From the NCBI RefSeq assembly GCF_025698545.1, contig NC_068571.1, positions 51,617,733 to 51,681,732 on the forward strand: a stretch of 64,000 nucleotides of DNA, given 5' to 3'. This document shows positions 1-64,000 of this stretch, one piece after another. The notes beneath the pieces were generated by a model that was not told the DNA's origin, ran no database searches, and was given only the letters and a program-made list of their open reading frames with translations. Each line of letters starts with the position of its first letter. Position 1 is the first letter of the stretch. The stretch is from Gossypium raimondii (lineage: Eukaryota; Streptophyta; Magnoliopsida; Malvales; Malvaceae). The position numbers were made by a program, and so were the translations under genes.

Positions 1-1917
1 TATACATGTGGATTGCCACATGTATGCCACGCTAGCAATTAATTATTTTTTTAAATTAAAAAATATTTTTATAATTTTCTTAAAAATAATTTTTTGAATT
101 TTTTAAATTTTAAAAATTAATTAATTGTTGACACGGATTTTCATGTGGATGCTACGTCAATAAAGTTAACAAACGTTTACTTTTCCATTTATTTTGGGGT
201 AATTTGACAAAAACTGCAAGTTAAAAAGGGCTAAAAATAAATAGAAGGCTAAAATGAAAATTTTTATAAAATTGGAGGGCCAAATAAACTATTATACCTA
301 GATTTTTTTCAAAATAAAATGATATTGTAATTGAAGGAGTTTAAATCCATAATCACTTGAAATTAGACTAAAATATAGTTTTCCCAAAACTCAATTATTA
401 GTCTTGAGAGTTCAAACCTGAAATGATAAAAAATCTAAACCTAGAAAAACTACAAACCCAAAAATAGTAAGCCCAATATGATGAAACCGGAAATAACATA
501 AGATCCAAAATATCTTATTAATGTTAATTAAATATGAAAACAAACACAAAAATGAACTCTAAAAAATTAGACTAATTAATTCATAAATTATAGGCACAAT
601 TACAAATTATTGATACATAAAAATTACAAAAGATTGGAGTTTCATTATTATATTCATTCCGACTTAAAATTCAACCTCACTGATGTATTTATTGCCTCAA
701 GTATGAACCTCTCTTTTGTGTAAGGAAAATATAAATAATGTTTTTATGTCTTTTGAATTCAATAATAATAGTAATATACATTAAAATAACAAAAATATAT
801 ATTGAAATTTGAAAAAGCCAAAATTTTGATAAACCCAAAAAGAAAATTATTGGCTGTTGAAGGCTGTATGAGTTTAATTGCTGCTGGATACAAAGCAATG
901 GAAAGGAAAAAGCAATGAAAGAAGATTGCAGAAAAACAAGTGGAGTGGTCTGCTGGAAAAATAAAATATCAGATGCAGGCAGCCATGTGAGAATCGGGTC
1001 ACAACCGTTCGTGCATGCTCTTCTTACAACGTTGATGTCATCTCTCATCTGTTCATTAAAATCAATATATATATATATACGTACTCCGTTTTTTCAGATA
1101 TTTCATTTTCAACTCTATAATGGAAGAGTGAAGGAAACCCCCCACCATTCTCATATCATTTCTCTTCTGTGTGTCGTCTTGTCCCATGCCATGCAGAAAA
1201 CAGGCCCCACACACACACGTACTTTCCATTTGCATGCACTGTTCTTCGGAGAAATTTCATTATATGCTTCTCTTTCACCCCTAAACAAAACTATACCATC
1301 TACATCAAATACAATATTAATGACATGCTAGCTTAGCATCTTCTTTAGTGAAAGTGTTGTATAGGTTTTATGGGTAAACGTATCATCAAAATCCGTACTC
1401 GTGTATTAGAAGTTATATTGTATTTTATTTTTGTACTAAAAAAGTAAGTAAATTAATTTCTAGACATTAGATCAAATAGTAAATTAATTCTTTCAATTGA
1501 AAATTTTATTCGTTTCTATTATTAGAAACTCGCTTGGATAACAAAATAACTAGACAATTACACATGTATCACATATACCTCATTTTAAAATACAATGACC
1601 AATTGTTAATTGAATCGTATGTCATTACGTATCATTTTGTATTTAACATCATTTAATTTCATGTCCTATTTATCAATTAAATGAAACTGTTCTAATTTTT
1701 AAGCTACAAGGGCACTCCTTATTTAAATAATTCCTCCTCTCAAAATTATCAGTTTTTCTTTCTACTTTAAAAATTGACCATTTTACTCATTTTTTTAAAA
1801 CCTTTTGCACAATTTGAAAGTAGAAAGACAAAAAAATGCACCCGTGCTATTACAATGACATATACAAATGCTAACTTCATTTGCAAGTATATATTGAGTA
1901 GTGTTGTTTCTCCAGTG

Positions 1918-1953
<36 letters not shown>

Positions 1954-2422
1954 TATCTGTTTCATTAGTATCATACAAGCACAAACTTCCAACAAATAAT
2001 TCAACTTGGACAAAAATAGATTCATCATAGCAGCCAAAGCAACGACATTATTATTATGAAGAGAAGAGGGAGACAAAAGATTGAGGTTCAAATTTTGAAA
2101 CAAAATCTTTAGACAAAAACTACCCATGGTCCATAAGCAGATGATACAAAAGCAAAAAAAACAAAGAAAAAGAGAAAAAGCAATGGCTAACACATCAAGA
2201 AAAGTTCAGATGTCCCCATTCACTTTATTTCATCAACTATTTTATATGGACTGAATCTGAAAGTACTAAATTCATATCCTAAGTCCTTATAGACAGTCAG
2301 TTTGTAATGAAATTTTAGTTCAAACCCATAGTTGATGGCAACATTGTGGAACTAAACGCACCATCATATGGAAAAGATACTTACCTTGTAGCTGACTGGT
2401 TTTTACCATTTGACCACAATTC
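1..2422. other. Gene-free flank with degenerate repeats
   Basis: No reading frame here looks like a real gene; those present are short, low-complexity and lack homology I recognise. The first 300 bases look like part of a palindromic repeat ending in 'aactattatacct'. Positions about 1380-1570 resemble a worn copy of the foldback family seen intact at 31150-31500, sharing the pattern 'attagatcaaatagtaaa'. A TA microsatellite lies at 1923-1951. The 3' end of the trihelix gene (minus strand) begins at 2423, so its 3' UTR should occupy the last few hundred bases. Confidence 0.5.
1923..1951. repeat. (TA)n microsatellite
   Basis: An uninterrupted run of alternating T and A of about 29 bases. It is a simple-sequence repeat, probably variable in length between accessions. 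Confidence 0.9.
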
Positions 2423-4297
2423 TCATTCTCCCTTATCACTGTCATTATCATCACCATCTAGCTCACTTTCATGGCTTTCATTGTACTTTACCTTGCTTCC
2501 TTGTGCTACATTCTCACCAACTATGCCATCAAAATCCAATTTTGGGATGTTCATTCCAGAATCTTTAAGGTTCCCACTAATGTTTACTTGTGCAGTGACA
2601 AGGTCTCTCTCAGGAATATAGGCTTCTAAAAAGTCTGAATCACCTTGCTTTTGTACCTCTATGTCACTGTTAATCAAAGGTGTTGGTGAAGTGGGACAAG
2701 TAATGGGTATTCTTGAGTAAAGCTGACCCAATTGATCAAAATAACTGCATGTTTTAGATTGTTGAGAACGTTTCTTACCATTTTCTTTGCTTTTCCTGAA
2801 ATACTTGTTGATGTTTTCCCACTTTTCTTTGCATTTTTTGGCACTTCTTTGATAACCAAAGGAAGACATCAAAGAGCTCACTTGTTCCCAAACAGGTCCT
2901 TTTAATCCAGGTTCTCGAAACTTTGATTCTAAGTCACATCTCACTTGAATCAAGGCCTCAACCTCAGCTATAGGCCACCTGCTACTGTTATCAACTTTCA
3001 CTCCATTAAAGGGTTCCATTGCATTTCCAGGTTGCTGTAACAATGGAGTCTTTCCAGGAAGATTGATGCTTTCACCTGTAATTTTCTCCAAATAGGAAAC
3101 TATAAGAGCTTCTCTACTTGAAGCTAAAGCTTGTTCATGTGCCCTTGCAACGGCTTCCCTATTGCGTTTTTCAGCCTCTTGTTGCCTCCATGATTCTTCT
3201 TTCACTGACCTTTCTTTATCCATTCTTTCAATAAATTCCAAGAACCTTTTATGGAGACACTCTTGATGATCAGTCACTTGCTTCACCAAGCTCTCGAAAG
3301 CCACAACCATTGAACTCAATTGCTCCTTCATTTTCATCTTCCTCTTCTTCTTTTGAACCTTCCTTAATGAAGCTTCTTTCCCAATAGAAGCTTCGGATCC
3401 ATGATCAACCCCAGTAGCAACAACATTACCACCCCCACCATTGGCACCTACTACGTCATGCTCTTGAAACTTAGTTAAGTTCATGGAAGGACCAACATTT
3501 GCAGGTGAATTCTCGCCTGTGAGAGCAGACCCTGAACCAGCTTGAGCAGCTTCTCCACGCTTTCCAAGTCCATAAATTGCTTCAAGCTCACCAAACAGTC
3601 CATATTTGCTATCCAAATTCCTGCTTCTCTCACTTGTAGATTGACCAGGTTGTTGCAAAACTTTGTTGTACTTAGTCCCCTCTACCATTTTAGCTCCATC
3701 TGCACTACACTGCCTATTATCTAATCTGTTTAAGGGCTTCCTGGTAACATTTTAACAAACACATGGGTGACAAAGAAATCAACTTTGAAAAGAAAAGAAT
3801 AAAAAAACAGCAATCTTTATAAATTACCAAAAGGGTTCTTTGATGGGAGAATCTTCTTGAGGAGGCAAACAACGGGGCAAGAAAAGGGAATGTTGTTGCT
3901 GTTGCTCATTTCCATGGAGAAAAGTAGCACCGTTTTGCTGAGGATTCAAAGGTAAAGCAGCCTCTTTTTTCCCACTGTTTTCGTTAAGACCCAACTTGAA
4001 ATTAACAGCCAAAAAGGGTTGTTGTTGATTATGATGATGAACAGGTTCTGGGTGTTGAAATGGTTGAAACTGATGGTGGAAAAGCTGATGGGTAACTGGA
4101 TTTTCATGTTGTTTATTATGTTGTTGAGAATGTAAAGGGTAAGGGAAAACAGGTTGTTGTTGGTGATTATGAGGATTGGAAATGAAGAAAATTGAATCGG
4201 ATGAAGAAGCATCATCATCCTCCATGAATTGCTGTTGTTGTAGATGATGATGATGATGGTGATGGTGATGATGGGCACCATATTTGATGGGATGCAT
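2423..4297 (-). CDS. GT-2-like trihelix transcription factor
   Basis: Two-exon gene on the minus strand: exon 1 4297-3828, a 114-bp GT-AG intron, exon 2 3713-2423. The joined frame is 586 aa. An alternative acceptor a few bases downstream also keeps frame. The N-terminus (about residues 8-19) is a run of histidines followed by glutamines, then a His/Gln-rich low-complexity region to about 150. A basic stretch KKKRKMKMK (about 278-286) is a likely nuclear localisation signal. It begins a long Lys/Glu-rich helical segment (275-370), typical of the central coiled coil of GT-2 factors. The DNA-binding trihelix domain lies at about 401-488, with its three conserved tryptophans in SRWPIAEVEALIQ, GPVWEQVSS and CKEKWENINKYF. 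Family members bind GT elements in promoters. Classical GT-2 proteins carry two trihelices; here only the C-terminal one is visible, as in some GTL2-like proteins, so the exact orthologue is uncertain. Confidence 0.9.
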
Positions 4298-4918
4298 TTC
4301 TTTTGAAGGGGGTTTTTTTTTTAATGTTTATTGAAGAACATTAATGCAAGAAGGAACCAAACGAGGGTCTTTCTTCATAGAAATGTTGAATTAAACACTG
4401 ATTTTTTTAAAGGAAAAAAAGAGCAGCTGTTTTATGGGAATGGGATTATAATTTATAACATTAGATATTTCTAGAAGTGGTCTAGGGTTTCGGTTTATCC
4501 AAAAATAAATAAGTAATTTTTAATATTTAAAAATAAATTTAATATTTGAGGACGTAATTTTGTGTACATTGAAACGCATTATTCATAGAATGGAGAGAAA
4601 TGATGAGTAGTTTTAAATATTGTGTCAAAAAAATAAATATAATTAAAATTATTCAAAAAAAAAAAACACGAGTTAAAATAATCTCTCTCAAGTGACGTGG
4701 GGTGGTTCAGCTCCATCAATAGGTGGTGGATCCGACTAATAATAATAGGGAAGAAAGAACAAGGTTTATACCCTATGAAAACCGTCAAGTACCATTCAAT
4801 TAATGCATTTGGAATATAATTACTATTTGGTCAAATTTCAAGTAGTGGATGATTATGCAAAGTCTTAGTTTTGGTCACTACTTCATAGTCCTACCCTAGT
4901 CATCTTTCTCTACGAGTT

Positions 4919-5095
4919 ACATTACAGGAAATCAATGATATAGCGGGGTTTTCTTTCACCTTTAGCGGCGTTTATAAAAGCCGAAAAAAAACTTAGGGGC
5001 ACTATCAAAAATGCTGCCCAGAAAGCCGCTAATATTATCGTCTAATATAGCAGTGTTTTGATCACATATAGCGGCCGGTGATATTTGAGTAGCTT
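4919..5095. mobile_element. CACTA-like terminal remnant
   Basis: The stretch opens with 'cattacaggaaat', close to the CACTACAAGAAAA termini of plant CACTA (En/Spm) elements. It continues with repeated 'tagcgg(c)' motifs in both orientations ('tagcggcgtt', 'gccgctaat', 'tagcggccgg'). Sub-terminal GC-rich repeats of this kind are common in non-autonomous CACTA derivatives. No transposase or second end was found. Confidence 0.5.
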
Positions 5096-5139
5096 ATTAG
5101 TTCGAGTTTGAAAGTTTGTCTAAAATTTTAAGAGGATTT

Positions 5140-5850
5140 AAGAAAAAGAATAGATCTGGAAAATGGGATTAGACAATAAAATAGGTTAGTTTAAAATATG
5201 GGTCGGACTTAAATTACTTGAATATTCTGACTCAAGCCTTCAAGCTCAGCACGATTCAACCCAACCTACTTTTGTAAGTTTGTAATGTTTTATATTATGT
5301 AATTTACAACATAAAATTTGAAGAAATCAAATTGCAACACACTTCTCGGTTTGCAAATAGGATTGTTGATAATGATAGCAACAAATCACCTCATAAGGAC
5401 GTATGTTTCCAATCATGCACTAGAGGATATGGCTTCGATTCTTTTGCAAAATAGTGTAGGGATGAACATTGATGCTATTGTTTAATTGGTTGGTTTTTTC
5501 TCTGTCCAGCTTCTTTCTTTTAACAAAATATAAATAAATCTATAGTAGTATATAACACTACTACAATATATACATTTAAAAATGTTAAGATGACTGTATA
5601 TAAACATTTAATAAAAATATAAATTTATTAAATATTAACTTAAAATTAATATAAATATATTTTTAAATTTTGTTAAAAATAATATGGACGGACCTAAAAT
5701 GGACTTGAGTTAGCTATTTACAAATATGGGCGGGCTTAGACAATATTTAGACCCATATTTCGGGTCAGACCGACCTTAGTAAGCCTAAAATGTGTTAATA
5801 TCCGACAAAAACTCGACCTAACCTATGAACACTTCTAAATATATTTAAAC
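5140..5850. repeat. Degenerate relative of the GGGCC-rich hAT MITE
   Basis: Contains 'aaatatgggtcggac' near one side and 'aaatatgggcgggctt', 'cccatatttcgggtcag' and 'cctatgaacacttcta' near the other. These look like mutated versions of the termini and inner arms of the clean element at 16651-17347. Unrelated sequence seems to interrupt the middle (about 5330-5510). No clear left terminus or target duplication is left. Confidence 0.45.
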
Positions 5851-6134
5851 CAAGACCTTATTTTTAAATATATTTTTATATAAATAATTTTCATTCATAT
5901 CATGGAGTGTAATAAAATAATATTGTATAAAAATTCAACGCTTGATCTAATTTATCAAAAGTAATCGAGATTTTATATCACCGTAAAAAATAAGAGAAAC
6001 TCAAAATATCTATACTATTATTTAAGTGTGTTGCTAAATTTATGTCACTTACAGATTGGTCTCAACTCAATTACAAAATTAAAAGAAAAAAATATTATAA
6101 GGTTTTTATATAAAATCTTTAAAAAAAGTACAAG

Positions 6135-6215
6135 CATTTAATAAGATTTAAACCTAAAACATCGTAATTTTTATATCTTAATTTTACCATATTAATTAAA
6201 ACCTCATTTATGTTG
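6135..6215 (-). repeat. tRNA-derived (SINE-like) module
   Basis: Read on the minus strand this gives an A-box-like 'ttaattaatatggtaaa' followed about 40 bases later by a B-box-like 'aggtttaaatctta'. The same arrangement recurs at 12375-12460 (minus), 12725-12795 (plus) and 31565-31640 (plus). Confidence 0.35.
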
Positions 6216-7699
6216 TATTTTTCTAAGTTATATTATATAATTTTTACTCACGTTGAATTGCAATCTAACATATATATTTAACTAGATTTATAGTTTTAGG
6301 GTTTAGAGAACACTCATGAAAAAATTATATAATAAATATACTTATTAAAAATATAAAAATTCATTAATACTTTAATTATACATATTTATTATTATTAATT
6401 TTTTTGATTTATTAAATAAAAACTAAAATACTTTAAGATATATATAGCTTAAATTGTAAATATAAAAATATTTTAATAATTTCCATAATTGAATGATTTA
6501 ATAAAATAATTCATATAAAAAATCCAATATTACGAGACAAAGGTATAGTGGGACCCAAAATAACCGTAGTATTTTGGAATTAAGAACAGAAAAGGTGACA
6601 CGTGTTAGAGTGCAGAAATTAGAGACAACATGGAATTGATGTGCACGTGAATCGGGTACAGTAAGTTGTCGTCCTGTCCCACACTCATCTCCTTCGCTTT
6701 TGACATTTCATTCAGTATATTCCTATACTCTTCCTTTGGGAATTTAGTTTCTTATTATAATATATAATTACTAAAAGTTTGAAGGTAATTCAATTGAAAT
6801 TTATGAGTTTGGATTTTTTATATATTTATATAGAATATATAAAAAGATAAACCACGTCGTTAAATTATTAATAAGTTTATATTTTGATATTTAATTTAAA
6901 AAGGTTATAAAATAGTTAGTGTGCGGTTTAATTTTTTTAAGTACATTTAGTCAGCTCCAAACGACAATTTGACGATCGGTAGAGTGGATTAATACCCATT
7001 GATGAGTAGAAGAACATATCTTAGATCCAAGTTGATTTGGCAATCAGTATGGAAGATCGAACAAGAAAATTATTTGAATTTTGGTTCGCACATTCAAACA
7101 TTCAAAGTTGTTTCATAAAAAAATGAAATGTAGAAGAGATAGAAATAAGAGCTTTCGATTGATCAAGCAGTGGGAATAGAGAATGCCATACAACGACAAT
7201 TTTAACTATTTTGTAACTTAAATAAAAACTTGTAAACTGTTCAGTAATCATTTTAAATGACCAAAACATAAACTTCCTATCATCGAATTTTTAAACCAGC
7301 TTTCTTAATTTTTCTCTCCCACTGACAAATATACGAGTAAAAATATATTTTATGTGAAAATATTGTTTTCAGTTTACTGAACAATAATTATAGTTAAAGT
7401 GATAAAAATAATTATATACAAAATTTATTAAATACATGTTGATTTCTTTTTTCTTTTCTTAAGGAAAAGATAACTTTTATTAAAACAATCAAAATAAGGT
7501 AAATTATACGAATACCAAAGGAAAGGATAAATTAGATTTCAATAAGCTTATTCCGTGCACACTTCTTAACGTCATTCATCTTCATTAGTGAGATCAAATG
7601 TGGTATCACAAATAGATCAACCTCATTCAATGTGATTCACATAAAATAATGCTATCTTCGCCAGAAAATAAAATATTTTATTAATAACCCAGTGCATCC

Positions 7700-7985
7700 A
7701 ACAAAAATCATATTCTAAAATTTAGGTCTAACTATTAAATAGTGTTAAGATTATTTTGTTAAATTTAAGTTCATTACAACATCATTTTTAGTTGTATTAT
7801 TACCAATTGAGTTTTTTTATTTCAAAATGTCACACCAACAAAATTAACAAAAAACATTAACAATGTTAATAGTGGACTTAAATTTTAAATTTGAAAAATA
7901 GATTGACTAAATTTCTAAAAATAAAAGTATAGGAACTAAATTTCAATTTTATATAAAGTATAAGGACCTATAACATATTTTAACC
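7700..7985. mobile_element. Foldback MITE, family B
   Basis: Its right end reads 'aaggacctataacatatttt' followed by 'aacc', matching the terminus shared by at least five other elements in the window (16106, 17560, 30170, 32330, 33650). It also carries the internal block 'atttcaaaatgtcacac' seen in the other members. The left half is eroded. It is non-coding. Confidence 0.6.
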
Positions 7986-8439
7986 TTTAAATTTTTATTT
8001 TATTTTTGAAATCTAAAGAATTTAAATTCAATATTGCCACTATTTGTCATTGGTGGAGTGACAAAAGATTTGAATTCAAGTCTTCGTTTTTATAGAAAAT
8101 AATGGTTGTTATTGGGTCAAGACGTTATTAACTAATTGTAATACGGTTTTAAATAATTATTAGGTCATAAATATGTTTTTATTAAAAAAATAAAATTCAT
8201 TATAAATGTAATTAGTTGTGTTGGATATAATGTAGTAGTATTGTTGTTAGGGAAGCCCACAATGAGAAAAAGCTCAAAACTCAAAAATATTGTTGCTTTG
8301 TGTATGGGATTGGACCTACCTCATTGCTTGGACTCAACTTCTTTAAAAAAGGGGAAAAATAGTAATACCAAACAAGGGTTAGGCCCATTTTATACTTGGT
8401 TAAAATTAAGGCCATCTTGGAAATAAATAATTTACAAAA

Positions 8440-8790
8440 TCCGGTAAAAGTATTATTGACGTCCTTATATTAAGAGTAAGGTCGCATTTTTCTCACTCTA
8501 CTTAAAAAAATAGGCAAAGTTTTTATTGTACATTTGATCAAAGAGTAAATTGGTCCATTTTGTTAAAAATTTCATCCATTTATACTGTTAAAAACTGACA
8601 TGGCTAACAGAATAATTGGACAATAACACGTACGTGTCATGCGTAGCTCATGTTGATGTACAGGGACAAGTTTTTAACAGGAGGAATGAATGGAATTTTT
8701 AATAAGAGGACTAATTTGCTATTTGATTTAACATATAAAGACTAAATTGCTATTTTTTTAATAGAAAAAGGAAAATGCAGTCCAACTTCT
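8440..8790. mobile_element. Foldback MITE, family A
   Basis: Begins 'ccggtaaaagtattattgac', carries 'gatcaaagagtaaattggtc' and 'atttcatccatttatactgt', then the mirrored pattern on the other arm. It is clearly related to the better preserved copy at 31150-31500. Non-coding, AT-rich and palindromic. Confidence 0.6.
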
Positions 8791-9717
8791 GGCTTCATAA
8801 TTGGATAATATAAGTTTGTACAAGTTACAATTGGAATAAAAATATATTTAAATAATTGAATTAAGTACAAACAAATTAAGGTTTAATTGCTTGATTGAAA
8901 CATTCACTTTACTCTTGCACTATTCATTCTCATAAATTAAGGGGTTTAGAGAATTATGTGCATATATTTATAATAAGGGTAAATTGTACTAATAGTCATT
9001 CAATTATGTTTGTCTTTTCTTTTCTTAGCCACGATTATGGAAAGTTACAATTAGTCATTCAACTATTTAATTGTTTTTTGGTCACCCAATTATTTTAGAT
9101 TTTGGGCATTTCCATTTTTACGATGGTGATAAAAAAGATAAAATTAAATAATAAATTTTATAATCGAAAGACCAAAAGGAAATAAAAATATAATTACAAC
9201 TAACATAAATTAGTCTTATAACAAAAACTAATATGTAAAGTTATTTGTATCATAATTTAATCATTATATAAAATTATTTTAAGAACCTTTAAAAATTCTT
9301 TCAACTTGTAATTTCTTTTTAAAGTATTTTTTTAATTATATTTAAAATAAAGTTTTTTGATGATGCCAATTGTAAATTTTAAGAAAATGTATTAATTTTC
9401 CACATTTTTTGAATGGGATAGTAAGTGGTCGGCCATTTAGGAAGAGCAAAAAATCAAACATTGTGCCCGGATCTCTTCCATATCTTTTTTCCACCGTTGG
9501 TTATAACTATTGGGACCCACATGTCTCCACATCAGGTGGCCATAGAAAACCAATTGTTTCCTACTAATCATGCTTAATTATCTAAGTTGTTTTAACACGT
9601 TAATTAACGATAACTAGAATTCATCGTATATATATATATATAACTAAATTAGTGGATTTTTTATAGATAATTATATTTTTATTCCTATTTGATAAGTTTA
9701 TTGTAATTAAATTTGTT

Positions 9718-10470
9718 TAGGGGATGTCCACTCCTTATAAGAAATATTTGAAGTGTTATTTGCACGAGGCTGACAAACCTCTCAACGACTCTGTATTGCT
9801 CCTAATCTAGGTTTTGTCTCCCAACCTTATGAAGAGTCTAAGTGTCTAATGCTTTCTGAAGAGGCAGTGAGTTCAGTAGAGTGAGAGCATCTCACCAACA
9901 CAAGTTGTGATAGCATAGTTGCTCACAAGTGCCCTTTATATTGCAGAGCACGAGCTCAAAATCTACCAAGCACATATGCCCATATTTATTTGATAGGTGG
10001 TCGTGTGACACGTACAATCCACTTTTTAAAAAACTTGATAAGACGCTCTCACTTTGTTGAACCTGTTGCCTCTTTAAGCAGCCTTAAGCATTCAAGTTCT
10101 CATTAGGGTAGAGAGACAAAACACCAACCATGGACAATATCGCTTTTTTTGTTAAGGGGAGACTAACTCCTTCGAAAGAAGTCTTATTGGGATGAGATTT
10201 TGTCTTCCAACTTTATAAATAGTGGAGTGGCTAAGGCTACTTGAAAAGGCAACGGGTTTAATAAAGTAAGAACACCCTGTTAGAATAAACCATGCGTAGC
10301 GCTAAATTGCCTATCAAAGAAATATGGATATTTGCATTTGGTAAAGTTTGAACCTCTGCCATATAGCATATAAGGCACTTGCGAGGTTGATACCATTTTT
10401 TACCAATCCTAAACAATATAGCATTTTTTTTTTTAGAATCTAAATAAGTTTCCATGTGCAAAGTTATTGT
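9718..10470. mobile_element. Adjacent palindromic repeat pair
   Basis: Positions about 9820-9900 ('ttttgtctcccaacctta', 'gaagaggcagtgagttcagt') are mirrored at 10035-10125 ('agagagacaaaac' on the opposite arm), forming a foldback of about 310 bp. From 10158 a second diverged copy of the left arm starts ('attttgtcttccaac', 'gaaaaggcaacgggttta'). The pair looks like two insertions of one family or a partial duplication. I recognise no coding content. Confidence 0.5.
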
Positions 10471-10544
10471 GAGTCAAGTTCATAAAATAAAATTGTTGTT
10501 TTTTGTTAAGCAATATAAAATCTTAAAATTTTAAAAAAGGGAGA

Positions 10545-10925
10545 GAAGATCCGTGGCAATTATAATGGGAAATTTTAAAATGAGAATCAAAATGATCTGT
10601 GGCAACTATTAGATCGAAATAAATGGTTCTAAGCCTTAGATCTTATATTCATCTTACCTTATCAAAATAAAACCAGCAACACCCGATCTTTCCCTTCATT
10701 TTTTTTCTTTTTACCGTGTATTTAAAATTTTAGTGTGAAAAAAATTTGGATAATCTTTATTTTCAATTTTTTTTAGAACAAAATTGGAGTGGAAAGAAAA
10801 AAGAATGAAAAGATTAGGTGTTGTTGGTTTTATTGTAATAAGGTAAGATAAATCTGAATCTAAGACTTAGAATCGATTATTTTGATCTAATGGTTAAGAT
10901 ATTTTTGTTATTATAATTATTAGAG
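10545..10925. mobile_element. Foldback element (about 380 bp)
   Basis: The left arm 'actattagatcgaaataa ... cttatcaaaataaaacc' is mirrored by 'ggttttattgtaataagg ... ttttgatctaatggtta' on the right. The two arms of about 110 bases enclose an AT-rich loop. I take it as a MITE of a family not otherwise seen here. Confidence 0.6.
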
Positions 10926-12284
10926 AAAAGATTAAAACAAAAATAGGAGGGAACATATTTATGAAATTAGGAAAGAAAGAAATAATAAATTGGGTAGTGA
11001 TGCATCAAGTGTTTCCAAAATGGGGAACTTAATTTTTGAAAGCATGATGTGAGAGAGAGGTGGCCAAAGTGATGAGTTAGGGTGTTTGGGGAGTACTAGG
11101 ATTCTTTTCTACTCATCCCAACCAAGCGTGGAGCTTTGATGTCATTGTCTTTTCTCTTTGTTTCCTTCGATTCAATAGCTGGTTTGTAGTTTTGTACTAT
11201 TATAAACAAAAACCCTTATTTTTTTTAATTAAAATTTTGGATTACTTGGATTTTTTTTTGATAAATCTATTATTTTTCATTTTTTTCAATTTAGGATATT
11301 TGAACTTTTTAGTTTTTTAAATCAAAGTTTTATTTTATTTAAGTATTAGTATTTGGTATCTTGATAATGTAGTTTTTTAAAAAATATTATGCATTTTTTT
11401 TAATATTTATAACACTTGATTGTTTATTAAGGATTCTCACTAATCGTAAGAATGAGTTATATATTTTGGCTACTAAAAGTTAGATCACTTGATTATTATT
11501 TAAAAAATATTTAGTCTGTAGATGTGATAAATTGACTTAACTTAACATTCGTTGTAATTGTAGATAGAATGAAAATAGGCTGCAATAAATAAATAAAAGA
11601 CACCATCAATCTTTGTTTACGCGGTTCATACAAAACGGCCTTACGTTCGCGGAGCCTCTCTCAGGATAAAATTTTAACCAATCACCAAACCCTTCAAGAG
11701 TATGCTTCTTTCCCTATCGGCTAAAGCTCACAACTCCTTTCCCAAGCAAGTACATGCAGTTCGTACTAAGATATCTACGCTAAGTTTTCCCCTGAAAATT
11801 TCGTTTGTAAGATTAGGTGACTCGATTAAGTTTTACTTACAAATATGCACTCCCAAATAAGTTCATCATTGAACAAGATATAAGTGCTGGCTCTCACACT
11901 TTTTACTTACAAAAACCTTTTATATAAGAGTTTAAGGCTTGCTAAGATACCTATCAATCACAATCAAAATTTCACTAAAGTAACTTTAAAAAGAGCTTTA
12001 CAAGTATCCTAATAAATACAATGATAAATGCAGAAATATTCTTGATATACTCCAATTTAGCATTATCCACTAATCCAAGAATCTTGACAATCATTTCTTC
12101 TTCTATTTGTATCTTCCAAAGTTCTATCATCAAATATCAGCTAACATACTTCCATGATATCAACAAAATCAATGCTAATTGTTTTGGTTCAAAAGATTAG
12201 CAACAACAAAAATGATAAGTTATGGTTCTTGAGTAGTTATATACACATTCACAAGTTAACCGACACTAACTCGATTTAGAAAAT

Positions 12285-12720
12285 TACTAAAATGTCATTT
12301 CATATTTAGAATAAGTTATATTATTACAATGACACTTTTATCTTTTTATATTTTTAATAAAATCAATAAAATCTTTTACATGACAGGATTTAAACCTATG
12401 CCATCAACATTTACAAAACTTTACCTTTACCATTTCAATTAAAGCTTTATTTATTTTTGTATATTTTAATATTATTAGACAAACTTTTTCATCCGCGTTG
12501 TTTGTATCTATACTATTTTATTTAAACCCCTGGCCGAGTTAATGTCTCGAGTCAACCAAACACCATTTCAACCCGAGAAATTACTAAAATGTACTTTCAT
12601 TTTTAAAATAATTTATATTATTACAATGGTACTTTTGTTATTTTTTTATATTTTTAATAAAACCGATAAAACCCTTGCATGTGATGAGATTCGATATTAA
12701 AATGTACAAAACAAGTGAAA
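12285..12720. repeat. Direct repeat, period about 298 bp
   Basis: 'gaaaattactaaaatgtc' near 12280 recurs as 'gaaattactaaaatgtac' near 12578, followed in both by a parallel 'ttatattattacaatg...ttttatatttttaataaaa' block. The interval between copies contains the minus-strand tRNA-like module at 12375-12460. This could be a short LTR-like or duplicated repeat; no coding content is seen. Confidence 0.5.
12375..12460 (-). repeat. tRNA-derived (SINE-like) module
   Basis: Minus-strand reading shows 'ttgaaatggtaaaggtaaag' (A-box-like) and, downstream, 'ataggtttaaatcctgtc' (B-box-like, compare GGTTCRANNCC). This is the same module as at 31565-31640. It is too degenerate to be a working tRNA gene. Confidence 0.4.
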
Positions 12721-12724
12721 ATAA

Positions 12725-12795
12725 AGATTTAGTTGTAATGGCAAAAATAAGGTTTTATTGTTTCTAATGGCATGAGTTCAAATTTTAATATTTGT
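12725..12795 (+). repeat. tRNA-derived (SINE-like) module
   Basis: Plus-strand 'tttagttgtaatggcaaaaa' then 'ggcatgagttcaaatttt' repeats the A-box/B-box spacing of the other modules. It is diverged. Confidence 0.35.
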
Positions 12796-12913
12796 ACATT
12801 TTATTAATTTTATTTAAAAGACAAATGTGCCCTCATAATAATTGAGTTTGTGTCACAAGTCAACTCAATATTGAATTTTCCTTTCACCAATATGATACCA
12901 TTTTGACGTGTTG

Positions 12914-14150
12914 TAGAGAAATGACAATATCATTATATATAATTATAATGCAATTAAAATTATTAATTTGATGCATTTACCTATTTAAATTTCTTTTTAC
13001 TCATAATTTAAACTAATTTTTCATTTTAATAATATAAAAATTAAATATTAAATTTGTTATTATCCCAATTAAAAGTGTTACTTAACAGAGTGACAAAAAA
13101 ATCTAAAACATTAATGATTAAATTGTAACTTTTTTAATAACCTATATCTTTATAACTTTTAAATGATTAAGTCAACTTTTTATCATTTGGAGAAACAAAG
13201 TTCAAATTTACCATTATTAATTTAAATTTGTATAAATTATAAAAGGACTAAAAAGAAATTTTCCATTTAGGGGTTGGGCCCTACCAGCTCTTATTCAACA
13301 ATCAACAACAACATTTTGAAGATTTTATTTTTCTAGATTTTTATGTAGAGAAATGACAATACCATTATAAATAATTATAATGCAATTAAAATTATTAATT
13401 TAATGTATTTACCTATTTAAATTTTTTTACTCGTAATTTAAATTAATTTTTTATTTTAATTTTGTACATATTCTAAATATAATATTATTATAAATTTCAA
13501 ATCATACATTTTTATATTTAATATATATTATTTTTAAACTTAAATACATAATTTCCATACCCTATGATAAAAATTTCATAGGAATTCCAATCGGAAATCC
13601 ACATAGTTTCTCAACAAAAAAAGAGTTACAATTTAAACATTAATAAATTTAGATTTTTTGTCACTATGTTAAGTAACACTTTTAATTGGTATAATAATAA
13701 ATTTAATTTTTACTTTTTACATTTTATTTTAATTTGATCCTGATCATATATAAAATTATTAAAACTCAAAATAATTTTAAAATAAAATTCTATATAAAAG
13801 ATCTAGAAAAATAAAATCTTCAAAATGTTGTTGTTGATTGTTGAATAGGAGCTGGTAGGGCTCAACCCACTAAATGGAAAATTTCTTTTTAGTCCCTTTA
13901 TAATTTATACAAATTTAAATTAATAATGGTAAATTTGAACTTTGTTTCTCCAAATGATAGAAAGTTGATTTAATTATTTAAAATTGTAAAGATATAGGTT
14001 ATTAAAAAATTATAATTTAATCATTAATGTTTTAGATTTTATTGTCACTTAAGTAACACCTTTTAATTGTATAATAACAAATTTAATATTTAATACTTAT
14101 ATATTTTATTTTAATTTGACCCCGATCATAAAAATGGTGAAAATGCATTT
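12914..14150. repeat. Large inverted repeat with nested copies
   Basis: An arm at about 13030-13345 is mirrored by 13799-14098: 'ggttgggccctaccagctc' on the left pairs with 'gagctggtagggctcaacc' on the right. The match is good along some 300 bases per arm. A direct repeat of the outer flank is also present ('gagaaatgacaatatcatta' near 12914 and 'gagaaatgacaataccatta' near 13348), and a third partial inverted copy occurs near 13640-13730. The structure suggests one palindromic element inserted into another. A transcript across it would form a long hairpin. Confidence 0.7.
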
Positions 14151-14689
14151 TACTATCATAAAACCTACAACTTAATTTTGCCCCTAAAATTAAATTTTGG
14201 CTTCGCCCTTGTTGTTGGAAAACTAACATGTATGGGAAATAAAGAAAATTATCATTCAATAGAATCCAATAACAAGTTAAAAACAAAATAAATAAATAAA
14301 AGTTAGATAATTACATGTTTCCTCAATGTTTCTTGAAACCAAATTAATAATATCTTTAAGTCAAATTTCAGGCCCTGAAGAACATCCATAATTGATATTA
14401 CAGAGACTTATAAAAGAGACTCGATGCCATTTTTTAGCCAAACATATAAAATATACCACAAATTTTTTTTCAAAACCAATTGTAAAAAGAAATTATATTT
14501 TGATTTTTTTCTTTTCTTATAACGAAAAAGTTATGTCACGAAATAGAAGAAGTAAAAACAGATAACCAAATATTTTCTATGTTTTTAAAGAAATTTAGAG
14601 GTTTAAAACAAGTTTCCCTAATTTCTCTCACATTATCTATTTTTAAATATTTGTATACATTTATTTAACTTTTAATTTTAAAATTTTCT

Positions 14690-14860
14690 ATATATTAGGG
14701 TCAAATTAATAGAAAGTATAAAAACTTAAAAAAGTGCCACTTAATAGTCGGGTAACAAAATGTTAGTGACCAAATTACAAATTTTTAATTAAATGACCAA
14801 AATGAAAATTTACCTATAATTCAGTGACTAATGGTGTAATTTTACCTAAAATAAAATCCA
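14690..14860. repeat. Short foldback repeat remnant
   Basis: Starts with 'tagggtcaaattaatagaaa' and ends with 'cagtgactaatggtgtaa' and 'ttttaccta'. The internal phrases 'gtgaccaaattacaa' and 'aaatgaccaaaatgaaaatt' match the style of the repeat at about 8980-9130 ('gggtaaattgtactaatagt'). It is probably another MITE family with two eroded copies. Confidence 0.35.
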
Positions 14861-16105
14861 TCTTTTCTAGTAATAGTATGAACTCTAATTTTAATTGAAA
14901 AAAATAGTAAATTGAATCATAAAAACATACTTTAATGAAATCATAAATCATATTCCTTTCTAATCACATAAAAATGTATGAGACGGCATAATAATTTAGT
15001 TCATCCTCAGAATTTCACAAAATTTAAAACATAATCATGTTAATTTGCGTATATAATCATCATATGGATTCATAGGTAATAAAATCCTTCCAAAACCTTC
15101 CCATTCTTATATTTCACTATATATTTGGATAATTACTTTATAAAACCAGATATAAAAATAAATAATTTAAAAAAGTTTTATCTCTAGTAACATCATTTAT
15201 TTATTAAAAACAATTCATTATATATTCAAATAAAATAATAAACATTACACTACCCGTGAGGAGCTCATATTATTAAAAGGAAAAGCCATAAACACTGAAA
15301 AGTCTAATCTTCATGTACTATATAAAACGGGCATGAAAATATTTTAGTTTTAAAAAAATAAGGTTTAACAAATGCTTTTAAGTTTAGTTTCACGAGTTAA
15401 TTTAGTGAAAATTACATAAAAATCATTTAAAAAATATTGGTGCCTAATTAAATTTTTTTAAAAAAATAAAGGTATATTTTTTAAAATGGGGAAGGTCACC
15501 ACCATTCACCACAAAAAAATAACGATCCACTCAAAAAATAAAAATAATAATAAGGAGCTCATGTGATAACCTGATAGTTAAGGGTGTTCACCGCTTTAGG
15601 TGTGGCCTAAGTTTGAGTTGCGTTGGTTGTTTGGGCATACATTAATTAATTTTACTTATAGGAATGAAGCACATTTTGTGGTCAGCTATTTATCTCTTTG
15701 GAGAATATCCGCAATGAAGGGATTAGTCACTGTTACTGATAGTAGATACCCTGATTATGACAAAAAATAATAATTTTAAAAAATTATTGGACATTTATAT
15801 AGAGATTTTTAGTTCTTCTGTTAGAATTACCTAACAACGTCAATTTAAATGGCTTAATTTATTAATAATAATTTTTTAGTGATGTAATTTTATCAATTAA
15901 AAATTTGTAACTTACATAAAAGTTAAAAATTTAATGGTTTAATTCGATGAAATTAAAGATTTGTAACTTATATGAATAAATGTAAATTACCCTAAAATCA
16001 CCAATAATTTAAAAATTTTATATGTAAATTTACCCTTTTTTATGAATTAAGTATGAGGCATAAGGATTTTTATCACCCACGGTATTGTGAGATTGAAATA
16101 ATTAA

Positions 16106-16418
16106 GGTTAAAATGTGCCTATAAACTTTTCAAAAATTAAGAATTTAATCCTTTTACGTTTTAATTTTTAAAAATTAGGTCAAACTGTTAATCTTGTTGA
16201 TTCTTTGTTTTTTGTTTTTTGTAAAACTTGTTGTTGTAACATTTTGAAATAACAAAAAAAGAACCTACATATTTGGTAGCTATGTAATCAGAAAAGATGT
16301 TTGTAATTAACTTGAATTTTGAAATTTAAAAAGTAGATGGATGAATTCTTGGAAATACAAGTATAGAGATTAAATTCTAATATTCAAAAAGTACAAGGAC
16401 TATAGGCATATTTTAACC
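16106..16418. mobile_element. Foldback MITE, family B (complete)
   Basis: Opens 'ggttaaaatgtgcctata' and closes 'tataggcatattttaacc', an inverted terminal repeat of about 18 bases. The interior contains 'gtaacattttgaaataac' and 'tttggtagctatgtaatc', shared with the copies at 17560, 32330 and 33650. About 313 bp and non-coding. Confidence 0.75.
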
Positions 16419-16650
16419 AAGTTTGAATAATTATGTTATTAATCCTATATAAGGATGATAAACATTAATGTTGATCAAATGCTTAAAAACATAATAATCA
16501 TTGTAGTGCATATGGTTATTAACTTTTGACCAATCTGATGATAAAAGTAAAAAGTAAAAATGTAAAATAAATGTGGTTTATGTTATTTAATGTTTTTCAT
16601 TGCATGAGCAAAATTATTGGATTTGGAGGGCAGTGTATGTAGGCTTGTAA

Positions 16651-17347
16651 TAGACCTGTTCATGGGCCGGGCGGCCCGGTCCGACGGCCTGGCCGAAATA
16701 TGGGAGGGTTTGGGTAAAAATATTGGCCCGAAATATGGGCTTGGGTAAAATTTTAGGCCCGTTTAAAAAATGGGTCGGGCCTCGGGCAAGATTTTTTTGG
16801 GCCGGGCCGAAAAATATTAAATATATATTTTATTATTTTTAAAATATAATAGTTTTTTATTTTAAGTTTATTTACTTTCATTTCCTTAATTAGTGTTACA
16901 AAATAATAATAATAAAACATAAAGTTCGTTTTACTAATCAAATGTTAGATTTTGTTACAACAATTAATACAATTAATACAATTAATAATTTGATAAATTT
17001 ACTAATCAAATGTTAGATTTTATTACAACAATTAATACAATTAATACAATTAATAATTTGATAAATTTACTAATCAAATGTTAGATTTTATTACAACAAT
17101 TAATACAATTAACAATTAATAATTTGATAATTTTACTAACAATTAATTTTAATAACAATTAGTTTTAATTTTATTAAAAAATAATTTTAATTTTAATTAA
17201 AAACGGGCCGGGCCGGGCTCGGGCCCCATATTTTTTTCTTCGGGCCGGGCCTGGGTAAAATCTCAGGCCCATATTTCGGCCCGGGCCTAGTAAACGGGCT
17301 GAAATTTTTTTGTGGGCCCGGCCCGAATCGGCCCATGGACAGGTCTA
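16651..17347. mobile_element. hAT-type MITE with 8-bp target duplication
   Basis: The element begins TAGACCTGTTCATGGGCC and ends with its complement bearing one change (GGCCCATGGACAGGTCTA). It is flanked by the direct repeat GCTTGTAA at 16643-16650 and 17348-17355. An 8-bp target duplication is the hallmark of hAT transposons. The outer 150 bases of each side are GC-rich and strongly palindromic (repeated GGGCC/GGCCC). The middle is AT-rich and contains a 68-bp tandem repeat. No transposase is encoded, so it is non-autonomous. Good flank preservation suggests a comparatively recent insertion. Confidence 0.88.
16931..17134. repeat. 68-bp tandem repeat, three copies
   Basis: Units start at 16931, 16999 and 17067 with 'ttactaatcaaatgttagat', and each contains 'acaattaatacaattaat'. 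The copies are nearly identical. The array forms the AT-rich core of the hAT-type MITE. Confidence 0.9.
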
Positions 17348-17559
17348 GCTTGTAACAATGAACCTTAATTCTGCTGATGAAATTTTAATGCAAACAGATA
17401 ATCCACTTATTTATTACTAGAATATGTTAGATGAAAATATATAAATATTTTTACATATAATTTTTATTTAAAATAACTAATATTTAAAGAAATAAAAGGT
17501 TACATAATTTTTTATTTACTAGAATTTTCAGTTATTTAAATAATATTTTATTTTGAAGA

Positions 17560-17860
17560 ATTTAATTCATTCAACTTTTCAAATTTTAAAATTTAAGTAA
17601 AATAATTAATACTATTAAACTCGCTAATGTAACATTTTGATATGAAAAAATCATTTGGTAGCCATATAACGAAAAAGAAAAAACCAATGATATTGCAATG
17701 AACTTGAATTTAACATATGACTTTTAATAATGTTAACAATTAGACCTACATTTTAAATAAAAAAAGTGACTAAATTCTCTAAAAATGGTAAGAGAACTAA
17801 ATTCCAAATGTATGAAGAGTACAAGGACATTGAGTATATTTTAACCTTCTTTTAATTGAA
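17560..17860. mobile_element. Foldback MITE, family B
   Basis: Contains 'gtaacattttgatatgaa', 'tttggtagccatataac' and 'gagaactaaattccaaat', and ends 'gacattgagtatattttaac' plus 'c'. The right half is well kept; the left terminus is eroded. Confidence 0.6.
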
Positions 17861-18377
17861 AGATTAAGGAGGCGTTTGAATAAAATTTTTAGAATGTGAT
17901 TGATGGGGATGTTTTTGCAGAAAAAGTTACTTTACAATATTTGATATACATTAAAAGTATTGATTAAAATATCGGAAAGTTACTTTACAAAATTACTCTT
18001 ATAAAATAAAAGATAATATTCATGAATTTTAAGGAGGTTGAGTTTATGAGGAGAGAGAATTAAGTATATTGTTTTTGAAGATGAATATACATTGATGTTT
18101 CCTCAACACATCCTTGTAATTGCTATTAACAATGATAAAAAAAAAAAAATCTACTATACCTGATATTGTTCAAGCAACAACTCTAGCTCAAGACAATATC
18201 GTTAAACTTTCCAATCAAGTACTAGAATTTATTCCAAAAGAATAAACTTTACGATCTCAATAACTAATTTCGTTAAGAAGATCCATGGGAGAAAGGAAAA
18301 GTGCAATACCATAGATTTATGTTGTATTTTTCCAAGAATATGAAGTTGACATTAGAGTGATGAAAGATGATCCGATT

Positions 18378-19182
18378 TGTAACGCCTCGAAATTTCAATA
18401 TTAGATTTATAAATTCGATAACATTTTCGAATAAGTTACATCATTTATTCATCAATATTGGTCAAATAAATTATTCTTAGAATTTCAAATTAAAGAATAA
18501 AATTTAGATTTTTAGTATTTTTATGGATTACATCATATTTGAATATTTAGCTTAAATTCGTGACTGAATTGAATTTAAACTTTATTTTAAGGATTAAATT
18601 GAAGTTAACCTTTCCTTTTTTCTCTTAGTTGATCACACCAATTTCTCTTTGCCACCAATTAGTTTCGAGTTGTCGTTGCTATTCTTGATCCATTATTGCT
18701 TCCATTTGATGCTATAATTTCGCCCACAAAGCTGTTGTCATCTTCTTCCACCTATTGCTTTATTAAATTGTTGCCCGATTCTTCAATTCCATTGTCGACC
18801 AATATCCCTTAAAAGCTGATACCTCCATCATCCCATATTTTGTTACCTTCTTCCTTGGTGTCTCCTCGTAGCCAATTTTTGCTTCAATTGTGCCACTTCT
18901 CATCCTTGCTCTATCTTGTCAAATTCCTTGAGTCTTGCTACTTCAATTAATAGATGTGGTTTGCTTCAATGTTGTTGCCCATTGCTTCAATTTCATTGCT
19001 GCTAGGTGTTGGATTATCCCTTAATTAACTACTACGCAATACATGTTAGTTCACTAGTTTATGCCTTTATTAAATGGACATGGCTATTAATTGTATTTGG
19101 TGGAGTTAAAAGATTTAGAATTCATTTAGTTTAAATTTATGTAGGCTTGATTTAACTTTAAAGATGACTTATTGTATTGATA

Positions 19183-19225
<43 letters not shown>

Positions 19226-20132
19226 GGTTGCTAAGTCATGTTATGCTGTGAAGTTGATAATAATTTTATGTTTTTAATTTTTGTTTAATATATAATTCTA
19301 ATTTGATGTTTTTAGTTTTACTTACAAGGATACCGATTGAATTTGATTTATAATTATTTAAGTTAGGATTAAGATTAAATTAATATTATTTTACATATAG
19401 AATTAGATTAATTTGTCTTGTAATAATTAAAAATTGTTTAAGATTAATTGTCATGGAGTTGATAACTTAGATTTAGTCTTAATAAATTCGTGTGTTTTCC
19501 TATATATAGAAGCGAAAGAGATAAGTAAAGTATCGAAAGTAAAGCACGTTATTTTTTGAGAACTTTGGTTGAATCGATTTGGAGCTTTGTTATGCTACCT
19601 TTCAATGTGGGCCATGGGGACATTTTCTTTTGAAAACGTTGGTTGTATTGGTTGGAGCATTCTTAGTATTATATCTTGGTTGTGTGAGTTGAAAATGTAT
19701 GTATAGTAATATACTTATGTACATATTTAATTGTGTTGGGTGGAATTTTCAAGTGTCTGAGTCTCGTTTCACTAACGTTATGAAGAGCCAAAAAAGAAGA
19801 AAAATATTTAAAATGTTAATAAAGATGAGATTTGTATAACCATATCTAATTTGGAAAAAAAAAAACTTACAAGATTATGAATTAGATTTAATAATGTTTA
19901 ATACCCCATTGTTTATGAATTTCTATATGGTTTTGTATAAATTGACATTGCCTGTCATCTAAGTCTTTAGAATTGTTTTTATGTTACTTTTTTTTATATT
20001 CATATTTGTCCAATGGAATCCCTCAAATAATTCTCATTTGGACTTATTAAGCATACTCATGGATTATTGTTTTTGCTCGTAGATATCAACTCATTGGGAG
20101 TCTTGAAGCTCTACTCAGCCTAGGACATCACA
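18378..20132 (+). mobile_element. Possible solo LTR
   Basis: Begins TGTAACGCCTCGAAATTT, like the TGTAACRCCYC opening of many plant Gypsy LTRs. A matching-style end, 'cagcctaggacatcaca', occurs about 1.75 kb later. I see no internal gag/pol, and the 5-bp flanks I would expect to be identical are not, so boundaries are tentative. A (TA)n microsatellite at 19189-19221 lies inside. Confidence 0.35.
19189..19221. repeat. (TA)n microsatellite
   Basis: About 33 bases of alternating A and T, uninterrupted. Confidence 0.9.
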
Positions 20133-21216
20133 CTATCATCAATACTTTCAAGAGTATGATAGTAGCTATCATCTACACTTAGGATGTCTACATACATAAA
20201 TATGCTAGTTTCATATGTATCATGGTACTTGGTATATTTGTCCATGCTTGGACGAGTTGAAGGTTATTTTGATATCACAATCAAGAGATGTTTATAAATA
20301 TCTTTTGTGAAGGGATTATGTATGTTTATGGTTGTTCTTTTAAGTATGTTTGAGTTTATTGAGGTTTCAAAGATAGATAATGAAGAAATGTATGTTGGGA
20401 TTAATACAAATTATAAGTTTGGTTATTTAATTAATACAAATTAAAAGTTTATTTGCCTAAAAAATTGTGTATTAATTTTGTTTAAGTTTGAATTGTTTTT
20501 ACTTACAACAATAAATAGATTATTTTTAAGGTCAGTACCAAATTGAAACTTTTAACGCGAAATAAAATTTTATTTACCATAAAATATTAATTTAACAAAA
20601 TTAATTTATGAAGTTATACTTTCAACTATAAATTAAATAATAATTCCAATTAATATAATAAATGTTTTTATTAGTTAAAATATATATATTATAAGTTATA
20701 GATGGAAAAACAAATATTTTATTAAAGAATTTATGAATAACCTATATATTAGTGAAAAAATACATTTCATCAAGTTTTTCGGAAAGTGATAAAAATAAGA
20801 ATTAGGACCAAAACGATAAATGCGTAAACATTAAAGATTAAATTACCATTATACTAAAAATAATACATATATGGTAAATTTTTTACTTTAACGTTAAAAT
20901 TGACTCATGAATTAAACCTCAATTCTCTTATTATGTTTTCTTTCGTCACGTGTTTTGGCCCCTAACTTCTAATTCTGTTAAAAATAATCATTGTAACACA
21001 TCAGGACAATAAAATCGCAACACATGAATTTTTTAGTTAAATTTAATATAATTTTTAATTTTCTTCTTCTTCTTCCTCTCTTCCTTCTCATAAGGACCTT
21101 TTCTTTTTCTTTTCCTTCCTCATCTCACCATAAATATGAGAGATAACGCGCTTCAGCGCACTCGAACCCACATCCTCCTACATTAATAATAATGCCGATG
21201 TCAATTGAGTTAAGAG

Positions 21217-21441
21217 TCAATTGGCTGCACTGTTTAACTTATACAACAAAGACTCCATTGCAGAAGTCTTACTAAACTTGTCTTGCTTGTCAGCATCTCC
21301 CCATGAATTGCCAGCTATAAGAACCTCATTTGGGTTGCTGGGGAGAGGGTGAGAGGCAGAAGAACAAGAATTCACGATTTCATTTGGACAAAGTGCCACA
21401 TAGATTCTTCTAAAGGAGTTGCAGTTCAGGGGCCAAAACAC
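21217..21441 (-). other. Orphan 74-codon ORF, possible gene fragment
   Basis: An open frame on the minus strand whose composition is more protein-like than its AT-rich surroundings (Cys, Trp, Asn and Ser rich, for example SFRRIYVALCPNEIV). It has no recognised domain, no clear splice context and no neighbours of the same frame. The bases before it (21130-21215) resemble a repeat also seen near 30040-30130 ('cccacatcctc'). It may be an exon piece carried by a repeat. I cannot name it. Confidence 0.2.
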
Positions 21442-21819
21442 ATAAAGAATGAAACCTTAGGGACTAATTACAACAAAAAGAAAAAGACCAATTTGAGAAC
21501 CAGACTATAATTCAACGATAGTTTTACTATTAAAGCCTCCATTTTTTATCTCACAAAATATAATTTTAAAAAATACCATCATTATATCAAGTATAAATTA
21601 TTAAAATTTATTTATTTTATATAATAATTACACATAATTCATTCAGTAATACATATTTTCTCTGTAAATTTTTTCTTTTTCGGATTTTACAATGATCTCT
21701 AACCATCATGTGTTTTTTCTAATAAAGTTTGTCGAACGGTGTCGTTTAACACGTAACGGAAAGAAAGGCTGCCCTACCAGAAAAGAGGGAAAAGAAATGT
21801 CAAATTGATAAAAAGTCCC

Positions 21820-22070
21820 TGTATGATATATTTTAGTAGATTTAGTCCCTCTATTATAATTTAATACTTCTATTTTTATTTTCAGTTTTAATATTAAATT
21901 TATTCAATTAATTTAGCTAAATAATTTTATTAAACTGTGATATGTTTATAAAAAATCCATTTCAATTTATTTGATGTAATGAACAGGAAAAATATTTCAA
22001 AAAAAAATAGAGACATTAAATCCAATAAAAACATATAATACAAGGACCTTTTATAGATTTTAGCCAAAAG
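21820..22070. repeat. Eroded family B-like foldback
   Basis: 'tatattttagtagatttagt' on the left and 'acaaggaccttttatagatt' with 'ttagcc' on the right resemble the termini of family B with many changes. It lies about 500 bases upstream of the SLOMO-like start codon. Confidence 0.35.
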
Positions 22071-22571
22071 AAAATGAAAGAAAGAAACAAAGAAAATGAA
22101 AAAAGTAGTGATTTTTTTCCTTCCCTCAATAAAAGCACGAATTCCCTCGGATTATTTTCAACCCATCAGCGCCGGTCTATTTTTATTTTTATTTTTATTT
22201 TTTCAAGCTTCGCTCAAAAAAAAAAAAGTTCCTTTCTTTAACAACTATGAGCTCTTAAGATCCGATCAGATCCGGTCATGTCCCTCCCTCTCTACCTCTA
22301 AAACTTTCAATTTCTCTCGGTATATTTGTTTATTTGTATGTATCGATCGATTGTTCTTTCAATTGATGAAAAAGATTGAAGTTTCAAGCCGATTTTTCCC
22401 CCTTAGGGTTCCTCAAAGGCCGGAGCTTTTCTTTTGTTTTCTTTAAAATTTAGGGTTATTTTTTTCGTGTTCTTGGGGGGGATGGAATGTGGAGGATCGT
22501 GAGCTAGGTTTTCATATATATTTTTTTTCTTGTTGTTTTGGTGAGGGGTTTGGTTTTTGACCTCCGGGTGT

Positions 22572-25500
22572 ATGAGGATTTGGTGCTGCCTATGGTTTAT
22601 CGACGACGAAGAGGAAGGTAATCGACCGGGAGGAAACATGAAGGAAGGTTTTTTAGCAAATGTCGACGGTTTTGAGGGGAATATCGTGAATGGCGACGAC
22701 GACGACGAGCGCGAGGAACGAGAAGAAGGGGAAGAGGAAGAAGCCCCTGTCTCCGCCGCGGCGGCGGCTCAATTTTCCTTAACCCTAAACATGCGAAGAC
22801 AAGGGGAAGAAAGGTCGTTGTTGTTTGAAGAAATGGTCTCCACCATGAGATGCGATGGGAGCTGGGACGATGCTACGTGGCGCCCTTTGAACTGGTGCTC
22901 GCGTGTTTCCGAAGGTGAGACTAGCGCCTCCGCTTCTACTGCCGTTGAAGATTGTGACAACCACGATTCGTACCATAAGCGAGCCAAAGTGTACTCCGGT
23001 TTTCAGTGAGTCAACTTGAAAGCTACACAAATTTAATAAATAAATTCTAGAATTCTTTTGTCATACTTATTCTGCAACGTTTTGACTGCAGTGAGAACAC
23101 GTCTTGCCCTTCGACAGGCAGAGATTATAACATTAGCCAAGGCTCTTCGAATTCATCTAATAATGGGTTATTTGATCATAATTTCATTTTGAATGATGGG
23201 AGCGATGGGCATCCTTTTGATGGAAATGGTGGGATAGATGAGAAACATGAGGGTGGTTTGAGGGCGGAAGATTTCGAAATACGAATGGATCTGACAGATG
23301 ATTTATTGCATATGGTAGATAGCTTGAACTATTTCGTTTCTATTCTAGTTGCTATAATTTTTCACATTGTTCCACTGTGTTGAACCTTGTCTTTTGTTTT
23401 CCTTTTTTCAGGTGTTCTCATTCTTGGACCATTGTAATCTTTGTCGTGCTGCCATGGTTTGTAGGCAGTGGCGAGCAGCTAGTGCTCATGAGGATTTCTG
23501 GAGGTGTTTGAATTTTGAAAACAGGAATATATCTCTTGAACAATGTGAGTCCTGTATATGCTTAATATCTCTGCGTAGTTCTTCATTTGGTTGAAAAAGA
23601 GAACTCCAAAAAGATAATAGAAATTAGCTGTCAAAATGAGAAAGATAGTCTAAATGGCTTAGGATGTTAATGAAAAGGATTAAGCAAGCATGCAACTATA
23701 TAGAAGCAGTCCTTTTATCTTTATATATGTTGAGATTGCCTTCTACAATGCTGGTTCCTAGGCAAGAAGATACATGCATGTAATCATTTTTGTAAGGCAA
23801 TTGTCCATTGTTAGTAATATAGTTGGATTCATAACTGCTATAACTTTGCATTTTGTTTCTCAGTTGAGGACATGTGTCAACGGTATCCAAATGCTACTGA
23901 AGTGAATCTCAGTGGCACTCCTAATATGCACCTGCTTGTTATGAGAGCTGTCTCATCTTTACGGTAATATTTTCTCATCATATTTATTTTATTCTTCTAA
24001 CCAAATGAATATGTTGAGCTTGCTGTTATTCATGTGAGTGTTCTGGATGGTAGAAATATCGAGGCTTTAACATTGGGAAGAGGGCCACTAGGAGATGTTT
24101 TTTTCCATGCGTTGGTAGAGTGTAGTATGTTACGGAGTTTGGATGTGAATGATGCTATTCTTGGCAATGGTGTTCAAGAAATACCTATTAACCATGATCG
24201 ATTGTGTGATCTGAAAGTAACAAAATGCCGTGTGATGCGAATATCTATCAGGTTCAAAAGCTTCATTTGAATATTAACTTTTATCTTAGCGTCAATGTGC
24301 TTATCCTTATGCTAAAGTCTGAAACTTTTGCAGGTGCCCACAACTAAAAAGTTTGTCTTTGAAACGTAGTAATATGGCACAGGTGGCCCTGAATTGCCCT
24401 CTTTTAAATCTGCTTGACATAAGCGCATGCCACAAACTTACAGATGCAGCTATTCGTTCGGCAGTGACTTCTTGCCCCCAGTTAGAATCTTTAGACATGT
24501 CAAATTGTTCTTGTGTTAGTGATGAAACATTGCGTGAGATAGCTCACAGTTGCGCTAATCTCCATGTATTGAATTCTTCCTATTGTCCTAACATATCACT
24601 CGAGGTTGGTTTCTTGCCAATGATTAATTTAGTTCTAATGAGGTCTACTCTTTTGGTTAAGGTGTATTTTGATGCGTTTGCTTTTTTCTTTGTTGAAGTC
24701 TGTAAGACTGCCAATGTTAACAGTTCTTAAGCTTGACAACTGCGAGGGTATCACATCAGCCTCAATGGCAGCAATAGCTCATAGTTATATGTTGGAGGTT
24801 TGAGTTTTTTTTCCCTTGTATAGATTGCTATTACCTGGATATTTGAGGTCTTGCTAAAAACTTTAGCTGAACATGCTGATTCTGTTGCCTGTTGCAGGAG
24901 TTGGAGCTTGATAATTGCCACATGTTAACGTCAGTGTCACTGGATCTTCCTCGTTTGCAGAAAATTCGATTGGTTCACTGTCGAAAGTATACTGTTATTT
25001 CATTTTATTCCCCCCTTTTTCTTGCCAAACCCGAAAGGATCTCCTCGACTCTTGCTTTTGGATGGATTATTTGCTTTTTTTTTGTGCCTCTTCTCTTTTT
25101 GGGGTTTATAATGATTTATAATTTTGCCCATGCAGATTTGCTGACTTGAATGTAAAATGTTCCATGCTATCATCTGTAATGGTGTCCAATTGCACTGCTC
25201 TCCATCGCATTAGCATCAGTTCAAATTCACTTCAAGTATGTTTTTTTGATGATTTGGTCTGTTGTTGCTGTCTTGGTTGGTGATAAAAAATTGATTTTGT
25301 GCTGTTGATTTTATTAAAATGCAGAAACTAGCATTGCAGAAGCAGGAGAATTTGACGATGTTGGCACTGCAATGTCAATGTTTGCAAGAAGTTGACCTTA
25401 CAGATTGTGCATCTTTGACAAATTCCATATGTAATGTATTTAGTGATGGGGGTGGTTGCCCTATGCTAAAATCATTGGTTCTGGATAACTGCGAGGTTTG

Positions 25501-28467
25501 TGAATAGGCTTTTTCTGTATGCTAAACCATTGTCTCAGTTATGCATGTGTATGTAGAAAGCCCTTTTATATGGACATTCGAGGATTGGGTGATAGAGATC
25601 TATGAGATTAGCTTTATCAGCTGATTGATAACTTCAAATGGGACCATAGATTTATCTGTCTTAATTCTGGTCTGCATCTAGCATTGCGTACCTACCTTTT
25701 GTTGCTACTAAATAAATATAGCTCCTTGGTCCTGCATTGTTGCATGTTGTTTTGTTGTGCTTTCTGACATACTTCTTGTTTCCTTGTTGCCCAGAGCTTG
25801 ACAGAAGTGCAGTTGTCCAGTACATCTTTAGTCAGTCTTTCTCTGGTTGGGTGTCGTGCTATTACTACTCTAGATCTTGCATGTCCTTGTCTTGAGAAAA
25901 TCTGCTTAGATGGGTGTGATCATCTCGGAAGTGCATCATTTTGTCCTGTAAGTTTAGAGTGACTGTAGCACACTTCTGCTGATATTAATTTGCTTATGTA
26001 TTATCGACTATTTGATTCGCATAATTCCATGCTGTTATGAAAATTTAAAAGCTGATTCATTTTGCTCCTTTTAGGCTGCTCTTCGGTCACTTAATCTTGG
26101 AATCTGCCCCAAATTGAACACGCTCAGAATTGATGCTCCATGTATGGTGTCTCTTGAGTTGAAAGGATGTGGTGTATTATCTGAAGCATCAATAAATTGT
26201 CCTCTATTGACATCTCTTGATGCATCCTTTTGCAGGTTTGTTGCAATTGTGCTACGTTCTTTTTTATGATTCTTTGTTTTGACCCATGGCTGACGCTTCT
26301 ATTTAACTTTATATGCAGCCAACTCAAGGATGATTGCTTATCTGCAACCACTGCTTCCTGCCCTCTTATTGAGTCACTAATATTGATGTCTTGCCCATCT
26401 ATTGGTTCTGATGGTCTTTTCTCTTTGCGCTGGCTTCCAAATTTAACGACACTTGATTTGTCTTACACCTTTTTGACGAATTTGCAGCCAGTTTTTGAGT
26501 CTTGTTTGCAGCTCAAGGTAACTTTAAAATCCTTGTTATATAAGCATTGATTAACCGTACAACACATTGGTTTATTCATGTTAAGTTCATTGTACTCCAC
26601 AATATAGGGTTGGGGAAAAAAAACTGAAAAAACTATTTGTATCATAGTGTTTGGTTCGGTTTTATTAAATTTGATTTTTATAATATAAAAATAAATATTA
26701 TTTTATTTTATTTATAATTTTTATTTTACTTTTTTATAGTTTTTGTATAATATAAAAATAAATATTATTTTATTTTATTTATAATTTTATTTTTACTTTT
26801 TTATAGTTTTTGTATAATATAAAATAAATATTATTTTATTTTATTTATAATTTTATTTTTATTTTTATAGTTTTTGTATAATATAAAAATAAATATTTTA
26901 TACGTAAATTAGTGAAAATAACTTCAAAAGTATATAGGAATTTTTTAGAAAGATTTTAAAAACCGATGAACCAAACTGATCCAAATAATTGGAATTCGGT
27001 TCTTTTTTTAAGAACCAGAATACTACAAGGCAACTGCAATCTTTTTCCAAACCGATTTGAACTGTGAACTATTATCACCCCTACCACAATTTGTGTGTCA
27101 TATTGGTTTGTGCTCTTAGTGATTTTGTATTTTGATCTAAATTCTAATGCCATTATATTTACTTAGGAGGAGAGTTTTCTCCCATAACACGCATTGTGTT
27201 GCTTCTTTTTCTACTAGTAAAGCTTGTTTCAACTTTGCCGGAAAAAAAAAGATGCGAGCAAATTTAAGAAAATTTTCAGATTCTTGTAAATTGTCTCAAT
27301 CAAGCTTCCAGTGTTTTCATGATTTACTGCTATGTTCTTTGGCTCACTTTTCCTTTATTGTAGGTGTTAAAATTACAAGCATGCAAGTATCTGGCAGACT
27401 CATCATTGGAGCCCCTTTACAAGGAAGGTGCTTTACAAGAACTCCGGGATTTGGACTTGTCATATGGTACCCTGTGCCAGTCTGCCATAGAGGAGCTTCT
27501 TGCTTATTGCACGCATCTTACCCATGTGAGCTTGAATGGATGCATAAATATGCATGACCTAAATTGGGGTTCTACTGGTGGTGGATTTGAATCACTTAAC
27601 GGATCTAGCATGTTTCCTTTTGAGAACGTGAATGAGTCAATTGAGCAACCAAATCGTTTACTGCAGAACCTCAATTGCGTAGGTTGTCCAAATATCAGGA
27701 AGGTGCTCATCCCACCAGCTGCACGTTGTTTCCACTTATCATCCCTAAATCTTTCTTTGTCAGTCAATTTAAAGGAAGTTGACCTTGCTTGTTACAGTTT
27801 GTCCTTTCTTAACCTAAGGTATTGATACAACTCCTTTCATGGTTATTATCTGTTTTTGTTTTATATGGTACTCTTCTCAATTTTTCTGCCTCTTTCATAA
27901 ATCAGCAATTGTTGCTCTTTGGAAATTTTGAAGCTTGGGTGTCCTAGACTGACCAGTCTGTTTCTTCAGGTATGCATTCTCGGTCTATAAAACCATAGAT
28001 GTTTAACTTTTAGGTCCTTTTTGCCTCTTTGCTCTGTTGGTTTTCTATCATTAGTACAAATTTGCAGATGATTATATTTTTTTTGAAGGTTTTTGTGAGG
28101 TCTCTTTGTTATATTTGTTTATTTCGTCACAATGATAAGCTTCTCATATGGTGCTGTTTTATTTTGTGTATCGGTGTTTTGAAGTCTTGCAACATAGAGG
28201 AAGAAACCGTTGAAACTGCTATATCACAGTGTAGCATGCTGGAGACTTTGGATGTTCGCTTTTGTCCAAAGGTGAGAGCATTCTTTTTCCTTTTTGTTCC
28301 CCCTCCATTTTTGCTCCCATCTGTATTCACTTCTTATACCTTGCTTTGCTTAAATCATATTCACGAATTTTTCATGTGTCTGATAGATTTGCTCGATGAA
28401 TATGGGGAGGTTACGTGCAGTTTGTCCGAGTTTGAAGCGTATATTTAGTAGCTTGTCATCCGTATGA
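22572..28467 (+). CDS. SLOMO: F-box/LRR protein, SLOMO/FBL15 orthologue
   Basis: Seventeen exons join in frame into 1005 aa: 22572-23005, 23092-23314, 23412-23544, 23864-23963, 24054-24251, 24334-24604, 24699-24797, 24898-24986, 25136-25235, 25325-25495, 25795-25947, 26075-26235, 26319-26517, 27364-27818, 27906-27969, 28185-28271, 28387-28467. The start MRIWCCLWF is the first ATG of the frame; an acidic, alanine-rich region follows. The F-box lies at about 210-255 (MDLTDDLLHMVFSFLDHCNL then VCRQWR). From about 285 to the end run many cysteine-containing LRRs with repeated C-P-x-L-x-x-L-x-x-S/D phrasing. F-box proteins link targets to the SCF ubiquitin ligase through SKP1. Arabidopsis SLOW MOTION (FBL15) affects plastochron length and auxin level at the shoot meristem. 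All splice sites are GT-AG. Intron 13 (846 bp) is the largest and holds a repeat. No break was seen. Confidence 0.95.
26570..27090. repeat. Intronic foldback with 67-bp tandem array
   Basis: Inside intron 13 of the SLOMO-like gene. The outer parts are loosely mirrored: 'gtttggttcggttttatt' at about 26648 and 'aaaaaccgatgaaccaaac' at about 26958. The core at 26679-26895 is an AT-only tandem repeat whose units start at 26679, 26746, 26813 and 26877 (periods 67, 67, 64) with 'tataatataaaa'. It is probably a MITE whose centre expanded. Confidence 0.65.
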
Positions 28468-29574
28468 TGAGAATCTGATAAAAAGAATTTTTATTTCACT
28501 TGGGATGTGGATATTTGCCTCCAATTAATGGCAGCAACAGCTTGGTATTTTTGTTATGGTAGGGCTCTGTTTGTATGTAAATGGTCAGCATCCTTTCCTC
28601 TGTTTGTTTTGAATATTTTATATATAAATATAAAAAAATATACATATAGGTACTTGACCTACTTGCGTCCTTGGGTAACAGTGTAATAAATTATTACCAA
28701 TATTTCTATATTCACTATATTGGTTTTCCTTTTCTTTGGGTTAAGATTCAATTACTATTCTGGAGATATTAGTGTTTATAGTAAGATAATTATAGTGCAG
28801 AGCACATAATTAACTTGTATATGTGAGAAATTCTTAAAAAGGACTTTTTGGACTTAATAGGTATTTTACTAACGCTGTTAAATTATGTTAATATGACATT
28901 GATGACTACTAGTATGGTGACAGCAGTTTTATATTTTGACATGTAATTTTGTTTATAAATTTTGAATTTTTTTAAAATTTTTGTTACATGTCAAAATGAG
29001 GTTGTGTCATAATTATGTTATTAGGCGGTGCTAGAGTATTTCAACAGTAAAAATAAAATAAAATTTAGATACCAAATAACTATGTTATTGGTTGTTGGTG
29101 GTAAGAGTATTTTAATTTAAGTCTAGTACTTAAAAAGCATCAAATATGATCTTCAAAGATAAAAAAATTGACAAATTGGGATACTTATATGAATTAATTT
29201 TGTCAAGGCAAAGTCAATAATATTTTGTTGGGCCGAGATAAAAATATAAATGGGTGAGAGTTAAAGCTAGAAATCTTATGTTAAAAGGGTCAAAAGTATA
29301 ATTTCAATATTTTATTTGGTAGTTTTACATGCTTTCTTATTAATATTTTAATCATCTAATATAATTACATGTATGTTGATCCAATATCATCATATAAATT
29401 CAGAATACTTCATTAATATAACAGTAGAAGTTTTTATGTGAAATAAAGAAGATATTTTTAATTTATTTAAAACTCAACATGCAAAATCTATATAAATAAA
29501 CCATTGAATATAAATCATATGCAAAATTATTTTAGCATTACAGTAAGTGAACCCCCCTATGGGATGGGTTGATA
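28468..29574. other. Intergenic region between convergent genes
   Basis: 3' flank of both the SLOMO-like gene and the lumenal-protein gene. A foldback of about 240 bp sits at 28860-29100: 'attttgacatgtaattttgt' is mirrored by 'gttacatgtcaaaatgag', with outer arms 'tttactaacgctgtt' and 'aacagtaaaa'. Nothing else is identified. Confidence 0.5.
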
Positions 29575-32500
29575 TTATAGAATTGATTCCAATTGCTTCA
29601 GATCCGGGTCTAACTCCTCAGGTTGCTTCATTTCTTCATCATCAGGGGCTCTATAAGCATCAGCAATTTCCTTGCCTTGATTTAATACATCGGATGGAAC
29701 AGTTTGAAGCAGGCTGCCAATGGAAATAGCTTATAAGGACATGAATTTTGCTGTCCTAATCTACATGTTCCATGCATGACAACAATGATATACATACATA
29801 TATGGAAAGTGTAAAGCAATAATACCTGTCGAGGGCATTGAGGGCAGTACCAATCTTTGCTTTCATGGCTTTTACTGAAGCATCTGGTTCATTTCTTGAT
29901 GCATGTAGAAACAAGGAATCTAGTTCCTCCAATGCTCTAAATCAATAACAGTAGGTTACAATGCACTCATAAGTTTGCTCTTCTTTTTTTTTTTATACCA
30001 TTTGTACTTCTACAAATAACACCACAAATCCGTAAATCAGAAGATAATATGCGCTTAAGTGCATTCTTACCCACATCCTCTTGTATGTTGCAACAACAAT
30101 AATACCAACTAAGCTAAAGCTCAATTGCATCAATTTGTTTTTTTTTACTCAAATACTTGTAGGTCAAAATATGTTATTTGTCCTTGTCTGAGATTTTGCT
30201 CCTGTACTTCAAAAAGTTAAAAATGAAATCTTCCTTTTTTCTATTTAAAGATTATAGTCCTAGTCAAATAATTGACACTGTTTGTATGTTTTGTCAAAAT
30301 TTTTCATACACACACTCATGTAATCATATAAACTTAAAAACAAATCATTATGGACTATCTGATGGTAAGTAAATTTTGACAGAAAATACCAACAATGTCA
30401 ATAGTTGGACTATAATTTTTAAATAAAAAAAGTAATAGGATAAATTTTAACTTTTCTACTATATGAACTAAATTTTAAACTTTGCCAAAGAACAAGGATT
30501 GGCATCTCATTTTGACCAAACTTGTAAGGGTAATTTATTAAATCTGGTTTAGTTATGATTTTTTCCTATGCCAAATTATGACATAACAAAGCACTTAATA
30601 TCCCCAAATGTCCAGCCAGTGAGTGAACCCTGTAATTGATCTACTTAAACAAAATGGCCTTTGCATCTTATAAATTGAACACAATTGTTTTAAACTTTCA
30701 TCCATTGCTTAAATAGAGTACCTGAGACATTGATCCACGTCTTTGAAAGCGTTTTCACCATTTCCAGCATCAGAAGCATATTGTGCCACCTGAACTTCCA
30801 AACAAAATTCCCAATACTTCAGCAACTCCAGAGTTATATGCATATATATATATATTGAAGGAGTTACAAGTGCAAGTACAGTCACAAATAATTCATGTTC
30901 AAATATAACTAGAAACAAATCAATAAGAAGCACAATCAGACTGAAAACCGAAATATATTCAGACAGTGCTAACACATGATGAGACTTAAACTCAAAATAA
31001 ACCTGGCAGAGGATTCATAGGTGATATTTACACATGATGGGACTCGAATGTTAGACATTGAGGTTTCTTAGGAGCTCAACCTTGACATAAGGCCTTATTG
31101 GCAGTGGAAAGCAAAAATTCACAGGCAAGGCTAAGATGATAACACGATATATTTGAAAATAGTAAAAGTACTATAGAGGCTCATATAGTAGGAGTCAGGT
31201 TGCATTTTGCCCCCTCTATTCAAAAATGGGTAGATTAGTCCTTATATGTTAGATCAAAGAGTAAACTAGTTATTCTGTTAAAATTTCCATCCATTTCTAC
31301 TATAAAAATTTGGTCCTTGTACGTCAGCTATTTCGTCAAACACACCGATTTGTAACAGTACAAATATATGCAATTTTTAATAGGAATGATTAATTTGATC
31401 TTTGGTCCAATGCACAAGGACTAGTTTGCCGATTTTTTGAGTAGAGGGGGTAAAATGCAATTTGACTTGTAGTATAAGGGCCTCTATAATACTTTTACCA
31501 TTTGGAAATCTAAAAAAAAATCATTTTAAATCTGCTTGTGGAAATTTTTTTCTATGTATATACTAGATTAAATTTGGTTGAAATGGTAAGGTTGAAAGAA
31601 GAGAGATCACGATGTCTGGGGTTCAAATCCCTTCATGTTCACCTATTGTCTGGATTTTATATAAAAGTACAAAAAATACCCTCGAAAGTTATAGATACAG
31701 CTGCTATAAACTAAATAGAATGAAAGTGTAACTGCAGATGGTTTACCAACAAGCATAACCTATCCGTCATACACCATTCTCTGGTGAACAGAATTTCCTT
31801 AGCAAGTTGATAGTTTCAGAAAATGCAAAAATCCTTGTTCTTTTTCGAAACACGAATGCGGTTAGGAGTAGGAACGAATTCTCAAATGTGCCAACAATTA
31901 ATGTAACAAAGAAACGAGAAAAGATTGAACAACTTGACTTACAGCTCGTATATTTACACGAAGAGATGCAGCCGGACCAGAACGTAGCAGGGATCTGCAG
32001 GTTGCATATTCTGGTTTATCATCAACTTCTAAAGTTTTCTCTGCAATGGTTAGATGATTATAAATCTAAGTTTCACAACATTCTTCAATCTTCATTTGAT
32101 GAAACCACAACATATTCAAGAATTTTAAAATGAAAAAGGAAGGGGTTTATAAAAAATGAAATGGGAATTCATTTTGTAGGATAAACATAGGTGATCATCA
32201 AAAATAAAATAGGACCGAGCAACGTTAGTTCAAATCAACTTAACTGTATTAGGGGCGAGAACAGGTCTTGGTCTCCTCAATATTTATAATTTGATTCTAG
32301 CTCTTCAAAAATAAAAATAAAAATGATAGTTTAATCTTTAAAATATGCCATAAGTCTCTATACGCTTTGAAAATTTGAAATTTAGTCCCTCTACTTTTCA
32401 GATTTCAAAATTCAACCGTTAACAATGTTTTTTTTGTTAAATTTGTTAGCATGGCATTTTGAAATAAAAAATACTGACTTGGTAGCCATGTAACTAAAAA

Positions 32501-33506
32501 AATGACGTAATGAATCTGAATTTAACAAAATAATTTTAACACTAATAACCGTTGAACTTGAATTTTGAAATCTGAAAAGTAGAGGGACTAAATTTCAAAT
32601 TTTTGAGGAGTATAGGGAATCTTATGGCATATTTTAAGCAATGGAAAATTATATTTTGATCCTTTCAAAAAATTATAATTAAATTTTGGCCCCTAGAGTG
32701 AATTTCTTGCTTCACCTGTGTGCAAGTTGGTTATGATGGTGAATTCGATTTTATAGGTGATTATATAGATTAAGCCGGTTGGTTATCGTTATAATCTACT
32801 TAATTGATCAAACTGACAATGTTAAGTTAGCTTGGTTAATGAGGTCGATTGGTTGAGTCGATTTTTCAATCTTCTAATCGAACCAAACTCTCCTCTACTT
32901 ATGTTCTTCATCTCAAACTCGAAACAAGAAACAAAATCATTCATCCAGCAAAAGAATAAAGTAAAGTAGAGCAAGAATGAGGTTTAATTATGGAAAATTC
33001 CCGTTTCAAAAAATCAAGGATCAAACCATAATTTAAGACTTACCTAGCTCTTTAATTTGTAATTGAGTCAATATAACAGCAGGCACATAAACCTCAAGCG
33101 GATCCAGCTTTTTCCTGTTAAATTGCATATCATTTGATTATTAAATAAATAAAACCCAGAGTATAAAATACAAATTCAAAAGGATGTAAGTGATTACTTT
33201 TTCACGTATTTATCCAAGAAATTACCTGCAATCGCACCTGCATTGGAAAATAAACTATGATTTTAGCTTTGAAACTAAGTCTTTTTAAAGTGATAGATGC
33301 ATAAATGAAAGAAAATAAAAACAACGAAACGTACGTTTAGGTGCAAGGAGCAAGTGAGATAGAAACAGAGATAGAGAAACCGACCGCCGGCTCTCCCGCC
33401 ATTCCGGTGGTGACACGGCGGACCTGATGGAGAATTGCTTAGGTTTGGAGGAGGAAAGGGAAGGAAAGGGTAGCCGCCAATTGTGGCCGGTCCGACACAA
33501 CAACAT
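29575..33506 (-). CDS. Small, probably thylakoid-lumenal protein of unknown function
   Basis: Seven exons on the minus strand join into 232 aa: 33506-33335, 33237-33198, 33114-33044, 32040-31943, 30789-30722, 29936-29826, 29713-29575. Residues 1-38 are rich in Ser, Pro, Arg and Lys and poor in acidic residues, like a chloroplast transit peptide. There follow RESRRSVSL (twin arginine at 40-41), a hydrophobic stretch SLSLFLSHLLL, and AIA (59-61) before GNFLDKYV. That is the bipartite layout of lumenal proteins exported by the Tat route, with cleavage expected after residue 61. The mature part (about 171 aa) is hydrophilic and predicted helical, with no catalytic motif I recognise: DPLEVYVPAVILTQLQIKEL, then NALDSLLQTVPSDVLNQG, and an acidic tail. 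Exons 1 and 2 split one codon, which fixes the short 40-bp exon 2. Introns 3, 4 and 5 are enlarged by MITEs. The gene model is firm; function and exact family are not. Confidence 0.85.
30170..30525. mobile_element. Family B-like foldback MITE in intron 5
   Basis: Opens 'ggtcaaaatatgttatttgt' and closes with the mirror 'ggcatctcattttgacc'. The arms also share 'gtccttgtc' and 'gaacaaggat'. It sits wholly inside intron 5 (30721-29937) of the lumenal-protein gene. Confidence 0.6.
31150..31500. mobile_element. Foldback MITE, family A (best copy), in intron 4
   Basis: Left end 'agtaaaagtactatagaggc' pairs with right end 'gcctctataatacttttacc'. The arms are complementary over most of the 350 bp ('ttgcattttgccccctct' against 'agagggggtaaaatgcaa'). 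It lies within intron 4 (31942-30790) of the lumenal-protein gene. Related copies are at 8440 and, more eroded, near 1380 and 54560. Confidence 0.8.
31565..31640 (+). repeat. tRNA-derived (SINE-like) module in intron 4
   Basis: 'TGGTTGAAATGG' fits the RNA polymerase III A box, and 'GGTTCAAATCC' 43 bases further on fits the B box. The region between does not fold into a tRNA cloverleaf that I can see. It is therefore more likely the head of a tRNA-derived SINE than a tRNA gene. It is antisense to the host gene. Confidence 0.45.
32330..32645. mobile_element. Foldback MITE, family B, in intron 3
   Basis: 'aaaatatgccataagtctct' on the left is mirrored by 'gggaatcttatggcatattt' on the right. The interior has 'ttggtagccatgtaac' and 'tgaattttgaaatctgaaaa', as in other members. 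It lies inside intron 3 (33043-32041) of the lumenal-protein gene. Confidence 0.75.
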
Positions 33507-33649
33507 CGGTGGATTTGTCCGGAGAAAAAAAAAACAGACACAAAAAAAAAAATCTTATCCGTTAGTTTATATATGTATATTTAAAAGTTATTCATAAATC
33601 ACAAGGTTTTTTAATAATTTTTAAAAAAATGGGTGCCACTAGTTTTTAA

Positions 33650-33985
33650 ACGTTAAAATATGATTTAAGTCCATATACTCTTATTAAATTTAAAATTTAT
33701 TCTCTATACTTTTATTTTAGGAATTTAATCTTTTATTTTTAAAATTTTAAAATTCAGGTACAACTATTTAATGCTATTAAAATTATTTTATTAAATTGAG
33801 GTTTATTACAACACTATTTTTTAGTTATATAGCTACCAAGTAAGTATTTTTTTCTTAATTTCAAAATGTCACACAACTAATTCAACAAAAAAAAATTAGC
33901 AGCATTAACAATTGGACCTGAATTTTGAAATCTGAAAAGTGGATGACTAAATTCCAAAGACGTATAACATATTTTAACCTTTTTA
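33650..33985. mobile_element. Foldback MITE, family B
   Basis: Opens 'gttaaaatatgatttaagtc' and closes 'gacgtataacatattttaac' plus 'c'. It shares 'ttcaaaatgtcacacaac' and 'tgaattttgaaatctgaaaa' with the copy at 32330. It lies roughly 150 bases upstream of the start codon of the lumenal-protein gene and may have changed that promoter. Confidence 0.7.
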
Positions 33986-36900
33986 AGCTCGGGTTTGATT
34001 CAAATAGTGGCGAAGTCATAATTGTAAGTTACAATAGCGTTAGAGAAAATTGTTTGTATGGTTTTTTTATTTTAGAGTAGCGTTGAAAAACTTTTAAAAA
34101 ACTAAAAATAAAGGTAGTTAGCATCATCGTAATCACTTTGGTTATTATCACAAGCAGACTATTACAAATATTAAAATCTATAAAGAATGGGGAAAAACAT
34201 ACTAGATATAGATGCACCTTTTATTGAGAAAATAAAGAAAGCGTTAAAAATAATGACGGAATGTGTGCAAAAAAAGCGTCGCACCGATAACATATTATGG
34301 CATAAATAATAAAGTAAAAGAACAAGAAATAAGAAAGCAAAAAAGTACATATTTTTATTGATGAATAGAGATATTTACAATGCTTCTCCAAAATTTATAT
34401 TAATAGACATAAGATGTATAAATGAAATAAAACTCTACCCTTAACTAATATTAGAGTCCTAAAGTATATTAAATTTATCTTGATCTTAATGGACATCTAC
34501 TTAATAATAAAATATTCATAACAAAATTTATTTTATCGATTCTTGAAAAATTGTTCCTTTTTTTTTCTCAATTTATATGGTTGAATAACAAATTAGTTTG
34601 ATTTTTTTTTTATAATTAAGGTATTTGTTTTACGGTCCATAAAGATTTTTTTAAGGTTCATGATTACTTCTTCCAATAATATCATGTTCAGAGTCAAACT
34701 TGTGTTCTCTCTAGGAGTACAATGTGTTTAATCATTAGATCCAAGAGTTATGGGTAATAGAGTTGTATATGGGTCGAGCCGAATTGCAGCTTGATTCTAA
34801 AACATTTTCAACCTAGACCCGTTTTTCGAGCCAACTTGCTCAGCCTAGAAATTTGATTTACTATTAAAATTTAATAAAATATTAAAATATACTTTTATAT
34901 TATTAGTATTTTATAATTAATTTAAATTTAAAATTATTTTATTATTTAAATTAAGACATAGAAATCTTTATTTAAATCCGACCTGAATCAAACTAAACAT
35001 TCTGACCCAAACGAACTACCTGATTCATAATGAAATCTAGTTGGTAATTAGTTTGATTTGGTAAAACCTCTTCTAAAACATCACGGCTAAGAAATGAAAA
35101 AGAGTTATAAATTGTATATTAAATATTTTTATGTAATGTTTTGAATTATTTATAATTTCTATTCGACTTTTAAATAAAAAATCGCGTTTTACTTAATTTA
35201 AACTACGTGTTTTTATACTAACAATAATATTGGTGCGAAACAAATCAAGAATCAAAGCAAAATCTATTGAATATCTAATTGTACAAACCAATTTAATTAA
35301 ATCTCATATTCTAATTTTAGATTAAAGTACACGTCATGAAATTTCATAAATATATAAAAATTAAATGCGTGTAATTTTGTAACATCAACTATTTTTAGAT
35401 ACACGTTACATCAACTTGAAAACAGTTGTGATTACCGACAAAAAGAAAAGAAGAAAGAACATGCTTAACACTATAAGGATGAAACTTGTAAAGTTCAATT
35501 TAGTGGTCAATTTCATAAGTGCCATGTGACTTGTATAAACATTAATCTTAGGGGAGGAGATCAAATTGATGTAGTGGAATTCGGTTCATTTGTAGAGGTT
35601 GAGAGTCGGAATAATAATAAGAGGACAGATTGATTGAAAAGATAAATATTCAAAGTAACTCCAGGGTATAAAAAGGATTAATCCCCGTAGTTTAATTTCG
35701 TTAAACACATAATGGATGGATAATCATGGCCACGTATTATGAGATTTTATTTGTATAATGTAATTAAGCTTAAATGGTTTCCTTGAGTGTGTTTAGGATA
35801 AAGTTCTCTTATGAACACGAGTGATAGGTTCCATTTGAAGTGGGTCGAATGGTTATGCTTAGAGGGTCAATGCAGAGTCAACAATACCTTTAAAGCTTGA
35901 CAGTGTCTATTTTTTGGAGGGATATAACAAACCTAATGCATATTTAACAATGTTAAATTCAGGTTTTACCCCCTATATTATGTCTAAATTTAGAATTTAG
36001 TACTTTTAAACTACGTTTATTTCATAAAAAAACAATTTAGTCAACAAAAATGACTTTCAAGCCGTGAACACAATTGCAAACACTTAAAAACATGATACTT
36101 TGATGCATAAACAAGTGACACAAACAAATTACGCTAACATATATAACACTTTAAAACATGACACAACAATATAATTAAACATACTTAACATATGATAGTC
36201 CTAATGACACAACTAACATACTTGGACAAGAAATAAACATGACAATAATAAAAGCAGGATATAAAAGCATGAATTATTATCAAACACACATTAGGACATA
36301 GAACATTAATGAATCCCATAATATAAAGATTGAAATTGGGTTCGTTTCATTTTGCATTTGAGCTTCACATGAGTTCGAGCCCAATTATGTTGACTCGATC
36401 CATGGTTGGCCTCCTTAGGCCCAACGCCTTTAATTTAAAAGAAATGTTGGTTAAGTGTTTTTTTTGCTTCAAAAGCCCATCTTGGCCCAAACAATCTCGG
36501 CCAATTCGATTTGGGTGATTGGATCTGACTCCAATTAGAGGCCCAGTAACATGATGTGGTCGTGATCACATCAGCTAAGTAATCTTACATTTCGGTAATC
36601 CTATTATCAAAAGTAATCTTACATTCTGTGAACTAAATGTCCATTCTATATTCTGGAACCTTAACACTGTTAGGAATGAAAGATTACTAGCTCAAGGTGA
36701 AATTTGGAACCCAAATGTGGGAATGTTACCCAAAATCTAACCTTACCCCCGAGAATGCGAGATTATTTAAAAGCAAATGCCCCTTTGTTTTTATATTTTA
36801 ATTTGATATAATTTAATCCCTCTTCTTTTAAAATGTTATTAGTTAGTTTAAACAACCGTTAAATTTTCTAGTTAAAATGCTGATGCAATTTTTTTTTTAA

Positions 36901-37364
36901 TTTCAATTTGTTTATAAGAAACATTTTTCCCGATCAAATAAGAGAGTAAAAACTTTATACAATTAACTAGTAATTGATCTTGGAAATGCTATTCGAAGAG
37001 CATCTGCCGATAACAATTGGGAGCAATTTGACAGGTGGTCAAATTATTCATGCCTCCAATTTGCCGGTCCAACCGGTTTAATTAAAAATTATTAAAAATT
37101 TCAAAAACTTTAAAAAATCTTGATTCAACTAGTTTGACCGTTGATTCAACTAATTTCTTAACCGGTTCGTATCGATTCTCGATCTAACCAGTTTAAAAGC
37201 ACTTTCCAAATAGGTACCCTGAGCATTGACTGGGAGACACCATAAGGTGGTTCAACAAACACAATGAAGTCGTTCAAAATTTGAATGCTCCACTTGGCAA
37301 GGCAGTGTGCTACACTATTTTTCTACCTTGGAACATATCGAAAGCAAGCAATTCCAATCTCGGC

Positions 37365-37374
37365 CTATAAAAAC
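37365..37374 (+). promoter_or_regulatory. Candidate TATA box
   Basis: CTATAAAAAC about 515 bases upstream of the RAD7-like start codon, followed by pyrimidine-rich sequence. It would imply a 5' leader of roughly 480 bases. This is a motif match only. Confidence 0.25.
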
Positions 37375-37887
37375 CCAAAGGGAATTCTTTTTTCCAACAA
37401 AGTCCTCACCTTTTTATCTTCAATTCTCTTTTAATTTGATTGGATTTTATTCCACTTTTGACCCTTTTCACATCCAAATACCAATAATCTTTCAAGCCTC
37501 ATTTTCCTACAAAATGTAGTCTCACCTTCTCACAACTTTCCCCATCAAATAATGTGCTTCAAGTTTCACCAGAAAAGCACTAGTCATTATCACACTAGTA
37601 TTGACTATAACTTTTACACCCACCGTTGGATCAAAAGTCAAATTCCACGTGGCATCATCATTCACCCCAACACAAACAAAACTAAAAATTTATGTTCCTA
37701 ATTAACAAGTCTTATAAGATGAAACTTAAAAACACACTCTTTCTTAAGGTTTAGGTTTAGCACGGAACTCGAAATTTTCAGTTAAATTTTTTTCGCGGGC
37801 GCTACTTAAAGAGCTTGATTTTCGTTACTAGGTTTTTTTTTTAAAAACATTTAATATCCAATATCGAAGAAGAACGAGAAAGTGGGG

Positions 37888-40800
37888 ATGGGTGATGTAG
37901 GGTTTTTCGAGAAAACAGATTCTCGGGAAAATGAAGGGAATTTGGAAGAAAGTGAAGGAAAGAATAAGGAAAGAAATGAAGAGGAGGAAGAAGAAGCTGT
38001 CGTTTTTTATAGGCAGCAGCAGCATCAGCATGCAACGTTCTTAGGTCTCGATCTTAATCTGCAGCCGCCTGAGGAAATTGATTTCGGGAACGAGTTTTGG
38101 GGGTTTGATTTTGGGTTTCCGGAGAAACAAACGGAAAATTTCACCGAGTCACAAAGTGTTTTTCTTGGTGTCGATTTGGAGAGAAAGGAAAGAAGCCCAA
38201 GTGTTGAAATCGTTAGTCCTTCAAGTATAAAGACGAAAAGGAGCCCCAATGTTGTTTTTGATATTGGGTTTCCCGAGAAAGAAACAGAAAACTTCACAAA
38301 CTCAGGAAGTGTTGTTTTTGGTGTCGATTTGAAGGGAAAGGAAAGATACCCAGATGTTGAAATCGTTAGTTCAAGTAAAAAGAGGAAATTTTCCGTTCAA
38401 GAAAAAGGCAAAGCAAAATTAGATGGGTTTGATATTGAATTAGACGAAAAAGAGATTCTTCATGATTTGATGCAAATAGACCCACAGAAATGGGTTTCGA
38501 TTTTGGATTCACCAGTTGAAGAAGAGAAGCCAAATTACATTGAATTTCAAGGTTTAACACGTGATAACACTGTTAACCATGAAAGGGCTGATTTATTGGA
38601 GGATTTTCAAGAATTCTTGAAAAAGGAGAAATCAAAAAGACAGCATGAGATTGCTAAAGATTTTGCTCAAAGGCTTGCACGTGAAGTTGATTCTGAAGGA
38701 GACCTTTTAAAATCTTCTTCTACTAAGGATGGTGCTTCGAAGAGTGTTATTGTTGATGATGATGATAAAGAAGAATTAGGAACTCCTTTTAGTATAGCAA
38801 TGGAGGTGATTAAAACCCGAATTTCGAGTTCAACTTCAAGAAGGAAGAAGTTTTCAAGTGAAGGATTGGGAGCTGAGTTCAAATGGCTACCTAAGAATGT
38901 TAAAAGAACCTCTTTTATGGCTCGTGAGGTTCCTTCGTTGCTCGACCTTAGTTTGTGTGCTCTCGCGAAGAATGCCGAAGCAATTGTATCACTCAACCAT
39001 GTTCCTGATATGCTGCGGCACAAGCTTAGTCGATCGGTGTCCAATTCTAGGAAAATGGATGCCCATTTTTTACAACTTCTTGCTAGCGGATCACCAACAG
39101 AGATTCGAGTCAATGACTGCTCCCGAGTCACTGAAGACGAATTCACCAAGATATTTGGCTGCTGTGATACTAGAAACTTGATTGTAAGTAAATTTTCACA
39201 CATTTTGTTCTATTTCTTACCATTTTTAATTTGAATCCAAAATTGCCAGATGATCAATTGACTTAGAGGTATCATTTGACCCTGTTGTCCTGCATTTAAG
39301 TCCTGTTGCTATAATTGAAAGATTAGTACTTAGCTTTTGCTTGCTTCCGCTATATATACATATATATATTAGAGAGAGAGATACTTATTTATACCTGACT
39401 CTGGAGGCAGGTGTTGCAGCTTGACTTGTGTGGATCATGTATACCGGATTATGTTCTACAAGATACCTTAGCTCATTCATCGAAAAGTCTTCCTGCTTTA
39501 GTTACCTTGTCTTTGAATGGTGCATATCGCTTGACGGACCAAGGGCTAAATGCACTCGCATTGTCTGCACCTGCTCTGCAGTCAATAAATCTGAGCCAGT
39601 GCTCCCTTCTCACATCATCTGGCATCAATGATTTAGCTAACTGCTTTGAATCCACCTTAAGAGAGCTTTATTTAGATGAATGTCATAATATAGAAGCCAT
39701 GGTTGTATTGCCTGCACTGAAGAAGCTTAAATGTCTGGAAGTGCTGTCTATGGCTGGAATTCAGACTGTTTGTGATGACTTTGTCATCAAAATGGTCGAA
39801 GCATGTGGCAAAAATATGAAAGAGCTAGTTTTTGCTAGTTGTGTGTAAGTTCTCCAAGATCTAATTATTTCAGAGGTATATCTATCATAGGATGTAGTAA
39901 CAAAAAAGTGTTTTTCTGATGCAGAGAATTGACTGATGTATCTCTCAAATTTGTGGGGAAAAATTGTTCCAAATTATGTGCCATTGACCTATCTTACTTG
40001 CGGAAGTTGACGGATTTATCAATGAGATATCTCGCTAATGGTTGTCGATCAATTAACAGGCTTAAACTGTGCCGCAATGGTTTCAGGTTTCCTTCTCTTT
40101 CTATATCTGTTCATTTCCGAGCCTCTGTAAATAATGATATATTTGTTTCAACTTTGAGGGAAGCGATACCTGCAATTGACGAATTTCATTTTGTGCCACA
40201 GCGATGAAGCTGTTGCCGCCTTCTTGGAAGCCTCTGGAAGTTCTCTAACTGAACTTTCCCTAAATAATATTGCCTTGGTGAGATATGCCTTGCCTTCTTA
40301 TGCTTTTGGACCTATTATCTTGCAATGATTGTTGATTGAATGACTCACTATTTTGTGCTTAAAGGCAAATGCTTGCATTGACATTCATGTTCCATCTCTT
40401 GAACCGCTTCAGCTTCTCGTATTTCATATTATGAACATGTGGTTACTGGTAAACAATTCATTTACCGCATTGAACAACTTGAAACAGGTGGGACTGAACA
40501 CTGCTATATCGCTTTCCAAATGTTCGAGAAAATTGTTCAGTTTGGACTTATCATGGTGCCGGAATTTAACCGATGAGGCACTAGGGTTGGTTGTAGATAG
40601 TTGCTCATCACTGAAGCTGCTAAAACTCTTCGGATGTACACAGGTAAACTTGCCACACTTTCTCGCTGTCTCTCTAAAACTCATCCCATCACCGCAGGAT
40701 TGCCATAGTTTAATGTTAGATTTCTGTGCTTCTGCAAATTAAAACGCGCTTCTTATCATCGACCTTTTTGAGTTCAATGCAGATCACCGACGTGTTTCTT

Positions 40801-40926
40801 AAAGGGCATTCAAATCCCCAGGTCCAGATCATTGGACTGAAGATGGCAACATTATCGGAATTTCTCAACGTGCTTGAACCCCGAGAAGCTCCATTGTGGT
40901 ATTCACCGGTCGATAGTCTCCACTAA
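37888..40926 (+). CDS. RAD7/rhp7-like cysteine-containing LRR protein
   Basis: Six exons join into 755 aa: 37888-39183, 39411-39844, 39925-40086, 40202-40277, 40488-40643, 40783-40926. The long first exon encodes an acidic, low-complexity N-terminus with FLGLDLNLQP at 51-60 (an LxLxL, EAR-like motif) and two related blocks beginning FGFPEKQTENF and IGFPEKETENF. From about 330 the chain becomes ordered, and from about 400 it is built of LRRs of the cysteine-containing class (LSLNGAYRLTDQGLNAL, LDLSWCRNLTDEAL). The arrangement matches plant proteins annotated as DNA repair protein rhp7-like, for example Arabidopsis At2g06040. Yeast Rad7 works with Rad16 in global-genome nucleotide excision repair and is also part of a ubiquitin ligase. 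A repair role in plants is inferred from that similarity. No F-box was seen at the N-terminus. Confidence 0.9.
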
Positions 40927-41788
40927 TTAGTGCCAGCTTGAATAACCTCAGTTTGCTAGCTTCAGCTTCATTCATTGACATATATACAAAAGCAATACTG
41001 ATTCATTCAAAGCCTTATCAGAACATACCCTACAAAAATAATTACCATACACCAGACCAAGCTAATCTCTTTAGAGATACATACATCTCACTTCTTTTTG
41101 GTGTCCTATTACATTCACAATCATCCAAAACCTGTATAATGCTCAATGAAATGTTTTGGATAGTTCACATGATATGAATTAAATTGAAGAGATAGAATTT
41201 TTCTCCATTGTTGAGACTATTTCTGTTTATATTCTATATGGTTTTCTTCTATTTTCATCTCAGCTGTAAAACTATGTTACTTGGACTCGGGTGTGAGTAC
41301 CCAACACCAATACGGTTAGATTTTCTTAAGTTTTTATAGTATGTTGGACACACAAGTGTCAAACATGGTTACTTCAAAAAGAATGAAGAGTCTTGTGGGG
41401 AGCAATCGGCTCCCCCAGGAGAAGTTTTCAAAGTGTCGTCCTTGAAGATGCGACTTGATCCCTCAACAATGGAAGGTATTGTTCCCCACAGAGAGCCGTA
41501 TACGGTTTACGGAGGGGGTGCCTCAACCGTATATAGAAGTATGGCCACCCACCTAGAGGCGACAAAAGCATCTCGCTCTTTGTGGGATTTGAACTCCTGA
41601 CCTATGAAATATTAGTCACTTGTTGAGAGCAACATAGTTGCAAAATATCCTTGATCCTTCAAGATGATTAAACAAAAAAACAAAATGGAAAATTGAGTAG
41701 TTTTATAGCAAAAGAATTTCCAGTGATAAACTGATACAGAGTAAGAGGTTTAAAGGACCTTTATTTAATTCAAAAGGAAGTGCTAAGT
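40927..41788. other. Intergenic region between convergent genes
   Basis: Contains the 3' flanks of the RAD7-like and YlmG genes. Around 41390-41650 is a locally GC-richer stretch ('gcaatcggctcccccagg', 'gagagccgtatacggttt', 'gggatttgaactcctgacc') that reads like part of a dispersed repeat with a B-box-like motif. No gene was found. Confidence 0.4.
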
Positions 41789-43162
41789 TTAAATGGTGGC
41801 ATTCGATTTGGAGCTCTTGGACCGGCTCTCGTTGAGTCGTCTCATCCATTTCTTCTGCGACGAGGTTAAAGCAGTGAACAACGAAGGAGATGAAGCTCTT
41901 CTCAGAGGTTGTCCAGCCACCGGAAGCTCCACCGGGAGTGCTGCGGCGGTACTAGTAAATGCGTTTAGAACCAGAAATGCAAGTATTGGAGATAGATCCA
42001 ATGTTCCTCCCAATGGTGGAATTATCCCCCGGAATATGTTCAGGTACGGATCACATATAGTACTGATCAATAATCAAAGTTAAAAAGCTTTAAATTAAAA
42101 TATTTTATTTGAAATTTGATTGGTAAAAAATATCTCCGGTCCCTTTCAATTTGAAATTGAGCGTTCCTCTTAAAAAAAACCGCAATTTACTCCCTGATAA
42201 TTTCAAAGGTGAGCAATTAAGGATAATTAAACATGACATTAATATTTTTTTGTCAATTGGACATAACTTTGATTGGTATAATAAACATTAATTTTAATAA
42301 ATTTAACAAATTCAATCTCAAAATTTACATATTTACACAAATGTTACAGAATAAATTTGTTAAATTAAGACCAAATTGACAAAATGTGTTAATATTAAAG
42401 GCTAAATTCATTATTATACCAATCAAAATCATGCACAATTGATGACTAAACCCTAAAAACATTAAACGTTATGAACAGGATTAAATTGCTTTGATTTTTT
42501 AGAGGGACTAATTTGCCAAATTTCGAAATTGAAAGGACTGAAAAGGTCTTTTTACCAATTTGATTATAGGGATAGAAATACCTGAGGGGACTAACAATGG
42601 CTGGAGGTGAGTTAGGGAACCAAGTCAAAACCAGCCTAACGATTAACAACGTGTTGTAAATGTTTAAGAAATTTTGGATTCCGTTAGCAACCACGACCCC
42701 TGCCACTGAATCACCAGGCAAAACCGCAGCGAAATTGTGATTTGAAACTGGAGAATAATTCATAATCTTCACGTACTGGTTTCTGCAAGTTTTCACCTGC
42801 CGAAAAAGAAGAGAGTAGAAATTAAAATCAGTATTCAACTAGAAGTTGTAAATAAACAAAATAGACAGATGATAGAAATGGGTTACCTCATTGAAGAAGC
42901 TTTGGAATTCAGTGGACAATGAGATGATGTTTTTGAAAACCGGATTTTGTTGGAGGGAATTCAAGAAGTTATCGGCGGTTGAAACGATTGAATGGTGAAG
43001 GTCACGAATTAGATTTTCGGGCACGAGATTGGGCTTTGATGGCTTCAAAATTGGAGGTGCGAATGGTGTTTGAATAAATGCCGAAGAGAGTAATAAAGAT
43101 GTAGGAAATGAATTTAGGGATTTTGCTTTGGGGGTTTGTTCAGTAAGCTCGGTGACGGCCAT
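41789..43162 (-). CDS. YLMG1: YlmG/YGGT-family chloroplast membrane protein
   Basis: Three exons on the minus strand: 43162-42887, 42796-42582, 42062-41789, giving 254 aa. The first 90 residues are Ser/Pro/Thr/Lys-rich and fit a chloroplast transit region. Two hydrophobic segments follow, at about 123-150 (VAGVVVANGIQNFLN to LVLTWF) and about 185-205 (LDLSPILAFLVLNAF). Between them is the YGGT-family signature CDPYLNIFRGIIPPLGGTLD. YlmG proteins lie beside cell-division genes in many bacteria; plant YLMG1 proteins are plastid proteins linked to nucleoid distribution. Exon 3 begins with an AG acceptor at 42063 that makes the junction residue Ser, where I would expect Arg. Intron 2 (519 bp) consists almost wholly of a MITE. 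Which of the plant paralogues this is cannot be settled here. Confidence 0.92.
42115..42570. mobile_element. Foldback MITE, family C, filling YlmG intron 2
   Basis: Left 'ggtaaaaaatatctccggtc' and right 'actgaaaaggtctttttacc' are inverted. Inner phrases 'attgacaaaatgtgttaata' and 'gcacaattgatgac' recur in the copy at 49590-50080. It occupies about 450 of the 519 bases of the intron but leaves the splice sites at 42581/42580 and 42064/42063 intact. Confidence 0.75.
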
Positions 43163-43764
43163 TTCTTTTTGTAGAGTAACTGAGAGAAGCTTTGCTTTGA
43201 GTGATGATGAAAAAGAAGATAGCGTTTTCCCCTCCTTTTTTATTTTAAGTGGATTTTGTGGATTACGATTTTTTTTTTAAGAGAGATTTTTTGTCTCTCA
43301 CGTGGCACCAACCTATTCGCTGGTTTGGACTTACTATATATGTTTGGAGAAAAAAATAAGTTAAAATATGTACTTCTTTATTGCTTTTAAATTTGAGATA
43401 TTATTTTTAAGGTTTAAATCAATATTCTCTTCTTAAAAATATAATATTACCATGAATTATTTATATAATTTCTAAATATTTGAAAAGACCTTACTTTCAT
43501 TAAAAACATTATAATTTGAGAATTTTTTACAGTTTCATCCTTGTATTATCTTCAAATTGAATATCGTATCCATATATTTTAATTTAATATAATTTGAGAA
43601 TTTATTACAGATATAGGGATAAAGTTTTAATTTCCCAATTCTTGAGATTTCAACATACTGTACGTTTTAGTAGCTTATAAATAGGACGATGACTTCATCC
43701 TCACATCCTGATGATTGTGTGTTAGCTTACTTTTTTTCATCTTTCTCCTTGTTCCAATATCCAG

Positions 43765-44212
43765 GTATGATGCTGGAGATGTTTTGCTCGATGATATTGC
43801 TGGCCCTGATGGAGATCCCTTGCTACTAAAAGAAACAATTCATATCATCTTGGAAAGAAGGAAACAGGTTAAGAAGTTTTTCAATTCTGCTTTTTCCTGT
43901 TAAATTTGAGGAAGATTTTCTTGTAAGAATGGCTGCAGCCAAAATGCAGAAAAGATACAATATGATTAAATGTTGAGATTTATAAGAATTTTCTTAGATT
44001 GGCACTCAAAATGATAATCGCTTAGATGCCATAATTTTCTTAGAGAATTGTCTTCCAGAATGATGTGTTTTATTTGTAGTTTCTCTAAATAATCGAGCAA
44101 AATAAGCTATTACTATCAGTTTGTGATGCTAGTTTTCTTTTTCCAGGTAGTTTCTTGTCCGTGTGCACTGCGTCTCACCATGCCAACAGCAGTCCTTGTT
44201 GGGATTGTCTAG
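43765..44212 (+). pseudogene. Fragment of a PAA2/HMA8-type copper ATPase
   Basis: Two exon-like pieces. The first (43765-43867, preceded by 'atatccag' and followed by 'gttaag') encodes DVLLDDIAGPDGDPLLL at 43778-43828, then unrelated residues. The second (from 44147, preceded by 'ttttccag') encodes VVSCPCALRLTMPTAVLVGI and meets TAG at 44210. SCPCAL with following PTA is the signature of P1B heavy-metal ATPases. The linker DxLLxDIAGPDGDPLLL is what I associate with the chloroplast copper pumps PAA1/PAA2, where it directly precedes the CPC helix. The rest of the pump (metal-binding domain, DKTG phosphorylation site, ATP-binding domains) is absent, and the piece ends in a stop, so it is a relic and not a gene. 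Confidence 0.75.
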
Positions 44213-47200
44213 AACTAATTTAGTGAATGTACTTTTTGTTGAGGGGATTTTGACTCTACAAATTATTGTTTGTTGAGAGTCAATCTACCCTTCAATACGT
44301 CTAGTATTGAGTTTGGGTGTCTTTATTCGATTTTATTTTTAGGTTTTATCTATTGACAGATGTCTCTCGATTCTGCTGAAAATTTAAGAAAATGACGAAT
44401 TCACCGTAATAATAGCGTCTTCACCTGCCAAGTAAATTTTAACATTTGCCTTGAACTCATACCTTACACGGCATTTATTGGGCAAAAGGGTGCCATTTGA
44501 TTTTAAGTGATGAAGAACGGACTCGTGAGTGAGGATGTCTTAAACATCCTCATTATGATAAAGATTATAAATATCCTTATTATTTGTTTGAATAAAAAGG
44601 TGGGACAGATTTTATTTTAAAAGGGGGTTTTAGAGAAAGTGAGTAGGACTTAAAAAAGTGGGAGCAAACAATTTTGATGAATTTTGATCGACTTTGATTA
44701 ATTTGAAGATCTTGATTGTGTACAATTGAATTTTTCATGCTTGTATTATAGTTTCGAGAATTCAATTTTAAAATTAATTTTATTTTTGGTGATATTCTCA
44801 AATTTTTTTTTTGTTTGATTGAGATTACTTATTGTTAGCTTTATTCGAGTTATATGCTTGTGATCTTATGGCAAAAACTTTGAATACAGCGGAGCTCTTG
44901 AGTGGATTCTCAATTTGTATGATTTTTACCATTTACTTTTAAGGGATTTCTACATAATAATCATGTATCTCATTTTTTTTCTGATTATTGTGATTGTTTT
45001 GGTGTTAATAAAAATATGTTGTGTTATTGTATTTGATATTTGTATCATACATATTTGGTCATGAATACATAAGTAAGATATTAGTATCCTATACATATTT
45101 TTTAGTCCAGGTGATAAAGCATTTGAGTTAGATTAACTAAATGACTTTAAATTATGGGTCAATTTTAATTGGTCTCTAAACTTCAAAACATTTCAACTGA
45201 ATCTAAGTATTATTTCAATTGTATCCTTCCATCGGTTTATCTATCAGCTTTAGCATTAAATGTTGATTTCAATCCGATGCTATTCTTTTTAAAACTATTT
45301 GATTGATTGGAGCTATGGTTTTGTGTTGAGCTAATTATGAGAGCAATGTCAACGTAAGTTTTATAATTTCCCTTATTTGTTGAGATATTTAACCAAAATA
45401 TTTTGGTTATCTGCTTACATTGTTTTGAGGGTTTTGTGCAGCTAATCTCGTGATCATAATTGGAGATGAGGTTGGAATATATGTGTTAACTTTATGAAGA
45501 TCTATCTCAAACCTTTGTATCCTTATATAATATAAAAGATAATCAATTTGATGAGATTTGGACTAATCAGGATTAACTCAGCTTTACTGGATTTTAGCTC
45601 TATATATGGAAGTCTTGTTGGAAGAGATTGTTGAGACAGTTATGTGAGCAGTGTCAACTACACTTGGTGGCACATGTAAGTCACGTGACTTGCCTTATTT
45701 GAAGTTGGCAATCTTTTAAACAAAATTAGTTGAACTATGACTTAGATGATTTTGTGAATGTGTGTTAACTCATATTTGAATATCGATCTTATGAAATAAC
45801 AAAATTTTGAAGATTCATTTGAGCCGAATCAAGCAAATCGGATCTCTTGATTTATGGAAATTGACTTGAAGACATATTTTATAAATTTTTATCTGTTCTA
45901 AACCTTACAAGGATGTTTGTAAGCCTTTTTTTTATAAAACTAGTTTAGTGGGATTGTAATTGATTGATAAATTAGCACTTTAATATGTTCTATTAGGAAC
46001 CATTTTTCAGTGTATTTATTTTGTAAGTAAACAAGTAAATCACGTGATTTATAAATTAAAATTTTAAGAGCATGCTTGAAGTAGAGTGGTCGAAATAATA
46101 TTTTTTTAACCTTGATTGGGACTTACATTAATTTCTCATTCTCTTTCTTTTTTTTGTTATTTAATATTTTGTATCATCAACATAAATTGGTTGAATATCC
46201 AATCTCATTAACAATCCGAATAAATAATCAATAATGATCAAAAGTCGATGGCATATCCTAACTTTACATCCCTCGCCTAGAGTTTTGGAAAAAAACAACA
46301 TTTATAGCATGTACCTTGACTGGTTCCTGTAAAACCAGTCCTGATCACGCAATTGTTTGGTTTAATTAGTTTCAAAACAGATAGATGCTTTGATTCAGAG
46401 AATGATGATGGTGGTTGCCAATTTGCATAATAGATAATGGGATCCCATTTAAGTTAGAGGACAGAATGCTCCGTTATCTTCTGGTAAGTTTTCCAGGTCC
46501 TTTCTTTTATCTTTCATTAAGCTATCTGCCACACTATTGGTTTTGCCCCCTACCCCTGTTGCTGCTACCTAGTTTTAATAACATTGAAAACATCTTTCTC
46601 TCGTTTCATCCCTATCAAGCCGCCCCCACATTTAAAAAAAAAAAAAAACACCCAGCCGATTTACTTTTATAGCATTAATGGCTATTAATTCTTGCATTGT
46701 AACTCCAACTTAAAATTTTAACCCATTAATTCGGGTTTATTTGATCTTAAAAAGTTTAACAAATGTTGAGTGTAATGTTTGAGTCTTGAAAGTGAAGGCA
46801 AATTTGAACTCAAAATTATTTGAATCCGAATTGATTTGAATAGTTAGACATAAACCCTGAACATGGATGGATTGTGTAACGGACATGAAGAATACCAAAC
46901 AAAAATTAATAACTTGAACTCAAAATAAGTAAACATATGAGATTTACTCAATCCAAGAAACTTGACTCAAACTCAAAATGATCCAATCTGAAATAACTTA
47001 AATTTGAAATTATTCAAACAAGTAACTTGACATAATCAAAAAATTTGTTTTAACAGGTAAAGATAAATAAAAAAATTGTGGGGATCAAACTATAATTTTA
47101 CCGTTATACTAATCTGTGAATTGCCTGTATAAACGATTTTTCATTTCGGAGAAACTTGACTAGATTAAAAAATTTACTTGAATTCGAATGATTTTATCTG

Positions 47201-49589
47201 TATTAACCCAGGTGGCAGAAATCAGTGTTATTTGTGTCTAGCAATATCCCATAAACAGTAGAAAGAAAACAGGAGCTTTTTCATCATAATACAAATTTTC
47301 TGTCCCAAACAGTGAAATTTGCTTTATATCCATGGAACAGATTTCAGGATATTCCCCCACTCTTTTTGAAAATTGGAATTAGATTGGGAGTCATGAAGAA
47401 AGAAAAAAGTAGGTCATGGCCTACCCCAAAAACCAAAACCAAATAAAAATGTAAACCCTAATAATAATAACACATTAATTAAAGGGGCACGTGATTGGGA
47501 AGTTATTTTGTTGGAAGGACTTTCATGCAAAAACGCTTTCCATGTGATTGCTGGCTCCACTCTTTATTCACTTTACTCTCCTATCCATTTCTTTTATTTT
47601 TTATAACATTTTTTTTTGCTTATAACGATCATATTTATAGTTATGAAGTATATTCTTTATTAAATTAATTCTCCATAACAACATATTATCTAAATTTTTA
47701 AGTGAATTTATAGTTTTTCATATAAGTAAGCTTATTAAAATTATCTTAATTAAAATATTATTTTGATAAAGTGATTAAATTTCACGTGAAAAATAATCTA
47801 CTTATCATATTTTTATTAAATGAAAACAATCTTCAATTAGTGGAATTTAAGATATTAATTCAATAAATTGTTAAGTTCTCTAATTAAATATTCTACTATG
47901 AATTTGAATCATCGTAAACTTGTAAATTGATTACTTAAATTTTATAACTCGTCATAAATTAATTAATTTAATTTGATAAGTCATATTGATTAATTGAATT
48001 TATTAGGTTTATGAACTTTACAATTAACCATATAAAATAATGTAAAATTAAAGATGCATAAAAGCAATAATCTATGCACCTGTCGTACGTTTTTTAATTT
48101 TGTTGTTTTGATTCTCATTTTTTCTTCTTTTTTTTTAACATAATTCTCACTTTCTTTATTTGATGGAAATTCACCATATGAATTCGATGATAAGTTTACA
48201 ACGATTATCTCCCTATAACAATATAGCCTATAGGTGACAACCACCTCTTTATAAGAGGAAAAATTGGATAGACAAATGGGACTGTTATAGAGGGAATTAT
48301 TGTATTTGTGAGTTTACTTTAATCCTTTAGTCATATTAAGTCTCGATTAAATTTAAAATTAAATTAGATCAGACTCTTAAATAAAGGATAAAGTTTTTCG
48401 ATATTGTTTTTCTATTCATAAGACTCATATCCAATATATTACTTAAGAAACAGAGACAAATCCGAAAATTTTGTAGCGAGACTAAAATTGAATTATAATT
48501 TTTATGTCAAAATATAGATTTTAAAATATATTAATTTATAATTTTATTATTTTTAAGAGACTAGATAATTTTTTATTTTAATATATTAATTTATAATTTA
48601 ATCATACGAAGGTAGAAGTGCAATTTTTATTTTTATTTTGAAGAAAAAGCTCTACTTACCCTGTATTCACCCTTATTAAAAATTTGCTTTTAGAAAAAAA
48701 AAAAAAAAAAGGGGGGCTCATATAGGCACGAGGCCACGTTTCCACTCAGATTTGATATGTCGTGCATGTATATTATGATTTGAATTTACATTAATTATAA
48801 GTTAACATTAATTGTATACAAATAACTACAATAATTTATGAAAAGATTGGCATAAATCATTTAATGATGTTAAGATGGTTTTGAATGTGTGTTTATTTTT
48901 AATCAATGTGTTTAGTTTTTTTTTTAACATTATAATATTTAATTTTATTGTTACTGTTATTTTTACACTAATCACAGATAAATGTATCGTCATTTAAAGA
49001 CACCCAAATTTTACTATGAATATAATATATATGATATTAATTGTATTTGTTTTTTTAATTAATCATACTTATATCTAATTTGGTTACTTATGTAGTCCTT
49101 ACTCTTTCTAATTAAGGCGGGGAGTTGGAAGCAGAATTACTCTCAACAAGTATTTGAAGCTACAATATTTTAGCGAAATTTTTATTTGAGTTCATCTAAA
49201 CTCGATTTTAAATTTGATGAATTGAAAATTTAAATGTTGAATTTAATAAGTATTGAAACTAAATTACAAAAATTATTTGGTTTGTTGTTAAAATTGATAT
49301 CCCTATATTTTTATATTTATATTCAACGCTGAATTTTTATCCTATATCTTTACCATTAATTTTAGTTTTAATACAAGAATATAGGATAAAAATTAAAATA
49401 TTAAATATAAAAATCATAAAATTGAAAATAAATATTTTTAACAATATCCAAACTAATAATAAAATAATTAATTTAAAATATTGTGAAATTGATTTGCAAT
49501 TTAAAGGATAATACGATGTAAAAGGAAAACAAAATATATAAGTATAAATGGACCGAATATATTCTCCATTATATATTGAAGTTACCCTT

Positions 49590-50080
49590 TATCTACTTAA
49601 TTATTTTCAGTAAAAACTCTCGGACCTTTTAATTTTGATACGGAGTAAATTGGTTTCTTTTAAAAACTCAAGTAATTTAAATGTTTGTTAATTTCGAACG
49701 GGAGCAATTAGGAACATTAAGCATTGATGTTAATGTTTTTCATTAATTGTACATAAGTTTAACTCTTAAATTTTAGACATTCTACCAATGTGGTCCCAAT
49801 TTAACAAATTTAACCTACAACATCTGTGTAAATGTTGAGGCTAAATTTGCTATATTTTTTTTTAGAATTAAAACCAAATTGACAAAACGTAAATATTAAG
49901 GGCTAAATCTATTGTTACACCAGTCAAAATAATGTACAATTGATAAAGGACAATAACATTGTGATTAATTTCCTTAATTGTACACTTTCAAAATTGACAC
50001 TAATTACATTGCTCGGTTTTTTAAAGGGATCAATTTGTTTAATTTTGAAACTAAGAGTGACTAAATAGGTCTTCTTACCT
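49590..50080. mobile_element. Foldback MITE, family C
   Basis: Left 'cagtaaaaactctcggacct' and right 'aataggtcttcttacctact' mirror each other loosely. The interior shares 'aaaccaaattgacaaaacgt' and 'tgtacaattgata' with the copy in YlmG intron 2. It is more diverged than that copy. Confidence 0.6.
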
Positions 50081-50731
50081 ACTTTCCAATTATTTTTATG
50101 AAAAATTCTATCAAATCATTTTTAATATTTATTATAAAATATATTTAAAAAAATTAAGTTAATGAAAATATTAAGTTTCAGTGAATTGATTTGGTTTCAA
50201 TTGGTTATCAAATAAGGCATAAGTTTCGCATAACCTTTAAATTTAATTTTATATTAACATTTATGATAAAGTATTTTACATGTCTTTCTACTGTACAAGT
50301 GGTGCATTTTGATCCCTATACTTTTAACATGATCAAAAAGTCCTTAAACATTAGGGGGAAAGAGCAAAATTTTCATTATCATAAAAGATGAAAAAACTAT
50401 TAATTTTATTAGATTAACTTAATTAAACTAATACGATATGACATTTAACTTCATCCATTTGAAATTTGATTCATTGATTAAATGTAACAAGTCGAGTTTT
50501 TAAAGTTAGAATGAGTTAGATATACATTTTATATTTCAAACTAACTCTACAGTTATTACCATTTTAATTCTTAGTAACTTTTTCAACTTAATTATGAAAG
50601 TGGGAAATTTTATGATATCTATAATAAATTATTTATTTTATGAAACAAGGTATCCTCTCAGAGATGCATGACCCTTTAAACATTTAATTCAACAAACTGA
50701 TCAAGTAAAAGTATAAAACTTCCCATAAATT

Positions 50732-51503
50732 TGTTGGGTGGTATTTGTGATTATTGGATCCTTTGTCAATAATACTAAATTGATATCACCAATTTTAGAT
50801 GATTCTCTCCAATAAACTTTGTTATACTTTGCTAGAATTATATTTCACTATAGTTCTCCAACTTGACAATCATAAGTATCTCATCACACTAGCTCTATCT
50901 CGCTAAGGAGCCATATTTTTCTATACATAATTGATGTACTTCACCACCTTTTTTGCTATTGAATTTTACCTAGTCCCATCACGATTTATTCAGACGAACT
51001 TATGAAGACATGATCATTCATAATCATCAAAGGCACGTGTCTAAAGGACACCATGACTCATCAAGCTTACTATATAAAAGGCTGCTGGCAGCATGAGAGC
51101 CACAAAAAGAACTTGTATATAAGCAATTCAAAAACTCGTACATGGGACATGCAACCTCTCTCTCTCTCTTTCAAACTTTCATAAATATTTCTCTCCCTCT
51201 TTCCAACATCAAGCGTCTCTCGCCATGCTTGCCATGTAAACCATCATCAATTGCCATATCCAACTTTGCACCTCAACAAACTTCTTGTGTATTTTAGTGA
51301 AATTGTAATTATTTAACTTTGTACACCTGAATATGTGATCTAATTGTTATTACTTTGTTCTATAAAGTTGTCCTTGATATTTTTGTATAAAATGTTAACT
51401 GATCACTCACCAACCAATTGAGCCTCTTCAATTAATGATTAGCTATGTAGTTCATGGCCTTTTATGATACGGGAAATGAAAATTTTGGGTCATTTTCCCA
51501 ACA
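50732..51503. mobile_element. Possible solo LTR
   Basis: Bounded by TGTTGGG and CCCAACA. An internal TATA-like 'ctatataaaagg' lies near 51070, with CT-rich sequence downstream, as in Copia LTRs. The 5-bp flanks do not match, and no primer-binding site or coding region follows, so this is tentative. Confidence 0.35.
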
Positions 51504-54500
51504 TTCTTACATAAAAGAAATTCACTGTAATTATTATGAAGTGTTTCACCAAATGGATCATGGAGGTAGAAACTCTTTGAACTACTTCACACACGCGCAC
51601 ACATTGGTGAAACACTTTTCAATGTGATTTTTGGGTCTAAAGCAATCTTCCCAACGAATATGGGTTTGAAAACATATAGAGTGTCCCTACGTCTGTCTGT
51701 GGAGATTAACTCAGAGAATGATTTTGTTCAACAATTCATTTGGTACAACTATTAGTTTAAGCCCAATTTATCCATTCACAATGGATAATTGCAATCCTAA
51801 AGTCAAACTCAAATTGTCACAATCACTCTCCTTAAAACCTCACAATTCAATTAATAATTAATCTCCAATATATTCCCGAATAAGAGGGGTTTGAATACAC
51901 AATAATCTACTTTCAATTTCTTAAGAAAATCACCCACGATAAGCACACCATCAACATCCTATAAGTAGTCTTCAAATTACTTCATCTCTAAGTCAAACTA
52001 GGATAGGTCAACAACCTTCAATAAGTTCAATCCTACTTGAAGTAAATACAATAAACTCCTTAGCAAATAAGTCCCCCATTTGAAATAAATTTGATTAGCA
52101 GCTTATCTTCTAAGATGGTAAAGAGTCCTAGTTAAAGTTGAACTTCTAATTCCTTCAACATTGTCACCATATGAAAAAGGACTCAATCAAGGATTCAAAC
52201 TTTTTTGAATCCGAATTTTATCACATGGATTATCTTGAATAATATTCAAATAAAATTCATCATAAATCAGCTTATTATATCACCTTAAAAACTCTTCTAA
52301 GAGATAAGAATAAGGATACTTAATCATCTCCTTCGAATAAATAATAATTTAATTAATTTCATCTCAAACGTCCCTAGCTACTCACTTATTGCTTAACAAG
52401 ACAGAATCAAGTGCCATGTAGTTAAAAAGTCAAACATGCCAACTCCAAAAACTTTGACAAATACCATGATATTGTTCGAACATGAAGCAGCGAAGTCACT
52501 AACACATTGCATTATGCAGGAAGATGGATATGCTAAGATCGAAAATATTTTTGATAGGTTGGTTAGGTATTCATGTATTTTTGGAATCGAGTTGATGATT
52601 ACAACTTTTTGTTATGGAAGTAAAAAAAAAAAAGAAATTCACAATTACGCGTTTTCATAAAGTATCTTTGTCTTATTTCATCACGATAATTTATTTTTAA
52701 AAAAGGAGATCTCATTAGAAAAAATCAAGTAAACACAGAGAGGAAAACCAACGAAAGGAGAGAACTAATCTAAACCCAAGCCAGTAAAAGGGAAACAGTT
52801 ACAGTAAAAATAGAAACGTTAACGGCGTGAGAGAGAGAAGAGGTAGTAAAAGGTAGGGCCCAACAAACGCTTCCATCATCAAAGCGAAGAAGGGGTAGCT
52901 GTCAGAGATTGTGAGGGGAAGGCGACAATTGACCTTCCCAAGGTTTAAAAAGACCACTTACAAAAATAATAATAAAATACTTATTTTTTATTTAAAAATA
53001 ATTTTAAGCTACTTCAGTGTACGGATTAGCCTTTTCTTGTGGCCCCTTAATTTATTTTTTTTTCTTACCATATAATAATTCAATCTTTTTTTTCAAGATT
53101 CTGTATTCCCTTATGATTGATTTTAATTTTAAAATTCAAAGGTAAATTTATTTAATAATTGAGATGATGACAAGTATAAAAAATTATAAAAATAAAATTT
53201 AATGCATCAGCTAATAACTAGATTAAAAGAAAATAATTAGTATGACAGTTTAATTAAATATTTTAAAATGTGAATCATAATTGTGCAATTAATACTTAAA
53301 TAAACCATGGATGATATCTTTGTATTGTTATCCGCTATTTTGATTTCTAAAAAGGGTTCGTAATCGTCAAAAACGCCGAGTTAAACTAATAATACGGCGA
53401 TTATTCTTTGGCGGGGGAGCAGTTAATAACGGAAAGTAACTTGTAACTGCCAAACAGGATATTTAAAATTATAAATAGTACACGCTTCCCTACACAAACA
53501 ACATATACAAACACTAAAAAAAAACAACTAAATTACACGTATTTTAATATCAAGCGAACAAAATATAAAATATATTGATTTTTGGTAGAGTTATAAGAGA
53601 TTTTTAAATAAATTTATTGATTTGGTATTCGATTTTTAAATAAAGCTTTTTCGTTGTTTTATATGAAAATTTGAAAAGATAAAAACATCATTATAATAAT
53701 ATTTCTTTGAAATTTTATTATAATAACTAGTATTTCTATCACACGTAATATGATATTATCATTAATCTTGAGCTAGTGTTGAGTTTTCTTGTGACATCAA
53801 CTCAAATAATAACATTACAATACTAGAAACTTTATCACATGTGTATTTGTGTGGAACCCACATATTTAGAACACAGATATATGTTTAGAAATAACATACA
53901 ACAAATAATAAGATGTATGCTTTGAAACTAATTGATAATAACACATGAAATATATACGACATTAAAATAAAAATAGATTAAATTGTAAGTAAAACAAATT
54001 TTAAACACATGAATACATGAGACTAAGAATATCAATATACATATTTCCTATTGTTCTTTTGTGAATAAGAGACGAAAGTATCCTCAAATAATATAACTTA
54101 TTTTAAATACAAAAGGTTATTTTATAATTTTCTTAATCGAGTTGGTGTCCAATTGATTCATGATACCAACTCATTTAGAGATTTTATTAATAGTAATATA
54201 AATATACAATTATTAGGGTAATAAAGTGTGCATAATAAAATTAAAATGTATAAATAAATTAAAATAAAACATTGGTTGAGTGATAATTTTAAAGCTTTTT
54301 CAATGAAATTGACATGGCCCAAATTCCACTATATGTATATTTTAATTAATTTTAAATTTAAAATACTAAATTACCCTTAAATCATATAATTTATTTTAAA
54401 TACAAAAAATATTTTTGTAATTTTTCTAATTAACTTGATGTCCGGTTGATTTGTAACATTAACTCAATCAAAATTTATTAATAGTATAGATATTGATTAT

Positions 54501-54559
54501 CCTTCAACATAACGAATATTTTTCAAGTGAAAGTACCATGAAGATTTCAGCCGTAGAAG

Positions 54560-54760
54560 TTAGATTGTATTTTACTCATTTACTAAAAAAATCAAATTAG
54601 TCTTTATACATTAGTTCAAATAGCATATTAGTCATTTTATTAAAATTTTCATCTATTTGTAAGACTAATTTTTAACTGTAAAAATAAATAAAATTGGTAA
54701 CGGATAAATCAATTTGCTCTCTAATTAAACATATAAAATTAATTTACTCAAAATTTTAAA
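54560..54760. repeat. Eroded family A foldback
   Basis: 'ttttactcatttactaaaa', 'tagttcaaatagcatatta' and 'aaaattttcatctatttgta' follow the order of motifs in the intact copy at 31150 with many substitutions. Confidence 0.4.
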
Positions 54761-55644
54761 TAAAAAAGACAATATATAATCAACTCTTATACAAATTGTT
54801 TTTATTAAAAATGTATTATTGTTTTTATTAATAATTCAAAAATCTTACTAAAAGTAATGACATTTTTACTACTGGATCCAATGATACTAATCTTGAAAAC
54901 ATGACAAATAAGAAAAAAAAATTAAAACAACTCCTTGATTTGTTTCATAATGTAAGAATGAATTAGTCTATTATTATTCCCTTAAATGGAGAAAAAAATT
55001 AAAAGAAAGATAATAAGAGAGAGAGAGAGGGAGAGAAAGAGATGGGGTGTTTTTGCAGTATGCAGGGGAAATGGCAGAGCAAAATGGCAGAGAGTTTTTT
55101 AACTTTATATGTGAAAATAATTCTTCTTCTTCTCTCTTTCTTTCTCTATCTCTCTCTGTGTATGTGTTTTTTTAACAGTTTGTAAGTATTTTTTCCCTTT
55201 AGGAGGGAACTGTATAATGTATATAGGGAAGAAAGAGGGTGTGTGAAATGTGGCAGAGTGATGTGATATAACGAGCCAGAATCCCTCAGTCCTTTGCTGT
55301 GCTTCTTCTTCTTATCGTTTTACCTTGTAAAAGAAATTTTTTTTTGCATAAATGAAAAAAATAAATAATAACAATAGTAGGGTACAAGATCAACTATAAC
55401 AGTGAAGTGTCATAAGAAAAAAATAAAGCTTTTTCTTCCTCTCTTCTCTGTGTGTGTTTTTTGGTTCTCCATCATCGTTTTCCATGTCGGTGAGTTCAAA
55501 AAGAAGAGGTTTTCTCCTCTGTGGTTTTTTCAAAGTGGTTTATTTCCCTCTATTTCTCTCTCTCTGGCTCAGATATGGTGTTTTTGGGTGGTTTTGTTTT
55601 GAAAAAACTGAGGTTGTTTTGTTTTTGTGTTCTCTTAAGGTGAA

Positions 55645-58600
55645 ATGATGACATCGGTATTTCATTTGGAGTTTGTCTTCTTGGTTTCTCTCTTTTGTTT
55701 GGGTTTTGCTTTTGTGGATTCTGAAGATGGTAAGTGATCTCTTTTCTTTTTTCATATAAAAAAAAGTCTCCTTTTCTGGTTTTGTTTGGATGGTTTGAAA
55801 ATACAAGAAAATAATGGTTAGTTAAGTCAAACTTTTCTTATTCAAAATTTAAAGATTAAATTTGCTGCTTGTTTCCTAACGCTTAAGGCTCATGCTTGAA
55901 GCAACAATCTTTTGATTTTTTTCTCTTCCAAAAGGCTTTGAACATAGATTGATTGTTTATGTTGTCTGTCCTTGTATTTAATTTAATTTTTTCTGCAATG
56001 AAACCAACATTTCTTGCTTTTGCTTATGTTATGTAATGTAATAAAGGAACAACACTGTTGGAGATAAAGAAGTCTTTTAAAGATGTGGACAATGTTCTAT
56101 ATGACTGGACAGATACACCATCTTCAGATTACTGTGTTTGGAGAGGGGTCACTTGTGACAATGTCACCTTCAATGTCGTTGCACTGTAAGTTTTGATACT
56201 ATAATTCATTTCTCTTTTCACTTGTTAGCCTATGTTGGTCATTGACATTCTTTATGGTAAGATATTTTCTTTCTTGGTTTTGCCAGAAAAGTTTGTTTTT
56301 TTTTTTAAAAGCTGATCCTTGTTTTTTGTTTGGTTTCTGGTACTGTAGTAACCTGTCAGGTTTAAATCTTGATGGGGAAATCTCAACAGCTATTGGAAAG
56401 CTCAAGGACCTTGTTACAATGTACTGTTTATTTTTCATTGCCTTTTCTCTTTGAAATCCAATCTTTGTTCTATAACATGAGAAATTTGATATAAACTGTA
56501 AGTATATTAGTTGCTCTTATGCATGAAATTTGATTGAGACTGATAAAGGTTGTGTCTTTTTTTATTATCAGTGACCTTAGAGGAAATCGTTTGTCTGGTC
56601 AAATACCGGACGAGATTGGTGACTGTTCATCATTGAAAAGCCTGTAAGTAGTTTACTAGAACAGAGCTCAATTGAAGTTTGGTTAAGCATCTTGTAAGTT
56701 AAACTGAACATTGTTTTGTTGGAGTTATTAGGGACCTGTCTTTTAATGAGTTATATGGAGACATACCATTTTCAATATCGAAACTGAGGCAACTGGAATT
56801 CCTGTAAGTTAATTCGAAGCATTTCTCACTATATATCGCATTACTGCTAATTCTCAGCTTGCTCAGTTCTTCTAATTTTGAAACTTTTAAATGACTGTTC
56901 AGAGTTCTGAAAAACAATCAGTTAATTGGACCGATACCTTCAACATTGTCGCAGATTCCAAACTTGAAAGTTCTGTAAGTTCTTTCTTCTTATTACTTTA
57001 TATTGCCTTATAATTCTCCTGATGTTTTGAAGGAATTTTCTTTCCCTGATATTTGTTTCCAGGGACCTATCACAAAATAAACTGAGTGGAGAAATACCAA
57101 GGCTTATCTATTGGAACGAAGTGTTACAGTATTTGTGAGTGTACAATAGTTACTGCACCTTTTCTTTCACTGTATGACAGTCCGATTTATTATTTCTATC
57201 TAATCATATCTTCTCATAAATTCTTAGCTTGGATGCTTTTAATTCGTATCTTTTCTTCCTCTTTGTAGTGGTTTGCGAGGAAACAATCTGGTAGGTACAC
57301 TCTCTCCAGACATGTGCCAGCTAACTGGTTTGTGGTACTTGTAAGTTTCCTTACTATTCTTCTTCTTCTTCTTCTTCTTGTTCATGACCGACTTTCTGTC
57401 TTTTGACACGTAAGACTCTTTTCCGGTTTTAACTAAAACTCAATATTGTTCGCAGTGATGTGAGAAACAACAGTTTAACTGGTAACATCCCTCAGAATAT
57501 AGGCAACTGCACGGCTTTCCAGGTCTTGTATGTACTCATCATTTAGTTCAATGAGGTTTAATGCTTTCAAAGTGCCTATATTGGTTAACCAAAAACATCC
57601 GTTTCTTGTGATTGGTAGGGACTTGTCGTACAACCAGCTAACCGGGGAAATTCCTTTCAATATTGGGTTCTTGCAAGTAGCTACATTGTACGTGCCTGAA
57701 AATCCCTCTTCTTTTTTCCTTTTTAATGACAATGTACCTACTAACTACTTAGTTTCATATCCAATTTCCTGGTTAGATCTTTGCAAGGTAATCGTCTTTC
57801 TGGGAAGATTCCATCTGTTATTGGCCTTATGCAAGCACTTGCTGTATTGTAAGTGCTTTTAACCATCATTTGAATTCTCTCTTTTTGTCGTGTTATCAAT
57901 CTTATCTATGGTTGTTTTCTTGTGTATACTATCCAGGGATTTAAGCTGCAACAAGTTAAGTGGACCCATCCCTCCCATCTTAGGGAATCTGACCTACACA
58001 GAAAAATTGTAAGTAGGTACTTACTGTATGTATATTTCAATATCATTTGTTAGTCCTGATTGCAACTTGTAAGTTTTAGAATATGGAACGCAAAGTATAA
58101 TGACACAGCTGCTAGTATTATTCTTGAACAATGTTTTGATGGCCATATACCATATGCTGTAGATATTTGCATGGTAACCAACTGTCTGGATCAATTCCTC
58201 CTGAGCTGGGAAATATGACAAAGCTTCACTACTTGTAAGATTAATTTTCTTTGTTTACGTTTCATACTTCCGGTGCTAAGTGGCCTCTGCCAAACTTCTT
58301 CTCTGTATCTCGACTGTCCACATAAAACATCGGTTATGTCGATACCTATAAAAGCAATTTTCAGCCATCTCAACCATCGGTTTGCTTTGTGCAGGGAGCT
58401 GAATGATAATTATCTTACAGGACTTATTCCACCTGAGCTAGGGAAGTTAACAGAACTGTTTGATCTGTATGTTAGTCCTACTGGTTGTTCAAATGTATAA
58501 GTTAAGCTATGCCATAATCACTGATACAACTTTTTGCAGAAATGTTGCCAACAACCATCTTGAAGGGCCTATTCCTGAAAATCTTAGCTCCTGTACAAAT

Positions 58601-61600
58601 CTCAACAGCCTGTAAGCATTGATCTCATTTCCATAATTTTTATTCTTTTAAATTTGAACAGTTTTAAGGTAGTTATCGATTGATTGATTTGATGACAGCA
58701 ATGTGCATGGAAACAAGTTGAATGGAACCATTCCACCTGCTTTTGAAAGGCTAGAGAGTATGACTTATTTGTAAGCTTCGGCCTTGTTATACCAAAATGC
58801 GTGACTCAAATGCTAAGCATCTTGCATAATGTACCTTAGAAATATCATCGCTTTAATCATGAATTTTTTATCTCAGGAATCTCTCCTCGAATGATATCAA
58901 GGGTTTTATAGCAATTGAGCTTTCACGTATCGGGAATTTAGATACATTGTAAGTATTAAGTGCCATAAGGTCTTCCTCTTTGTTGATTTTTTTTTTGTTC
59001 TTATTTGTTGTTTGGTTTTTAGGGACATTTCTAACAACAAAATTAGTGGCTCCATTCCTTCATCTCTCGGTGATTTGGAACACCTTCTGAAGCTGTGAGT
59101 ACATCGGGAAAATCATATCCAACCTTCTAGTTTAAGTGATTAGCAAATATTTTTATCATTGCTTTATTTGTTCTTGTAGGAATTTAAGCAGAAATAATTT
59201 GACCGGAGTCATTCCGGCAGAATTTGGTAACCTAAGAAGCGTTTTAGAAATGTAAGAAATCTTGATTTTTCTGCCATGAAAATAGAAATAGGTTAGAGCC
59301 TTAAGTAGTACTTGTCTTATGCTTCTACATTGCAGAGACCTTTCAAATAATCATCTCTCAGGCATTATTCCTCGGGAACTTGCACAGCTTCAGGACCTGT
59401 ACTCATTGTAAGTTACTTTTTCAGCACCAATTCCGAACATTTTAAGTGTTGGAAAGAACATGCCGGCATACACAACACTTCCATTGATTGTATCTGTGTT
59501 AATGAGAACATGTTGGAATAAATGGTGGCATTTTATGGCCTTCGCAAAACCTTAACGCTCTAGCAAAACACCTCATGTGCCTAAATATCTTATATGGTCT
59601 TGACTTAGAATAGAATATTTGCTCTTGTTTATAAGCTGCTGGTTCTATATAATGCAGGAGAATAGAAAACAATAATTCATCCGGAGATTTGATGTCACTA
59701 ATCAACTGTATTAGTCTTTACCAATTTTATGGCCTTCGCAAAACCTTAACGCTCTAGCAAAACATCTCATGTACCTAAATATCTTATATGGTCTTGACTT
59801 AGAATAGAATATTTGCTCTTGTTTATAAGCTGCTGGTTCTATATAATGCAGGAGAATAGAAAACAATAATTTATCCGGAGATTTGATGTCACTAATCAAC
59901 TGTATTAGTCTTACCAACTTGTGAGTTGACGGTTCACTAGATTTTGTACTTTATTTTCGGTTTAGGGTTGCATTATATAATCCCCTAACTTTTCTTGAAA
60001 CATTGCAGGAATGTATCCCATAACAATCTTGCAGGTGATATTCCCACAAGCAATAACTTTTCAAGATTCTCACCAGACAGGTAAGATTTCGCTAGTTTGC
60101 ATTCTAAACAAATATCCGTGAACCGAAAAGCTATATTTAGCTGCTACCCTTTTTCGCAAGCAAAGCTGAGTTCAAACTGCCATCTCATTGCAGTTTCATT
60201 GGAAATCCCGGGCTCTGTGGCTATTGGCTTTCTTCTACATGCCACGGGTCTCATCCCGCGGAGAGAGGTATTGATTACCTTAGAGAGTGATGTATTTTTA
60301 TCTTATATGTTGATACTATGAATGGCTATAAGCTTTAAGGCAGATGTTAAAGTTAGAAACTGAAAAGGCATTAGAACTAGAAAACGGATATCAAAACAAT
60401 GAGCTACCACCTCATAGTTTGTTTTGGCACCTATGCATGGAGTTCTTGGCAACTACCATTCCCTATTGTAGTTGGTCAATGTTTTCTTGGCATGTTTAAT
60501 CTGTCAGTTATCTTTGGTTGATTATTCATTTTGTTGTGCTCACTTATCTATGCAGTTTCAATCTCTAAAGCTGCAATCCTCGGCATTGCACTTGGTGCTC
60601 TTGTGATTCTTCTAATGATCTTGATCGCAGCATGTAGCCCGCACAATCCTACACCTTTTCCAGATGGATCACTGGATAAGCCAGGTGCCTTGCCTTCTCC
60701 TTTATGTGTAAACCTATGAAGTCCTCTTGATTTGGAGTATATAGTACATAAAAATACTTATTGCGAACTGTTAGTCAGTTTTTGTTCCTTTTTCTTAAAG
60801 ATACCTTATTGAAACTTATGGCCCTTGTTATTGATTCATGGACTTCTTGACGGCAGTTACTTACTCAAGACCGAAATTGGTGATCCTTCACATGAATATG
60901 GCACTTCATGTATACGAGGACATTATGAGGGTGACTGAGAATCTGAGTGAGAAGTATATAATTGGTAGTGGTGCATCAAGCACGGTCTACAAATGTGTTC
61001 TTAAGAATTGCAGGCCAGTTGCCATCAAGAGGCTTTACTCTCATTATCCACAATGCTTGAAGGAATTCGAGACAGAACTCGAGACAATTGGGAGTATTAA
61101 GCACCGAAATCTGGTCAGCCTTCAAGGGTATTCTCTCTCCCCGTCTCGGAACCTTCTCTTCTATGACTATATGGAAAATGGCAGTCTCTGGGATCTCCTC
61201 CATGGTAAGTTTGTTTCCAAGAACAAACCAGTTCCATGTGTTAGAATATGTTTTGGTGTTTCTTTAGCTTCTCTCTAAGCTCATTTACGTGTCATGAATT
61301 ACAAGTTTGTTCTTTTCTTGCAGTTTCTACCAAGAGGAAAGTTCTCGGTTGGGACATTCGATTGAAGATTGCACTTGGAGCTGCACAAGGGTTAGCGTAT
61401 TTACATCATGACTGTAGTCCACGAATCATCCACAGGGATGTGAAGTCATCAAACATTTTGTTGGACAAGGATTTAGAGGCTCATCTTACTGATTTTGGCA
61501 TTGCTAAAAGCTTATGCATATCAAAGTCTCACACTTCTACATACGTAATGGGCACCATTGGTTATATAGACCCTGAATATGCTCGCACTTCTCGCCTGAC

Positions 61601-62140
61601 TGAGAAATCTGACGTTTACAGCTATGGGATTGTTCTACTTGAGTTACTAACTGGAAGGAAACCTGTAGACAATGAATCCAGTCTTCATCATCTGGTAAGT
61701 TTTTATATCCATCTATAATTCGGGTTTGAAGTAGTTTAAAAACTGTATTGATATCACGTTCTTAACAGATTCTGTCAAAGGCTGCTAATGATGCCGTCAT
61801 GGAAACCACTGATCCGGAGATCACTGCAACTTGCAAAGATCTTGGAGCTGTTAAGAAAGTTTTTCAGCTTGCCCTTCTATGCACCAAGAGACACCCATTG
61901 GATCGACCAACAATGCATGAAGTGACACGAGTTCTAGGAAGCCTAAGGCCATTGGAACCCCCGGCAAAGCAACCAACCACAATCCCACCGGCACCACTTC
62001 CATCTACCAAGGTCACTTCTTACATGGATGAGTATGCAAATCTCAAGACTCCACACTTAGTCAATTGCCCATCTATGAGTACCTCAGATGCACAACTTTT
62101 CATCAACTTCGGAGAGGTTATATCTCGAAACAGTGAGTGA
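55645..62140 (+). CDS. ERECTA: ERECTA leucine-rich-repeat receptor kinase
   Basis: Twenty-seven exons join into 983 aa (Arabidopsis ERECTA is 976): 55645-55729, 56047-56185, 56349-56420, 56572-56643, 56732-56803, 56903-56974, 57063-57134, 57269-57340, 57456-57527, 57619-57687, 57777-57848, 57937-58008, 58163-58234, 58395-58466, 58540-58611, 58699-58770, 58877-58948, 59023-59094, 59180-59251, 59336-59407, 59852-59920, 60009-60080, 60194-60267, 60556-60684, 60857-61204, 61324-61694, 61769-62140. Order: signal peptide (about 1-25), N-cap with [12 protein letters not shown], about 20 LRRs mostly encoded one per 72-nt exon, membrane span 584-604, kinase with [10 protein letters not shown], Lys678, HRDVK (773-777), DFG (793-795) and [11 protein letters not shown]. 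All key kinase residues are present, and the tail ends GEVISRNSE as in ERECTA. The receptor binds EPF/EPFL peptides and controls stem and organ growth and stomatal spacing. Exon 21 is duplicated as a dead copy at 59658. Confidence 0.97.
57357..57379 (+). repeat. (TTC)n microsatellite in ERECTA intron 8
   Basis: About 23 bases of perfect TTC repeat inside the intron between 57340 and 57456. Confidence 0.9.
59531..59917 (+). repeat. 194-bp tandem duplication inside ERECTA
   Basis: Copy 1 is 59531-59724 and copy 2 is 59725-59917, both opening 'ttttatggccttcgcaaaac'. They differ at only about four positions, including one T lost in copy 2. Each contains intron 20 sequence, the acceptor 'aatgcag' and 66-67 bases of exon 21. 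Only copy 2 is followed by the 5' splice site ('aacttgtgagt'), so only copy 2 can be a normal exon. Read from the acceptor at 59657, copy 1 reaches an in-frame TAG at 59755-59757. Confidence 0.95.
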
Positions 62141-63532
62141 AAGGAAGTCCAAAGTCGTCAAATTTAAAATCAAAATTAAAATATTTCATGAATGTGCATT
62201 AGATGATTGAAAGATGAAAAAGATGATGGGAAATTGTGTATAAAGACTCTGGTAGACTGGTATCAATTATTGCAGCTTAGAGAGAAAAATAGCAAAAAGC
62301 AACCCCAAAGATGCTAGCTAGTAATAGTACTACAAATTCATATGGTTGTATACTGTACTATATCAAATTATGGTAGTAATTTTTGGCTTTTTGTCTAAAG
62401 TGGGACCTCTGGCATTTAACAACCAAGTTTCTGGCATGGTGGGGGAAAGGTGTTGGGTCTTGGGTGCTTTCAGCTCTGCATAAACCCCATTATATGTGTG
62501 ACCAGCAATAATGCACTGATAAACCCTTAGCTGTGTTCTACCTCCGTAACTGGGCCTTATCGGTTCCATGTCTTTTAATAGGTAGCCATCGACTTGCTTT
62601 AATGTCACCATCTTATTAACCTTGTTGGGGTTTGTGCCTTTGTCCCATAGGTGGAAACTTAATGTCTTAACCCGCCTAGGGTTTTCCCTTTACAGATTGG
62701 CACCTCAAAAGAATAATATGGTGAATTAAAAGATCCATCAAGCCGGTAGTATTCACTAGTCATCTTTAATTTGTTTATGGTACAAGTCATCATATGTTTG
62801 ATGAAGGATTAAAACAAATACATGTAGAAGATTTCACATGGTAAAAGTTTAAAACTTCATGGCATTTAGAAGATCTCACATGGTAGCTGCCAGGATTTTA
62901 GTAGCTCTTGTACTAAGAAAAAAAAGATTACATTATGCTTTTTACTAAAAATTGAGTAAATTAATCTTTAGAAGGTTAAAATTTTCATTTATTTTTAAGA
63001 GTAAAAATTTTTCACCTCAAAATGATATATGTGAAAATACTAAATTAAAGAGAGACAAAATTTATTTATTTTTCAAGTAAATAAAATAAAATTCAATTTA
63101 ACTCCTATGATTATCTTTTACCCACTTTTGCTCCTTTTCCTTCTGATTGGCAAATGTGCTCTACTTTAAAATGAATCATTCCACTGAACTCAAAAACAAG
63201 CTTCATTGTGTATAAATACAACAAACTAACAGGTTAATTCATGAAAGCTAGTTCAATTGATTTATAGCTAACAAATCAAACACATTGGAAATCAATTTCA
63301 AGAAATCAAAGTTTTGATTCAAAAAAACTTAGCTACCAATAGGAAAATGAAATCAACACTTCATTAGCATCATATGATCTCAAAAATGAAAACTACAGAC
63401 TGACAAAAAAATCCTTGTGGAGGCCAACAATTTCTTCTCTCTCTCTCTCTCTCTTTTTTTTCCATCAAATAAAGATTAACAAGGAGGAGCCAATCATAAA
63501 AAGTATATCAAACTCATGTAAAACTATAACAG
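62141..63532. other. Intergenic region downstream of ERECTA
   Basis: Contains the ERECTA 3' flank and, from the right, the 3' flank of the OXS3-like gene (with (CT)n at about 63435-63453). A GC-richer stretch at 62363-62700 carries an 82-codon minus-strand open frame beginning MVTLKQVDGYLLKDMEPIRP; I do not recognise it and do not call it a gene. An eroded family A-like repeat lies near 62880-63120. Confidence 0.4.
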
Positions 63533-64000
63533 TCAGTTATATTCACGTACATCAGCCAATGAAAAAGACCGCCAGTTAGAGAAATTCCGGCCACCACTCG
63601 ACGGTGATGAAGAAGGGGTAATACTAATACTGTTATTATACAAAGAAACCATTTTCGTTTGTGGGTGTAATGGAGGTAGTAATAACCTAGGACTGGAAGT
63701 TGAAGAAGAATCCTCACCAGCGCTTGAAAAACTATCAGTCTCAGAACCACTCATTGCAACAGCAAGTGCTAATGTGCTTTTACTTGAACTTATTGGTCTA
63801 ATGAACTTTTTGCTCCTGTTTTTATCCCATATATGATTGATTGCTAATAAATTTCTCCTTCTTCTAGTATAAGCATTTTCAGGTTTTGCTATGTCTTTAA
63901 TGGAGGAAGCTGATGATGCATCGACTAAACTCGTGTAAGACTTTGATTTTCCATTGTAGAAACTCGAGATGCTTCTCCTGCAAGAAAACCCAGACTTTTT
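63533..64000 (-). CDS. OXS3-like protein, C-terminal part (runs off window)
   Basis: The last coding portion of a minus-strand gene; its start lies beyond position 64000. The frame is open to the window edge, but a strong acceptor ('ttttcttgcag', cut after 63978) suggests the exon may begin at 63977. Motifs in order: SSFYNGKSKSYTSLVDASSA, SSIKDIAKPENAYTRRRRNL, SSKSTLALAVAMS, LPPLHPQTK and a final NWRSFSLADV. These are the conserved blocks of the OXIDATIVE STRESS 3 family. These are small, largely disordered nuclear proteins that raise tolerance to heavy metals and oxidative stress in Arabidopsis. The N-terminal part of the family signature is not in view. Stop codon at 63533-63535. Confidence 0.85.
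   Translation of the reverse strand, partial: KKSGFSCRRSISSFYNGKSKSYTSLVDASSASSIKDIAKPENAYTRRRRNLLAINHIWDKNRSKKFIRPISSSKSTLALAVAMSGSETDSFSSAGEDSSSTSSPRLLLPPLHPQTKMVSLYNNSISITPSSSPSSGGRNFSNWRSFSLADVREYN

Follow-up and report, generated by a model that had tools for sequence, protein, structure and literature searches.

A 194-bp tandem duplication across an intron/exon boundary of an ERECTA gene and its putative decoy 3' splice site

What becomes of a receptor gene when one of its 3' splice sites, together with most of the exon behind it, is present twice? The question is raised by an ERECTA gene in the window, the 64,000-nt stretch of DNA analysed here (C7:51617733-51681732, in a plant genome of 750.8 Mb), where the original prediction saw a decoy acceptor that might act as a poison exon or as the source of a soluble receptor fragment.

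The ERECTA gene and its duplicated segment

The ERECTA gene occupies positions 55645..62140 of the forward strand. Its exon model, spliced at the downstream of the two acceptors (acceptor 2), comprises 27 exons, the number expected of ERECTA, with 983 codons plus a stop and a reading frame that is open throughout. The product matches the Pfam families LRRNT_2, LRR_1 and Pkinase, the kinase domain match being complete, and among solved structures its best relatives are the ectodomains of ERL1 and ERL2. It has the parts of an ERECTA receptor kinase, namely an LRRNT, about 20 single-exon LRRs, a hydrophobic span (recognized by eye only) and a kinase; exons 3-22 encode roughly one LRR each, in one common phase. 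Exon 20, an LRR exon (59336..59407, donor GTAAGT, score 11.8), is followed by intron 20 (59408..59851), which measures 444 nt with acceptor 2 and, from the coordinates, 250 nt with the upstream acceptor (acceptor 1). Exon 21 (59852..59920, donor GTGAGT, score 11.0) is 69 nt long, as it is in the paralogue of this gene on C6.

A repeat search, Tandem Repeats Finder and a global alignment agree on two head-to-tail copies of 194 bp that adjoin each other on the forward strand and span the intron 20/exon 21 boundary: copy 1, upstream and carrying the putative decoy, at 59530..59723, and copy 2, downstream and probably the working one, at 59724..59917. The repeat search returned a 189-nt ungapped direct repeat at 98%, and Tandem Repeats Finder reported 59530-59917 with a period of 194, 2.0 copies and 97% matches. 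The copies are distinguished by three substitutions (59571C/59765T, 59579G/59773A and 59678C/59872T) and, in the global alignment, by a 1-nt indel, one extra T in copy 1 (TCTTTACC versus TCTTACC in copy 2). The original description of a 194-bp direct repeat with an acceptor and most of exon 21, its copies differing at about four sites, was therefore accurate, and its start at 59531 is as good as 59530, since the repeat ends are ambiguous by a single A, the only base of homology at the junction. Counted from 59531, the unit was originally 193 bp long, and copy 1 reaches 194 through its extra T. Between 58000 and 61000 an exact direct repeat extends over at least 60 nt, the greatest length that the search could report, against a maximum of 15 nt in 100 dinucleotide shuffles of the same region, and a chance repeat was rejected on this basis.

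From intron 20 the copied span includes the final 127-128 nt, depending on the side to which the shared A is assigned; it then continues through 65-66 of the 69 nt of exon 21 and stops 3 nt before the end of the exon. The exon-21-like segment of copy 1 (59658..59724, forward strand) consists of the first 66 of the 69 exon nucleotides plus the inserted T, has a leucine-to-serine change, and shares its last A with copy 2. It has no donor, as had been predicted, but the donor lay outside the duplicated segment and was not lost later, as the prediction had supposed.

Assemblies are well known to err by showing adjacent copies that are nearly identical, and one real copy could have been displayed twice. 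The copies differ at four places, however, including the indel in the exon part, there is no N in the window, and a mis-join of haplotypes would need a haplotype with a frameshifted exon 21. We consider an assembly error very unlikely.

Origin and age of the duplication

A genome search with the kinase exon, in which 150 of 1168 candidates were scored so that all counts are lower bounds, found at least two close relatives besides the window, a second ERECTA gene on C6 (91%) and an ERL-like gene on C11 (79%), and at least two more matches at 44-46%. The same 27 exons fit the C6 gene, a related copy of the kind in which the original prediction had proposed to look for the duplication. Its intron 20 is 370 nt long and is followed, after one acceptor, by one exon 21 of 69 nt; in the C11 gene intron 20 is 91 nt. 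The C6 intron 20 contains no self-repeat, and the duplication was rejected as an ancestral feature of both ERECTA copies. As C6 carries acceptor and exon only once, the duplication arose in the C7 gene after its separation from the C6 gene.

Over 970 codons, two methods give the C7 and C6 genes a dN of 0.065-0.074, a dS of 0.40-0.58 and a dN/dS of about 0.11-0.18. Set against this dS, three substitutions in 194 bp amount to roughly 3-4% of the C7-C6 divergence, which supports the earlier view of a recent event, recent by comparison with the C6 split and provided that the copies have not undergone gene conversion.

The C7/C6 pair itself may be old. Near the left end of the window a trihelix-type gene (Myb/SANT-like, PF13837) lies on the reverse strand at 2423-3688, and its best other match is found at 16.42 Mb of C6, with about 0.48 Mb between that match and the ERECTA gene there. 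This linked pair is consistent with, and suggests, an old segmental or whole-genome duplication. The trihelix counterpart on C6 (76%) has one in-frame TAA, at which it may either be interrupted or contain an intron. The two ERECTA genes also differ in places away from the duplication. Exon 17 of the window gene (58877-58948) differs where C6 reads IKGSIPIELS, and the exon 7/8 join (57063-57340) reads QYFGLRG in the window against QYLGLRG in C6, in the ERL-like gene of C11 and in the ERLs of known structure, both changes lying at sites that these relatives conserve. The last exon of the C6 gene (G000:C6:15938800-15948700, reverse strand) ends in ...MSTSQGSWRGHIS, and its end is set apart from that of the window gene by a deletion with a frame change at the very C-terminus.

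Adjacent head-to-tail copies, little junction homology and absence from the C6 paralogue are what is expected of a short tandem duplication made by end-joining or patch repair. A dispersed element was rejected, as a DNA search of the 751-Mb genome with 551 bp, skipping very common words, found the window as the single genomic place; such a search excludes near-identical copies only, as the C6 paralogue is beyond its reach. This genome is not poor in short tandem duplications, since random stretches also yield them: among 20 random 10-kb stretches, Tandem Repeats Finder gave nine rows with a period of at least 60, in 6 of the 20, and one of the nine (89 bp x 2, 100%) reached 95% matches or more. 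In the window there are three such rows, each with at least 95% matches, the other two high-identity arrays lying at 16930-17139 (68 bp x 3.1) and 26675-26897 (67 bp x 3.4). A tRNA scan returned none.

In rice, according to the available part of a study of short tandem duplications attributed to patch repair (PMC7971508, which cites Vaughn and Bennetzen 2014), no other kind of insertion is as common as tandem duplications, which are enriched at 50-200 bp. As described there, these events resemble the one in ERECTA in being head-to-tail, up to about 200 bp long and almost without junction homology; unlike them, the ERECTA event is genic and extends over a splice site. A point against this comparison is that 194 bp would fall at the long end for the mechanism, the tandem share of insertions in that source being down to 5% by 200 bp (PMC7971508).

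Competing acceptors and their predicted transcripts

Splice sites were scored with a matrix built from 73 introns of three ERECTA-family genes (exons 1-23 of the C11 gene), with intron 20 of the window left out. The AG of acceptor 1 (59656..59657, forward strand) scores 9.0, equal to acceptor 2 and to the training median, and the sequences of the two acceptors agree at every one of 98 nt, from 78 nt before the exon start to 20 nt after it. In this respect the claim of a decoy acceptor is supported by the sequence. The donors are unequal: a strong one lies 69 nt after acceptor 2, and there is none within 260 nt after acceptor 1. With a training median of 10.6, the highest scores for a GT are 3.0 inside the copy 1 exon and 3.6 shortly beyond it. 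The latter is the weak cryptic donor CAT/GTACCT (59771..59776, forward strand). Given a training minimum of -1.6, weak use of such low-scoring GTs may occur. The AT content of exon 21 is high (0.70; the mean over the exons is 0.59) and there is therefore little base contrast at either acceptor, and both may be recognized inefficiently.

Ten of 12 modelled isoforms were counted, the two cut at 59692 being left out. Among these, the acceptor 2 isoform of 983 aa is the sole full receptor. All seven isoforms that use acceptor 1 are frame-broken or stopped, ending at 522-589 residues, and an in-frame extra LRR was rejected on these grounds. Skipping exon 21 altogether would give an in-frame protein of 960 aa, an outcome that is possible, if unsupported. 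As predicted, a transcript that uses acceptor 1 runs in frame into TAG at 59755..59757, upstream of the cryptic donor. The predicted product of 538 residues applies where acceptor 1 is used and both copies are read through to the true donor; it does not apply to retention of the full intron 20, which ends at 506 residues because GTAAG follows ...TCATT.

The 538-residue product would break off within its last LRR and would lack the Cys-containing segment that follows, the membrane span and the kinase. Between its stop and the next exon junction there are 163 nt, and six introns are still to come; for this reason nonsense-mediated decay is the likelier fate of acceptor 1 transcripts. A comparison can be made with AtDeltaKinase, a construct that reportedly retains the membrane span. 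Both are truncated forms of ERECTA without the kinase, but the 538-aa product would in addition be deprived of the span and of part of its last LRR. AtDeltaKinase acts as a dominant negative (Villagarcia 2012, as cited in the accessible part of PMC10704031).

The proposed role as a regulated poison exon or as a source of a soluble ectodomain fragment draws on that in-frame TAG, placed ahead of the membrane span and kinase. A cassette-type poison exon needs a donor of its own, however, and copy 1 has an acceptor and a TAG without a good donor; the feature is absent from the C6 paralogue; and a soluble fragment would be incomplete from within its last LRR onwards, and would come from a message whose premature stop is placed for decay. 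We regard this role as highly improbable, and nothing found here supports that part of the original prediction.

A potato gene offers the closest parallel. In the RdRp gene PGSC0003DMG402000361, as presented in the available portion of the source, a tandem genomic duplication lies across intron 1/exon 2, and a cryptic GTAAG donor was recruited and a new intron made, as 106 RNA-seq reads show (PMC4974935). As in ERECTA, the acceptor signals come from the parent intron and the copies differ little (ten differences in potato, four in ERECTA). In contrast, the best GT in the exon part of copy 1 scores only 3.0, and the seven acceptor 1 isoforms are predicted to be frame-broken or stopped. Among the matches listed, no such duplication in ERECTA appeared in titles or abstract openings of the open literature, and a search for literature on competing duplicated acceptors returned nothing useful.

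The state of the gene and the place of the duplication

Which copy works can be judged to some extent by C6. Polarization used the two exon-part differences, the two intronic ones being left out. Copy 2 keeps the frame and the leucine of the LENNNLSG type, and the inserted T and the serine are both derived in copy 1. This is expected if copy 1 is untranslated, and it is weak evidence, from two events, that copy 2 is the working copy.

A gene without function from the time of the duplication onwards should have accumulated disabling changes across its coding sequence, and none was observed. Their expected mean depends on the assumed ratio of indels to substitutions, being 2.0 at a ratio of 0.05 (P(none) 0.21), 3.2 at 0.10 (0.105), 4.4 at 0.15 (0.06) and 8.8 at 0.33 (0.01). 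With P(none) as high as 0.21 the test is weak, and it favours continued function of ERECTA without proving it. A pseudogene was rejected, the coding sequence being open and dN/dS low.

These results bear on the possibility that the allele is null or strongly hypomorphic, with acceptor 1 taking most transcripts and the C6 ERECTA doing the work. Early plant studies favoured intron definition (PMC2327258, which cites Lou 1993), and for this reason the nearer acceptor is taken to be favoured, the chief ground for expecting acceptor 1 to be used to some or to a large extent; acceptor 1, with its shorter intron and a sequence matching that of acceptor 2, could then dominate and the gene would be mostly disabled. 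The C6 gene would supply redundancy, and in exons 1-22, with the C11 gene as outgroup (a partial automatic model that ends at exon 25), 21 changes are specific to the C7 lineage and 11 to C6 (P = 0.077), which hints at relaxed constraint on the C7 copy. Against this stand the open coding sequence with its complete kinase match, the 0.01-0.21 probability of finding no disabling change under neutrality, and the strong donor that only acceptor 2 has within reach. We consider a disabled allele unlikely, if less so than the other alternatives.

The explanation that we think probable is that error-prone repair of staggered breaks or adjacent nicks produced a short tandem duplication in one of two ERECTA genes, leaving copy 2 at work and copy 1 as a donor-less decoy with no evolved regulatory role. 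The exon 20 donor would pair with acceptor 2, copy 1 being handled as intron, to give the full receptor; some transcripts would use acceptor 1, read through both copies to the true donor and be cleared by nonsense-mediated decay. The net result would be neutral or a mildly lower output, with the C6 ERECTA and the ERL-like gene as a buffer, although the effect on ERECTA output may lie anywhere from nil to strong. It could also be imagined that a contest between acceptors decided by position alone was kept as a dosage dial, sending a set share of transcripts to decay where a lower output was selected (e.g., for stature or stomatal density), and we think this very doubtful.

Rather than a switch shaped by evolution, the duplication seems to be a recent and ordinary accident of repair. 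As such it is a young, clean example of how errors of repair in plants scramble exon structure, in a receptor with about one exon per LRR; had the copied segment been some ten bases longer, the donor would have been included and an LRR could have been added. The duplication may mark a weakened ERECTA allele. Because its acceptors are identical over so long a span, the gene is also a ready-made natural test of the role of position in 3' splice-site choice in plants.
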